DNA of 51,466 bases from Solobacterium sp. (lineage in GTDB: Bacteria; Bacillota_I; Bacilli_A; Erysipelotrichales; Erysipelotrichaceae). The notes under the pieces are model-generated. The model saw only the letters and a list, made by a program, of their open reading frames with translations, ran no database searches and was not told the DNA's origin. A program made the position numbers and the translations under genes. Positions 1 to 51,466 of this stretch are shown one piece after another (the first letter of the stretch is position 1; the number at the start of each line of letters is the position of its first letter). The stretch spans positions 1-51,466 of the forward strand of contig JAFUFO010000029.1 in the NCBI GenBank assembly GCA_017469885.1, read 5' to 3'.

Positions 1-179
1 AACGGTTTGATTCTAAGACACCGATGGAAGTACGTACCGAAGCATTACAATCAGAAGTACCTACTCTATATCCGATTCCTGTTAACAACAGAATCATAAA
101 GTTCAAACAACACTTGAATGAATTGAACGCAACAAAAAGCCTAACCGGATCAGCTCCGATTGGGCGGGCATTACTTTAG
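1..179 (+). CDS. IS3-like transposase, C-terminal end (partial)
   Basis: The reading frame enters from the left edge and ends at TAG 177-179, leaving 58 residues. The pattern KTPMEVR followed by YPIPVNNRIIKFKQ resembles the C-terminal tail of IS3-superfamily orfB transposases, which carry the DDE catalytic domain. The catalytic residues lie outside the window, so activity cannot be judged. The sequence just downstream (about 188-206) reads like the outward end of such an element. The family call rests on recall of this tail motif only and could be wrong at group level. Confidence 0.55.
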   Translation, partial: RFDSKTPMEVRTEALQSEVPTLYPIPVNNRIIKFKQHLNELNATKSLTGSAPIGRALL

Positions 180-206
180 ATATTTTGGGTGTCTACTTGA
201 CAGGCC
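1..206 (+). mobile_element. 3' end of an IS3-like insertion sequence
   Basis: The transposase tail is followed within 10 bp by GTGTCTACTTGACAGG (about 189-204), a typical IS3-family terminal inverted repeat style. Only this end is visible, so the partner repeat and any target-site duplication cannot be checked here. Confidence 0.4.
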
Positions 207-231
207 CCGGATCAATGTTCCGGAGTTTTTT
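207..231 (+). terminator. Intrinsic terminator after the transposase
   Basis: CCGGA (207-211) and TCCGG (219-223) pair around a 7-nt loop and are followed by AGTTTTTT. It would stop transcription leaving the IS element before the next gene. Confidence 0.5.
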
Positions 232-362
232 CTGCCTGAACGGCACATCCTTCGCAGATTACAATTGAGACAGTGAGCGCGCTTTCAATCTGAAACCGGC
301 GTCTCCTCAAAACAGCAGCGTTATTATTTTTCGAACGAAACAAGAAAAGACGGACAGATTCT

Positions 363-650
363 ATGAATACATGGAAACGGATGACCGCGGCTCTGCTTGC
401 GGCTTCTCTGATCTCAGCCTGCGATACGGAGGCGCCGGAGAGCACCGCATCCCAGACGGCACCGGAAGAAACCGCAGAGGCATCCGCACAGCCGGAAACA
501 AAACCGGCAGCCGCAGTGCGCGGACAGGGCGGAACTCCCTGGACTGACTATGATCTGAAGGAGAACATCTCTGCGGATATAACGCTTTCTCCGAAGGATG
601 ACCTGTATTATTCCGTAAACAAAGACTGGCTTGTCCAGTCGGAGGCAGGC
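363..650 (+). pseudogene. M13-family peptidase (PepO-like) lipoprotein, N-terminal remnant
   Basis: The product begins with a lipoprotein signal peptide ending in a lipobox (LISAC), then a Glu/Ala/Thr-rich linker. Around residues 60-92, PWTDYDLKENISADITLSPK and DDLYYSVNKDWL match the start of the extracellular domain of M13 (neprilysin/PepO) metallopeptidases. A full enzyme is about 650-700 residues with HExxH and ExxxD zinc motifs; none is present. From about 650 the frame continues only as antisense of the aldo/keto reductase, so the gene was cut there. The ORF formally runs to 932, but that tail is not homologous. Nonfunctional as a peptidase. Confidence 0.7.
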
Positions 651-656
651 CTTTTT

Positions 657-1550
657 TCATGGCAGAATATGTCCCGCCGCAAGATACAGACGGTACCAGT
701 CTTCGCGGCTGAGCTCAATGGACTCTGCCGCGCTGATTTCCCGCAGCCGCTCTTCACTTGCGGTGCCGGTGATGATCTGAATCCCGGCCGGATGACGGAG
801 AATCCATGCGGCCGCAAGGGTCGTCGGGGTGGAGTCATAGGCGACGGACAGTTCGTTCAGAACCTGATTCAGTTCAGCGTATTCGGGATCTCCGATCAGC
901 ACGCCCTTCCATCCCGGTTTCTGGAACGGTGACCATGCCTGAATGGTAATGTCATGGATGCGGCAGTAATCCAGCACACTGCCGTCATGATCATAGGAAC
1001 CTGAGGTTTCCATATTCACTTCCATTCCGTTTGCGACCATGTTGGAGACCGCAAGCGAGAACTGAAGCTGGTTGTACATCAGATCCTGTTTGACATATTT
1101 CTTCAACAGTTCGATCTGGGATGGCTTATGGTTGGAAACACCGAACGCCCGCACCTTGCCGGAGGCTTCCAGTTCATCAAACGCGGCGGCGACCTCTTCC
1201 GGTTCCACCAGCGCATCCGGCCGATGCAGGAGGAGAATATCGAGATAATCCGTCTTCAGCCGGGTAAGGATTCCCTCTACGGATTCGATGATATGTTCTC
1301 TGGACAGGTCATAGTATCCCTTGCATATACCGCATTTGGACTGAATGATCAGATCTTCCCGGCGGATTGATGAATCGAGGGCAAGCGCCTCTCCGAATAC
1401 CCGCTCGCTCTGTCCCTGTCCGTAGATATCCGCATGGTCATACCAGCTGAGACCGCAGTCGGATGCCGTATGGATAAACTGCGCCATTTCCTGCGGTGTT
1501 TTCCCGGCAAGCCGCATACAGCCGATGATGATGGATGATTGTTTCCGCAT
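657..1550 (-). CDS. Aldo/keto reductase
   Basis: A 297-residue cytosolic NAD(P)H-dependent oxidoreductase of the AKR superfamily, reducing carbonyls; the substrate is unknown. The catalytic tetrad is visible as D38, Y43 (YDHADIYG), K72 (QSKCG) and H109 (LLLHRPD). The C-terminal cofactor-binding region shows WILRHPAGIQIITGT. Overall layout resembles the E. coli YdhF type. Start ATG 1550 follows AAGGAG with 7-nt spacing. Its 3' end abuts the truncated PepO remnant, so a rearrangement joined the two loci, but the reductase itself looks complete. Confidence 0.9.
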   Translation of the reverse strand: MRKQSSIIIGCMRLAGKTPQEMAQFIHTASDCGLSWYDHADIYGQGQSERVFGEALALDSSIRREDLIIQSKCGICKGYYDLSREHIIESVEGILTRLKTDYLDILLLHRPDALVEPEEVAAAFDELEASGKVRAFGVSNHKPSQIELLKKYVKQDLMYNQLQFSLAVSNMVANGMEVNMETSGSYDHDGSVLDYCRIHDITIQAWSPFQKPGWKGVLIGDPEYAELNQVLNELSVAYDSTPTTLAAAWILRHPAGIQIITGTASEERLREISAAESIELSREDWYRLYLAAGHILP

Positions 1551-1639
1551 GGTCGTACTCCTTCCTCCCAGAGGGACTGCTTATTTTCTTTATCGTAACA
1601 TTGCGCGCATGTCCTGCACACCCATAAGCACAAATACGA

Positions 1640-1697
1640 AAACGGAACATAGCTTCGCGGATGTTATTCCACGTGCACTTACGTTCCGTTTTTTTAT
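1640..1697. terminator. Hairpin terminator between reductase and acetyltransferase
   Basis: AAACGGAAC (1640-1648) pairs with GTTCCGTTT (1683-1691), with a T-run on the plus strand and a short T-run (GTTTTCG) on the minus strand. It sits just past the stop of the minus-strand acetyltransferase gene. Confidence 0.6.
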
Positions 1698-1702
1698 CTT
1701 CG

Positions 1703-2293
1703 TCAGAAGGACAGCGGTTCGCATCGGTCGTTTTCTGTAACTTCCCGCATGACCCTGCAGGGATTGCCGACAGCGATGACGCCGGAAGGAATATCCTTTG
1801 TCACAACGCTTCCGGCACCGATGATCGATCCGTCCCCGATCGTCACGCCGGCTGTAATCGTGCAGTTGGCGCCAATCCAGACATCGTTCCCAATGGTGAT
1901 CGGTGCAGAGGTGCCGATCCCTTCGGCACGCTGTGCCGGATGGATTGCATGTCCCGAACAGGCAATGACCGTTCCCGGCGCGATAAAGACGTTGGCGCCG
2001 ATATTGACCGGCGAGGTGTCGAGAATCACACAGTTGTAATTGATGACGGTGAGTCCATGGGTATGAATATTGAATCCGTAGTCGCAGTGGAAACTCGGTT
2101 CAATAAAGGTCAGAGGATGACAGTCTCCGAACAGCTCCTGCAGGATTTCCGCGCGCCGTTCCATATCATCCGGGCTTGTCTGGTTATATTCCCAGCATAA
2201 TGTCTTTGCCTTTTTCTGAAGCTGTGATGGATTATCGGTGTGCCTGTTACAGTAACCCTCCTGTGAGGTCATGATTTCGAGCATGGTTTTCAT
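1703..2293 (-). CDS. Sugar O-acetyltransferase (maltose/galactoside acetyltransferase type)
   Basis: A 196-residue left-handed beta-helix acetyltransferase using acetyl-CoA, probably cytosolic. Hexapeptide-repeat turns run from about residue 80 to 180: NIGANVFIAPGTVI, ITIGNDVWIGANCTITAGV, TIGDGSIIGAGSVVTKDI. The N-terminal helical region (about 1-60, CNRHTDNPSQLQKKAKTL and the following residues) is the maltose acetyltransferase (Mac) domain. The catalytic His sits in SGHAIHPAQR. Start ATG 2293 follows AGGGGAGAA; the longer frame to 2404 would run into the neighbouring gene. It follows the acyltransferase gene with a 46-bp gap and likely shares its transcript. Confidence 0.85.
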   Translation of the reverse strand: MKTMLEIMTSQEGYCNRHTDNPSQLQKKAKTLCWEYNQTSPDDMERRAEILQELFGDCHPLTFIEPSFHCDYGFNIHTHGLTVINYNCVILDTSPVNIGANVFIAPGTVIACSGHAIHPAQRAEGIGTSAPITIGNDVWIGANCTITAGVTIGDGSIIGAGSVVTKDIPSGVIAVGNPCRVMREVTENDRCEPLSF

Positions 2294-2339
2294 TGTCGTT
2301 CTCCCCTGTTGTGCTGATATACGCTGTGGTTCGTTTGTA

Positions 2340-3398
2340 TTACTTCCGTTTCCGGCGTGCGGAAAGCCGCTGTACAAATGCCAGAACTTCATGGTTCCAG
2401 ACACTTATTATAAGGATTACCAGAAGCTGCAGGATATACTGCTTCTCCATTTTAAGCAGCCCGGCCGCAAACAGCACCGGGTACTGCCACAGATAGATTT
2501 CATAACTGTAGGTACTGACAAACCGACAGAACGGATTGTCCAGAAGTACACCGGCCTTCGCATCCGCATGACTCAGCATCCGCACCATCAGTCCGGAAAG
2601 CACCGCATACAGTACGATGCCCCAATGATATACCCACGGGTTTTCACCGCCCGCAACCGCGTAGATCACAATACTTCCGGCAAGAAACAGCGCAGCGGTA
2701 AGCAATACCGGAAACGGCTTCATTCGCCGGATATGATGCGTTTCTGCCTGGGCGCGCTGCCAGCCAAGCCAGGCACCGATGAACAATGCATGGATCCGGG
2801 TCAGCGTACTGTAGTACAGCATGGACTGGGACATCCCGCCGGAAAGCGATGCGATCGGAAGCACTGCCATTGCGGCAAGCGTCAGAATTCCAAACATGGT
2901 ATGGCCCTGTTTAAAGTGCCGGAACAGACGGTACAGCAGCGGCCATGCCAGTTCAAACTGAATCAGAATGGAGGTATACCAGAGATGCGTAAATGCCGAG
3001 TTGGCAGAGAGGTTGGCAAAGTAATCTGCGCTTTTGGAGATCTGCCAGTAATTGTTATACGCAAACAAAACACTGGCGACTTCCTCCTGGACATTCAGCA
3101 GCTTGAATTTATCGATCCGTGCGATGACTTCCACACTGATAAACAGCATGATGATCAGCGACGGATAAATCCGGAAGAAACGTTTTTTATAATACGCAGA
3201 GATTGGTGTTCCGCCCTTGCGGACCTCGTTGTATGCGGTCAGAAATCCGCTGATCACAAAAAACAGGATGACACCGAAGTATCCGCCCTTCACTGTCCGC
3301 GGAAACATGTGAAAGAGCAGGACTCCGACGGCTGCCAGTGTGCGCAGGCCATCCAGTCCGACGATCTGTTTTGATTTTGACGCTCTCTGTTTTCCCAT
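2340..3398 (-). CDS. Membrane acyltransferase (acyltransferase 3 / OafA-YrhL family)
   Basis: A polytopic protein of about 352 residues with roughly ten hydrophobic segments, of the family that moves acyl groups across the membrane onto envelope glycans. The family N-terminus is clear: LDGLRTLAAVGVLLFHM with the conserved His, then FFVISGFL and the basic YYKKRFFRIYPSL. It lacks the C-terminal SGNH domain fused in OatA, but the next gene upstream (3408-4190) encodes a separate anchored SGNH protein, so the two probably form a split O-acetyltransferase. Start ATG 3398 (or GTG 3404) is only a few bases from the SGNH stop, suggesting translational coupling. Confidence 0.85.
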   Translation of the reverse strand: MGKQRASKSKQIVGLDGLRTLAAVGVLLFHMFPRTVKGGYFGVILFFVISGFLTAYNEVRKGGTPISAYYKKRFFRIYPSLIIMLFISVEVIARIDKFKLLNVQEEVASVLFAYNNYWQISKSADYFANLSANSAFTHLWYTSILIQFELAWPLLYRLFRHFKQGHTMFGILTLAAMAVLPIASLSGGMSQSMLYYSTLTRIHALFIGAWLGWQRAQAETHHIRRMKPFPVLLTAALFLAGSIVIYAVAGGENPWVYHWGIVLYAVLSGLMVRMLSHADAKAGVLLDNPFCRFVSTYSYEIYLWQYPVLFAAGLLKMEKQYILQLLVILIISVWNHEVLAFVQRLSARRKRK

Positions 3399-3407
3399 GT
3401 TCACCCG

Positions 3408-4190
3408 TTATTTATTCAGCACACATTCATTGATCGTGTCATGGATCAGCTGTGCATATGCCGCCGCACCCTCCGGCGTGGGATGCAGACCATCCGCAAG
3501 AATATAGGCACTGAGATGTTCTGTGGCTTCGCTTTCCCAGTCAACGATAAAGGCGTTTTCATACCGGCTGATGGCATCCCGTGTCTTCGCATTGGAATCA
3601 TTGGATACGCCGACCGTGGTCATCCAGAACGTCGGACGGTCTCCGCAGCAGCCGATCAGTTCTTCGATATCCGCTTCCTCAATATAGGAGTTGGTGCCAA
3701 GGGAGAATACCACGACATCCCCAAGCGTTCCCTGTTCCGCCATCCATGCGGTAACCTTCTTTCCGTCATACATGGTCCGTCCGAATACCGCATCAAAATA
3801 GCCGTTCGGGAATTCTTCATACAGAGCATTTACTGCCCCCAGCATGACCGAGTCTCCGATTCCGACCACGTTCATTTCCGCCGCATCCTCATATATTGCC
3901 TTCAGCGGATACTTTGCGAGCTCTTCTTCCTTCCGTTTTCGTTCCGCTTCCTGACGTGCCATTTCTTCCTGCAGGAGACGCTTGCGTTCCGCTTCCGCTT
4001 CCTGCTGTTCCCTCAGCATCCGCTCAATTTCTTCAGCTTCCTTTTTTGCCTGCGGCGGAACCACAAAAAAACTCCGGACTCCCAGTCCGAACAGAACTGC
4101 CATCCCAATCGTTATGATCAGCGCTGCGATCCGCATCAGACGGTTCAGCGTGCGCGGTTTCTTTTTCCGTTTCTGTTTCGGTTTCACCAT
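3408..4190 (-). CDS. Membrane-anchored SGNH/OatA-C-like O-acetyltransferase domain protein
   Basis: 260 residues: basic N-terminus, one transmembrane helix (about 20-45), a Glu/Arg/Lys-rich coiled coil (about 48-93), then an extracytoplasmic SGNH domain. Catalytic elements are VVGIGDSVMLG (S114), the block III GTNSY and the Asp-His pair D233/H236 (ADGLHP). This matches the C-terminal domain of peptidoglycan O-acetyltransferase OatA, here made as a separate polypeptide. It immediately precedes the membrane acyltransferase. The expected job is O-acetylation of peptidoglycan or another wall glycan, giving lysozyme resistance; this is inferred from family and pairing. No strong Shine-Dalgarno is seen. 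Confidence 0.8.
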   Translation of the reverse strand: MVKPKQKRKKKPRTLNRLMRIAALIITIGMAVLFGLGVRSFFVVPPQAKKEAEEIERMLREQQEAEAERKRLLQEEMARQEAERKRKEEELAKYPLKAIYEDAAEMNVVGIGDSVMLGAVNALYEEFPNGYFDAVFGRTMYDGKKVTAWMAEQGTLGDVVVFSLGTNSYIEEADIEELIGCCGDRPTFWMTTVGVSNDSNAKTRDAISRYENAFIVDWESEATEHLSAYILADGLHPTPEGAAAYAQLIHDTINECVLNK

Positions 4191-4262
4191 ACACCATCAT
4201 ATCGGATTTCCTGCTCTGACGCACCGCATCCTGTATGGATTGACCGCAAATATGGTTCACAG

Positions 4263-4293
4263 AAAAAACAGAATCCGTTCCACACGGACTCTG
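4263..4293 (-). terminator. Terminator of the radical SAM/precursor operon
   Basis: On the minus strand CAGAGTCCGT and ACGGATTCTG pair around GTGGA and are followed by six T residues. It lies 50 bp past the second precursor gene and separates the RiPP-type operon from the SGNH gene. Confidence 0.75.
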
Positions 4294-4342
4294 CTCTTCT
4301 GTGCTTCATATTCTGCAGGTCTCTCTTCCTGCGCATTCAGGA

Positions 4343-4624
4343 TCAGGATACCCAGTTATACACAATCTCAAATGTTCTGCAGTTGTCGTTGGACGCGCAG
4401 GTGCCGCCCACGGTTGCGGTCGCAGAGCAGCCGTATTTCTTGTGACTGCGCGTATACTGGTTGTTCAGATAATAACACGCATCGTTAAAGGGGCAGTTTT
4501 CTCCGTCTTTTACGGTAGACACGCACTCGGCCGGCCAGTTGATTGTCACCCCGCCGCCGATGGCCTTCAGTTCTTCATCGGAAAGTTTGGATTCAAGCAG
4601 TTTTTTCTTCTCTTCAGGTGTCAT
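4343..4624 (-). CDS. Six-cysteine RiPP precursor peptide, copy 2
   Basis: 93 residues starting at ATG 4624, about 9 nt after AAAGG (a TTG at 4630 is a worse start). Leader residues 1-25 are acidic/lysine-rich and end in a glycine triplet (KLSDEELKAIGGG), the double-glycine cleavage signature. The core begins VTINWP and holds six Cys with spacing C-x9-C-x5-C-x15-C-x9-C-x5-C, two copies of one three-Cys motif. Its sister at 4698-4979 has identical spacing. It is last in the operon after the radical SAM gene and is presumably its substrate. No transporter or protease gene is adjacent. Confidence 0.75.
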   Translation of the reverse strand: MTPEEKKKLLESKLSDEELKAIGGGVTINWPAECVSTVKDGENCPFNDACYYLNNQYTRSHKKYGCSATATVGGTCASNDNCRTFEIVYNWVS

Positions 4625-4677
4625 GATCAAAGTCCTTTCTGTCTGTTTCCGTTTTCAGTGTACTTCACGGATGTTCT
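4620..4677. repeat. Duplicated 58-bp junction, copy 1
   Basis: This segment matches 4975-5032 at 55 of 58 positions. In the other copy the same bases encode the last residues of the radical SAM enzyme plus the ribosome binding site and start of the first precursor. Here they form the upstream region of the second precursor, including a relic of the maturase stop codon. Confidence 0.9.
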
Positions 4678-4697
4678 GTATTCCCGCGCATGCAGGA

Positions 4698-4979
4698 TCA
4701 GTAGGTAAAGTCGTACTTGATTTCAACCAGCTGGCAGGTATCGTTGGTCCAGCAGGTACCGCCCACAGATGTGGTCGCAGAGCAGCCGTATCGACTATAA
4801 GAGCGGTAATAGTGAATCGCCAGTGTATAACACGCATCAGTTCCCACGCAGCTGGATCCGTCTTCTACGGTCGCAGAGCATTTTACCGGCCAGTTGATTC
4901 TCACTCCGCCGGAGACGGTCTTCAGTTCTTCATTAGAAAGTTCAGATTCAAGCAGTTTTTTCTTCTCGTCAGATGTCAT
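4698..4979 (-). CDS. Six-cysteine RiPP precursor peptide, copy 1
   Basis: 93 residues from ATG 4979, two bases after the stop of the radical SAM gene; the preferred ATG is about 9 nt from AAAGG. Leader KLLESELSNEELKTVSGG is nearly the same as in the second precursor, while the core (VRINWPVKC and the following residues) has diverged but keeps all six Cys and their spacing, plus conserved YGCSAT and VGGTC. Tandem placement behind the maturase suggests both are processed by it, giving thioether or other radical-installed crosslinks; the product class cannot be fixed from sequence. Confidence 0.78.
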   Translation of the reverse strand: MTSDEKKKLLESELSNEELKTVSGGVRINWPVKCSATVEDGSSCVGTDACYTLAIHYYRSYSRYGCSATTSVGGTCWTNDTCQLVEIKYDFTY

Positions 4980-5032
4980 GATCATAATCCTTTCTGTCTG
5001 TTTCTGTTTTCAGTGTACTTCACGGATGTTCT
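4975..5032. repeat. Duplicated 58-bp junction, copy 2 (inside the radical SAM 3' end)
   Basis: Original copy of the segment seen at 4620-4677; the period is 355 bp. It spans the maturase C-terminal codons, its stop, and the precursor Shine-Dalgarno. Confidence 0.9.
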
Positions 5033-6493
5033 CTTCACAATAAGGTCTTCCCGCCCGATCGCCCGCAGGATATCCTCTTTCCGCTTCTTCCAACCGCCTT
5101 TGAAATATTCACATGCTTTCATGTCTTTTGCAAGATAATCATCCGGGGATGTGATCAGCGCTGTAGCCCGACAGCCTCCGCAGCATGCTTCACGGTACTC
5201 GCATTCTCTGCACTCCGGGTTGTGATCCATAAAATCCTGAATCCGGAAATTAATCACACTCATGTAATGCGACGGGTCATCGAGAATCTCCTCCAGCGGC
5301 TGCGTCAGAAGATTCGGGAATTCCTTTTCGATCGGCGTAGCGACAAGCGACATGCACGGAAGCACATTGCCCTCCGGTGAGACATACATACTGCGGCGGA
5401 CAACCGCGCACATCGGCGCATCCGCAAAGTTTGCCTCGGGAATCCATTTTTCATACATGCCCTGTTCGACCTTCTCTTCCGTGTTGTAGTGAAAGAGGCC
5501 TTCGAGTACCAGTGAGAGCGGAGCCCCGTCCTCAAAGAAATACGGAATGTAGTCCAGATAAATCTGATTTGCTTCGGCATCGGTGAGGTAGTGCTCCGGC
5601 TCATTCTTCCATTCCCCCTGCGGTGAAGCATTATTGATCTTGAGACTGGAACAGCCGACCGATGCGAGCAGCTTCACCGTATCCCGTATGCTGGGGGCGC
5701 TTTCCCTGCACATGGCCATGGACGCTGAGGTACGAATACCATGTTTCTGACAGCGCCGGAAAGCATCCACAGCGATCTGTTCAGCACCCTTTACGCCCCG
5801 CATCCAATCATGGTGTCCGACTCCGTCAAAACTCAGCTGGACAACCGGATGAATATCACGCTTTTCGAGTTCTTCAATAAAATGGTCATCCACAAGTTTT
5901 CCGTTGGAGTAAATGGTCGTAATAAACATATCCCGCTTCCGGATCTCATCAACCAGCTGCCAGAAATCCGGCCGGATCAGCGGTTCTCCGCCGGTCAGCC
6001 CGATTCCGCGGATTCCGCACCGCGCGAAGCTGTCCAGCATCGTCATCAGCTGTTCATAGGACGGTTCTCCGGTTAAGGCGTGTGGTGCCGACATAAAGCA
6101 GTGCCTGCAGGAATAATTGCATTTTCCGGTAATGGACCAGCTGATGGAAGATTTATAGCGGCAGTCATACGCTTTATATTCCTGATACGGCAGAAGGTGC
6201 TTCTTCTCCGTGCAGCGCTGTATGACATTCTGTTCTTCCCAGAAGTCATACCAGGCTTTCTGTTTCTCACTCAGCGCATCATAGTCAATCAATGTCTCGC
6301 CATCGCAGTCCAGCATCAGCGCATAGGTTTCCTTATCCACAAACTCAGTATTCGTCCCCAAGGCCTGTGTAATGCCGAACGGCAGGAGTTTCCATCCTCT
6401 CAGACAATATGCCGGAGACAGGATATATATTCGTCTGTTTCCTTCATCACGCATCGCAGTCACTCCTGATAAAACAGTTCTTTTCTTAATCAT
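4982..6493 (-). CDS. Radical SAM/SPASM peptide maturase
   Basis: About 503 residues. The N-terminal 100 residues, with an RRIYILSPAYCLRGWKLLPF start, look like a leader-binding (PqqD/RRE-like) region. The radical SAM core has CNYSCRHC (CxxxCxxC, about C125/C129/C132) and GLTGGEPLIRPDF. The C-terminal SPASM region shows CAVVRRSMYVSPEGNVLPC, CRECEYREACCGGC and a final CEYF, ligands for auxiliary iron-sulfur clusters. This is the architecture of enzymes that crosslink ribosomal peptides. It is followed directly by two Cys-rich precursors. ATG 6493 follows AAGGAGA; ATG 6454 after AGGAG is an equally good start. No peptidase or exporter is in the operon. Confidence 0.88.
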   Translation of the reverse strand: MIKKRTVLSGVTAMRDEGNRRIYILSPAYCLRGWKLLPFGITQALGTNTEFVDKETYALMLDCDGETLIDYDALSEKQKAWYDFWEEQNVIQRCTEKKHLLPYQEYKAYDCRYKSSISWSITGKCNYSCRHCFMSAPHALTGEPSYEQLMTMLDSFARCGIRGIGLTGGEPLIRPDFWQLVDEIRKRDMFITTIYSNGKLVDDHFIEELEKRDIHPVVQLSFDGVGHHDWMRGVKGAEQIAVDAFRRCQKHGIRTSASMAMCRESAPSIRDTVKLLASVGCSSLKINNASPQGEWKNEPEHYLTDAEANQIYLDYIPYFFEDGAPLSLVLEGLFHYNTEEKVEQGMYEKWIPEANFADAPMCAVVRRSMYVSPEGNVLPCMSLVATPIEKEFPNLLTQPLEEILDDPSHYMSVINFRIQDFMDHNPECRECEYREACCGGCRATALITSPDDYLAKDMKACEYFKGGWKKRKEDILRAIGREDLIVKRTSVKYTENRNRQKGL

Positions 6494-6628
6494 AAGTCTC
6501 CTTCGGTCACAGTAAAAGCAAATGCGCTGTCTGGATGCGGAAGTTGCCGGCAGCCGGACCATGATATCTGTGAATCAGAAGAATGCGTGCCGCAATGTTC
6601 TTTCCTGTCCGCGGGTTCATTCCGGGGT

Positions 6629-6634
6629 TATAAT
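6629..6634 (+). promoter_or_regulatory. Candidate -10 of the YbaK-like gene
   Basis: A perfect TATAAT lies 31 bp before the start codon; the matching -35 is poor. It lies in the divergent region shared with the radical SAM gene. Confidence 0.4.
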
Positions 6635-6664
6635 AGGCCGGTATTGGAACGGGAAACTGCAGGC

Positions 6665-7138
6665 ATGACAAAGAAAAAAGTATATGAGGCACTGAAGAAA
6701 TATGGTCTGGAAGACCGTATCACAACGCACGAAGAAACAATTGATACGGTTGAGCATGCGGCCATGCGGATCGGCTGCACAGAACCGGAGATTGCCAAGA
6801 CCCTGTCCTTTGTCGTGGATGAAAAGCCGGTCATTGTGGTAATGGCCGGAGACGGCAGAGTCAACAGTTCCAAGTTCAAGGCAAAGTTTCACACCAAACC
6901 GCATATGGTTCCCCGCGATCAGGTGGAAGAATTAATCGGTTATCAGCCCGGCGGGGTCTGTCCGTTTGGTATTCCTTCGGATATCCCGGTATGGCTGGAT
7001 GTTTCGATGAAGCGCTTTGCGTATGTTCATCCCGCCGCAGGAGATGAATACACCTCAGTCACCCTGACGCCGGAAGAGCTTGAACGGGCATCCAATGCCA
7101 TGGGCTGGTGTGATATCTGCAAGGGATGGGAAGAATAG
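6665..7138 (+). CDS. YbaK/EbsC-family aminoacyl-tRNA deacylase
   Basis: 157 residues of the YbaK/ProX editing-domain fold, which hydrolyses mischarged tRNA (Cys- or Ala-tRNAPro) in trans in the cytosol. Recognisable elements are the N-terminal helix and HEETIDTVEHAA, EIAKTLSFVVD with the conserved Lys, VVMAGDGRVNSSKFKAKF, and GYQPGGVCPFGIP, the glycine-rich substrate loop. Start ATG 6665 is chosen because family similarity begins at MTKKKVYEAL; the upstream extension is not conserved. A single-gene unit with a terminator at 7167-7212. The exact editing specificity is not evident. Confidence 0.87.
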   Translation: MTKKKVYEALKKYGLEDRITTHEETIDTVEHAAMRIGCTEPEIAKTLSFVVDEKPVIVVMAGDGRVNSSKFKAKFHTKPHMVPRDQVEELIGYQPGGVCPFGIPSDIPVWLDVSMKRFAYVHPAAGDEYTSVTLTPEELERASNAMGWCDICKGWEE

Positions 7139-7166
7139 CCATCCGAATCCTGAGTTCCAACGATAA

Positions 7167-7212
7167 AACGGCCTGTCCGCCTTGGGAAACATCCCACTAT
7201 GGACAGGCCGTT
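7167..7212. terminator. Bidirectional terminator
   Basis: AACGGCCTGTCC (7167-7178) pairs with GGACAGGCCGTT (7201-7212), with T-rich tails on both strands. It serves the convergent YbaK-like gene and the lipoprotein at 7255-8646. Confidence 0.75.
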
Positions 7213-7254
7213 CTGTTTTCGTTCAGTCTATATGCACGCAGGGGTATGGATTAT

Positions 7255-8646
7255 TTATTCCGCGCTGAAGTCCATGACAAGGACAGGCGCTGCGATATCA
7301 TTGTAGCTTTCGTCTTTGATCTCCAGTTCGATTTCGGCATTGCCGATACTGTTGATATCCATGCCGGAAGCTTCCAGGGAATCCTTGTTGATTTCAATTT
7401 CCATGATGGCGCTCTGATTCGCACCGACATCCGTGCTCCACATCAGATAATCGACCATATAGTCGTTGATGGAGAGCTTGTCTCCCCAGCCGTCCGTGAC
7501 CGTGATTTCAAACTCATTGCTGTTTTCAATGAGGAGTTTCCACTTTACATAAATGCTGTCTTCGGAAAGTCCCTTTGAAATGATCCGGACACCGTTTCCG
7601 GAATAGAGCTCACTGCCATCCGCCGCCGCAGGTTCACCTGCGCCTGCGCTGTCCGAGACATGGATTGCGATCGGAGAAGGCTGACTGATGTAGTCATAGT
7701 TGGTGTTGCGGACTCCCACATCAAGGGTAATATCCGTCACATCGGTAATGCCCATTGCCTTCCAGTCGTCTTCATCCTTCATCATGGTAAGTTCCAGGGT
7801 CATATAATCCCGTTTGCCAGGCATGATGTCATTGCTGGACCATCTTCCGCTGCACAGGGAGAATCCGTTTGCGGCGATGTTTTTCGTATCCACATCCAGT
7901 ACCTGATCTGCGTCACTGTACAGTTCCAGCACCAGGTATTTCTTATTGTCAGGGTCGGTGAAATAAGCTGCACCGGTGATCCGGATTCCAGCCGCATTAA
8001 ACAGTTCATTGTTGTCATAAAACTGCAGTGTCCGATTCCCCTTCCAGGCATTCAGAAGATTTGTCGATACCTGATCAAACGGAAGGTCTTCATCCCCGGC
8101 GTCCGCAAGGCTGGTCCGGATCTCCACCGGATCCAGTGTCCTCGTGGAGGAATAATCTCCGTCATATTCCACCTGCAGGGACATGTACAGGGTTTCAATG
8201 CCGTGAATCCCACACGCCAGCATCGGCGCATAGTCAAAGTAAGCATTGCCGTTTGCCTTCTTCCCTGCTGGTACTTCCAGGTTGATCCATCCGTCATGAA
8301 CCATCCAGCCATTTATCGCATTGCAGGAATATCCCATCGTGCCGGAAAGGATCTGAACATCTCTTCCGCTGTTGTTTTCCACATTGACCAGCAGCCTGGC
8401 ACGGCTGTTTTCATAGGACAGGTCCATCGCCCTGACGATTATGCCGTCCTGTTCAAACAGTGTCGTTTCTTCAATCGTCCCGGACGTATTGAATTCCGTT
8501 TTCACCGGCTCCGGCGTTTTTTCCGGTGCTGCAGTCTGCACTGCCGGGGCTGCTGTTGCCGTTGTCCCTGATACCGACGGTGCGGTGCCTGCGCCGCATC
8601 CGGCAAGCAGGACCGCGCAAAGAAATACCGTGAATTGCTTTCTCAT
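7255..8646 (-). CDS. Secreted lipoprotein with three tandem beta domains
   Basis: 463 residues. Signal peptide ends in lipobox LLAGC; a Thr/Ala/Pro linker follows. Three related modules of about 130 residues each start with a glycine hairpin and run into Ig-like strands: EQDGIIVRAMDLSYEN, FNAAGIRITGAAYF, YSGNGVRIISKGL. The same module occurs twice in the lipoprotein at 19919-20860, so they are paralogues. The fold and role are not recognised; the position implies the outer face of the membrane. Start ATG 8646 follows GAGGAGGG. It is transcribed from a MerR-type promoter 49 bp upstream. Confidence 0.75.
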   Translation of the reverse strand: MRKQFTVFLCAVLLAGCGAGTAPSVSGTTATAAPAVQTAAPEKTPEPVKTEFNTSGTIEETTLFEQDGIIVRAMDLSYENSRARLLVNVENNSGRDVQILSGTMGYSCNAINGWMVHDGWINLEVPAGKKANGNAYFDYAPMLACGIHGIETLYMSLQVEYDGDYSSTRTLDPVEIRTSLADAGDEDLPFDQVSTNLLNAWKGNRTLQFYDNNELFNAAGIRITGAAYFTDPDNKKYLVLELYSDADQVLDVDTKNIAANGFSLCSGRWSSNDIMPGKRDYMTLELTMMKDEDDWKAMGITDVTDITLDVGVRNTNYDYISQPSPIAIHVSDSAGAGEPAAADGSELYSGNGVRIISKGLSEDSIYVKWKLLIENSNEFEITVTDGWGDKLSINDYMVDYLMWSTDVGANQSAIMEIEINKDSLEASGMDINSIGNAEIELEIKDESYNDIAAPVLVMDFSAE

Positions 8647-8694
8647 GATCGTTCCCTCCTCATCAGGAATGCTCAGTATGGTTTCTCTGTTTTC

Positions 8695-8725
8695 ACTGTA
8701 GTTCCGTTCCCCGCGGAACGGTCAA
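8695..8725 (-). promoter_or_regulatory. MerR-type promoter/operator, site 1
   Basis: Minus strand: -35 TTGACC (8725-8720), 19-bp spacer, -10 TACAGT (8700-8695). The spacer and the end of the -35 form the palindrome CCGTTCCGCGGGGAACGG. The start codon of the lipoprotein is 49 bp downstream. The over-long 19-bp spacer with centred dyad is the hallmark of MerR-family controlled promoters. Confidence 0.65.
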
Positions 8726-8790
8726 TCCCGGAGAGTTGCATCCCTGTTTCATGAAGGGCGCTGTTTATCACGCGACATACTGTTCATAGA

Positions 8791-8810
8791 AAAAGACCGG
8801 ATTTCTCCGG
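8791..8810 (-). terminator. Terminator after the tandem-repeat protein
   Basis: CCGGA/TCCGG stem with a 4-nt loop; the minus strand continues TCTTTTTC. It lies 30 bp past the gene at 8840-9370. Confidence 0.6.
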
Positions 8811-8839
8811 CCTTGTTTCTGTGACTATAAACGGAATGC

Positions 8840-9370
8840 TTATTCCTGCGGCTTGTCTTCCGGCTTCTCGTCCTTCTTTACAAGCGTCGCGAAGGCTTCA
8901 TCAATATCCTTGCCTTCCTTGATCTGGTTGATGGCGCTGACCATGTTCTGGAATAAGGTGCTGCTCTTTGCGCTCTGAAGCAGTTCGAATGCCTTTTCCT
9001 TACTGAACTTCATCGCATCCGCAAATGCTTCATCAACATTGGTGCCGTCCTTGACACGCTGTACGGCTTCCTGGACCTTTGCGAGCAGCTCACCGCTTTC
9101 CGCAGCCTTGCGGACTTCTGTCACACGCTCCTTGGAGAACTTCATGACTTCCGCGAATGCCTCATCGATGTTGGTTCCATCCTTGACCTTCTTTACGGCG
9201 TCCTGAACTTTCGCGTAGATCTCGCTGTTTTCCGCAGACTTCACAGCCTCTCCGGCCCATTCCCTGCTTAAGGAAAGAACGCCCGCGAACGCTTCATCCA
9301 CCGGCTTGCCGGCTTTTACATCGGCGACAGCCTTCTGTACTTCTGTAAGAATCGATTTGTTTTCACTCAT
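8840..9370 (-). CDS. Cytosolic protein of four tandem helical repeats
   Basis: 176 residues made almost wholly of four copies of a 43-residue repeat with consensus VQxAVxxVKDGTNIDEAFAE followed by VMKFSKE; the first and last copies are degenerate. The composition (Lys/Glu/Ala) predicts amphipathic helices, with no signal peptide or membrane segment and an acidic C-terminal tail. No named family is recognised. Start ATG 9370 follows GAGAGG; a GTG at 9376 is the alternative. Monocistronic, with its own terminator. It may be a scaffold or an interaction protein, but the sequence does not say so directly. Confidence 0.7.
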   Translation of the reverse strand: MSENKSILTEVQKAVADVKAGKPVDEAFAGVLSLSREWAGEAVKSAENSEIYAKVQDAVKKVKDGTNIDEAFAEVMKFSKERVTEVRKAAESGELLAKVQEAVQRVKDGTNVDEAFADAMKFSKEKAFELLQSAKSSTLFQNMVSAINQIKEGKDIDEAFATLVKKDEKPEDKPQE

Positions 9371-9523
9371 GTGCACATTACCTCTCTTCTATTACATCAT
9401 ATTTTTGGAAGACATAGTATCCGGATGATTCATTCATGTGTCCCGGCTTTCCGGCCGGGGTTTCATTGTACATCAGATTCTCTGTGTTTTCGATGTATTT
9501 ATTCGTTATTTCGTATTAATTTT

Positions 9524-9733
9524 TCAGCTGGCCATGGAATGGTCTTCCCTTGCGCTCAGGATGATCTCCTGATTCAGGATATTCAGCTGCCGTGCCATCT
9601 CCCGTTTTTTAATTTCGTCGGTTTCCTGTTCCATCCGTTCCTTCAGACGGACCGCTTCCAGGGTCAGTTCCAGCATCTCCCGCGGAAGCCGGTTCAGGAA
9701 TTCCCCAATGGCTCCCTCATGTTCGTCTGTCAT
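9524..9733 (-). CDS. Small coiled-coil protein, unknown
   Basis: 69 residues from ATG 9733 after CAGGAGG (10-nt spacing); the longer frame to 9823 lacks a ribosome site. The content is a continuous charged helix (LPREMLELTLEAVRLKERME and beyond) with heptad-like Leu/Ile spacing, predicted coiled coil, no Cys and no membrane segment. It is not recognised. It stands alone between the repeat protein and the nucleotidase. Confidence 0.55.
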   Translation of the reverse strand: MTDEHEGAIGEFLNRLPREMLELTLEAVRLKERMEQETDEIKKREMARQLNILNQEIILSAREDHSMAS

Positions 9734-9949
9734 TATCTGTGTGCCTCCTGTTGCCCGTGTATATCGTGCAATAACTGTACTCTCTGCACTTTCTGTAATA
9801 GTACCATTCCGCTCTTTCTTCAAGGAAATAATTGTTCATTTCTTTCTTTGCGGGCTGATAAACGGCCGGCAGTTGCACACGGCATCAGGAAATACATCAT
9901 CCGTTATTCTGTTTCCTGATTGTAACGAATGATCCGCATTCACCGTGTA

Positions 9950-12280
9950 TCAGTCCCGGGATAACGGCTCATAGAAGTTAAAGCAGAAGTTGTCGCGCGG
10001 CTCAGCCGCATAGGTCGACAGGTTGTTCTTGTAGATCTCCAGTGCCCTTGCCCTGTCATCTCCGGCAGTGAGCAGCTGCCATGCGCCGTTGCGCGCATTC
10101 AGCCGCCATGTGGTGATGCCTTCTTCCATTGTGTCTGCCCAGGCAAGCTTGTCGTTTTTCAGATACTTTCCTTCCGCATTGCGCAGGGTAATACAATCCT
10201 CACTTACCACATTCACGGTAAACAACATGACATTGTCCGGCAGCGGGTCTGCCACCAGATAATTCTGCGTTGCGTTCTGCGGCACCGTGCTCAGTTTCCC
10301 GCTGTCCTCGACCACAATTCTTCCGCTGGCTTCGTGATACAGCACATAGGTTTTTCCGTCTTCCGGATTCTGCGCAAGCTGCGCATAAATCGGTCCCTCA
10401 TACGGTTTCGTATTCTCCGGTGTCAGGCTGTAATCCGCCTCCCAGTGCCAGTCAAAGGAATCAGTAGATACACCGCCATACTGTTCGCTGGTGTCTCTGA
10501 TATAGGCGATGAGACCATCCACAATGCGGATCTCCTTATCCAGAACACTGTCCTCTTCCGTAAAGTCACGCAGACCGCACTGTTCATTTCCGAGGAGGTA
10601 ATCACTGACTGTCGCAAGATAGACCGCATCGTCATGGAATTCCCGGCCGTTTGAAAATCCGGTGATATTCACCCTCGTACCCGCAGGCTTTGAAAGATCA
10701 TAGGTGAAACTGAGGCCGCCGAAGATAAGATCGGTATAGATGTCATCAAATTGATAGATATACGGCGTTCCGTTCAGCACACGGGCCTTGAGACGCTGTG
10801 AGGCATTTTCTTCCAGCGCCGCGCGGATTGCGCTTCCTTTGATCGGCACAACATATAACTCATTGGTATAGCGGAATATCTTGTACGCATCCTTCCGGCT
10901 GATTTCTCCGGGCACTGCGGTATAGCTGTCCCGGACGGTAACCGTACTGACAGAGAAATCAATGTCGGTATGGTCTGTCTTTGTTTTTTCAAAGAATGCC
11001 GCTTCCTTTCCGGCAGTCTGCTGGGCCATGGCCTTCGTTCCGGTTTCGATCATTGATTTAAGGACAATGTCCATGGTGTCGGTCTGTTCGGTATAGAAGT
11101 TCTGATTTCCATCCCAGCTTCCAAGCAGGGTTCCGATCGGTTCATTCACCATCACCCCGGCATCTTCCGCATACGGACGGATGATTTCCTGCAGTTCTTC
11201 ATCCGCCGCAAAGTCATCAAGCTTCCGGTTCTCACTGCTTACGATTTCCCATTTCAGTTCCCCGTTGGCTCCTTCTTTAAATCGGACAATACTCTGCGTC
11301 AGATCCTGGCCGCCGCCGTTGACCAGCAGGACGTCCTCATCTTCGCCATTGCGGTAATACGTATTGGAATACTGGCTGTTGTGATCATGTCCGATAATTA
11401 ACAGGTCGATTCCCGAAGTCTCCTGAATCAGGCGGAGTCCCTGATGGTTGGTGTTTTCTCCGAAGGAAAGCTGTCCTTCATCGTTCCCCAGTCCGCCATG
11501 GTAACAGACGGTGATAAACTCACAGCCTTCCTCTTTCATCTTTGAAAGATAGTATTCCGCTTCCTGTGCAACGGACCATTCTTCATTCCCCGGATGGGTA
11601 AACCGCATGCCGGGATACTTGTCTTCGGTTTCCCATCTTGAGATATCCACATTCTCAAGACCGAGAATTCCGATCGTATGTTCATTGCCGTTTACTGTAA
11701 CAGTTCGGGTGATATAAGGTGTGAATACATTCTCCCCTTCTTCATGCACGCCGTCGCTTCCGTCATAGAGCGTATTGGCGGACAGTACGGTTACACCATT
11801 CTCTTCGAAATACGTATAGATCCGGTTCATGGTATCCCAGTCAAAATCAAATTCATGATTGCCGAGGACAAAGGCGTCATAACCGATCTGTGTAAGACAC
11901 ACCGCCATCACCGGCGGAAGATCCGAAGTCCCGGCTTCATACTGATCCAAATGCAGTTCGGAAATTGCCTCTCCTTCAAAGAGATCGCCGTTGTCGAGGA
12001 CAATGACATTCTCTTTGCCGTATTCATCCCGCATCGTATTCACGGCCGTCGATACCCTCAGCATGTTATGGGGTTCCGGCAGATCCGTCAGTAAATTGGT
12101 TTCCCAGCATTTGCCGTGCATATCCGTTGTGGAAAGAATCACCACATCGGTATATGCAGTATCTTCCGCCGGAGCTTCCGGCAGCGGACCCTGACACTTT
12201 GAAACACCGAATAACAGAAGAACCGATGCGCAGATCGCAATCACTGTCCTGAACATCAATTTCAAAAGGGGCTTATCCAT
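9950..12280 (-). CDS. Secreted bifunctional metallophosphatase/5'-nucleotidase family protein
   Basis: 776 residues with one N-terminal transmembrane signal anchor (about 7-28). The metallophosphatase domain shows STTDMHG (D53, H55), VLDNGDLFEG, LGNHEFDFD, YHGG and GHDHNSQ, the dinuclear metal ligands. The 5'-nucleotidase C-terminal domain follows with RKDAYKIFRYTNELYVVPIKG as the nucleotide-binding region, and there is an extra C-terminal beta module of about 130 residues. Family members (UshA, CpdB, YfkN) hydrolyse extracellular nucleotides or 2',3'-cyclic nucleotides to scavenge nucleoside and phosphate. The start follows AAAGG. Exact substrate not determined. Confidence 0.88.
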   Translation of the reverse strand: MDKPLLKLMFRTVIAICASVLLLFGVSKCQGPLPEAPAEDTAYTDVVILSTTDMHGKCWETNLLTDLPEPHNMLRVSTAVNTMRDEYGKENVIVLDNGDLFEGEAISELHLDQYEAGTSDLPPVMAVCLTQIGYDAFVLGNHEFDFDWDTMNRIYTYFEENGVTVLSANTLYDGSDGVHEEGENVFTPYITRTVTVNGNEHTIGILGLENVDISRWETEDKYPGMRFTHPGNEEWSVAQEAEYYLSKMKEEGCEFITVCYHGGLGNDEGQLSFGENTNHQGLRLIQETSGIDLLIIGHDHNSQYSNTYYRNGEDEDVLLVNGGGQDLTQSIVRFKEGANGELKWEIVSSENRKLDDFAADEELQEIIRPYAEDAGVMVNEPIGTLLGSWDGNQNFYTEQTDTMDIVLKSMIETGTKAMAQQTAGKEAAFFEKTKTDHTDIDFSVSTVTVRDSYTAVPGEISRKDAYKIFRYTNELYVVPIKGSAIRAALEENASQRLKARVLNGTPYIYQFDDIYTDLIFGGLSFTYDLSKPAGTRVNITGFSNGREFHDDAVYLATVSDYLLGNEQCGLRDFTEEDSVLDKEIRIVDGLIAYIRDTSEQYGGVSTDSFDWHWEADYSLTPENTKPYEGPIYAQLAQNPEDGKTYVLYHEASGRIVVEDSGKLSTVPQNATQNYLVADPLPDNVMLFTVNVVSEDCITLRNAEGKYLKNDKLAWADTMEEGITTWRLNARNGAWQLLTAGDDRARALEIYKNNLSTYAAEPRDNFCFNFYEPLSRD

Positions 12281-12413
12281 ACGAATACCTTTCTGTTGGT
12301 TTCTCTTATTAAATCATAAAGGAAAAGCGGCAGCTGTTCTGTTTCTTCCACTATGAAATCTGTATTACAGTATTGTTAATATCAGCTGTCCGCTGATTCC
12401 GGAGGTTACTGCT

Positions 12414-13169
12414 ATGAACGGTGAGATTCATGATCTTTGCGTCATTGCCCTGTGTACAAATAAGGCACTGTCTGAACAGACCCCATTTGCCATGGAACGT
12501 TCGCCCTATATTGCGGAACGCAGATTTGTATTCTGTAATGGCTTTGGATGTGCGGAGTCACCGGAGGAATGGTACAAAATCAGCCGAAAGCGCAGAATGA
12601 ACACTATCCGTCTCTATCTTCCGGTTTCCGTAAAGGACCGCAGCCTGCTTGGATTTATCAATACCTCCTCGGGATTTCTGGCCCTTGTGCAGGACGGCGG
12701 CACCGTGCTGCGCATGGATCCGGAATGGACATGGCTGAAACATAAAAATGCTTGGCGTGTTGTCTACCGGGAGTCAGAAATGAATCACTCTCTGGAACAG
12801 CTTCCGGTATGGACGGACCATACCAAAGAACTCAAGACTGTATTAACGCAGATCAAAGAACTTGCGCTTGCGATCAGAGAGCCGTTCTTTGCGAACTGTT
12901 TCCAGGACGCAAAGGACCTGCTGGAAGGAAAAATACCTGCCGGTAAGAAACCGCAGTTCCAGGATCTTCCGGCACCGTATGGAAATATCCTGAATGCCGT
13001 ATCACGGGCCGATGTGTTTGGGGCGATGGGATCCTGGAATGACAGCCCGCCGTATGAAGCACGCTCCATCGGCAGAAAGCAGGACTATGACCGTCTCTCC
13101 GACGAACTCCTGAAACAGATCCGCATCAATCTGATGTATGCGGTCAATACCTGTTATTCACAGGTCTGA
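12414..13169 (+). CDS. Conserved-looking cytosolic protein, unknown
   Basis: 251 residues from ATG 12414 after GGAGG. No signal peptide, membrane helix or recognised motif. The central part contains QDGGTVLRMDPEWTWLKHKN and a Cys-poor helical C-terminal half ending in DRLSDELLKQIRINLMYAVN. Codon use resembles neighbours, and it has its own terminator, so it is likely a real gene. I do not recognise a family; an uncharacterised regulatory or defence-like role would be guesswork. Confidence 0.6.
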   Translation: MNGEIHDLCVIALCTNKALSEQTPFAMERSPYIAERRFVFCNGFGCAESPEEWYKISRKRRMNTIRLYLPVSVKDRSLLGFINTSSGFLALVQDGGTVLRMDPEWTWLKHKNAWRVVYRESEMNHSLEQLPVWTDHTKELKTVLTQIKELALAIREPFFANCFQDAKDLLEGKIPAGKKPQFQDLPAPYGNILNAVSRADVFGAMGSWNDSPPYEARSIGRKQDYDRLSDELLKQIRINLMYAVNTCYSQV

Positions 13170-13179
13170 AAATGACGAA

Positions 13180-13208
13180 GGCAGATCCGTATCGGGATCT
13201 GCCCTTTT
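13180..13208. terminator. Terminator between convergent genes
   Basis: GGCAGATCC (13180-13188) pairs with GGATCTGCC (13195-13203), followed by CTTTTC on the plus strand. It ends the gene at 12414-13169. Confidence 0.75.
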
Positions 13209-13233
13209 CATGCCTGGTTCCGTTAATGATCGT

Positions 13234-13905
13234 TTACCGTAAGGATGTTCTCCGGTAATCGGTGATATCACTGCCAAGCTCCGCATAGATCTGTTTTACG
13301 GAATCCCGGTTCGAGAGCGTACGCAGTTCGGCATCGGTCATTCCGATCAGTTCCAGAAAGCAGACCCGTCCGTGCGGTGTATCGATCGTCTGGAGCGATG
13401 GATCACTGACGGTGATGAACCCGGTGATCAATGACTTCTGTTTTGCGTCAATGCCGTCTGTCTGCCTTGTATAGATAAATTCATCCGGTCCAAAGGTCTC
13501 ACCGCTTTTGAAGGTAATCCGTGCGATTGCCTGCAGGATGCCGCAGACACAGCGGATCTCTGCCTCTGTATCTTCACAGCATGCCTTGTTCAGCTTGAAC
13601 GTCAGTTCATAGCCATAACCGCTCCATTCTTTGTCTTCGCTTTCCTTCTGATACAGCTCGGTCTGTCCGAAGGTCACAAAATGCCAGAAATCACCGCCGT
13701 CATAGACACTGATTCCATCCAGCGGATCCGGTCCGCCGAAGATCCATTTGATCATCGGGGCATAGTGTTTCGGATTGGTCTGTCCCGGATAAACCCGTAG
13801 CATCTCCGCTTCTATGGCGTCCCAGCCGGGTGCTTCCTCCATTGCCGGGGTCTCCGGTTTCTTCTCCGGTTCCTGTTTTTTCTTCAGTCTGTCAAACAGT
13901 CCCAT
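13234..13905 (-). CDS. SUFU-domain (suppressor of fused-like) protein
   Basis: 223 residues from ATG 13905 after TAGGAGGG. A short charged N-terminal linker (KKKQEPEKKPETPAMEE) is followed by a SUFU domain: MIKWIFGGPDPLDGISVYDG, FWHFVTFGQTELY, GYGYELTFKLNK. In bacteria such domains act as immunity proteins against polymorphic toxins or as stand-alone cytosolic proteins. No toxin gene adjoins it, so an immunity role is only a possibility. Complete by length, with no signal peptide. Confidence 0.72.
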   Translation of the reverse strand: MGLFDRLKKKQEPEKKPETPAMEEAPGWDAIEAEMLRVYPGQTNPKHYAPMIKWIFGGPDPLDGISVYDGGDFWHFVTFGQTELYQKESEDKEWSGYGYELTFKLNKACCEDTEAEIRCVCGILQAIARITFKSGETFGPDEFIYTRQTDGIDAKQKSLITGFITVSDPSLQTIDTPHGRVCFLELIGMTDAELRTLSNRDSVKQIYAELGSDITDYRRTSLR

Positions 13906-14083
13906 GATTATCCCTCCTAGAATGATTCTTCTGTCATCCATTCACTTCACTTTCATACTATCCTTCATCGGAATGACAGTACAGAACAACCTTTAATTAC
14001 CGATCACTCAGTTTCTCTTCGGCACACTCAATTGTTTTCTGTAGTCTTTAGTCCATCCCTTTTCTCTTCCTTTCCTTATTTTG

Positions 14084-14111
14084 AAAAAAGCCATTAATGA
14101 ATGGCTTTTTT
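14084..14111. terminator. Bidirectional terminator
   Basis: AAAAAAGCCATT and AATGGCTTTTTT pair across a 4-nt loop, with A/T runs on both sides. It is positioned after the lipoprotein at 14146-14778 (minus). Confidence 0.8.
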
Positions 14112-14145
14112 GCATGCAATGCGTTTTTTCAAGAATCGTTGTTAC

Positions 14146-14778
14146 TCAGTCCAGCAGTCCCTTATCAATGATCTGGAAGTTCGCGCGGTGAATATACAGC
14201 GCTTTGCCGTCGATCATTAACTTTGTGGTCTTGGGAAGGTCCTCCGGGATTTCCCAGTATACCTTGTTTCCCTGGTATACACAGAGGGGCTGTCCCATCT
14301 GTGATTTGATGACAACAACACGGCTCTTGCCGAATTTGTTTTTATATCCGTTGATCCAGTAGGCAAGCACAGTATTGTCCGTGATATCGCCCATCTCGGC
14401 ATGGCTGTTGATAAACTCAGAGGTGGTAAAGTCCATTGCCTTTTCCAGTCCCTTTTCCGCAAAGATTACGGTATCACCGCAGGTTTCCATTTCCTTTCCG
14501 TCAATCGTTACCGTCATGACAGAGGACATTTCATAATGGCGTACCCAGCCGTCATCCGTCGCAATCATTTCCTCAATCTTATTGCCGGTAAGCTTGATCT
14601 TGTCTCCCTTGGCAGTGAGGGTAAGCTGCCCATAGTTATCATAGGTCTCCATGGTAAATGAAACACCTACCAGGTTTCCCTGCAGTTCATTCAGTGTGGA
14701 CTGGAACTGTGCGCATCCGCTCAGTGTAATTAACAGCGCTGACAGAAGCGTCAGAATCAATACTTTTCCTTTTTTCAT
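14146..14778 (-). CDS. DUF5052-like lipoprotein
   Basis: 210 residues. The signal peptide is LILTLLSALLITLSGC with lipobox Cys at about residue 22. The mature part starts AQFQSTLNELQGNLVGVSFT and contains TVTIDGKEMETCGDTVIFAE, resembling the DUF5052 lipoproteins of Bacillota, whose role is unknown. Start ATG 14778 is 8 nt from GGAGG. Monocistronic with a terminator at 14084-14111. The family label is from memory and moderately sure; surface lipoprotein status is clear. Confidence 0.65.
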   Translation of the reverse strand: MKKGKVLILTLLSALLITLSGCAQFQSTLNELQGNLVGVSFTMETYDNYGQLTLTAKGDKIKLTGNKIEEMIATDDGWVRHYEMSSVMTVTIDGKEMETCGDTVIFAEKGLEKAMDFTTSEFINSHAEMGDITDNTVLAYWINGYKNKFGKSRVVVIKSQMGQPLCVYQGNKVYWEIPEDLPKTTKLMIDGKALYIHRANFQIIDKGLLD

Positions 14779-14877
14779 TTCCAATACCTCCGATCTGATA
14801 TTCTCTATCCAATTGGATTTCAGGGTTCATTGTACTACGCAGAGACCGTTACGTCAGAATCTGATTTCCCTTGTCCC

Positions 14878-15477
14878 TCACGGTTTCTTCGGATCAAAGC
14901 GCAGCCGGTATTCACAGGCCCTTGCGCCTTCAGAGACCGCAGAATAACGTTCATAGCGGATATGCTTAAACCCTTTTGAGTATTCTTTGTCCATATGACA
15001 GATACAGAGCACAGCTCTCTCATCCCCAAGCTGCTTTGCCAGTTCATGGTAAGGGCAGGAAAGAATATCCACCCCATACATGTCAGGAGGGTCTGAAACA
15101 AGTTCACTTCGATAACCCAGCTTTTCACTGCTTGCCCGTTTCATGACCGCATCCACATGGTTCCATACAAAAAGGTCCGCACCCGGAAGACTCGTGAGAC
15201 TATGAATGATTCTTGCGAACCGTTTTCCCATCGCATCACCATACCCATTCAGAAGTCCTTCGGCGTCATGCCCTCCCGCAGTCAGCACACGGTAAAGCGC
15301 AACGGCAGGAAGCACCATTGCACCGTTATGCCGTTTCAGATCCGGCCTGGATGTCAGAATCTTACGGTATTCATTTCCGGCATTGTTCCATATCTGATCT
15401 GCGGCTTCTTTGCCAAGTGATGCGGTAAGTGTTTTTCGAAACGCTCTGTAAAACCATTGTCTGTTTAAAGGGTTCAT
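14878..15477 (-). CDS. L-2-amino-thiazoline-4-carboxylate hydrolase-family protein
   Basis: 199 residues. Sequence features (IWNNAGNEYRKIL, HNGAMVLPAVALYRVL, a late CPYHELAKQLGD and CICHMDKEYSKGF) match the ATC hydrolase family. Its founding member opens the thiazoline ring in microbial L-cysteine synthesis, but most gut homologues are of unknown substrate. The Cys and His residues of CPYH and CICHMD are likely active-site or metal positions. No signal peptide. GGAGG lies 12 nt before ATG 15477, a long spacing. Reaction not demonstrable from sequence. Confidence 0.7.
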   Translation of the reverse strand: MNPLNRQWFYRAFRKTLTASLGKEAADQIWNNAGNEYRKILTSRPDLKRHNGAMVLPAVALYRVLTAGGHDAEGLLNGYGDAMGKRFARIIHSLTSLPGADLFVWNHVDAVMKRASSEKLGYRSELVSDPPDMYGVDILSCPYHELAKQLGDERAVLCICHMDKEYSKGFKHIRYERYSAVSEGARACEYRLRFDPKKP

Positions 15478-15581
15478 ATATCTGTCTTGCCTCCTGCCTG
15501 ATTTCAGAAAAAAGATGCTTTCTCAGATATGCTGGGGCAGCACCTGGATACATTTATTGAACGCTGATACTGGGAAACAGA

Positions 15582-15863
15582 TCAGTCTCCGAACTTTTCC
15601 CGGAGCTTCTGCATAAGCTCAGAATGCGAAAGATATCCGCCGCCGGCAAGATTGTATTCGTTGAACCAGCTGTCACCGGTCGCAACGCTCTTCAGGCCGA
15701 GCCCGGATTCTTCCATGAGCCACCGGTTCACATCAAAATTGTTGTAGATCTTATAGTCCGGATCATGTTTACGGATGAATTCCTTGATTTCGTTTGTCTG
15801 GTCTTCCCAGCCGCCGCTGACGTTTTCGAGTTCCTTCTGTGAAACCTTCTTATTGTCTTCCAT
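15582..15863 (-). CDS. Orphan double-glycine-leader protein, family A member 1
   Basis: 93 residues. Leader KKVSQKELENVSGG resembles bacteriocin/Nif11-type double-glycine leaders. The post-GG part (about 74 residues) has KEFIRKHDPDYKIYNNFDVN, then WLMEESGLGLKSVATGD, NEYNLAGG and the end SHSELMQKLREKFGD. The proteins at 19390-19671 and 38073-38360 share this layout. It has no Cys and no nearby maturase or exporter, so it is either a secreted unmodified peptide or a cytosolic protein whose N-terminus mimics a leader. No clear Shine-Dalgarno precedes ATG 15863. Confidence 0.7.
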   Translation of the reverse strand: MEDNKKVSQKELENVSGGWEDQTNEIKEFIRKHDPDYKIYNNFDVNRWLMEESGLGLKSVATGDSWFNEYNLAGGGYLSHSELMQKLREKFGD

Positions 15864-15935
15864 AGTTTTTACACTCGTTACAATTTTTATACGTTACTTC
15901 CGGAAAAAACTCCACGGATCCCCTGTCACAATCAC

Positions 15936-16550
15936 TCAGATCAGAAACAGAAGACCGGCAAACATGAAGGCACCGGCAATATTGCCGGCTCCTGCCGTAC
16001 GGAGCGGCATCAGGACGGCAAATGCGGGCAGAAGATTGAATATCGCTGCCCAGCAGGGCAGTGATGTCATACCGGAAAGAACCGCATACAGAAGTGTTCC
16101 GGATGCCAGTAGCAGTCCGATATAGCAGACGATCATTGTGACAGCGGTCTTTTTAAAGAACTCCAGAATAAGGACCCGGGATTCTTCGGTACGATTCTGT
16201 TTCACATACATCCATTCTAGGAAGGCACAGATCACATGATGCGCACTTCCAAAACCTCCGAATACCACGGCACTTACGGCAATGATAACTGCACATACCG
16301 GGCTGAAGGCATACATCCAGCAGGCAATTCCTGCAAGTCCTATAACTTCCAGGGTAATTGCCGCAACGCCCAGCAACAGAGACCGCATTGCCCGCTTTGG
16401 GTCCAGGTCGGAAAATACCTCTGCCAGTTTTGCATTGTCTTTGATATGTTCCGCGTGAAAGCGATGCCCGGGGGTATAGGTAAGTAATATGTCGCAGTAC
16501 CAGCAGAGCAGATGCCCCACCAGTCCGCAGAGAAGTGCCGCACGAATCAT
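15936..16550 (-). CDS. Polytopic membrane protein, unknown
   Basis: 204 residues with about six hydrophobic segments. Start ATG 16550 is preferred because GGGAGGG overlaps the ATG at 16562. Notable polar motifs are WYCDILLTYTPG after the first helix and GSAHHVICAFLEWMYV in the fourth segment, with paired His that could bind metal or substrate. It resembles uncharacterised membrane families of gut Bacillota (possibly DUF6796-like, low certainty). It lies between an orphan double-glycine gene and two small membrane proteins on the same strand, but a transport role for the peptide is speculation. Confidence 0.65.
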   Translation of the reverse strand: MIRAALLCGLVGHLLCWYCDILLTYTPGHRFHAEHIKDNAKLAEVFSDLDPKRAMRSLLLGVAAITLEVIGLAGIACWMYAFSPVCAVIIAVSAVVFGGFGSAHHVICAFLEWMYVKQNRTEESRVLILEFFKKTAVTMIVCYIGLLLASGTLLYAVLSGMTSLPCWAAIFNLLPAFAVLMPLRTAGAGNIAGAFMFAGLLFLI

Positions 16551-16609
16551 AAACCCTCCCATTCTGTTTGATATTCCAGTCAGTGTTTCATCGTTCTTAT
16601 CGTTATTTA

Positions 16610-17107
16610 TTACAGCTTTGTACAGATCCAGGCCGCAAGTGCAGATACGGCCGGGAAGATGACAAACAGTTTCAGCAATTGGCTCTTAATATTAAATCCG
16701 TACTTCCTTCCCTGCATCACATCTCTTGCCTCGGGATAGTAATACTGGAAGAAGTGGAATTTCAAAAGCAGGAAGTTATCAATGAGCGCCATGTCACAGA
16801 TCTTATAGACCGTAAGGATCGTCAGAAAGCGTACAAAGAACTGCCCGAAGGTAAATCCGCTTCGTACACCATCCCATACGGCAATCACAAATACACCGAG
16901 GATCATCAGAACACTCATGATAAACAGTGTCCATCCGATCGCATGTGCGCCATAGAAGAGTTCATCCTCTCTCTGTACAATCACTTCTCTTGCCTCCTTT
17001 GGGGCAGTGGAAAAGAATTTATTGTCCTGAATAAACGCTACTGCCGCAAATAACATCATCGCCATTGCGGCACAGAATACGATTGTCAGAAATATGGTTA
17101 ACAGCAT
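16610..17107 (-). CDS. Small membrane protein, paralogue group B member 1
   Basis: 165 residues with four predicted membrane segments. The centre, FTFGQFFVRFLTILTVYKIC and then LLKFHFFQYYYPEARD, is shared almost motif for motif with the next gene (17169-17660). Start ATG 17107 after AGGAGG. Function not recognised. The conserved aromatic HFFQ-YYPE loop between helices is the likely functional site. Confidence 0.7.
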   Translation of the reverse strand: MLLTIFLTIVFCAAMAMMLFAAVAFIQDNKFFSTAPKEAREVIVQREDELFYGAHAIGWTLFIMSVLMILGVFVIAVWDGVRSGFTFGQFFVRFLTILTVYKICDMALIDNFLLLKFHFFQYYYPEARDVMQGRKYGFNIKSQLLKLFVIFPAVSALAAWICTKL

Positions 17108-17168
17108 ACGGTTATCCTCCTGAAGTTAAATGATTTATTAAGCTCATCGGCAGTGCCTGCCATGGTTC

Positions 17169-17660
17169 CTATAACAGCGAGAAGATCCAGGCAGTGATGG
17201 CACTGCCGATGAGGATCTTGATACATTGTCCGATCTGCTGTTTACGGTTGTATCCAAAGTTCTTCCATCCTTCACACCCTTCGGTCTCCGGGAAGTAATG
17301 CTGAAAGAAGTGTGTCTTTGTCAGAAGGAAATAATCCAGACAGACGATATCAAATACCTTGATCACCGCACCGATGGTCAGAAACCGGACGAAGAACTGC
17401 CGGAAGGTAAAGCCATGACGAAGCCCATCGATTCCGGCATACACAAACAGCCCGATATACCCGGCAATGAACAGTACAAGGATCACCCAGCCCAGTACCC
17501 GTTTCGGTGACATCGGAAGACTGTCGAGCCTTGGCTTCAGTTTCTCCTGTACATCCTTCGGAAAATATCCGGCAAGCAGCTTTGTCGGCAGTGTAACCGT
17601 TACACCCCAGATACCCAGAAACAGGAGTACACATCCGGCAATGGATAACAGCGCTGTCAT
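17169..17660 (-). CDS. Small membrane protein, paralogue group B member 2
   Basis: 163 residues from ATG 17660 (8 nt after AGAGG; the frame to 17732 is longer but lacks a site). FTFRQFFVRFLTIGAVIKVF and LDYFLLTKTHFFQHYFPETE parallel the neighbour. Four predicted helices. The gap between the paralogues is 61 bp, suggesting an old tandem duplication. A more distant relative is at 37211-37717. A perfect inverted repeat at 17745-17768 lies upstream and could be its operator. Confidence 0.7.
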   Translation of the reverse strand: MTALLSIAGCVLLFLGIWGVTVTLPTKLLAGYFPKDVQEKLKPRLDSLPMSPKRVLGWVILVLFIAGYIGLFVYAGIDGLRHGFTFRQFFVRFLTIGAVIKVFDIVCLDYFLLTKTHFFQHYFPETEGCEGWKNFGYNRKQQIGQCIKILIGSAITAWIFSLL

Positions 17661-17744
17661 AGATCTGACCTCTTCCTTTCCCTTAAAACAGATAAGAGCA
17701 GGTCCCGAAATCATTCGAATCCTGCTCTGCAAATAAACATCGTA

Positions 17745-17768
17745 GATAGTTAGAATTCGCTAACTATC
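17745..17768. promoter_or_regulatory. Perfect 9-bp inverted repeat
   Basis: GATAGTTAG, AATTCG, CTAACTATC. There is no T-run, so it is unlikely to be a terminator. Lying 85 bp upstream of ATG 17660, it may be an operator for the membrane-protein operon. Confidence 0.35.
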
Positions 17769-17815
17769 ATTACTATATCTCTGTCATTATTAATTATCAA
17801 TCCCTCGCAGTTCTC

Positions 17816-18991
17816 TCAGTTCTGACGCAGATGGTCAATCAGCGTCTTCGCCGCAAGGGCATGGGTTGCCTCTGCGGGATGCCCGTCCGCCGCATAGCCG
17901 GTGGAGCCATCCTGGGGTGTAAAATGCAGCGATGAGATATTTTCATCCCCAGTTTCCGCAATATACTGCTTCACTGCCTCCTCAACCGCAGGATACAGAT
18001 CATCATTCATGACGCCAAGCGAAGCGGTAATGCGGGCATTGGGATTATCCTTTCGCACGGTTTTCAGAAAGTCCACATAGAGCGATACAAATTCCGCTTC
18101 CTTTGCGGCATCGTGCAGCGTATATGTCGCATCATTGGTACCAAGATTGATCACGATCTCATCCGGGACAAATTCCGTAAAATCCCACTTCGCAGAAAGA
18201 TCCAGTACATGATCTGCACTGCCGTTGTTTTTGCCCAGATGCTCATATACAGGCGGCACCAGCATGGCCTCTTCCTTTGTGCCGTCTGCGGTATAACCCG
18301 ACACAATGCCATACCCGCTGTAAGCGACAACACTGTAATCCGCATTCAGTGCTTCCACAGTTTTATAAGCATAGGTCTTTTCGGCATCTTCTGTCGCAGT
18401 GGAAAAGTCATGGGATGGATCTTCATCATCCACACCATATCCGCAGGTTACGGAATCGCCGATGAATTCAATCTTCCTGTCCTTTTCAGGAAGCGGCGCA
18501 ATATCAGAAGCGGCCGTAACCTGAATTTCCTTGATTCCAACGATGGAATGCGCCGCTTCCGAAAGCTTGATAATGGCAATCTCCACCTCTTTCTCTTCTT
18601 CTGAAGAAAAGAGTTCAATGGTTTCCTCTTCCTGGCGTACGATATGATCCAACGTACGTTCGCCGTTTACGTATACGGCAATTCTTGCCAGGTGTTCTTC
18701 TTCCCCATTTATGGAGGCATCACTTCGAATAACAGCCGAGGCATATGTTCCTTTCAGTTTGAATTCGATCTTACTGGCAGAATGAATCAGCCAGCGGATT
18801 CCGTTTTCTTCTGCGGTCCGTCCGGTAAGTTTTACATACTCCTTTGATGCAGGAAATGTCCGCTCTGTCAGTACCTCTGCGGTACTCTCTTCTGTGACCG
18901 CAGTTGACGCAGGAGAAACAGGATTCGCATTATTACACCCTGAGAATATCAGGGCAGCTGTCATCAGAAACAGAACGGTGTATTTCTTCAT
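17816..18991 (-). CDS. CE2-like acetylesterase lipoprotein (SGNH hydrolase)
   Basis: 391 residues from ATG 18991. Lipoprotein signal with lipobox IFSGC. An N-terminal jelly-roll module (about 45-160: YVKLTGRTAEENGIRWLIHS, RIAVYVNGERTLDHIV) precedes an SGNH domain with IEFIGDSVTCGYG (nucleophile Ser), INLGTNDATY and a C-terminal AADGHPAEATHALAA (Asp-His pair). This two-domain order is that of carbohydrate esterase family 2, which deacetylates xylan or manno-oligosaccharides. It acts at the cell surface. It stands alone; no glycanase genes adjoin it. Confidence 0.83.
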   Translation of the reverse strand: MKKYTVLFLMTAALIFSGCNNANPVSPASTAVTEESTAEVLTERTFPASKEYVKLTGRTAEENGIRWLIHSASKIEFKLKGTYASAVIRSDASINGEEEHLARIAVYVNGERTLDHIVRQEEETIELFSSEEEKEVEIAIIKLSEAAHSIVGIKEIQVTAASDIAPLPEKDRKIEFIGDSVTCGYGVDDEDPSHDFSTATEDAEKTYAYKTVEALNADYSVVAYSGYGIVSGYTADGTKEEAMLVPPVYEHLGKNNGSADHVLDLSAKWDFTEFVPDEIVINLGTNDATYTLHDAAKEAEFVSLYVDFLKTVRKDNPNARITASLGVMNDDLYPAVEEAVKQYIAETGDENISSLHFTPQDGSTGYAADGHPAEATHALAAKTLIDHLRQN

Positions 18992-19066
18992 AGCGGTATA
19001 TTTCCTTGCGCACATCCGGCTATTACAGAATAGCAGGATGTGCATCCTGCTTATAAGGGCAGATAG

Positions 19067-19098
19067 AAAAAAACTGGCTGAACGATAATCCAGCCAGT
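19067..19098 (-). terminator. Terminator downstream of a gene fragment
   Basis: Minus strand ACTGGCTG/CAGCCAGT stem followed by seven T residues. It lies 24 bp after the stop of the short remnant at 19122-19280, implying that the remnant was once the end of a transcribed gene. Confidence 0.7.
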
Positions 19099-19121
19099 CT
19101 TCGTTTCTGCGGTCCTGATAA

Positions 19122-19280
19122 TTAATTGGACTCTGCCAGATCTTTTGAGTTTGCAGTGTTGATTAATGTGCCATCCGGCGCATAGAAGTTAACCGCAACA
19201 TTATCTGCTTTCTTCCCGGAGAACAGCGCATAGATTCCGCCGTACATATAGAATCCGAGTGTCATGAAGCTTTCTTTCAT
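19122..19280 (-). pseudogene. C-terminal fragment of an unrecognised protein
   Basis: 52 codons starting MKESFMTLGFYMYGGIYALF and ending NVAVNFYAPDGTLINTANSK then DLAESN. The sequence reads like the C-terminus of a larger secreted or membrane protein. The frame stays open only to a stop near 19334, with no ribosome site, so the 5' part is missing. The family is not recognised. Confidence 0.4.
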
Positions 19281-19335
19281 TCCAAGTTCACTGGTGCTCA
19301 GTGTTACATGCCCTATTAGCCAAATAGCTGATCAT

Positions 19336-19353
19336 ACGTGGAATTTACCACGT
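19336..19353. promoter_or_regulatory. Inverted repeat upstream of a double-glycine gene
   Basis: ACGTGG, AATTTA, CCACGT: a perfect 6-bp dyad 37 bp before ATG 19390. It would overlap the promoter region of that gene and could be an operator. No regulator gene is adjacent. Confidence 0.35.
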
Positions 19354-19389
19354 GATTGACGTATAACAAAAGTGAAGGAGATGAAAACC

Positions 19390-19671
19390 ATGGATAACAG
19401 CAACAAGGTTTCGCAGCAGGAACTGGAAGAGGTAAACGGCGGAAACACCAGCGAAATGAAGGAGCTCAGGGAATTTATCCGCAAACATGATCCCGACTTT
19501 AAAATCTGGAACGACATTGACGTAAGCAATTGGCTGAGTCAGAAGTCCGGCATCAGCTTCAGGAGCATCTCATCTGGTGATTACTGGCTCAATGAATACG
19601 AGCTTTCTGACGGAAGAGACATTTCTCATGCGGAACTTATGAAAATGCTCAGGGAACGTTTCCCGGACTGA
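19390..19671 (+). CDS. Orphan double-glycine-leader protein, family A member 2
   Basis: 93 residues, same length as the member at 15582-15863. Start ATG 19390 follows AAGGAG (9-nt spacing); GTG 19372 is inside the ribosome site. Leader KVSQQELEEVNGG. The body has REFIRKHDPDFKIWNDIDVS, NWLSQKSG, GDYWLNEYELSDG and SHAELMKMLRERFPD. Strong conservation of the body argues for a folded domain and not a disposable core. It has its own terminator, so it is monocistronic. No modification enzyme is adjacent. Confidence 0.72.
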   Translation: MDNSNKVSQQELEEVNGGNTSEMKELREFIRKHDPDFKIWNDIDVSNWLSQKSGISFRSISSGDYWLNEYELSDGRDISHAELMKMLRERFPD

Positions 19672-19739
19672 AATCAGCACGGAAAAAGAGAAACTCAGAA
19701 TTTCAGATTGAACTGGCGATAAGTGACTGCCTAAGCAAA

Positions 19740-19760
19740 AAGTAGCCGTAAAGGCTACTT
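19740..19760 (+). terminator. Terminator of the double-glycine gene
   Basis: AAGTAGCC (19740-19747) and GGCTACTT (19753-19760) pair across a 5-nt loop and are followed by TACATTT, 65 bp after the stop codon. Confidence 0.6.
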
Positions 19761-19918
19761 TACATTTGGAGCAGAAAGATAACCTGATCCGCATCTTTAC
19801 CGAGTGTTCCTTTTATTACAATGATTATTCTCTCAATAACATCATCCTGCATTCCTGAACATTTTATACAGGCCTTTCTTATTGCCCTGTGCAAAACAAT
19901 CTCTCTTGTTTATTTATT

Positions 19919-20860
19919 CTATTCCACAGAGAACTGGATCGGTTCACTGGTCGCAATATTACTGAATGTTTCCGCATTCAGAATATTAAATGTGACCTGT
20001 ACATCCTGAACCTTTTCGATGCCGTTCTGTTCCAGTTCCGAGGACATCAGTGTGATCTCAGAGATTGCACGTTTGTTTGCATAGATTTCACTGGAGAAGT
20101 ACGGTGTCATCATGAATCCGTTAATGGCCATCGTATCGCACTGCACTACGATATTCTGATCGGTATTGTTCTCAAGATACAGGACAATTGCATTGCCCCA
20201 GATCGTATCATCATTTACGTATTTGCCGACAATTCTTACACCGTTTTCGTTATATAGCTCTTTGCCTGCGTCATTCGGTGTGAGATCCATGTCATCGAAA
20301 TGGTTTGTCTGAATGGTATAGGTTTCTCCTGTAGTCGTTGTCATAAAGGAGTCCGGATCAAACAGATGAAATTTGACTTCGATTTTTCCAACATTCTCAA
20401 TTCCTGCGGCACTGAGCTGGGAGTTGTACAGGTCAACGGTTTCATTTGCCTTCATTCCGTCTTCAATTATGGAGCTGAACAGCGTGCTGATCATATAGTC
20501 ATTTACAATCAGCGCATCACAGCCAACACCGACTTTCTTTCCGGAGTTGTTTTCAATCAATACCTTGATGAAATCACCGGTCCATCCGCCGGTCTGATAG
20601 GAGAGTGCTGTCATCTTGACGCCATCCATATCAAAGATGACCTGTTCCTCAATGGTTGTGTCAGCTGCTTTCGGTTCCGCTGCCTGTGTGGTGCCGGAAT
20701 CTGCCGCAGGCGCGTCTGTCTCAGTCGCTTCCGCTGCCGCTGGTTCCTTTGAATCTACAATTGCATGATTGGATCCGGAGGATGATCCGCATCCTGTTAA
20801 CAACGCAGAGATCAACGGGATTACAACGAGTGAATTACTGAATCTTTTTGCCTTCTTCAT
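19919..20860 (-). CDS. Secreted lipoprotein with two tandem beta domains
   Basis: 313 residues. Lipobox LLTGC, a Ser/Ala/Thr-rich linker to about residue 68, then two modules: VIFDMDGVKMTALSYQTGGW and beyond, and ELYNENGVRIVGKYVNDDTI and beyond. Each contains a short motif (IVNDYMISTLFSS, AINGFMMTPYFSS) and is about 120 residues long. This is the same module found three times in the 7255-8646 lipoprotein. Function unknown; surface exposed. The start follows AAGGAACG. Its leader contains a terminator-like hairpin and a second strong hairpin (20861-20979), so attenuation is possible. Confidence 0.72.
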   Translation of the reverse strand: MKKAKRFSNSLVVIPLISALLTGCGSSSGSNHAIVDSKEPAAAEATETDAPAADSGTTQAAEPKAADTTIEEQVIFDMDGVKMTALSYQTGGWTGDFIKVLIENNSGKKVGVGCDALIVNDYMISTLFSSIIEDGMKANETVDLYNSQLSAAGIENVGKIEVKFHLFDPDSFMTTTTGETYTIQTNHFDDMDLTPNDAGKELYNENGVRIVGKYVNDDTIWGNAIVLYLENNTDQNIVVQCDTMAINGFMMTPYFSSEIYANKRAISEITLMSSELEQNGIEKVQDVQVTFNILNAETFSNIATSEPIQFSVE

Positions 20861-20979
20861 AGTTTTTCGTTCCTTTCCTTATGTGATGAGTGCGTGCAGG
20901 AATCAATACCTTACTCCTGCAGGTAACTGAATCATCACTCATTACAGACGCAAAAAAACTGCCAGGAGGTTTCCGGCAG
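20861..20979 (-). promoter_or_regulatory. Structured leader with an internal terminator-like hairpin
   Basis: On the minus strand, CTGCC/GGCAG plus an inner GGA/TCC form a hairpin followed by seven T residues (20979-20952). The only gene downstream in that direction is the lipoprotein at 20860, and no minus gene lies just upstream. A second hairpin (ATGAGTG with CACTCAT, inner TGCAGGA/TCCTGCA) sits between it and the ribosome site. This is the layout of an attenuator; the ligand is unknown and no riboswitch class is recognised. Confidence 0.4.
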
Positions 20980-21178
20980 ATACATAATGCACAATTAATC
21001 AAACACGGAACTGACATCATATGTTTATCGTTGAGGTTTTCACTGCATCTGATCACGGAACTTCTATAATATAGGGTATAGAGTCGAAGAAGAAGGAATC
21101 CTGAAAAGGAGTCCGATACGAACAAGTGTCAGAGATAAACAATCATTTGATTCATTGAACATGGGGGAAGAAAACAAC

Positions 21179-22615
21179 ATGAAACTGAGAAGACTTCTGA
21201 GAATATGTATGACACTTTGTCTGCTTACCGGATGTGCCGGAGGCAGTACAGCGCCTGCGGAACCGGAGGCCGAAGAACTGCAGGAATCTGCAGAACCTTC
21301 CGCTTCCGCGGATACAGTTTCTGTACATTGGGTGCGGGAACCAGATCTCAAACTGGATGGAATCTATGAACTTGAGGCAACTCCCTACTGGGGCATTCCG
21401 GAGACAACAGTCAATGAACGGCGCGGGTATCCGCAGGAATGGGATGATACCATCAAGCCGGAATATGTCCATTACATGGAGCCATATATCATTGCCGGTG
21501 ATTTTTACAGCACAGATGTGCCTGCCTACACTTCCGACGCAATTGCGGTAATCAGTGACGGAGCTGAAGGCATCTATGATTATTCCGGCAATGAAAAGAT
21601 CAGCCTGTGTATTCCGCAGAGCACCTCTTCTTCCACAGGAATCTCCTATTATCCGGGTACCGGATTTGGGTTTAATATAAATTTCCCTGGCCTCTATACC
21701 GGAATTCTCAATGCGGATTTCACAGGTGTGATTCCGGGTAACTATGGCGGTGTCGGTGGAGAACCCGGAGCCGGTTATTACATCATGAACGGTCAGCTTT
21801 ACCATGGAGACAATAACAGTCCGGTTACCGATGGTACACCGATTGCGGATGCCTATGATCATAACTGCCTCGTAAAGATTCTTTCTTCCGGCAATGATCC
21901 ATATACCGCAACGATTCTCGGCTATGCCGTATATGATGCGCAGGGTAAAAAGAAGAAGGAACTCGAAGGTCTGTTTCCGGTAAACTATTATGTCAACGGC
22001 TTCTCTGCAATGAGCACACAGGCAAACGAATATGACAGAACAATCGAACAGTTTGTGAATAAGGGACAGATTGCCCTGTATAACATGAATACCTGTGAGC
22101 CCATTACCGAAGCGGTCTATACCAATGCAAAATACTTTGAATCCGGATTCTGTCCGGTGGAAAAAGACGGAAAATGGGGCTTCATTGATGAAACCGGAAA
22201 CGAAGTTACGGATTTCATCTTCGATGATGCCTCCTCTGTATATGAAGGAAAGGCATTTGTCGGAACAAACGGCATATACGGAGTCATTGATCTTGCCAGA
22301 ACGGTATCCGATAATATTCCGATCACCATGGATACCTGTTATCCAAACGGTGTACCGGAAGGCAAAACCCCGGAACATGGAGAAATCCCGTTCCAGAACA
22401 TCGGTACTGCACAGGTAAAAGTAGATAATCTCAATACCCGCTCTCTTCCCAGCACCGACGGTGAGAAACTCGGTATCATTCATATGAACAGTATTCTTCC
22501 GGTATTTGAAATCAGTAAGGATGACAAATATACCTGGTATCGCATCTCTGACAACGCCTGGATTGCCGATCAGAACGGCGAATGGGTGGAATTTAAGGAA
22601 AACTGGAAGGAATAG
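21179..22615 (+). CDS. WG-repeat lipoprotein with C-terminal SH3-like domain
   Basis: 478 residues from ATG 21179. Signal peptide with lipobox LLTGC. The middle of the mature protein is built from WG/KWGF-type repeats (VEKDGKWGFIDETGNEVTDF, VGTNGIYGVIDLA, AVISDGAEGIYDYSGNE). The last 70 residues (AQVKVDNLNTRSLPSTDGEK onward) resemble a bacterial SH3 domain that often binds cell wall. A perfect TATAAT at 21065-21070 may be its -10. Surface-bound; ligand unknown. Confidence 0.78.
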   Translation: MKLRRLLRICMTLCLLTGCAGGSTAPAEPEAEELQESAEPSASADTVSVHWVREPDLKLDGIYELEATPYWGIPETTVNERRGYPQEWDDTIKPEYVHYMEPYIIAGDFYSTDVPAYTSDAIAVISDGAEGIYDYSGNEKISLCIPQSTSSSTGISYYPGTGFGFNINFPGLYTGILNADFTGVIPGNYGGVGGEPGAGYYIMNGQLYHGDNNSPVTDGTPIADAYDHNCLVKILSSGNDPYTATILGYAVYDAQGKKKKELEGLFPVNYYVNGFSAMSTQANEYDRTIEQFVNKGQIALYNMNTCEPITEAVYTNAKYFESGFCPVEKDGKWGFIDETGNEVTDFIFDDASSVYEGKAFVGTNGIYGVIDLARTVSDNIPITMDTCYPNGVPEGKTPEHGEIPFQNIGTAQVKVDNLNTRSLPSTDGEKLGIIHMNSILPVFEISKDDKYTWYRISDNAWIADQNGEWVEFKENWKE

Positions 22616-22687
22616 TTTCCGCAAAAACAGATCATTCTTGATACTCTTCTGTTCACCTGAACAGAAGAACAGGCAATAAACAAAACA

Positions 22688-22713
22688 GGCTCCTCATCCG
22701 ATGATGGGGAGCC
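22688..22713. terminator. Terminator between convergent genes
   Basis: GGCTCC and GGAGCC stem. The minus strand continues TGTTTTG, serving the nuclease gene; the plus side has a weaker T-tract. Confidence 0.55.
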
Positions 22714-22733
22714 GTTATTCTTCATACTGCATT

Positions 22734-23786
22734 TTACGGATTACAGCTGCCGCAGGGCTTATACCCCTGTTCAATCAGTTCTTCACGGGTACTGTAACTG
22801 TATTCCCGATTCTTTTCCTTCATATCTTCAACAGAGGGACAAGTTGGTTTATGGAACCGCATGGTATTAATATTGAGCACATAGGTAATATCATCCATGC
22901 TTTCAGTTACCGGCATCTGCCGGCTTATCGTTCTCGTACCTGATTCATTTTGTATAATTTCAAACTCCGATTCAGACGGATCCAGCAAATATATGTTTTC
23001 TTCATAGCTGTCGCCTGTACTGTAATCTATGACTACACCGGGCTGTACATTAAACAGATATCTGCATAACTGGATACTTTTCCCGTTATCCTCAACGGAC
23101 CAGGCTTCCATCACTACCCCGGAAGCCACAAGATTATCCCCTTCGAACACTGGAGTTACGCGATACAGGACATGATTTCCTGTTCCGTTAATATACTCCA
23201 ATACCTGATTTTCAATCGGTAACATGCCATTCATATTCAGATATCTTGTTCCGGTGATGAGATTGCGCTCTTCTGCATTTACGCCGGCAAGCTGATATGC
23301 GATCAGATGACACCGGTTATATAAATATCGGTCTTCAATCAGGTTGTCATAACGGACCGTATGCCATCCGGATGGCTTCACATCACCGATCGTTCCCCGC
23401 TGCACGGACGGTATTGTTTCCGGTCCGATCCTTCCATATGCCGGTCCACATCTCCCAAGTTCATCCAGATTACTGTAGACCACTCCAGTAATTGACCGCT
23501 TGTCCTCTTCCGTAAACAGCGGAGTATCTCCATGTAATATGACAAACGGCTCCCCAGTATATTGCGGCAGTTCTTCGACTTCCTCCTCTGCAGAAACAGA
23601 TTCTGCGAAACCATCCGCATTACCTGTGATCAACGGCGCAGATACGGCGGGAAACTCCTCATTTTTTTGGTCCGGAGTCGAGCATCCTGTTACCGCTGTG
23701 CAAGTCAGTGTCAGAAATAATATGAACAACAGCGTTGTTCCGATACTGATAATCTTATGGTTTGAATACCTGTTATCTTCCGGCAT
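22734..23786 (-). CDS. Secreted DNA/RNA non-specific endonuclease lipoprotein
   Basis: 350 residues. N-terminal membrane/lipoprotein signal (LTLTCTAVTGC). The catalytic beta-beta-alpha metal region reads YLYNRCHLIAYQLAG with the catalytic His, followed by NLITGTRYLNMNGML, as in the Gram-positive EndA/NucA-like group, where NRCH replaces the canonical DRGH. The C-terminus has the FHKPTCPSV...GYKPCGSCNP Cys-rich tail often attached to such nucleases. It acts outside the cell on nucleic acid for nutrition or competence. A MerR-type promoter lies about 155 bp upstream. Confidence 0.87.
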   Translation of the reverse strand: MPEDNRYSNHKIISIGTTLLFILFLTLTCTAVTGCSTPDQKNEEFPAVSAPLITGNADGFAESVSAEEEVEELPQYTGEPFVILHGDTPLFTEEDKRSITGVVYSNLDELGRCGPAYGRIGPETIPSVQRGTIGDVKPSGWHTVRYDNLIEDRYLYNRCHLIAYQLAGVNAEERNLITGTRYLNMNGMLPIENQVLEYINGTGNHVLYRVTPVFEGDNLVASGVVMEAWSVEDNGKSIQLCRYLFNVQPGVVIDYSTGDSYEENIYLLDPSESEFEIIQNESGTRTISRQMPVTESMDDITYVLNINTMRFHKPTCPSVEDMKEKNREYSYSTREELIEQGYKPCGSCNP

Positions 23787-23940
23787 TTACGATTCCTCTG
23801 TTTCTCAAATGATCTGAACACCGACAGTATGGAGTTCAATCAAAGAACTCCCTGGTACTATTATCATTTTACCGTAATGCAGTACATTTTTTTGCCTGCC
23901 TAAGATCCACTATCATCCTGATTTCCATGCAGCTTCATAA

Positions 23941-23971
23941 TTATCAATCCGTTCCCCGGGGAACGGTAAAC
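23941..23971 (-). promoter_or_regulatory. MerR-type promoter/operator, site 2
   Basis: Minus strand -35 TTTACC (23971-23966), 19-bp spacer, -10 GATAAT (23946-23941); the perfect palindrome CCGTTCCCCGGGGAACGG is centred in it. The next minus gene is the secreted nuclease (ATG 23786), leaving a leader of about 150 nt. Confidence 0.6.
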
Positions 23972-24043
23972 AGAACAATGAAACAAAACGTATTGAATCC
24001 CTACTTGTTCAAAATTTGTAACACTATCATACAGTCGTCCTGC

Positions 24044-24049
24044 TATAAT
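24044..24049 (+). promoter_or_regulatory. Extended -10 of the secreted protein gene
   Basis: TGCTATAAT gives a perfect TATAAT with the TGn extension 43 bp before ATG 24092; the -35 is weak, as expected for extended -10 promoters. Confidence 0.55.
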
Positions 24050-24091
24050 GAAGTCACAGCAAATATAAGCAGTACATAATGGAGAACAGTT

Positions 24092-24691
24092 ATGAATAGA
24101 GCAGGACGTTTTTCTGTACTTTGCGCATCATTTTTAGCAGCTGTCACAGTATTTCAGCCTGTGAAGACTGTCGCGGAAAACAATTATAAGAAACACGATA
24201 TTACACCATTCAATTTCTCGGCTAAGGAGCTTGAGAAGATATCGATTGATGATACCGGCATTTCTGTGGATGTCCCATCCAGTTGGGACTATGACAAGGA
24301 ATACGATTGTTACTATCCTGGAAGCGAAGATGAATCCGTAGCGTTCTATTACTTTGACTCGTCTGACGAGAAGCAATTCACTCCGAAACAGGATATTGAT
24401 GATGTTGTGGAATATTATCTGAAGACAGAGCCGGAACTCTTTGAGAACACAATAAGCAAAACGACAACAGATTATTACGACGTAGGAGGTCATTATATTG
24501 CAAAGACCTCATACGATGTGACAACTACAGATGACGGCAAAAAGGTTAGCTGGAAAGAAATCAATTACATCATTCCTGTAAATAAACAGCACATTCTGAA
24601 TATCAATATTGGGGAGTTTTTAGAAAACCATTCATTTGCGGCAAAACTGGTTCTTCCTTGTACCGAAACCTGTGTCACAACTCCCTTTTGA
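24092..24691 (+). CDS. Secreted protein, unknown
   Basis: 199 residues with a signal peptide (LCASFLAAVTVFQPVKTVAE; no lipobox Cys). The mature part is acidic and Tyr-rich, with ISIDDTGISVDVPSSWDYDK, a pattern like PsbP/DUF1795-type secreted domains in which a conserved VP-W follows the first strand. The last 15 residues (LVLPCTETCVTTPF) look unlike the rest and may follow a frameshift or truncation. ATG 24092 follows GGAG. Function unknown. Confidence 0.6.
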   Translation: MNRAGRFSVLCASFLAAVTVFQPVKTVAENNYKKHDITPFNFSAKELEKISIDDTGISVDVPSSWDYDKEYDCYYPGSEDESVAFYYFDSSDEKQFTPKQDIDDVVEYYLKTEPELFENTISKTTTDYYDVGGHYIAKTSYDVTTTDDGKKVSWKEINYIIPVNKQHILNINIGEFLENHSFAAKLVLPCTETCVTTPF

Positions 24692-24788
24692 CTTTCCTGT
24701 GACTTTTTCAGGTCAGCGGTTTCATCAAAATTAATTTGCGATTCATTAAATCCAGCTTCTATAAGCAGACGTTTGGTTCCCTAATTAG

Positions 24789-25880
24789 TTATAAATGGAG
24801 CACTTCTTTTTTCTTGGCATCAAATTCTTCCTGTGTGATAATGCCGGCATCTAATGTCTCTTTCAGTTTCTTCAAGATTTCTAACTGCTCGTTTACCGAA
24901 TACGATTTTGTTTCCGCCTTCGCGCCGAGGCCATTCACAAAATTCATTGCAAACAGCATTCCGCCCATATCGCCAAAACCATTTTCTTTTATGCCATCAG
25001 CTATTTTCTGCTGAGCAGAAATATCAGACGACTTTTGTGAAATGTCATCATATGCGCTGAGATCCATCTTTTTGGAGGCGTATTTCTTCAGTAGTTCTTT
25101 TGATGAATCAGACAATTCAATATTTTGAATTGCTGCACTTGTCAGTGCAAAGCCAAAACGGTCTTCCCATAATGCAACACTGGTATCATCACTAATTATT
25201 CTTTTAACGATTTCGTTTTCCATCGAAGGAAGTTGTGATACACGATACTTCGTTGACAAAGAGTTCAAAGCAACAGAAAACGACTGCAAAAATTCCGATA
25301 CAATTTGATACCGCGCACCAGTATCATCTAAGGAATAGGTAGTAATTGTGGGAGGAAGATAATTTCTCACAAACTTCTCACAGTCCGTAATCTTGATAGA
25401 AAATATTCCATATGCATGAACTTCAAAATCTACACCATATGCAACATCTGTGAATAATAGCGGTCCATTTGTACCAAATGGAATTGAGCGTATTTCTCTT
25501 AAATTCACAAATGCAATTTGTTTTTTATCCGGAGATATTCCACCGAACCCAAAACGCTTTTTTATCTGTGAGGTAATCGGCTTCAGAATCCCATCACCGT
25601 TAAAAACGCTTGGATCCCCGTCTTCATACTCATATCCTCCAGGCTTTGAAATACAGTATTCAATTGCATTCTGATTAAAAATAACTGCAGCGGTGTTATC
25701 AGGAACATATATAATCGAACCATTGGAAATAACTCCATCAGATCCAGGGGAATTAGTGCCTCGGCCATTATTTTTAGTTTTAATGATTCCAGGCGCCACC
25801 AAAGTGTGTTCATCAAACTCATCAGCAGTGATTATTTCTTTCCACTGATCCAGTAATGTGGATGTTGTAGCATCCTTTAA
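24789..25880 (-). pseudogene. SPFH-domain/SHOCT protein lacking its start
   Basis: The frame encodes an SPFH (band 7) protein of the virion-core-like family: DQWKEIITADEFDEHTLVAP, then NGSIIYVPDNTAAVIF, the SPFH body, and a C-terminal SHOCT helix pair (LKETLDAGIITQEEFDAKKK). The family start normally lies about 12 residues before DQWKE. Here similarity can be followed back to about 25877, where a TGA interrupts the frame and no start is seen. Internal ATGs would delete the first strand of the domain. It sits in a run of truncated genes. Confidence 0.7.
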
Positions 25881-26175
25881 GCATGGTCATCAGATTCAAG
25901 AAATAGACGCCTCGGTTCTTATCATCACCAAAAGTGGAAACTATATTCGTGCTTTATTTACTGCTGGATTCTGCCCCGAATGTAACGAATACTTTATTCT
26001 GGACAGCACCTATCAAAAACTTATTAAATACGGGACACTCGCATGCATAGTAACTGATGAGGAAACATACCTGCAGGAACATAAAGACAGTGGCAATGAT
26101 ATTAATTCCTGGCCGACAGAGTCCATCATTAAACAATGCGGATATAACGTGAACCCTTCATGCCTCTGGTCATAA
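25858..26175 (+). pseudogene. Fragment of a CPxC zinc-binding protein
   Basis: 105 codons. The centre (IQEIDASVLIITKSGNYIRA, AGFCPECNEYFILDSTYQKL, then QCGYNVN) resembles uncharacterised Bacillota proteins with a CPxC zinc site, in which GYNVN is followed by a further domain of about 70 residues. Here the frame ends seven residues later, at the point where the opposite-strand DUF2075 gene is also cut. The N-terminus up to about 25880 is derived from the antisense of the SPFH gene. Both ends therefore look truncated. Confidence 0.5.
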
Positions 26176-27247
26176 GTGTGCGGTATGTATTCTTAATGAT
26201 TTCATCACTGATTTCCTTCGCGTATTTCGGGTCTTTCTTTGCGTACGATTTGATACCTTTCATTGACTGATCAGTTGAAGCCCGCTTGGTAAAGTCTGTT
26301 ATAACTTTATCTCCGGAGACTCTCATGTCTTCTCCGATGATGACACCTACATAATCAAATTCAAGACCTTGAGAGGTATGAATACATCCGGCTTCATTGA
26401 AAGAATCTTTATCAATTGCCCAGATGCCCTCTCCCATATTCCATGACATTTCAAAGTCACCGATCTTGATGTCATGGTAGTCTTTGTTATTCCGTTCTTC
26501 CTTAGGCCACTCCCAGCAGTAACCGGCAAGTATTCTTGCCCGGTTATGTAATCTGTTCTTATCCTTGATCAGTGTCTGCATTTCAAACGGAGTATCACAG
26601 ATACGGAAATCATAATCGATGCCTTCCATATCAAAGTTGGCAGTCTCTCTTATTCCTAATACATTATCAATCCAGGCAAGATAGCCATCCGATCCATTAC
26701 ACCGGAACTGTGATACCAGTTCTGTTTCATATACTTCCGCATTGGCAAGATTTGCCCACTTCTTTATCTCCTGTACAGAACCGATATCTTTCAGTGTTAC
26801 ACGTTGTGACTCATCAATAAAGAAAACAGAACAGTATGCCGCATCAATAATCTCTTTGATTTCGTTTTCACCGAGGTTGCCGAACATACCGGACTTTTCC
26901 GTAAGCCGGTGGGCTTCATCCACTAATAGTGTATGAATACTATTCTTCGGCGCATCCACATACTTCCAGGCATTCTGAAAAAGGTTATCTATGGAACTCT
27001 TCTTTACTTCCCCTTTCAGCTTTGCTTTATAGACACTTCTCGGTGCACTGTTACGTGTAACATATTGGGCTAACTGTCCCCGGTTTGTTAATTCTGCAAG
27101 AAGGTTAACTGCGACTACGGTCTTGCCTGTACCGGGACCGCCTTTAACAATGATGACCCGCTTCTTATGATCATCGAAAGACTTTTTGGAGATGGGAAAA
27201 GTATTACGATGTATCATATCAGCACCCTGGAAAGGAAACCATAACAA
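26129..27247 (-). pseudogene. DUF2075 (Schlafen-like) helicase, truncated at both ends
   Basis: About 360 residues of a superfamily 1-like DNA/RNA helicase: Walker A IIVKGGPGTGKTVVAVNLLA, Walker B LLVDEAHRL, ELVSQFRCNGSDGYL, and TSQGLEFDYVGVIIG. DUF2075 proteins are normally 550-650 residues, often with an N-terminal nuclease domain and a tail after TRGMKG. Here the upstream part is absent and the tail is replaced by SRYIRIV after TRGMKG. The ATPase motifs are intact, but the protein is unlikely to be complete. This family is common in defence islands. Confidence 0.7.
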
Positions 27248-27258
27248 AGATTTCCGGA

Positions 27259-27516
27259 TTGAGATATATTCTTTGGTGGTTCCCTACATTCTGGGAAACA
27301 GCATTGAGCGAGAGAAAAGCACTTGATGATACATTTATAAGTTCGATGATTGAAGAAATCCAGGATAGTGTCAGTTCCGAAAACCAGATTTTCGATATAT
27401 CGTCAAATTTCCGGGGAGAAGGCGCAACAGACAAAGCTGTGAAGGATCATATGAACTTATGGAAAGCCTATCATTCCCTGCATCAGAACCCCACGCAGTT
27501 CGATCCGCTCGCATAA
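27259..27516 (+). pseudogene. C-terminal fragment, unrecognised
   Basis: 85 codons ending HQNPTQFDPLA, with the frame open upstream to about 27220 and no ribosome site at the first ATG. It overlaps the divergent start region of the helicase remnant. I do not recognise a family; it is likely the 3' end of a larger gene removed by the same rearrangements. Confidence 0.35.
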
Positions 27517-27545
27517 GAAAAATTCGTTGTCAGCAAGCACTAATT

Positions 27546-27579
27546 AAGCCAACAGACTCCAACTCTGTTGGCTTTTTTA
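27546..27579. terminator. Strong bidirectional terminator
   Basis: AAGCCAACAGA (27546-27556) pairs perfectly with TCTGTTGGCTT (27564-27574), with T-runs on both strands. It ends the plus fragment at 27516 and directly follows the Cas9 remnant's stop. Confidence 0.85.
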
Positions 27580-27580
27580 A

Positions 27581-28138
27581 TTATTTGGGTTCCTCCAGTG
27601 TCTTTCCTTCTTCGGAATTTTCCGATCCTTCATAAAGGAAATGACCTCTGCTCTTAAAGATGTGATGAAGCGCGAGAAAGACAAGTCTCGGGTCATGCGG
27701 CTGCGTATTATGAATCAGGTCGTTGCGCAGATGATAGACTGTGGGATACTCGCGCAGATAATCCTTATCCGTGTAATCAGGATCGTTGAACAGAACATAA
27801 CTGCAGTTTTTGTCCGTTCTGTCCTCCTGCCAGAGGTTTGATTCATGCAGACGAACAAAGAAATTCGGATCCTTTTTCAGAATCTCTTTTGCAAACAGTT
27901 CTTCCAAAATCAGTATTCTCTGTTTCCTGCGGTTCAGCCTTCTTCTTGAAGTGCGCGCAGCCCTTCTCTCCGAAGCATCATTCGCAGCTTCAAACAGCCT
28001 GGCTCCCCACATTGATTTTCCTTTGAAGCGCAGGACATTATAGTCATGATCTGTTACTGCCCATCCAACAGAATCAGTGCCGACATCCAATCCGATGTAA
28101 TAATTACCCTTACGCTTATCATTTCCGTTTTTCTTCAT
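27581..28138 (-). pseudogene. cas9: Cas9 N-terminal remnant (type II-A)
   Basis: 185 residues matching the first part of Cas9. RuvC-I is YIGLDVGTDSVGWAVTD with catalytic D18. The arginine-rich bridge helix is RRAARTSRRRLNRRKQRI (58-75). The start of the REC lobe includes YPTVYHLRNDLI, LVFLALHHIFKSRGHFLYEG. A whole enzyme is about 1,100-1,400 residues; REC, HNH, RuvC-II/III and PAM-interacting domains are missing, and the frame stops within a few bases of a terminator. GGAGG lies 6 nt before ATG 28138, so the fragment could still be translated. No cas1, cas2, csn2 or array is in the window. Confidence 0.9.
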
Positions 28139-28183
28139 ACTGTCCCTCCAATGATGTGCAATCAGTAATACAGAGATGATGCA

Positions 28184-28212
28184 TTGACAATTTCATGTCC
28201 GTGATCTATAAA
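28184..28212 (+). promoter_or_regulatory. Promoter of the tracrRNA
   Basis: Consensus-like -35 TTGACA (28184-28189), 17-bp spacer, -10 TATAAA (28207-28212). Predicted start is near 28219, just before the anti-repeat. Confidence 0.8.
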
Positions 28213-28218
28213 GAAATT

Positions 28219-28335
28219 GTCTTGTTACCAGCAAGATTCACATAGCAAGTTCAAATAAGCATTTTGCGAACTTATCGTCTTTGACGAATTCACAGTGTGT
28301 GAGCAATGACTCCCGACGGGGAGTTTTTGTTTTGC
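28219..28335 (+). ncRNA. tracrRNA
   Basis: Transcribed divergently from the cas9 remnant. The segment AGCAAGTTCAAATAAG (28244-28259) is one base from the S. pyogenes tracrRNA anti-repeat/nexus sequence. Upstream, 28219-28246 would pair with the 3' part of a 36-nt CRISPR repeat. Downstream hairpins follow: GCA/TGC nexus, CGTC-TTT-GACG, TCACA-GTG-TGTGA, and terminator ACTCCC-GACG-GGGAGT then TTTTGTTTT (28309-28332). All expected parts are present. No matching repeat array was found in the window. Confidence 0.85.
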
Positions 28336-28563
28336 AAACACTTCCATATAAATCTTCACTATCAATAATATTATTATAGTCACTCACTTACATTTTTTTG
28401 CACAACGTTAATTTGTAATAAACCATTTGTAATAAACTCTATTTTATTGTTGTCTTACTCTATCGTTACTTTTAGTTACTCTGCGTCTGTTTATTCACCG
28501 GATTGCAGATGAAAACAGACGATTAACTATTATCTGTAAGTTAACCGCCTGTACTAGACCTTA

Positions 28564-29256
28564 TTATCCCCTGCTGTGATAGGAGATCACAATCTGCGCA
28601 TCCTTGGGATACTTCCTGGTTGCGCTGATATTATCCTTTCCGTTTATGGTCAGAGACTCTACCATACCCGGTTTATATAACACCCCCAATGACAGATCAT
28701 TGAGCGGTACACACCGGATATTGGTAAAGCCCGCACTGCGTAATACCGTCTCTACTGCCTTATAGTCCTTCCGTTCATAATTCCAGGCGATATCCGGAAG
28801 TGTCGCAGTATCGGAATAGATACTGCCGTTATCTTCTTCATCCTTATTGGACAAGGCAATAAATGCGGCTGCCTCCAGCACCAGCATCCCTACCATCGCC
28901 AGCATATACAGCCCTGAATCCGAATCCCCGCCGGCATGTCCGCCCATATACCCGATGATCATCATCAGAACACCGATCGTACCCAATGCCAGCGCAAGTT
29001 TCACCCTGTTCTTTCTTCGGTTTTCCTGTGCGATCCACCGGCGCTCCGCAAATTCCATCTGTTTCTCTTTTACGATGCGCTCTGTCTTTGCCCGTGCGAT
29101 TCCTGCCTCGTCAATATTGCGGTAGATATGTTCATTTTCGTTATGTACCAGTACCTTGGTGCCGCAATATGTACAGAAAGCCTGGGTACGGTCTTCTTCA
29201 ATGTTCAGGGTTGCGCCGCATTCCGGACACTTTACCGCAATCTGCTTTACACTCAT
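28564..29256 (-). CDS. Zinc-ribbon membrane protein
   Basis: 230 residues. The N-terminal zinc ribbon is CPECGATL and CTYCGTK (C-x2-C, 15 residues, C-x2-C). A charged helix (about 45-85) follows, then two transmembrane segments (LALALGTIGVLMMIIGYMGG and LYMLAMVGMLVLEAAAFIAL). The C-terminal domain (about 150-230) ends with KYPKDAQIVISYHS. This plan fits a cytosolic sensor or chaperone-like domain tethered to the membrane; no named family is assigned. A MerR-type promoter lies only 31 bp upstream of ATG 29256. Confidence 0.72.
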   Translation of the reverse strand: MSVKQIAVKCPECGATLNIEEDRTQAFCTYCGTKVLVHNENEHIYRNIDEAGIARAKTERIVKEKQMEFAERRWIAQENRRKNRVKLALALGTIGVLMMIIGYMGGHAGGDSDSGLYMLAMVGMLVLEAAAFIALSNKDEEDNGSIYSDTATLPDIAWNYERKDYKAVETVLRSAGFTNIRCVPLNDLSLGVLYKPGMVESLTINGKDNISATRKYPKDAQIVISYHSRG

Positions 29257-29286
29257 GCCTGTTTACCTGCCTCTTATACAGATAAA

Positions 29287-29317
29287 ACGATAAGACCGTT
29301 CCCCAGGGAACGGTCAA
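29287..29317 (-). promoter_or_regulatory. MerR-type promoter/operator, site 3
   Basis: Minus strand -35 TTGACC (29317-29312), 19-bp spacer, -10 TATCGT (29292-29287), palindrome CCGTTCCCTGGGGAACGG. It drives the zinc-ribbon gene with a 5' leader of about 25 nt. Confidence 0.7.
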
Positions 29318-29334
29318 TCCTGTATATCACGAAT

Positions 29335-29417
29335 AAAAAAATGGGGATGGCAGGCTGCCCGAAGTCTGCCATCCAGGGATCTGTGTCTGCGCAATCCAGT
29401 TTGCTCAGACATCTGTG
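29335..29417 (-). ncRNA. Candidate small RNA, copy A (or mscS 3' UTR)
   Basis: The minus strand reads TATATT as a possible -10 (29429-29424), then a TGTCTG/CAGACA hairpin enclosing GCAA/TTGC, then a strong terminator (GGATGGCAG/CTGCCATCC plus seven T). The same arrangement and much of the sequence recur at 31868-31966. The -35 here is poor, so the alternative is a conserved 3' UTR/terminator of mscS. Confidence 0.4.
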
Positions 29418-29456
29418 CTGGTCAATATACAGTGCATCTTAATTCACACTGCAGAT

Positions 29457-30377
29457 TCAGTCTGCGTTGTGCACAACCACCTGCGGGAACGGGATTTCGA
29501 TTCCGTTTTCATCAAACAGCAGTTTAAGATCACGGTTCAGCTGACGCTGGGCAATGAATATATTCTCTTCCTTTACATACGCCCCGATGCGGACGGTTAC
29601 TCCGGAGTCCCCAAGTTGTGTGACGCCGTAATAAACAGGCTCTTCCAGATACAGATCGCTGTGTTTCTGATACATCTTTGGCAGTGCTTTCTTCAGCACT
29701 TCCTCCAGATACCTAAGATCCGTGCTGTAGGACACGGACGGCTCAGATAGAGCCAGTGACCGAATGCGGGAGCGGTTCTGAAAATTGCGGATATCAGAGT
29801 TATTCACGATTTTCAGATTTCCTCCGGCATCCTCAATTACCGTTGTGCGCACACCGATATTCCGCACGGTGCCGCGGAAGTCATCCAGAATAATGATGTC
29901 GCCGATGGAGTACTGATGTTCAAAAATGATGAACAGACCCGTAATAATATCCTCAATCAGGCTCTGGCTTGCAAATCCGATAATAAGCCCTAAAATTCCG
30001 ACTCCGGCAAGTACGGCCATAGTATCCACGCCAAGAATACTGAGCCCCCAGATCACTGCTGTTATAACAGCGAGATACCGCAGGAGCCCGGTCAGAAGCC
30101 CCGATATCGTACGCGAACGTTCGTTCCGGTCACCGGTCCACGCAAGTATGAATTTCAGAATGGTATAAATCACCCATATGATCGCAAAGGCAAACAGAAG
30201 ATTCAGAAGATGCGCCATTGTGAATTTCCAGTTGCCTTCCAGCAGAAAGCTGTTCTGCCGGATCTCGTTGATCTTTGCGATTGTTTCCTGTGAGAACGGA
30301 AGCCATGCCGGATTTGCGAGCAGAATAATCATGAGTATCGCAATCACAAACCCTATCGTACTTTTCGTTTTCTTCAT
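29457..30377 (-). CDS. Small-conductance mechanosensitive channel (MscS family)
   Basis: 306 residues from ATG 30377 after AGGAGGG. Three transmembrane segments (about 8-25, 55-80, 95-120), then the pore-lining helix and gate VLAGVGILGLIIGFASQSLI with the family glycines and alanines. The soluble vestibule follows: FIIFEHQYSIGDIIILDDFR, VRNIGVRTTVIEDAGGNLKI and VNNSDIRNF. It opens on membrane tension during osmotic downshock. It is 23 bp downstream of the Pro/Thr-rich protein gene, so the two form an operon. Confidence 0.9.
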   Translation of the reverse strand: MKKTKSTIGFVIAILMIILLANPAWLPFSQETIAKINEIRQNSFLLEGNWKFTMAHLLNLLFAFAIIWVIYTILKFILAWTGDRNERSRTISGLLTGLLRYLAVITAVIWGLSILGVDTMAVLAGVGILGLIIGFASQSLIEDIITGLFIIFEHQYSIGDIIILDDFRGTVRNIGVRTTVIEDAGGNLKIVNNSDIRNFQNRSRIRSLALSEPSVSYSTDLRYLEEVLKKALPKMYQKHSDLYLEEPVYYGVTQLGDSGVTVRIGAYVKEENIFIAQRQLNRDLKLLFDENGIEIPFPQVVVHNAD

Positions 30378-30400
30378 CCTGTTTCCCTCCTGGTTTCCTG

Positions 30401-31642
30401 TTAATCGAGTGTGCCTTCCTGATACACATACCCCGGCAGAACTGTGCCGTCTTCGAGAACGCATGAGAAACCCGCATCGAGTGAATACGGTGTTCCTGCA
30501 GGTATCTCCATCCCTGTATCGTATGTCAGGATAATGTCCTGCTCGTCCTGCTCGGATTGTGTAATGTCCGACGTATTGAATGTCCGGCTTTCACCATCGA
30601 CAGTCAATTTCAGCGTATTCCCTTCATGAGTCAATGACTCCGCTGTGCCTGCCTCAGGCGCCGCAGTAATCCGGACCTTCACAGCCGATGATCCATCCCT
30701 GTACACATCCCCGATTGTCACAAAGCTGCCCTTTGCCAGCTTGAATACATCGCTTTCCGTTTGTCCGGATATTCCATCCTTCGTTGTATAGTTCATCACA
30801 AGCTTTGCGTCCGCTGTTTTAAAATCGTCCGAACCGTCACCGAATATATAGAGAACATAGTCTTCCCATGTGCCGCCTTCCTCTTCGGTACCTTCATATT
30901 CCCTGTATCCGTTCTCTCCGGCAGATTCATATCCGCTTCCTTCATCCACATACAGCTGAACCGTAACCGTGCCGTCCCATGCGTCTTTCAGGGTGACCTC
31001 AAAACCGCGGCTGACAAACCACATTATACGGTCACTGTCCTGTCCCATCTCGATCCAATCCTGCACACTGACTTCGGGAGGATTTTCTGTTTCAGGTGCC
31101 GGGGTCGGTGTTGGAGTCGGAGTTGGTGTAGGTGTCGGAGTTGGTGTTACTTCCGGGGTCGGTGTGGGAGTTACCTCTGGGGTCGCAGTCGATTCCGGAG
31201 TTGATGCTGGTATTGGGGTCGGTTCCGGTGCCGGCGGCAGCGGCAGTATCTCTTCCGGTATTGGTGTTGGTATTGGCGTTGGTATGAGCGTCGGGGCTGG
31301 TGTTGGTCTCAGCGTCGGCGTCGGGGTCGGGGTCGCGGTTGGTTCTGGTGCTGGGGTCGGCGTTTTTGCGGGCGGCAGTACCGGACGGGGATGTGGTTCT
31401 CCTTCCGGCATCGGTGCCGCAGGTTCGATTTCGGGCACCGGAGCTTCCGGTTCCGGAGTCTGTGCGGCAGGATAATAAATCAGCGGCATCAGCAGCACTG
31501 TTCCGATAAGCGCAAGAAAAGGCGGCAGTTTGATCCGCTTATAATGTTTTCCGCCTTTGACCGGCTCGTAAGGATGCGCGATTTCCGGGTACCGGTCATC
31601 GATTTCTCTGAACATGTCCACGATCCTGCGGTACTCTTTCAC
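30401..31642 (-). CDS. Single-pass surface protein with Pro/Thr-rich stalk
   Basis: 413 residues. A cytosolic N-terminus of about 40 residues, one transmembrane helix (LPPFLALIGTVLLMPLIYY), then a 140-residue stalk of PTPTPTP/PEP repeats, and an extracellular C-terminal domain of about 220 residues starting near VQDWIEMGQDSDRIMWFVSR. The stalk gives the DNA a GT/GGT low-complexity tract at 31090-31350. No sortase motif. Function unknown; likely a wall-spanning sensor or structural protein. Co-transcribed with mscS. A MerR-type promoter lies about 180 bp upstream. Confidence 0.75.
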   Translation of the reverse strand: MKEYRRIVDMFREIDDRYPEIAHPYEPVKGGKHYKRIKLPPFLALIGTVLLMPLIYYPAAQTPEPEAPVPEIEPAAPMPEGEPHPRPVLPPAKTPTPAPEPTATPTPTPTLRPTPAPTLIPTPIPTPIPEEILPLPPAPEPTPIPASTPESTATPEVTPTPTPEVTPTPTPTPTPTPTPTPAPETENPPEVSVQDWIEMGQDSDRIMWFVSRGFEVTLKDAWDGTVTVQLYVDEGSGYESAGENGYREYEGTEEEGGTWEDYVLYIFGDGSDDFKTADAKLVMNYTTKDGISGQTESDVFKLAKGSFVTIGDVYRDGSSAVKVRITAAPEAGTAESLTHEGNTLKLTVDGESRTFNTSDITQSEQDEQDIILTYDTGMEIPAGTPYSLDAGFSCVLEDGTVLPGYVYQEGTLD

Positions 31643-31819
31643 TTAAATAGTACCATTCAATACCGCTTAATGGATGTATACATGCATGTTTTTCCGCCAT
31701 TCAGATAACAATTCATATCCTAAGCGCATCCTTCATGTTTTTTATCACGTTCTGCGTCCGCCTGAACTGACTCGCGATCGGTTTCGCCGCTCTATGAAAC
31801 GCATCGAAATCCTGAAAAG

Positions 31820-31850
31820 ACGATAAAACCATTCCCTGGGGAACGGTCAG
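31820..31850 (-). promoter_or_regulatory. MerR-type promoter/operator, site 4
   Basis: Minus strand -35 CTGACC (31850-31845), 19-bp spacer, -10 TATCGT (31825-31820), near-palindrome CCGTTCCCCAGGGAATGG. The next minus-strand gene is the Pro/Thr-rich protein (ATG 31642) with a leader of about 170 nt in which no other feature is seen. Confidence 0.62.
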
Positions 31851-31867
31851 TTCTGTATATCACGGAT

Positions 31868-31966
31868 AAAAAAATGGGGATGGCAGGCCATCAGGGAGCC
31901 TGCCATCCAGGTAAGGGATCTTGTTTGAGCAACTTTGTAGAGGTTGAAATTGCTCAGACATTTCGG
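31868..31966 (-). ncRNA. Candidate small RNA, copy B
   Basis: Minus-strand promoter TGGACA (32001-31996), 17-bp spacer, TATATT (31978-31973). The transcript would hold a TGAGCAA/TTGCTCA hairpin and end in terminator GGATGGCAGGC/GCCTGCCATCC plus seven T (31908-31868). It lies between two terminators, so it is not simply the 3' end of the DUF4097 gene. It is related to 29335-29417, with paired changes in the hairpin stems. Confidence 0.5.
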
Positions 31967-32161
31967 TTGGTCAATATACAGTGCATGTGATATATTGTCC
32001 AACCTTCCTTTTGCACGGTACGCTCTGGACGGGGTACTGCACCCCCGAGGGGTTCTTGAGCGCAATTCCATAATAGCGCTGTTTTGAAGAAGTGGAACAC
32101 TTATTTGCGAAAAAATCACAAATTTTTTATCGGGTACTTGTGAATGCACAGTTTACTCAAG

Positions 32162-32191
32162 AAAAACGGTATATGTCCGAAGACATATACC
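32162..32191 (-). terminator. Terminator of the PadR/DUF4097 operon
   Basis: GGTATATGTC-CGAA-GACATATACC is a perfect 10-bp stem; the minus strand then reads GTTTTTC. It lies 66 bp after the DUF4097 stop. The remaining stretch to about 32000 shows no gene. Confidence 0.85.
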
Positions 32192-32256
32192 ACTCAGGTC
32201 TTACAGATACGGATCAGATGCCGTAACCGCATCCGGTATAACAACCGGATGATTAT

Positions 32257-33288
32257 TTATTTCCGGCGGACCTTAATGTCCCCGCTGATGGTCCGTACCG
32301 TAACCGGAAGTCCATCGGGATCCGACGAAATACCGGTATCGATGGAACCGGACAGCGAGCTGAGGTTCGGAGCGATGCGAAGTCTGCGCGGGAGCTTTAC
32401 CGATACATCCCCGCTGGTGGCTTTGGCGAAGAAGGAAGTTACGGTTTCTCCGATTTCCGCGTCAATATCACCGCTCTGTGTTTCTGCGGAGAATTCGCCG
32501 CCATAGATACATTTGACATCGACATCCCCGCTCGCAAGCTTTGCGTCAAAGGAATCCAGATCATTCAGCCGGGCATAGACATCCCCGCTTAAGCTTCGCA
32601 TATACAGTGTGCCAAGGGAACCATGACGGATCGTCAGATCACCGCTGGTACTCTGAAAGCCGAGTTTCTCCAGTGATATCCCGCTCATATTGAGGTCACC
32701 GGATACCACCTGCACATCCAGCGTGCGAAGGGATGAGGGCACCTCCAGCGCAAGATCCATTCCACTGCGGAAGATGAGATTTCCCGACAGGACTTCCCTG
32801 ATGATCAGGGTGTCATCAACGACTTCAAAACTGATCTCATCCTGATTTCCCTCTGCGCATACATGAACAAGCTCATCACTGGAGGGAAGCACTGCGATAT
32901 CCACACTGACACCGTGGATCTCAATCTTCTCAATGTTGGCGTATACCTCCGTGCGTGTTCCGTCATGTCCCAGGCTGTCGAGCGCCCGGGTAAAAATACC
33001 CGTTACCGAATCCGCAAAGTCGCGGATCAGATCCTTGTCCAGGGTAAACTGGGCAGACCGGGATGTTGTTTCCTTTTTCGGAGCACCGATCTCCTGAAGC
33101 AGTCCCCTGATATCGCCAAGGGATGCCAGTACGGTTTCCTCTGCCTCTGCCTCAGACTTTCCCTGGGAAAGCAGATCATTGTAATGATCGGTCGCATTGG
33201 CAAGAATCTCTTCTTTCAGGTTCTCCAGCTCCGTGCTCATGACATACGGTCCAAAGCATTGATTCAGATATTCGTTAATCTTTTCCAT
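32257..33288 (-). CDS. DUF4097-type beta-helix protein with HAAS/DUF1700-like N-terminus
   Basis: 343 residues. The N-terminal 65 residues (NQCFGPYVMSTELENLKEEI onward, ending ASLGDIRGLL) form the helical HAAS/DUF1700-like domain. The C-terminal two thirds is a ladder of SGD-containing turns (VVSGDLNMSG, STSGDLTI, SLSGDVYA, LASGDVDV, TQSGDIDAEI, ATSGDVSV, TISGDIKV) typical of DUF4097/LiaF-like repeats. No membrane segment. It overlaps the PadR gene by 14 bp, a pairing common in envelope-stress loci. Role probably in envelope signalling; not proven. Confidence 0.85.
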   Translation of the reverse strand: MEKINEYLNQCFGPYVMSTELENLKEEILANATDHYNDLLSQGKSEAEAEETVLASLGDIRGLLQEIGAPKKETTSRSAQFTLDKDLIRDFADSVTGIFTRALDSLGHDGTRTEVYANIEKIEIHGVSVDIAVLPSSDELVHVCAEGNQDEISFEVVDDTLIIREVLSGNLIFRSGMDLALEVPSSLRTLDVQVVSGDLNMSGISLEKLGFQSTSGDLTIRHGSLGTLYMRSLSGDVYARLNDLDSFDAKLASGDVDVKCIYGGEFSAETQSGDIDAEIGETVTSFFAKATSGDVSVKLPRRLRIAPNLSSLSGSIDTGISSDPDGLPVTVRTISGDIKVRRK

Positions 33289-33613
33289 CTTCGATCAGCC
33301 TTTCCAGCAGATGTTTCGCATTCTGCCATTCATTCCGGTTTGCCTCATAGGCAGCCCGCCCTTCCTGTGTAACGGTGTAATACCTGCGGCGGGCTCCCTG
33401 GTTCTCATCTCCCCAGTAGGAGGTGATGTATCCGGCCCGTTCAAGCCGCTTGAATGCGGTGTACAGTGTTGCCTCGTTCAGACCGTACTGACCGTCTGTC
33501 AGTTTCAGGATCTGTTTGTTGATTTCATAGCCGTAGCTGTCTTTCTCACAGAGAAACCGCAACAGGATCGTGTCGGTGTTTCCCCGGATCATATCGGATG
33601 CGATACCGGCCAT
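33275..33613 (-). CDS. PadR-family transcriptional regulator
   Basis: 112 residues, winged helix-turn-helix. DTILLRFLCEKDSYGYEINK opens the PadR domain, NEATLYTAFKRLERAGYITS is the recognition region, and RRYYTVTQEG forms the wing. Short C-terminal dimerisation helix. It sits between a 46-residue ORF and the DUF4097 gene. A perfect palindrome over the operon's -35 box (33795-33815) is a natural autoregulatory site. Confidence 0.92.
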   Translation of the reverse strand: MAGIASDMIRGNTDTILLRFLCEKDSYGYEINKQILKLTDGQYGLNEATLYTAFKRLERAGYITSYWGDENQGARRRYYTVTQEGRAAYEANRNEWQNAKHLLERLIEDGKD

Positions 33614-33616
33614 AAC

Positions 33617-33757
33617 TCACCTGATACCCTGTTCGGGGTCGTAAAATGCGATTCCGCTCCGCATGACAGATACGGTCTCGTTATGGATCCGGATCACATC
33701 CTCTGCGGATGTGTTTCTGCCGTTCCATATCGTCAGATATTCAAGCCAGGTTCTCAT
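33617..33757 (-). CDS. 46-residue protein leading the PadR operon
   Basis: ATG 33757 follows GGGAGGAAC; the product starts MRTWLEYLTIWNGRNTSAED and ends SGIAFYDPEQGIR. The stop is three bases before the PadR start, so it is the first gene of the operon and likely coupled. No recognised family; small, soluble, and rich in Trp/Tyr at the N-terminus. It could be an inducer-responsive or adaptor peptide, but that is guesswork. Confidence 0.65.
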   Translation of the reverse strand: MRTWLEYLTIWNGRNTSAEDVIRIHNETVSVMRSGIAFYDPEQGIR

Positions 33758-33782
33758 AGTATTGTTCCTCCCTGCATGCTCA

Positions 33783-33815
33783 GTATTACCTAAGATACCT
33801 TATCTGTCAAGGTAT
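33783..33815 (-). promoter_or_regulatory. Promoter with palindromic operator of the PadR operon
   Basis: Minus strand -35 TTGACA (33810-33805), 16-bp spacer, -10 TAATAC (33788-33783). The -35 lies inside the perfect dyad ATACCTT-N7-AAGGTAT (33795-33815), so a bound PadR dimer would block RNA polymerase. Confidence 0.7.
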
Positions 33816-33911
33816 ATGGAAACACAAAGTAATATTTATTTCTTTGCGGACACACTGTCATCCGATGACGAAAACAGCCGCAGTATTACTTTTTTATAAA
33901 TAAAAATAAAG

Positions 33912-33917
33912 TATAAT
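33912..33917 (+). promoter_or_regulatory. Candidate -10 of the DUF3089 gene
   Basis: TATAAT in a very AT-rich stretch 27 bp before ATG 33944; no good -35 at 16-18 bp. Confidence 0.45.
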
Positions 33918-33943
33918 TTTCCTCATAGAGGTACCTGAATCAA

Positions 33944-35071
33944 ATGAAACGAATGATCTGTGCGCTGAGTGCGCTGTTCCTTCTTGGATGCGGCACATCA
34001 TCCAACATTACAAATACCCCGGCAACTCCGGAGCCAACTCCCGTGACAACCCCGGAACCCACGCCGGAACCGACTCCCGAACCGAGTGCGCCGGCAGAAA
34101 CCTCGGAACCGACCATTGTCATGGAAACCGACTTCAGTCCGCTGGACTATTCCGACCGTGCGCTCTGGCTTCTGTATGAAGAAGGCGATGACGACGCACA
34201 GGCGGATGCCTTCCTGTTGCCGGGTGCGGTTGCGGATGGAGAATCCGGGAATGTTGCGGTCAATGAACTGTCCTTCCGCAGACAACAGGGGCTGTCCAAC
34301 CGGATGAAGGGCATGGTAACGGATGAATGCACGGTCTATGCGCCGGTACGCCGTCAGGCAACCCTCGGGGCGATGCTGGGGGAAGACTGGGAGACGTATG
34401 GTGACAAAGAATATGCGGATGCGGCGGCTGCCTTTGAATACTATCTTGAGAACATTCATGAGGCCGGAAGACCGCTGGTGCTGTTTGGCTATTCCTCCGG
34501 CGGCATGTGTCTTCAGAAGCTGCTTGCGGATTATTTTGCGCCGGAGACCCCCGAGGCAAAGGCACTCCGCGATGACCTTGCGGCGGCCTATCTCATCGGC
34601 TGGGGTGTTCCTGCCTCCTTCTATGAGGAATACGCCGCACTCAAACCGGCCTGGGGAGATGATGACATCGGTGTCATCATCAGCTTTGATGCAGAGCTCC
34701 CCGAAGTAACCGAGACGCCGGTTCTGCGTGCAGATGAAACCTATGTCAGTATCAACCCGATCAACTGGAAGAGCGGAAGCACCCCGGCGGACAAATCCGA
34801 AAATCAGGGTGCGGTTCTGGTCAATGCCAAAGGGGAAATCAAATCCGAAATTCCTGCGCTCTGCGGTGCATTTCTGGACGATACACCCCGCCATGCGCTG
34901 AAGGTAACCGATCTCGATCCTTCCGAGTTCCCGACCACCCTGACAGGCTTTCCGGAAGGCGCACTCCATGAATATGACATCACGCTGTTCTATCGGAACA
35001 TTGAAGACAATGTGGAAGACCGCATCGAGGCATGGCTCAGCGTCCATGGAAAAGCAGGACAAGATGACTGA
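33944..35071 (+). CDS. DUF3089 (alpha/beta hydrolase-like) lipoprotein
   Basis: 375 residues. Signal peptide with lipobox FLLGC, a Pro/Thr/Glu stalk (about 25-55: PEPTPEPTPEPS), then a DUF3089 domain: DRALWLLYEEGDDDAQADAF, CTVYAPVRRQATLGAM, and nucleophile elbow FGYSSGG with S184. AAYLIGWGVP and SFDAELPE are further conserved parts. The family is thought to be lipase/esterase-like hydrolases, acting here at the cell surface. Monocistronic with a terminator at 35097-35142. Confidence 0.82.
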   Translation: MKRMICALSALFLLGCGTSSNITNTPATPEPTPVTTPEPTPEPTPEPSAPAETSEPTIVMETDFSPLDYSDRALWLLYEEGDDDAQADAFLLPGAVADGESGNVAVNELSFRRQQGLSNRMKGMVTDECTVYAPVRRQATLGAMLGEDWETYGDKEYADAAAAFEYYLENIHEAGRPLVLFGYSSGGMCLQKLLADYFAPETPEAKALRDDLAAAYLIGWGVPASFYEEYAALKPAWGDDDIGVIISFDAELPEVTETPVLRADETYVSINPINWKSGSTPADKSENQGAVLVNAKGEIKSEIPALCGAFLDDTPRHALKVTDLDPSEFPTTLTGFPEGALHEYDITLFYRNIEDNVEDRIEAWLSVHGKAGQDD

Positions 35072-35096
35072 CCGGTCAGAAACGTAACCGTAATAA

Positions 35097-35142
35097 CTCT
35101 CCGCAGTACCCAGAGTGATCTGGATTCCGCGGAGATTTTTTC
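35097..35142 (+). terminator. Terminator of the DUF3089 gene
   Basis: CTCCGC and GCGGAG stem followed by ATTTTTTCTG. Confidence 0.7.
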
Positions 35143-35214
35143 TGTCGTTTCATCCGGCAGGAAGCTGACAATGCCCGCTCGAATGATTCATAAATGCCGC
35201 TGCTTTTCATATAA

Positions 35215-35373
35215 CATCTTGTATAAAACTTTGTGTGTGCCAATGAATCGTACTTCTTGGCCATATTAAACACCTCATCCTTCTATTCTGGTGACTTCGA
35301 CACTCACCGTCTTAGTCAGATGAGGTGCTTCTTTCTACAAGAAGCACCTGCCTTCCACCTGCCTGGCAGGTGG
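35215..35373 (-). mobile_element. IS200-type remnant (left end and first codons of tnpA)
   Basis: Minus-strand ATG near 35265 after GAGGTG begins MAKKYDSLAHTKF, matching the N-terminus of IS200 TnpA transposases, but similarity ends after 13 residues; the catalytic HUH motif and Tyr are absent. Upstream are two adjacent perfect hairpins, AGGTGCTTC/GAAGCACCT (35323-35349) and CCACCTGCC/GGCAGGTGG (35355-35373), the latter with a TTTT tail. IS200 left ends are known to carry such terminator-like structures. The element is dead. Confidence 0.5.
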
Positions 35374-35420
35374 TTTTATTGTTTCGCGCAATTCGCTCTT
35401 CTCTTTCTGAACCTGGCCAT

Positions 35421-36842
35421 TCAGCTGCCGTACAGGATATCCAGATCCACATCTCCGTTGATACCGTCAATCCTGCCGGATCCGGAACACTGCCAGATCA
35501 TATACGGGCTTTCGTAAGTGACCCTGTTGTAATACTGCGCCAGCCAGACAGGACGTGTGTCGGTATGTGTCCAGACCGATTCCAGATAGGTTTTACTGCC
35601 GTAAAGCATACTTTCGTATCCGTGCTGCTGTACCTCTGTTTCAAATATGTCATACAGATGATTCAGCTGCTGAAAGCTGATCTCATAATCCTGGTAATTA
35701 CTGAAGTTTTCCCAGTCAAACGCAATCGGAAGATCCAGCTGGGTATCTCCCAGTTCCGCAAACATCTGATCCAGCGAGGACCGCAGTTCCTCTTCCGTAT
35801 TGTCGTATACAAAGAGATAGATTCCGACCGGAAGCCCTGCGTTCTTAGCACCTTCCAGATATGCATGGAACTGTTCATCCGTTTTCAGCTCGCCGTTATG
35901 AGAGTACCCGATGCGCAGGATCACAAATTCGCAGCCTGCTTCTTTTACCGCCTCAAAATCGATATCTCCCTGCCAGAATGAAACATCGATACCGAACCTT
36001 CTGCCTTCTCCCGCAAACTCCTTCCGGAGCTCATTGAACGGATACGAATGATGTTCCGATTCTGTTTCCGGTATCTCATCAACCACTTCCACGGTCAGAT
36101 TCCATTCCTTCACATTGCCGAAGAAATCCGTCAGTACCGCATGAATTGGATAACTCCCTGTTTTGGATGTATCCACTTCTCCGGTTACTGAAAGGCTCGG
36201 CGCAGGATCCGCGTTGTCGCCATAGCTGATAATTTCGGAAAGAACAAAGTCTTCTCCTTTCAGAATCCTGGTGTTATTGCCGGTCCGGAACACAACCGGC
36301 GGTTCTTCATCTTTTACAACCGCCTCAAAGGAAGCTTCCGACACATTGCCGTACGCATCCTCCGCGGTTGCCTTTACGGTGTAATAACCGGAATACAAAG
36401 GATTGTAATCCGTTTCGACCTGAACGGTCCCTGCTTCACTGAGCGTTATATTTTCCTTCATTTCCGCTTCCGAAAAGTCTTCTTCCGGGTTTCGGTAAAT
36501 CACACTCTCATTAAATGAAATTGTTGGAGGCGTTGTATCTTCAACGCGATAGACCAGATCATATTCCCTGTTAAAGATCCATTTTTTAACTGTAAAGCGG
36601 GTATGGTACTCCCCTGTTTCTTCCGTAAACAGCACATCGTCTTCCGGCGTCACTTCACCGTTTGCCCTGGCAATAAAATCCGACGCATGATATTCATTCA
36701 TCCGTTCCAGAACAGGATTACGGTCCGTAAACCGGATATACGGCACCAGCACTAAAAAGGCAATTCCTGCCGTAAACGTAAGCAGGAATATGCCTGTATA
36801 CATTATGCTTCTTCGCAGTTTTCGTTTCCTCTTCTTTTTCAT
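35421..36842 (-). CDS. GH25 lysozyme with bacterial Ig-like domains
   Basis: 473 residues. A basic N-terminus and one transmembrane anchor (IMYTGIFLLTFTAGIAFLVL), two to three Ig/DUF5011-like beta modules (VYRVEDTTPPTISFNESVIY, KDEEPPVVFRTGNNTRILKG), then a C-terminal GH25 muramidase. The glycosidase shows FGIDVSFWQGDIDFEAVKEA with catalytic Asp, FVILRIGYSHNG, IAFDWENFSNYQDYE with the catalytic Glu, and MIWQCSGSGRIDGINGDVDL. It cleaves peptidoglycan between MurNAc and GlcNAc outside the cell. Its ATG overlaps the stop of the LacI remnant (ATGA). Confidence 0.9.
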   Translation of the reverse strand: MKKKRKRKLRRSIMYTGIFLLTFTAGIAFLVLVPYIRFTDRNPVLERMNEYHASDFIARANGEVTPEDDVLFTEETGEYHTRFTVKKWIFNREYDLVYRVEDTTPPTISFNESVIYRNPEEDFSEAEMKENITLSEAGTVQVETDYNPLYSGYYTVKATAEDAYGNVSEASFEAVVKDEEPPVVFRTGNNTRILKGEDFVLSEIISYGDNADPAPSLSVTGEVDTSKTGSYPIHAVLTDFFGNVKEWNLTVEVVDEIPETESEHHSYPFNELRKEFAGEGRRFGIDVSFWQGDIDFEAVKEAGCEFVILRIGYSHNGELKTDEQFHAYLEGAKNAGLPVGIYLFVYDNTEEELRSSLDQMFAELGDTQLDLPIAFDWENFSNYQDYEISFQQLNHLYDIFETEVQQHGYESMLYGSKTYLESVWTHTDTRPVWLAQYYNRVTYESPYMIWQCSGSGRIDGINGDVDLDILYGS

Positions 36843-37123
36843 GTAGTCTGATTCTGTTCAAACGAAACCGGGATGACGGTAACCGGAGGAACCGGTTCCT
36901 CCGGACGCTCAATCATCTGCACGAGCACTTCCACCGCATGCCGGGCGATCTCTGCGGTATTCTCACGGATCAATGAAAGCTTCGGACTGCTGTATGGCAG
37001 AAGGTAGGGATTGCCGTAGCCGACGATCTTCATGGAGGCAGGCATCGCAATGCTTTCCATCGCAAGGCGCTGCGATTCCGCAAACAGACCGGCCGCATCG
37101 GCAATGTCCTGGATCGTTGCCAT
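36839..37123 (-). pseudogene. Internally deleted LacI-family regulator
   Basis: 94 residues where 320-340 are expected. It starts MATIQDIADAAG, the first helix of the LacI DNA-binding domain, then joins directly to the C-terminal effector region: ESQRLAMESIAMPASMKIVG, LIRENTAEIARHAVEVLVQM. About 230 residues are lost in one in-frame deletion that removes the recognition helix and most of the sugar-binding core. It cannot bind DNA as a LacI protein. Coupling to the lysozyme gene (4-bp overlap) is preserved. Confidence 0.75.
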
Positions 37124-37210
37124 AGTTTTACTTCTTTTAGTAAATTGTTTTACTTACGTGTCGATTATAACAGGTAACGGCGGGATTGCCACAGGCAGCA
37201 TGGCAAACCG

Positions 37211-37717
37211 TCAGTGAATCAGTGCCACCAGTCCGCCGACCAGAAGACCGACAATTACGGCGAACAGGGTTCCCGGCCAGAGTATTCCCTTCACGTGGAA
37301 CCATTTCTGATGGTATTCCTTATCCATATGTTCGGTTCCCTCCAGTCTTGCCTGGGGAAGATTGGCAAATAATACCCAGTCAATAAAGAAGGTGTCATAG
37401 ATGCCGATCCATGCCATCAGACCGATTCCGAACAGAAATCCCTGTTTAAAGGTTGTGGCGCCGGCAATCTTTGCGCAGAAATAAATAATTACCACAAAGA
37501 AGAGAATCCCGAATGCCTTGGTCAGGATGACCTTCTTTGATTTATAGGAGACATCCACCCGCGGGTGGGTTTTGAAATACTCCTCCTGGATCTCCGGCGG
37601 ATAGTTGTGAATACTTCCGATACTGTATTTCTGTTCATCCTTATAGCTGAAGAACACCAGGATCGTAAACAACACCGCAAATACCAGCATTTCAATCAGA
37701 ATGACTGTCCAGTTCAT
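37211..37717 (-). CDS. Small membrane protein, distant paralogue of group B
   Basis: 168 residues from ATG 37717 after GGGGG. Four predicted membrane segments. Motifs TTFKQGFLFGIGLMAWIGIY, FIDWVLFANLPQARLEGTEH and KEYHQKWFHVKG follow the same helix order as the proteins at 16610-17660, with an F-x-Q-x-F entry and an aromatic acidic loop. The preserved EHMDKEYHQKW loop is rich in His/Asp/Glu and may bind metal or ligand. Function unknown. Confidence 0.65.
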   Translation of the reverse strand: MNWTVILIEMLVFAVLFTILVFFSYKDEQKYSIGSIHNYPPEIQEEYFKTHPRVDVSYKSKKVILTKAFGILFFVVIIYFCAKIAGATTFKQGFLFGIGLMAWIGIYDTFFIDWVLFANLPQARLEGTEHMDKEYHQKWFHVKGILWPGTLFAVIVGLLVGGLVALIH

Positions 37718-37819
37718 CACAGAACCCCCTTTTAGTTAGTTTTACTTAACTTATGGCTGTATTTTAGCATTGCGTCTGACCTGTCTCAATCCCGCCAGTA
37801 CAAAAAACAGAATTCATAG

Positions 37820-37898
37820 AAAGTCAGACTAAAAGGCCTGACACCGATGGAGTATCGGCATCAAGCCTTGTGGATCTGAATAATTAGTGTCTGACTTT
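37820..37898. repeat. Inverted-repeat element, about 80 bp
   Basis: AAAGTCAGAC (37820-37829) and GTCTGACTTT (37889-37898) are perfect 10-bp inverted repeats enclosing AAGGC/GCCTT and CCGAT/ATCGG stems, so the segment can fold into one long cruciform. It could be a MITE-like insertion. It lies in a 350-bp gene-free stretch that shows nothing else clear. Confidence 0.45.
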
Positions 37899-38072
37899 TG
37901 GGGTTCATTTCATCTGTCCGGATCCTTTTTTCAAAAATCATCCGGAGATCCTTTAGTCAGGAACATGCAGGGGTATGAATTCCCTGATCTCATTAGTCCT
38001 CATTCCCGCTGCTGACACTTTCCTGTTATTGCTGCGTTACCTTGTTATTTTTTCTGTAATACAATCTCCCGT

Positions 38073-38360
38073 TCAGTCACCGTAGATTTCTCTCAGCATG
38101 GACATCATGGTCGCATGGTCAACTGTCTGGCCGTCAATAAGATATAAGTTTTCAATATCCGGATTATCTGACATTCTGCTGGCCCTCAGTTTATATGATT
38201 CCATTATAAAGAAGGCGACTGCACTCTTGGGATCATACTTGTCATAATCCGGATAATGCCGCTTAGCGTATTCCTGAAGCTCCTCATTTTGTTCTTTTGT
38301 TCCGCCATTAATATAATTCAATACAGCGTCATTAATCTGTCTGCCGTTGATTTCTTTCAT
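38073..38360 (-). CDS. Orphan double-glycine-leader protein, family A member 3
   Basis: 95 residues from ATG 38360 after CGGAG. Leader INDAVLNYINGG, then EELQEYAKRHYPDYDKYDPK, AVAFFIMESYKLRASRM, and the C-terminus DHATMMSMLREIYGD. These blocks line up with the proteins at 15582-15863 and 19390-19671 (H-x-PD-Y/F, L-x-x-G, LRE-x-x-x-D end) at lower identity. It is the second gene of a two-gene unit, 19 bp after another double-glycine protein. Confidence 0.68.
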   Translation of the reverse strand: MKEINGRQINDAVLNYINGGTKEQNEELQEYAKRHYPDYDKYDPKSAVAFFIMESYKLRASRMSDNPDIENLYLIDGQTVDHATMMSMLREIYGD

Positions 38361-38379
38361 GTTCACAGTCTCCGTTTAC

Positions 38380-38694
38380 TCAATCTGTCGGGTATAAGTT
38401 CCATGGATCGGGCGTATACTTGTAGTTTTCTTCGATATACCGCCGGCATGCTTCATAATCCGCATCAGTGGTATCAGGGCTGATCATGTGGCGAATATTG
38501 CCACCCATGGTCTGCTTGCCTTCCTTTGCCCTTTTCCAGTAGATATCAAACATCTCAAGAAATCTCTCTTTGGTATATTCGCCCTGATATTTGGCCATCC
38601 ACTGGTCCAGATAATCACTCCAGCCCGATTTCAGATATCCGCCGCTTACCAGATCCAGCAGGCCGTCATCCATTAATTCCTTTTTTTCTGCCAT
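38380..38694 (-). CDS. Double-glycine-leader protein, different body
   Basis: 104 residues from ATG 38694 after AAGGAG. Leader KKELMDDGLLDLVSGG, then an aromatic body (YLKSGWSDYLDQWMAKYQGE and beyond; NYKYTPDPWNLYP near the end). The body is not the same as family A but of similar size, with many Tyr/Trp and one Cys. Being 19 bp upstream of a family A gene, the two are probably co-expressed and may act as a pair. No maturase or exporter adjoins. Confidence 0.65.
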   Translation of the reverse strand: MAEKKELMDDGLLDLVSGGYLKSGWSDYLDQWMAKYQGEYTKERFLEMFDIYWKRAKEGKQTMGGNIRHMISPDTTDADYEACRRYIEENYKYTPDPWNLYPTD

Positions 38695-38904
38695 ATTGTT
38701 TCTCCTTTTCTCATCAGTATATTCATATTCTGCCGTTATCATTACTACATGGAGCCCTCATATTCACGGTAGCGAACGGCCTCAGTCCGGCTGAACTGTT
38801 CGTTCTTCAATTACTACTATATAACACACGATCTTTCTGTGGATGCTGTCATTTCAAATCAGCAGAATAATATATCACCACAGTTTTGTCGTCCAGTCCT
38901 TCTC

Positions 38905-41700
38905 TTACCTACGCTTCTTTTTCTCTTTATACTCCGCAAACGCTGCATCGATTCTTTCATCTGTAACCGCATTACCTGCTGCTTTGAACGCATCGATCAA
39001 ATATCTGTTCATCTTCTCTTGTCGATTCTTTGGATTGGCTTCATCTACCTTCACATATGCTCTCCACTGCCCAGTGATATACAGTTCATTCCGTGCCCGC
39101 GTCGCTGACACAAAGAGAAGCCTCCGTCTCTCCTCGATCTTTTCAGATGTATTAAGTGATTCGGAATCATACTTGGAAATCATGTTATACACGATGGGCC
39201 ACTCAAGCCCTTTTGAGCTGTGTGCCGTCACAAGCACGATTCCCGGATACGAGTGATTCCGGCGTATCGCTGTCTCCTGTCCGAACGAATTGAAGTCATT
39301 CGCATAGTCATAGATTGCCTGCGATGTCGCCTTGAACTTGAGTGCATCAATAAAGCCCTCATAGACCTCATCCTCGACATCATCCAGTTCTTCAGCCAAC
39401 TCAATGATCCTTGTCCGGCGTTCTGCAGGATTTGCGATCTTAATGCATTCACGAATCGCCTCAAGTGCCTCCGCTGTCTTTGCCTGGATCACATGCATCG
39501 GCTGCTCGCACAGTCCTCCTCCGTACAGCGCATTGGCATAGACAAGCAGGTTGGTAGTATCTCCAATGTTCTGCATCACCTTTATCATTGCGATCGCCGC
39601 CTGCACACGGGAGTTTTCGACAAGAAGTTCCGGATTCATCATCACGCATGGAATGTTCTGCTCATCAAGAAGGTCCGCCATCTTCAGAAGCTCCGGTTTG
39701 GAGTAACAGATGATTGCGATGTCTTCAGGCTTACACCCTTCCGCCAGATGTTTTCTGATACCGTCGATGACATAGTGATATTCATCCTCTTTGGAACAGA
39801 ATCCTCTTACGACTACCGGCTTTCCTGCAGGTCGTGTCGCTGTCAGCGACTTCGATACCTTGTTGATATTCATGTCATTAATCCTGTTGGCAAAATCTAT
39901 GATCTTCTCCTGTGACCGGTGGTTTTCGAGCAGGTAGATATCCTCTACATCGTCATTAATGTATCTGCTGAAGTGGATCAGATACTCTGGTGATGTTTTA
40001 CGAAAGCCATAGATGGCCTGGCTGTCATCTCCCACGATCATCAGTGATTCAAACGACGGCGTATCCTTCAGCACTTTCAGAAGCTCGATCTGGCGCTGAC
40101 TGTTGTCCTGGCACTCATCTACGATGACATGCTTGAACCCATATGCTTCAAGAAGATATGGATCGTTGTAAAGCAGTTCAAAAACCATCTGTTCCTGATC
40201 ACTGAACTCGATCAGATTCAGCTCTCGAAGCTTTTCGTCATATGCGTTATACAGCGGAATGATCTCTTCGATGGTTTTTACTGCGACGAAGAAATTCTGC
40301 TCAGTGAGTTTCCGCTGGATCGCTGAAGCATCTGTTGCAAGATACAGCCCTTCCGCTTTCTGCACCTCGAATACCTTTGCGACGATCGGCAGCGCACCTT
40401 TGTACGTGCCTGTGTTCATCGCAAAGTTCCGATAATCCAATGAATCGACCGGATGATCCTTCATCATGTCCGCGATCACTCTGTACCGTTCCACCTCATC
40501 GATCACCTTCGGTTCTGCAGTGAAGCCAAGTTTTGCGTAATTGGCCTTGAGAATCGCATCGCCAAATGCGTTGTAGGTAGTGATACGCAGTCCGGAGATG
40601 TCTTCGACCTCACCAATCTCCTTGTTAAACAGAACTGCACGTTCCCGCATTTCTTCCGCCGCAGCATTCGTGAAGGTGATCATCAGGATCTCTTCCGGCT
40701 TCACACCTTTATTCATGAGCGCGATCAGGCGCATCGTGATCGTAAGTGTCTTACCAGTCCCAGCTCCTGCGTTGATACGCCAGATACCCTTTTCAACGTC
40801 TACTGCATGTTGCTGATCTTTCGTAAGGATCATGGAGCGCACAGAACGCTGAACCTGGGTCTTCTTGATTGCTCGCGGAGGATTGACGAACTTGCATGCT
40901 GCTTTTATCGGACATGCATCACATTCCTTGTCTGTGCACTCGTCTTTTTCAATGCCTGTCAGTTTAAGACGAATGGCATCTCTGTAAAGAACGTCATAGT
41001 TTGCAAGACTGACTGCTTTCAGTCCGGTCCGTGCAGTCTCCAGTCTGTAAAGCACAGGGACTAAACCATATCGCTCCTCCAGAATCGACACGATGTTCGC
41101 CGCCTTATCCGCGTTAAAGAACTCTGTGTCGAAATGAGGCGGGTTGATCCGATCTGTGGCAAAACGCATATAATACACGCTCGCCTTGAGAAACACACGT
41201 TCCGGAACTGTTCTGCCCTTCTGTCGCATTGCGTTGAACGCTCTGAGATACTGCAGGATCTGGTACAGCTCGATCGCGTCACGATCTCCGCCATCCGCCT
41301 TTCGCTGACTGATCACCGGCTTCGAGAAATGATAGATCACTCCCTCGATGATGAGCGTGCCGTCAGGAGTTTTGCTGTAGAACATGGCATGCGGATACCG
41401 TGAAACATTGATACCTTTTGTTGCCGGACGATATGCTTTTCTTTTTTCCGAACGTGCATACCGCATGAGTTGATTAACCGCATCCATCTCCTTCTGTTCA
41501 CGCTGCCGGTCGTTGGCATACGGAAGGTCAGAGAATGCTGTTTGTACTGCATTGGGAATATCTGTTTCTTTAAGTCCGCCGAACAGAATGTCTTTGAGGA
41601 CCGCCTTCTTCTGAACCGCTTCCCGGAGGTTGATACTGTCTTCCGGCATCAGGGGGTATTTCTTTACGAGAGCCCCGAACGCTTTACAACATACACTCAT
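38905..41700 (-). CDS. UvrD/Rep-like ATP-dependent helicase with N-terminal nuclease-like region
   Basis: 931 residues from ATG 41700 (AAGGAAGG upstream). The C-terminal two thirds is a superfamily 1A helicase: Q-motif MILTKDQQHAV, Walker A INAGAGTGKT (about 310), IVDECQDNSQRQIELLKV, VGDDSQAIYGFRKT, LLENHRSQ, VTAHSSKGLEWPIV, FVSATRARNELYIT. The N-terminal 270 residues (GTLIIEGVIYHFSKP, ELYQILQYLRAFN) end in four clustered Cys (255, 260, 263, 269), similar to the iron-sulfur cluster of Cas4/AddB-type nucleases. A canonical PD-(D/E)xK triad is not obvious. Probably DNA repair or mobile-element associated. Confidence 0.87.
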   Translation of the reverse strand: MSVCCKAFGALVKKYPLMPEDSINLREAVQKKAVLKDILFGGLKETDIPNAVQTAFSDLPYANDRQREQKEMDAVNQLMRYARSEKRKAYRPATKGINVSRYPHAMFYSKTPDGTLIIEGVIYHFSKPVISQRKADGGDRDAIELYQILQYLRAFNAMRQKGRTVPERVFLKASVYYMRFATDRINPPHFDTEFFNADKAANIVSILEERYGLVPVLYRLETARTGLKAVSLANYDVLYRDAIRLKLTGIEKDECTDKECDACPIKAACKFVNPPRAIKKTQVQRSVRSMILTKDQQHAVDVEKGIWRINAGAGTGKTLTITMRLIALMNKGVKPEEILMITFTNAAAEEMRERAVLFNKEIGEVEDISGLRITTYNAFGDAILKANYAKLGFTAEPKVIDEVERYRVIADMMKDHPVDSLDYRNFAMNTGTYKGALPIVAKVFEVQKAEGLYLATDASAIQRKLTEQNFFVAVKTIEEIIPLYNAYDEKLRELNLIEFSDQEQMVFELLYNDPYLLEAYGFKHVIVDECQDNSQRQIELLKVLKDTPSFESLMIVGDDSQAIYGFRKTSPEYLIHFSRYINDDVEDIYLLENHRSQEKIIDFANRINDMNINKVSKSLTATRPAGKPVVVRGFCSKEDEYHYVIDGIRKHLAEGCKPEDIAIICYSKPELLKMADLLDEQNIPCVMMNPELLVENSRVQAAIAMIKVMQNIGDTTNLLVYANALYGGGLCEQPMHVIQAKTAEALEAIRECIKIANPAERRTRIIELAEELDDVEDEVYEGFIDALKFKATSQAIYDYANDFNSFGQETAIRRNHSYPGIVLVTAHSSKGLEWPIVYNMISKYDSESLNTSEKIEERRRLLFVSATRARNELYITGQWRAYVKVDEANPKNRQEKMNRYLIDAFKAAGNAVTDERIDAAFAEYKEKKKRR

Positions 41701-41978
41701 GATTGTCACCTTCCTTCAAACAAAAGATCCCCGCCGTAGGGATCCATCTTCTGTAAGAGCTGATGCTCAGAAGTTTCATCCCCGTCAGGGACCGGCATAT
41801 ATTTATGAATTAAAAAAAGATATACCGCTCACGCATTCACCAAAATGACTGGCTCATACCGAAAGAATCGGCATGAAATGAACGATATATCTATACAAAG
41901 TAAGTGTAATTCAATATGTGCTTATTCACAACACATATCGCATTATTGAACGTCGGTACATCAGCGCCACTCAAGAAT

Positions 41979-42008
41979 GAAAAACCGTTGGCAATGATAT
42001 GCCAACGG
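41979..42008 (-). terminator. Terminator of the beta-glucoside operon
   Basis: Minus strand CCGTTGGCA and TGCCAACGG stem, then GTTTTTC. It lies 20 bp after the GH1 stop. The remaining gap up to 41700 shows no gene. Confidence 0.85.
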
Positions 42009-42028
42009 CAGTAAAAGTATGACTAAGA

Positions 42029-45297
<3,269 letters not shown>

Positions 45298-45307
45298 TGT
45301 GTTTTTT

Positions 45308-45359
45308 ACCTCCTGTCATTCAATGATTCCGAGGTTAAGCCAACTTAATGTAACCATCC
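45308..45359 (-). promoter_or_regulatory. RAT-like element overlapping a possible Shine-Dalgarno-masking helix
   Basis: On the minus strand a 27-nt RAT-like sequence (45359-45333; GGATGG at the 5' end, TTAACC at the 3' end) ends in bases that also form ACCTC, complementary to the GAGGT of the Shine-Dalgarno (45314-45308). No T-run follows, so it is not a standard terminator. LicT binding could free the ribosome site. Confidence 0.45.
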
Positions 45360-45386
45360 CATGAAAAGTATTTTTGTTTGTACGTG

Positions 45387-46232
45387 CTACTGCTGATCGT
45401 TTGATTTTGTGACGACACGGTGAATGTGGATCGTCAGATACATAATCTCTTCATTGCTCAGTTCATAGTTATATTTCTCCTTTAAAAATCCTCCGATTCT
45501 CATACTGCAGTCATACGCCAGACTGAATTTTGTTTTTAGGATGTTCAGAAGTTCCGATTCCCCTTCCTCTGTATACTGTTTTCCCTTAAGCAGCCGCAGG
45601 GCAAAAAACTTCAGATGGGTAAGGAACCGGTGGTAATAAATATCCGTTGATTTGAAATCAATGGAAAAGAAATACCGGACAATCGTTGTGATCTCCTGAA
45701 TCACTTTCGTAATGCGATAGGCATTGTTCATCTGATTGTCATTAATCTGTGCATTAACAATATGCAGTGCAATAAATCCCGCTTCATCTTCCGGAAGCGC
45801 AACGCCGACCGCATCACGGATAATTTCCAGCCCTTTGAGACCGATCCGGTATTCCACATCATAGAAATTCTGGATTTCCCAAAGCAGCGAATTATGTATT
45901 TCAAGACCGTCCTTAATGCGGGTGACCGCCGCATAAATATGATCGGCCAGTGTCAGAATCAGAGTGTCGGGCAGGTTGTCCCCAAGCTCATTCCGTGCAT
46001 AACGGATGATATCTCCGGCTACCATCTGATATTCCATCGGGACATCTTTAACCAGCGTTTCATATCTGAGGCCGTTGTCTTCTTCAAGGGTAAAGGTCTG
46101 GGTAACCAGAGATTCATCAATCTCCATGCCCCGGCGCTTGTTGAATGCGATGCCTTTCCCACAGACAATCTTCTCCTTATTGTTCTCTTCGATTACCACA
46201 GCGTTATTTGTCAGTATTCGTTTGATAATCAT
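45387..46232 (-). CDS. licT: LicT/BglG-family transcription antiterminator
   Basis: 281 residues from ATG 46232 after GGAGG. The RNA-binding CAT domain (1-55) starts MIIKRILTNNAVVIEENNKE and includes VCGKGIAFNKRRG. PRD1 (about 65-170) has LADHIYAAV and GLEIHNSLLW; PRD2 (about 175-280) has YYHRFLTHLKFFALRL and YLTIHIHRV, with the regulatory His residues phosphorylated by PTS proteins. When active it binds RAT RNA and prevents the overlapping terminator. Its own leader has such a site, so it is autoregulated. Confidence 0.95.
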   Translation of the reverse strand: MIIKRILTNNAVVIEENNKEKIVCGKGIAFNKRRGMEIDESLVTQTFTLEEDNGLRYETLVKDVPMEYQMVAGDIIRYARNELGDNLPDTLILTLADHIYAAVTRIKDGLEIHNSLLWEIQNFYDVEYRIGLKGLEIIRDAVGVALPEDEAGFIALHIVNAQINDNQMNNAYRITKVIQEITTIVRYFFSIDFKSTDIYYHRFLTHLKFFALRLLKGKQYTEEGESELLNILKTKFSLAYDCSMRIGGFLKEKYNYELSNEEIMYLTIHIHRVVTKSNDQQ

Positions 46233-46249
46233 CAGACCGCCTCCAAATA

Positions 46250-46314
46250 AACAAAAACCTGTCCACATAAAAATACATGCAGACAGGTTAAGCTTGATTT
46301 CTCAATTACCATCC
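46250..46314 (-). promoter_or_regulatory. RAT antiterminator and overlapping terminator of licT
   Basis: The 29-nt RAT (46314-46286 on the minus strand) matches the LicT/BglG consensus layout: GGATGGTAATTG, 6-nt loop, CAAGCTTAACC. Its 3' AACC is the start of terminator stem AACCTGTC/GACAGGTT (46289-46256), followed by TTTTGTTT. The two structures are mutually exclusive. Confidence 0.85.
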
Positions 46315-46328
46315 TGGTCAACACGGTC

Positions 46329-46357
46329 AGTCTAGCATACATATTTTCTGAATGCAA
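46329..46357 (-). promoter_or_regulatory. Promoter of the licT-bglP-bglA operon
   Basis: Minus strand -35 TTGCAT (46357-46352), 17-bp spacer, -10 TAGACT (46334-46329). Predicted start near 46322, just before the RAT. Confidence 0.55.
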
Positions 46358-46406
46358 TTGCCATGCATCATAAGATAGTCAGAGTTTTCTTTAGATTGTT
46401 CGATGA

Positions 46407-46446
46407 AATATCAGCACCGCGCATTATATGATACGGTGCTGATATT
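46407..46446. other. Perfect 13-bp hairpin without T-run
   Basis: AATATCAGCACCG and CGGTGCTGATATT with a 14-nt loop. It lies between the operon promoter and the tRNA genes in a 400-bp gene-free stretch. Possible 3' end processing signal or weak terminator; the rest of the gap shows nothing clear. Confidence 0.4.
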
Positions 46447-46637
46447 ATATGCGCTGATACTTTTCTGCACCTGCAAATCCTGCAATATGGTGTGGATCAT
46501 CGCGACTCATCATTGTGTACCTAGTGCAACTCCTGCCTTTTTCAGTACGCAATGAGTAATATGTTGAGCCGGATCAAATATGTTCCTGCTCCATCTCGGG
46601 CGTTGGGATGTACACGGAAATGCATCCCCTGCCCCAG

Positions 46638-46710
46638 TGCCGACGGCAGGAATCGAACCTGCAACCTTCTGCTTACAAGGCAGCTGCGCTGCCAGTTGCG
46701 CCACGCCGGC
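46638..46710 (-). tRNA. tRNA-Thr (anticodon TGT)
   Basis: 73 nt with all arms: acceptor GCCGGCG/CGTCGGC (one G-T pair), D-arm GCGC-AACTGGCA-GCGC with the GG pair, anticodon loop CTTGTAA, T-arm GCAGG-TTCGATT-CCTGC, discriminator A. CCA is not encoded. The anticodon stem has one mismatch at its base. A good functional candidate, lying beside a phage-like gene cluster. Confidence 0.88.
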
Positions 46711-46898
46711 CTTTTGCTTTGCCGGGTCACTGAGACCAGCACCCAGCAAAGCGACATATATTTTGCAGAGCACAACCTCTGCACGCACGGGTTTCCCATG
46801 GAGTTCCCCCGCTTTTTCCCAAAACGCACAGGGTGGTGGAACCCGGGATCAGGGTCCGCGTTTTGCGTCTTCCTTTGCCGTAAGCATTTGACGCTAGT

Positions 46899-46968
46899 TG
46901 CGGAGGATGGATTTGCACCATCGACCTTCTGGTAATGAGCCAGACAATCTGCTTCTGATATACTCCGC
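46899..46968 (-). tRNA. Unusual tRNA-Met-like gene (anticodon CAT)
   Basis: 70 nt. Anticodon arm TCTGG-CTCATTA-CCAGA is perfect, giving CAT. T-arm GATGG-TGCAAAT-CCATC has G where the universal T55 is expected. The D-arm is only ATC-AGAAGCA-GAT without the G18-G19 pair, and the acceptor stem has six pairs. It is likely a degenerate or phage-derived tRNA; elongator Met and lysidine-type Ile are both possible. Confidence 0.6.
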
Positions 46969-47019
46969 CACAAAGCGGTCAGCCCACAACGCTGATCGCT
47001 CTTATTGCAACGACCCTGC

Positions 47020-47697
47020 TCAATCCCACAAGTCCCAGAAGTGCCTGCTGAACAGTTCAAAGAATTCATCTTTGCACTGATCCGAATACTGTTCGAGTTC
47101 TTTTTCTTTCTCGATGTATTTATCCTGAACCGCTTTGTATTCCGGAATCTCTCTCAGAGAATGAAACTTCCGGTCCTCGTTTTCCTTCTGCCGGTATTTC
47201 TCCTGGAACTCTTCCAGCACTTTGTCATACTCATCCGCATATGGGTTGCTTACCGATCGGGTTTCTTCTTTCATTTCACCAAGCAGGAAGATCATGCGGT
47301 CGAGTATCTTATCCCATTCTTCATGACACTCCGGATTGATCATATTGCCGTTCTCATCGACATAGTTCTTTCCAAGGTATGCCGGTGATCCGTGATGCGT
47401 GTTACGCAGCTGTCTGAGCATCGGTGCCACAATGTCGATGAACCATTCGCTAATGTCCCAGACATCGATATCCGCATAGCCGCGTTCATATCTCTGTTTC
47501 CGCATCTTCTCTGAGAACGCTTCTTCATCACGGCGGTTGAGTTCCATGAAGATATCGTTCAGGGACTTTCCAAGCGTCTGGATCAGTTCGTCATTCTTCT
47601 CCAGCTGAGTTGAATCCTCAAACGGCATTTCTTTCCCAAGGATCTTGCCGCATCCTTCGAGATAGAACTTGATATCACCAAGATCATAATCAGACAT
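47020..47697 (-). CDS. Phage/plasmid-type hypothetical protein
   Basis: 225 residues, soluble, with a long C-terminal coiled coil (VLEEFQEKYRQKENEDRKFH and beyond). The central part DIDVWDISEWFIDIVAPMLR QLRN, followed by HGSPAYLG and EEWDKILDRMIFLL, is a motif I know from uncharacterised proteins of phages and gut mobile elements. ATG 47697 follows GAGGGGG. Last gene of a five-gene minus-strand cluster that runs toward the tRNA genes. Function unknown. Confidence 0.65.
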   Translation of the reverse strand: MSDYDLGDIKFYLEGCGKILGKEMPFEDSTQLEKNDELIQTLGKSLNDIFMELNRRDEEAFSEKMRKQRYERGYADIDVWDISEWFIDIVAPMLRQLRNTHHGSPAYLGKNYVDENGNMINPECHEEWDKILDRMIFLLGEMKEETRSVSNPYADEYDKVLEEFQEKYRQKENEDRKFHSLREIPEYKAVQDKYIEKEKELEQYSDQCKDEFFELFSRHFWDLWD

Positions 47698-47709
47698 TTT
47701 CTCGCCCCC

Positions 47710-48540
47710 TCAGAGATGTTCGTATTTGACTGCGGTCAGTTCGTCAATGTCATCAATCTCACGTACAACGACATTCACTTTTCCGCTCACTACGGTGCAG
47801 GCATCCACCGCAACGATGCCATCATCCTCAAACGGATCAAAGCGCACGTAAGGCCATACGGTACCGTCTTCCCGCGTGTGATAAGTTTCAACTTCATTCA
47901 GGAACTCTTTGCCGTCACCGTGGAGATTTGCGTGACCCCAGCTGGTATGCCAGTGACCGCAATAGATGGTCTTGCCGGGTTCCTTTATGCCAAGACTCCA
48001 CGCCTTCATACCATTGATCCAGGAAGCCTGTTCAAAGTCAGATGGCTTCGACTCCCTCCAGTCACTTCTGTATGTCGCATCCAGCACGATACCGCGCTTT
48101 GTCCGCACGGTATCGCACGGGATCCATCCATGGACAAAAATCATATCGTTCAGTTCCGCATACCATACCCAGCTCTCACGGTACTCATTCCACAGATCGC
48201 AGAACTGCATCTGGAGTACAGCTTCATCTTCCGTTTCTCCGGTAAGCTGCTCTGCCGTCAGTAACGTGCAGTTGTGGATATCATGTGGCGTTGGCACCCC
48301 TCTTCTGACCATTCGCTCCATCAGGCATTCATGATTTCCAGCGATACAGATCTTTCTGTCCTTGGGAATGCTGTTGATGAATTCCAGGATCTCCTTTGAC
48401 TGTTCACCCCGGTCGCAAAGATCGCCAAGGGAAACGAGGATGTGGTCAGGATCATTTCTGTCATATCCCTTTTCATCAAGGGCAGTCATCAGACTGTCAA
48501 AAAAGGAATGCGGATCGCCAAAGATGAACAGCTTTTTCAT
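47710..48540 (-). CDS. Calcineurin-like metallophosphoesterase (phage PPP type)
   Basis: 276 residues. Metal ligands appear in order: FIFGDPHSF, LVSLGDLCDRGEQ, CIAGNHECLMERM, FVHGWIPCD, YCGHWHTSWG. The arrangement matches the PPP-type serine/threonine or Ap4A phosphatases that occur in phages such as lambda. Cytosolic. Its ATG overlaps the stop of the upstream gene by 4 bp. Substrate unknown. Confidence 0.88.
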   Translation of the reverse strand: MKKLFIFGDPHSFFDSLMTALDEKGYDRNDPDHILVSLGDLCDRGEQSKEILEFINSIPKDRKICIAGNHECLMERMVRRGVPTPHDIHNCTLLTAEQLTGETEDEAVLQMQFCDLWNEYRESWVWYAELNDMIFVHGWIPCDTVRTKRGIVLDATYRSDWRESKPSDFEQASWINGMKAWSLGIKEPGKTIYCGHWHTSWGHANLHGDGKEFLNEVETYHTREDGTVWPYVRFDPFEDDGIVAVDACTVVSGKVNVVVREIDDIDELTAVKYEHL

Positions 48541-49205
48541 TTCTTCCCTCCTTCCTGATTCTCAAGACACTTTATGAGTGCCGCTGCCGGTGCTTCCGAA
48601 TCTGGTTTCTGCACGACGTTATACTGTTCCGCTTCCCTGGCAAGTTCCAGAGCGTTCGTATCGTCCGTGAACATTGCAAACATCCTTTCGAATTCCTGAC
48701 ATTGCGCATGCAGGAATACTTCCGCCGCCTCTTTGAGTATCACGAACTGTTCCGGAAGAAGTTCGATCATCATCTGGTAATCGCTCCTTGTTCCGGTTAT
48801 TTCTACTTTAACTTCCGGGTATCGGCCACGGATCCATGGCTTGGAAAAGTACACACCGATCCCGCCCTCGGGCCGCCTGAACCATGCGTCTGTGAACCGG
48901 ATCGTCTGCTGTAGATCATATGCGTCGATCGCTCTTGGATCATTCCTTTCGAAGTTCCAGATCCCATGTGAAGCGTACAGATCAAAGTGCGCAAGATCCG
49001 GGATGAGGATGTCCCTGATCTCCTTGAAAAGAAACGTACGCATGATCTCCGCGCTTTCGATTTCCTTCCAGCTGATCTTCTTTTCATCCGCGTTGAGCCG
49101 GATGTCCCAGTTCAGGTGATCATACTGACCGATGAAGATTCGGCTGTACAGATCCAGTGCACGAATCACGGCAGGCACATCATCTTTTGTAAATACGATC
49201 TTCAT
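48537..49205 (-). CDS. Hypothetical protein of the phage-like cluster
   Basis: 222 residues, soluble. ATG 49205 follows GGAGGAG. The N-terminus MKIVFTKDDVPAVIRALDLY and a Trp-rich middle (FTDAWFRRPEGGIGVYFSKP WIRG) are not recognised. It ends within the start of the metallophosphoesterase gene, so the two are translationally coupled and may work together. Confidence 0.62.
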   Translation of the reverse strand: MKIVFTKDDVPAVIRALDLYSRIFIGQYDHLNWDIRLNADEKKISWKEIESAEIMRTFLFKEIRDILIPDLAHFDLYASHGIWNFERNDPRAIDAYDLQQTIRFTDAWFRRPEGGIGVYFSKPWIRGRYPEVKVEITGTRSDYQMMIELLPEQFVILKEAAEVFLHAQCQEFERMFAMFTDDTNALELAREAEQYNVVQKPDSEAPAAALIKCLENQEGGKK

Positions 49206-49286
49206 AGACTCCTCCCTTCTTAATACCGCTGGAAATGCGCCGGAGAGAGCAGTGCCCCTCCTTTTTCAGGAAGGGCACACTGTTTC

Positions 49287-49886
49287 TCATCCCTCGTCTT
49301 CGATCACTACCAGCTCGAAACCTTTCGGAAGGTCATATGTTTCAAGCCGGTAGGCAAATGTGCGAATCACTTCCGCCTCATATTCCTTGCTACTGTAGTC
49401 CGGATACGCATAGTACATATATTCGCTGGCGGAATGGCGTTCGATCTTCTCGCCCTCTGCGTCGTACTCGTCTTCCGGTTTGCCAAACGTGATTTCATTC
49501 TTCATCATCGCGGCGTATACGCTCGGAGAAATGCGATCGTAGAACAGTTCATCCGCATCACCATCGCCCTCCTCATAGAGCACAACATCCCTGATCAGGA
49601 AGTAGCCTTTCTTGATAAAGGATTCTTTCGGAAGTTCCGCGACCCGCAGATACTTCAGTCTGGGCATCTCAACTTCATCTTTGTAATCTGTGTATTCATA
49701 AATCTTGCGAAGTTCGTCAGAGATCATCTCATCTCTTACGACGTAGAAATCTTCATGCAGATCAGATGCGAAGGACCTTGATCTGGAGAGCGCATCTCTG
49801 GGATTTCCCTTTGCGTCATACGGACCAAGCGGATAGATCTTTCCTTCGTGCATGTATCCAATGAAGTAGTTATAGTAATAGCTCAT
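49287..49886 (-). CDS. Hypothetical protein of the phage-like cluster
   Basis: 199 residues from ATG 49886 after AGGAGG (the frame to 49934 has no site). The N-terminus MSYYYNYFIGYMHEGKIYPL GPYD resembles phage proteins that begin with a short YYYNYFIGY strand pair. Acidic, no Cys, no membrane segment. It lies 22 bp after the SprT-like gene. Function unknown. Confidence 0.6.
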   Translation of the reverse strand: MSYYYNYFIGYMHEGKIYPLGPYDAKGNPRDALSRSRSFASDLHEDFYVVRDEMISDELRKIYEYTDYKDEVEMPRLKYLRVAELPKESFIKKGYFLIRDVVLYEEGDGDADELFYDRISPSVYAAMMKNEITFGKPEDEYDAEGEKIERHSASEYMYYAYPDYSSKEYEAEVIRTFAYRLETYDLPKGFELVVIEDEG

Positions 49887-49908
49887 TGTTCCTCCTCTCC
49901 GTTTGTAT

Positions 49909-50280
49909 TCAGGCTGCCAGTGCCGGACGGGCATTTGCTTTTACCCGACCGGGTTTCAGGTAGTTGTTGTAGATGCGCTTTGCGTCCCTGACGAGGCGTT
50001 CTCCATAAGCCTCCAGGAAGTTGCAGATATCTTCTTCGTCCATCGAATCCGCGATGAATCCATAGGAATACAGATAGGCGTGGCACAGTTCATGCTTAAG
50101 CGTTCTGTAAATGATATCTTCACTCATGTTTTCGTTCTGAACGTAGATCTCCGCAGTAGCGAATTTAGTGATCCCGAAGACGACATCGCCATCGATTTCC
50201 AGTTCGTCCGCTCTTTCCGCGCAGCCGTTTACAGACCAGCGGATTCCGTTGATCGTTACGTAATATTTCTTTCTCTTCAT
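49909..50280 (-). CDS. SprT-like zinc metallopeptidase-fold protein
   Basis: 123 residues from ATG 50280 (GTG 50289 is the alternative). The zinc motif is TLKHELCHAYLY (HExxH), preceded by two beta strands (YYVTINGIRWSVNG, DVVFGITKFATAEIYVQNEN). Small SprT/ImmA-like proteins of this size are frequent in phages and mobile elements. First gene of the cluster; no clear promoter was found in 50290-50640, a 350-bp stretch with no other gene. Confidence 0.72.
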   Translation of the reverse strand: MKRKKYYVTINGIRWSVNGCAERADELEIDGDVVFGITKFATAEIYVQNENMSEDIIYRTLKHELCHAYLYSYGFIADSMDEEDICNFLEAYGERLVRDAKRIYNNYLKPGRVKANARPALAA

Positions 50281-50640
50281 CTGTCCCACCCCCTGTTCGC
50301 AGTCGAATCATATCCCCTTTTTCCCATGTAAGGGGATGTAAATAGCCGACACCTGTAAGCGAAGAAACTGATGTAAATTCACTCCCCTTATTGGTGGGCG
50401 GAGTTATGAAATGAGCGGATGGGGTACAGCCCGGAAAAATGAAAATGAAGAAATTTCGTGAACGAAAACACATGGGTATTTTCGGCACATAACAGGCAAA
50501 GTGCAAACTATGCACAGTGTATTTCTTTGTTGTGATCAGGTGTGTCGCTTTCAACTCTTTTTTCTTAGGGCCTTCTGAATAAGAATAATCAAAATAGCAA
50601 TTGCTTATATTACGATATATATAGTCTCAGGAGGCGAACT

Positions 50641-50790
50641 ATGGACCACATTAATGAAAATGAAACACAAGTAGTTAACCCTGAACTTTTTGAAATTCTC
50701 GCTAATGCTGAAGATGATGTTCGTTCCGGCCGCACTGCTCCGATGAAAGAGTCATTTGACGAATTGAGAAAGCGGCTTTCTGAAAAATGA
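50641..50790 (+). CDS. Antitoxin of a RelB/StbD-like toxin-antitoxin pair
   Basis: 49 residues from ATG 50641 after CAGGAGG. The C-terminal half (AEDDVRSGRTAPMKESFDEL RKRL) has the pattern of the toxin-binding tail of RelB/Phd-type antitoxins. The N-terminal DNA-binding part is shorter than usual. The stop codon overlaps the start of a toxin-like ORF (ATGA), the standard layout of such operons. Confidence 0.6.
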   Translation: MDHINENETQVVNPELFEILANAEDDVRSGRTAPMKESFDELRKRLSEK

Positions 50791-50828
50791 GATACTTTGT
50801 CAACCGTACCTATGATTCAATTGAGTAA
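50787..50828 (+). pseudogene. RelE/ParE-type toxin stub
   Basis: 13 codons, MRYFVNRTYDSIE, matching the first strand and helix start of RelE/ParE toxins, then a stop. The remaining 75 or so residues are missing; an IS605-like left end begins about 40 bp downstream, so the element or an associated deletion removed the toxin. Confidence 0.5.
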
Positions 50829-50870
50829 AGAGTCACTCTTTTACCTTTTAGCCAAGAATACCCCATCTAT

Positions 50871-51466
50871 AGTTCGACGACGAACTTAGGTGGCAAGGCA
50901 TCAGCACTCAGTCGCTTTGCGACAGCTCATGCCAAAGGATGAATTGGCACAAAAAATGTCATGAATGCTTGCTATCCTTTCCTTGAAAGGAAGATATTGT
51001 GCTTACTGCTAACAAATGCAAACTTTATCCATCCGATGAACAGATCACAGTCATGTCTAAGACACTAGGCTGCACCAGATATGTATATAACCTGTTTCTC
51101 GATGTTTGGAACACGACATATGAATATACTGGTCAAGGCATGTCTTTTTATTCGTGTTGTGCCAGTCTCACAGAACTGAAACAGGTCCTCCCATGGCTTA
51201 AGGAAGCGGATTCGACTGCGTTACAGTCCGCACTGCGTAATCTGAGCGATGCGTTTAGTGCGTTCTTTAAGAAAAATGCGTCTCATCCTGTATTCCGTAA
51301 GCGTGGACAACACGACTCTTACACTTCAAAGAACAACAACGGTTCCATTCGAGTAGAAGATAAAAACCACATCGTCCTTCCAAAGGTTGGGCGTATTCGT
51401 GTGCGAGGTCTTCGCAATATTGAAGGACGCATTTTGCGCGCTACTGTCTCCCGGGAATCGACAGGA
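50871..51466 (+). mobile_element. IS605-type element, left end (runs off the window)
   Basis: Two subterminal hairpins, AGTTCG-ACGA-CGAACT (50871-50886) and GTCGC-TTT-GCGAC (50911-50923), precede a tnpB gene. No tnpA is present on this side. The right end is outside the window. Confidence 0.6.
50999..51466 (+). CDS. tnpB: TnpB RNA-guided nuclease, N-terminal part (partial)
   Basis: 156 residues visible from GTG 50999 after AAAGGAAG; the frame leaves the window open. The TnpB/OrfB N-terminus is clear: KCKLYPSDEQITVMSKTLGC TRYVYNLFLD, CCASLTELKQVLPWLKEADS, ALRNLSDAFSAFF, and HPVFRKRGQHDSYTS. The RuvC catalytic residues and zinc finger lie beyond the edge. TnpB proteins are transposon-encoded nucleases guided by an RNA from the element's right end, and are ancestors of Cas12. 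Confidence 0.88.
   Translation, partial: MLTANKCKLYPSDEQITVMSKTLGCTRYVYNLFLDVWNTTYEYTGQGMSFYSCCASLTELKQVLPWLKEADSTALQSALRNLSDAFSAFFKKNASHPVFRKRGQHDSYTSKNNNGSIRVEDKNHIVLPKVGRIRVRGLRNIEGRILRATVSRESTG

Follow-up and report, generated by a model that had tools for sequence, protein, structure and literature searches.

A Solobacterium radical SAM operon for two precursor peptides built on a doubled form of a conserved three-cysteine core unit

The window analysed here, a stretch of 51,466 nucleotides from a rumen Solobacterium sp. (assembly GCA_017469885.1, contig JAFUFO010000029.1), contains an operon that we read as encoding two ribosomally made peptides modified by a radical SAM enzyme. We give a probability of about 0.5 to this reading in its full form, in which the products would belong to an unnamed family of NHLM-exported thioether RiPPs and the best-supported bond would join the second cysteine of a core unit to an aspartate. 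The pairing by which a RiPP system is recognized, a small precursor with a double-glycine (GG) leader beside a SPASM radical SAM maturase, is kept across genomes. The locus lies on the minus strand throughout and runs from the maturase to precursor 2 and then to precursor 1:

4982..6493, minus strand: radical SAM/SPASM maturase, 503 aa from ATG 6493 (Pfam Radical_SAM 2.4e-20, SPASM 3.5e-8)
4698..4979 (or to 4985 with an alternative ATG), minus strand: precursor 2 (MTSDEKKK...LKTVSGG/VRINWPVKC...), 93 aa
4905..4910, minus strand: predicted double-glycine cleavage site of precursor 2, from sequence and alignment with the GG of other precursors
4809..4880, minus strand: precursor 2 core unit 1, CSATVEDGSSCVGTDACYTLAIHY (HMM from other species, i-E 5.3e-11)
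4713..4784, minus strand: precursor 2 core unit 2, CSATTSVGGTCWTNDTCQLVEIKY (same HMM, i-E 8.8e-6)
4343..4624, minus strand: precursor 1 (MTPEEKKK...LKAIGGG/VTINWPAEC...), 93 aa
4550..4555, minus strand: predicted double-glycine cleavage site of precursor 1, from sequence and alignment
4454..4525, minus strand: precursor 1 core unit 1, CVSTVKDGENCPFNDACYYLNNQY (same HMM, i-E 5.6e-4)
4358..4429, minus strand: precursor 1 core unit 2, CSATATVGGTCASNDNCRTFEIVY (same HMM, i-E 9.7e-5)

The alternative ATG of precursor 2 at 4985 overlaps the maturase stop codon (ATGA), and the conserved region of the maturase suggests that translation of that gene may actually begin at ATG 6454. Both precursors consist of a short charged leader ending in GG at residues 24-25, followed by C34-x9-C44-x5-C50-x15-C66-x9-C76-x5-C82; the preliminary description had placed six identically spaced cysteines (x9, x5, x15, x9, x5) behind a double-glycine leader, and both elements are where it put them. 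The two genes are tandem duplicates with 77% DNA identity, and their identical cysteine spacing therefore does not count as independent evidence. When GG peptides of the same genome were searched, by profile only, precursor 2 matched at 4.4e-25 and precursor 1 at 3.2e-23. A promoter and terminator scan performed no better than on shuffled sequences, and structure prediction for precursor 1 was uninformative (pLDDT 39), as expected of a short flexible precursor. Two Solobacterium MAGs nearly identical to the window (L006 and L007) share its arrangement of maturase and precursor, with a single precursor at the corresponding place in L007, a MAG of the same species. The window genome holds a second maturase, on contig C23, with 45% identity to the first and adjoining an intact GG precursor of its own (L002).

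A scan covering 84,980 species genomes returned 22 true relatives of the maturase (L006-L027), from gut Bacillota. Besides the two Solobacterium MAGs (96-97% identity, probably the same species as the window), they comprise six sequences from Oscillospiraceae or unassigned Clostridia (56-61%) and 14 mostly from Lachnospiraceae and Erysipelotrichaceae (40-44%). A maximum-likelihood tree groups the window maturase with the Oscillospiraceae clade (99/99) and places the C23 paralogue in the other clade. Within a family-level genome sample the maturase occurred in the window genome alone (1/146), and a scan of the phylum returned deeper relatives only, with unrelated tiny cores. Core-bearing GG-leader precursors, 26 ORFs in all, adjoin the maturase in 16 of the 22 relatives, as one does at the C23 paralogue. 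No core-bearing precursor was found in the sequence around the maturase in L014, L016, L018, L021, L024 and L025; in L016, L018, L024 and L025 that sequence ends within about 700 bases of the maturase on one side. Carriage by viruses or plasmids was considered and set aside: viral contigs yielded no relative of the maturase, phages gave only weak radical SAM matches, and a plasmid search with the L015 maturase gave no match at 1e-30.

The precursors of this family share a core of the form C-x2-[S/T]-[V/A/T]-x5-C-x3-D-x(1,2)-C-x4-[V/I/N]-x-Y, typically CAATVEDGSWCxxNDACxxxxVxY. Three cysteines (C1, C2 and C3), the aspartate, a tyrosine at C3+7 and a serine or threonine at C1+3 are present in 27 of 27 units, a count that leaves out the two near-identical MAGs and rests on a search pattern in which the cysteines and the aspartate were required, the tyrosine and the Ser/Thr not. 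The precursor alignment, in which precursor 2 stands beside 26 others, and an HMM search free of the Cys/Asp requirement revealed no exception among full-length precursors; a fragment (L010:5168-5302) lacks the tyrosine. As judged from these alignments, the invariant set is thus C, C, D, C and Y, which refines the initial emphasis on cysteines alone. Between C2 and the aspartate the spacing is constant, while one or two residues separate the aspartate from C3 (two in GTDGGC variants; D-x2-C3 occurs in L011 and L012) and eight or nine separate C1 from C2 (eight in L019:4639, which was found by HMM). With C2-x3-D fixed and the flanking loops variable, selection seems to tie the aspartate to C2.

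The doubled cysteine pattern of the window can be traced to this unit. Each window precursor contains two matches to an HMM trained exclusively on single-motif precursors from other species. The pattern is therefore more than a chance arrangement and corresponds to a conserved module that has been duplicated internally, as had been proposed from the repeated C-x9-C-x5-C motif. Sequence comparison indicates that the doubling is peculiar to the Solobacterium species of the window among the genomes seen, and that the unit is single family-wide. What surrounds the unit differs from group to group: in Oscillospiraceae precursors the leader is long and Nif11-like and a CxxC...CxxC zinc-ribbon-like tail follows the unit, in those of Lachnospiraceae and Erysipelotrichaceae the leader may be short or long and the usual ending is CxKAWR or a similar sequence, and the window precursors carry two units without a tail. 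Zinc-ribbon-tailed precursors also adjoin maturases of the KAWR clade (L023 and L019), showing that tail type is not strictly tied to maturase clade. The constant part among these varying leaders and tails, as far as alignment can tell, is the core unit itself. A CCCH zinc finger (PF25585) scored below cut-off and was taken as a chance match of cysteine spacing.

This organization is the reverse of that in classical NHLP/Nif11 families, where it is the leader that stays constant and the core that is hypervariable (Haft, Basu and Mitchell 2010, PMC2887384). The present family has in common with NHLM/Nif11 systems the GG motif, an exporter of the TIGR03796 type with a TIGR03797-like companion, and mix-and-match maturases, but its core is conserved, its leader varies, and the leader in the window is short and not of the Nif11 type. 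The Nif11 leader model TIGR03798 did not match the window precursors, and the best relative reached 26.3 bits, below the 32.3 cut-off. Strong conservation of the core under changing leaders points to a target or role that stays the same, more than to a fast-changing bacteriocin.

The fixed C2-x3-D spacing has a chemical precedent in PapB, which cross-links cysteine to the beta-carbon of aspartate in CX3D motifs, with C-S-A-N-D-A as the minimal motif (PMC9413430), and which holds the thiol of its substrate at an auxiliary cluster (PMC10470005). In the freyrasin system of Paenibacillus polymyxa (PapA/PapB), as here, a SPASM maturase adjoins its precursor and three residues lie between cysteine and aspartate, and the CSANDA motif of PapA resembles the C-x-[S/T/G]-N-D-x found in the present units, for instance CASND, CGTND or CWSND. 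There are also differences, PapB being compared from its published description: PapA has six CX3D motifs, whereas each unit here has a single one along with two more invariant cysteines and a tyrosine, and a GG leader and NHLM export set the present family apart. Together, the constancy of C2-x3-D, the CX3D chemistry of PapB and the CSANDA-like motifs favour a link of the ranthionine type between C2 and the aspartate, which by this analogy we tentatively propose as the most likely single bond; thioether formation in general we regard as fairly probable.

The CX3D reading leaves the invariant tyrosine, and the equal invariance of C1 and C3, unexplained.

The cysteines could also serve as disulfides or metal ligands, the maturase making some other bond (C-C or C-O, through the tyrosine or a conserved tryptophan that precedes C1) or performing an epimerization. 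The tyrosine shared by all 27 units, the extra zinc-ribbon-like tail of Oscillospiraceae precursors and the position of ChlB and of SuiB, which makes a Lys-Trp cross-link, among the best fold matches of the maturase are in line with such a reading, but the tryptophan before C1 is missing in KAWR-type precursors and the invariant C2-x3-D would go unexplained, and we consider it doubtful.

That the operon is an ordinary member of the known ranthipeptide/SCIFF group appears very unlikely. Its six cysteines in about 49 residues bear a superficial resemblance to the six in forty-five of SCIFF peptides, and CteB, from the thioether-forming SCIFF system of Clostridia, is a SPASM maturase of related fold (5wgg, Z 23.3). 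The window precursors differ, however, in their duplicated three-cysteine unit, whose ancestral form has three cysteines, not six, and in their GG leader and NHLM export, which depart from the SCIFF pattern. SCIFF membership was tested directly and rejected: none of the 27 precursors matches the six-Cys-in-45 model (TIGR03973) at E 0.01, and the maturase stays below every NCBIfam cut-off.

The maturase itself has the following features:

6206..6430, minus strand: predicted RRE-type, leader-binding-like N-terminal domain (residues 1-75 of the AlphaFold2 model)
6098..6121, minus strand: maturase segment invariant in 24 of 24 relatives
5111..5410, minus strand: SPASM domain (Pfam SPASM), C341-x12-G-x4-C359...C407-x2-C410-x5-C416-x3-C420-x19-C440, invariant in 24 of 24, in the canonical seven-cysteine layout

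Ten cysteines are invariant across the alignment of 24 maturases, three of the SAM cluster (C104-x3-C108-x2-C111, 24/24) and seven of the SPASM domain, in agreement with the CxxxCxxC motif and SPASM domain first noted. The AlphaFold2 model (mean pLDDT 86.6) contains a strand-rich and helical N-terminal domain (strands E2-4, E8-13, E16-22, E28-30 and E70-72; helices H33-40 and H55-66), and structural alignments with SkfB and SuiB reach into residues 2-90. In the model the N-terminus is thus RRE-like and occupies the position of the RRE in peptide maturases, which supports the leader-binding-like character initially ascribed to it. The best fold matches among solved structures are SkfB (Z 26.0 over 343 residues, rmsd 4.1), anSME, SuiB, ChlB and CteB, and the best sequence-profile match among them is again SkfB (4e-20). 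The products of these and related enzymes are diverse: SkfB forms a thioether to an alpha-carbon, SuiB a Lys-Trp carbon bond, anSME formylglycine, and PqqE a C-C bond. As its nearest solved counterparts make differing products, homology does not fix the reaction of the maturase. No NCBIfam model names it above cut-off, and it misses the curated models of the sactipeptide maturases AlbA (61, cut-off 850) and StsB (84.5, cut-off 625). An anti-phage viperin identity was also rejected, since only the generic radical SAM core aligns.

The prominence of SkfB, a sactipeptide maturase, in both sequence and fold comparisons raises the possibility that the three cysteines of each unit are bonded to alpha-carbons in a hairpin and not to the beta-carbon of the aspartate. 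Three cysteines per unit would also be comparable to thuricin CD, with three alpha-carbon bridges per peptide (PMC3132745). However, sactipeptide acceptors are chemically diverse (PMC8326336), so that an aspartate held at C2-x3-D over 27 units while the flanking loops vary is not what sactipeptide chemistry predicts, and SkfB has one auxiliary cluster only (PMC10470005), against the seven invariant SPASM cysteines seen here. Sactipeptides (SkfA/SkfB, thuricin CD, ruminococcin C) moreover share no core with the present family, which differs from them also in its invariant aspartate spacing, full SPASM cysteine set and NHLM export. We therefore judge the sactipeptide alternative unlikely.

The preliminary description had found no peptidase or exporter linked to the operon and had deduced that these must act in trans. 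The locus indeed lacks both; a C39-peptidase NHLM-type exporter comprising three transporter genes lies away from the window, on contig C49 of the same genome, which makes export in trans plausible. Its first ABC component (ABC1) scores 912 bits against TIGR03796 (cut-off 853), a match that identifies NHLM export, and in L015 the physically linked transporter scores 900 against the same cut-off; the companion ABC2 reaches 689.8 in the window genome and 699.3 in L015 against TIGR03797, whose cut-off is 709.4. In several relatives exporters of this type are linked to the maturase: a C39-peptidase ABC signature occurs within about 6 kb of it in L009, L015, L016, L019, L025 and L026, and L011 shows only a HlyD-like signature nearby. 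The gene row in L015 (Lachnospiraceae strain LC2019) comprises a HlyD-like protein, ABC1, ABC2, the maturase and two precursors, and its three transporter genes correspond to those on contig C49; HlyD-like proteins are so named from their position and a common sequence signature, no NCBIfam model having matched. The contig C49 exporter is a plausible partner of the window precursors.

An operon without a linked exporter might be a degenerate remnant whose precursors are no longer processed. This seems highly improbable, given that in three strains the reading frames are uninterrupted and no core residue is lost, that the maturase retains all its catalytic cysteines, and that the genome holds, besides the exporter on another contig, the intact maturase/precursor pair on C23.

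In the mechanism that we envisage for the thioether reading, the GG leader would dock on the RRE-like N-terminal domain of the maturase. With the help of SAM, the enzyme would abstract hydrogen from one of the core residues and attach to that residue the thiol of a cysteine bound at an auxiliary Fe-S cluster, giving a thioether cross-link. The best-supported single bond would run from the second cysteine of the unit to the aspartate four residues on (C-x3-D). As a guess, C1 may be linked to the invariant Ser/Thr or to the following valine, and C3 to a residue before the invariant tyrosine. With two tandem units per window core, up to six cross-links could form per peptide, corresponding to a loss of 12 Da. 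The modified peptide would be cut after the GG and exported by the NHLM-type C39-peptidase ABC exporter encoded elsewhere, and the product is probably secreted, acting outside the cell. A bolder proposal, which we regard as speculative and improbable as a whole, is that these peptides form a new RiPP class: a single SPASM enzyme would install three different cross-links per 24-residue unit, from C1 to Ser/Thr or Val, from C2 to the aspartate beta-carbon and from C3 to a residue near the tyrosine or to the tyrosine itself. The unit would then be a portable module, used alone, doubled or zinc-ribbon-tailed, exported by NHLM systems and serving a conserved, non-bacteriocin role.

The family matches no named RiPP class at the level of current models, as had been suspected: Pfam and NCBIfam searches yielded nothing at cut-off beyond generic radical SAM, SPASM, Fer4_12 and TIGR01847, the last a 15-residue generic GG-leader signature that reaches cut-off for precursor 2 only. 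The core string is absent from the searchable open-access full-text literature, and searchable papers on CX3D yielded none beyond PapB. A node for this unnamed family may already exist in published radical-SAM RiPP networks.

The family would add to radical SAM RiPPs a family-wide invariant substrate motif with a testable prediction, the C2-x3-D cross-link, for which the natural spacing variants already serve as mutants. It inverts the usual NHLM/Nif11 logic, in that the core is conserved and leaders and tails are exchanged around it; one of the resulting forms, with a zinc-ribbon tail, is unusual. In Lachnospiraceae strain LC2019 exporter, maturase and two precursors are found together in a named strain instead of a metagenome bin, and the family as a whole offers a route to ask what role such peptides have in the rumen.

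The precursor adjoining the maturase in the near-identical Solobacterium MAG Tb.RUG.32, when compared with window positions 4343-4979, combines the leader of window precursor 2 with the core of window precursor 1.

L006:6370-6633, + strand, mixed precursor of MAG Tb.RUG.32

On sequence comparison, this arrangement suggests either recombination between the duplicate precursors or a chimeric contig end.

Double-glycine (GG) leaders are also found on other peptides, both in the window's own genome (G000, contig C33) and near family maturases of relatives.

L037:1288-1623, - strand, GG peptide with a Nif11-like leader, contig C33
L037:950-1165, - strand, second GG peptide, following the first
L014:9207-9485, + strand, GG-leader ORF whose locus contains a family maturase and lacks a core-bearing precursor
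L019:2854-3834, - strand, three tandem GG-leader peptides near the maturase, on the opposite strand
L008:5148-5423, + strand, GG-leader/acyl-carrier-protein-like ORF directly 5' of a precursor and maturase

In the first of these, the leader precedes a zinc-ribbon-like CxxC...CxxC core that lacks the three-Cys unit. The L014 core looks, by eye, like an SH3-type domain, and the L019 cores are short and related, with the pattern FCxFIxxLFGxxGxExC. At L008, an acyl-carrier-protein-like domain (top NCBIfam match 3e-15, under the cut-off) is joined to the leader MNNELSLDQLENVSGG; judging from the stretch DLGADRYDLL, the usual phosphopantetheine serine seems to be absent.

Separately, the window carries a short ORF whose opening, YYIGLDVGTDSVGWAVTD..., looks similar to the N-terminus of a Cas9-type protein, and which is apparently truncated.

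Window 27581-28138, - strand, short ORF with an apparently Cas9-like start

Further radical SAM systems were encountered among the relatives.

L023:3709-5178, + strand, second, deep-branching radical SAM/SPASM enzyme beside the family maturase
L023:2842-3237, + strand, small ORF upstream of this second enzyme

By appearance, the small ORF looks like a long-leader precursor. In three distant Bacilli relatives (L044, L045 and L046), a maturase, an NHLM-like exporter and a GG precursor whose core is tiny (GGGCDNTKPKKKIIED) adjoin one another, and these loci apparently represent another radical-SAM RiPP type.
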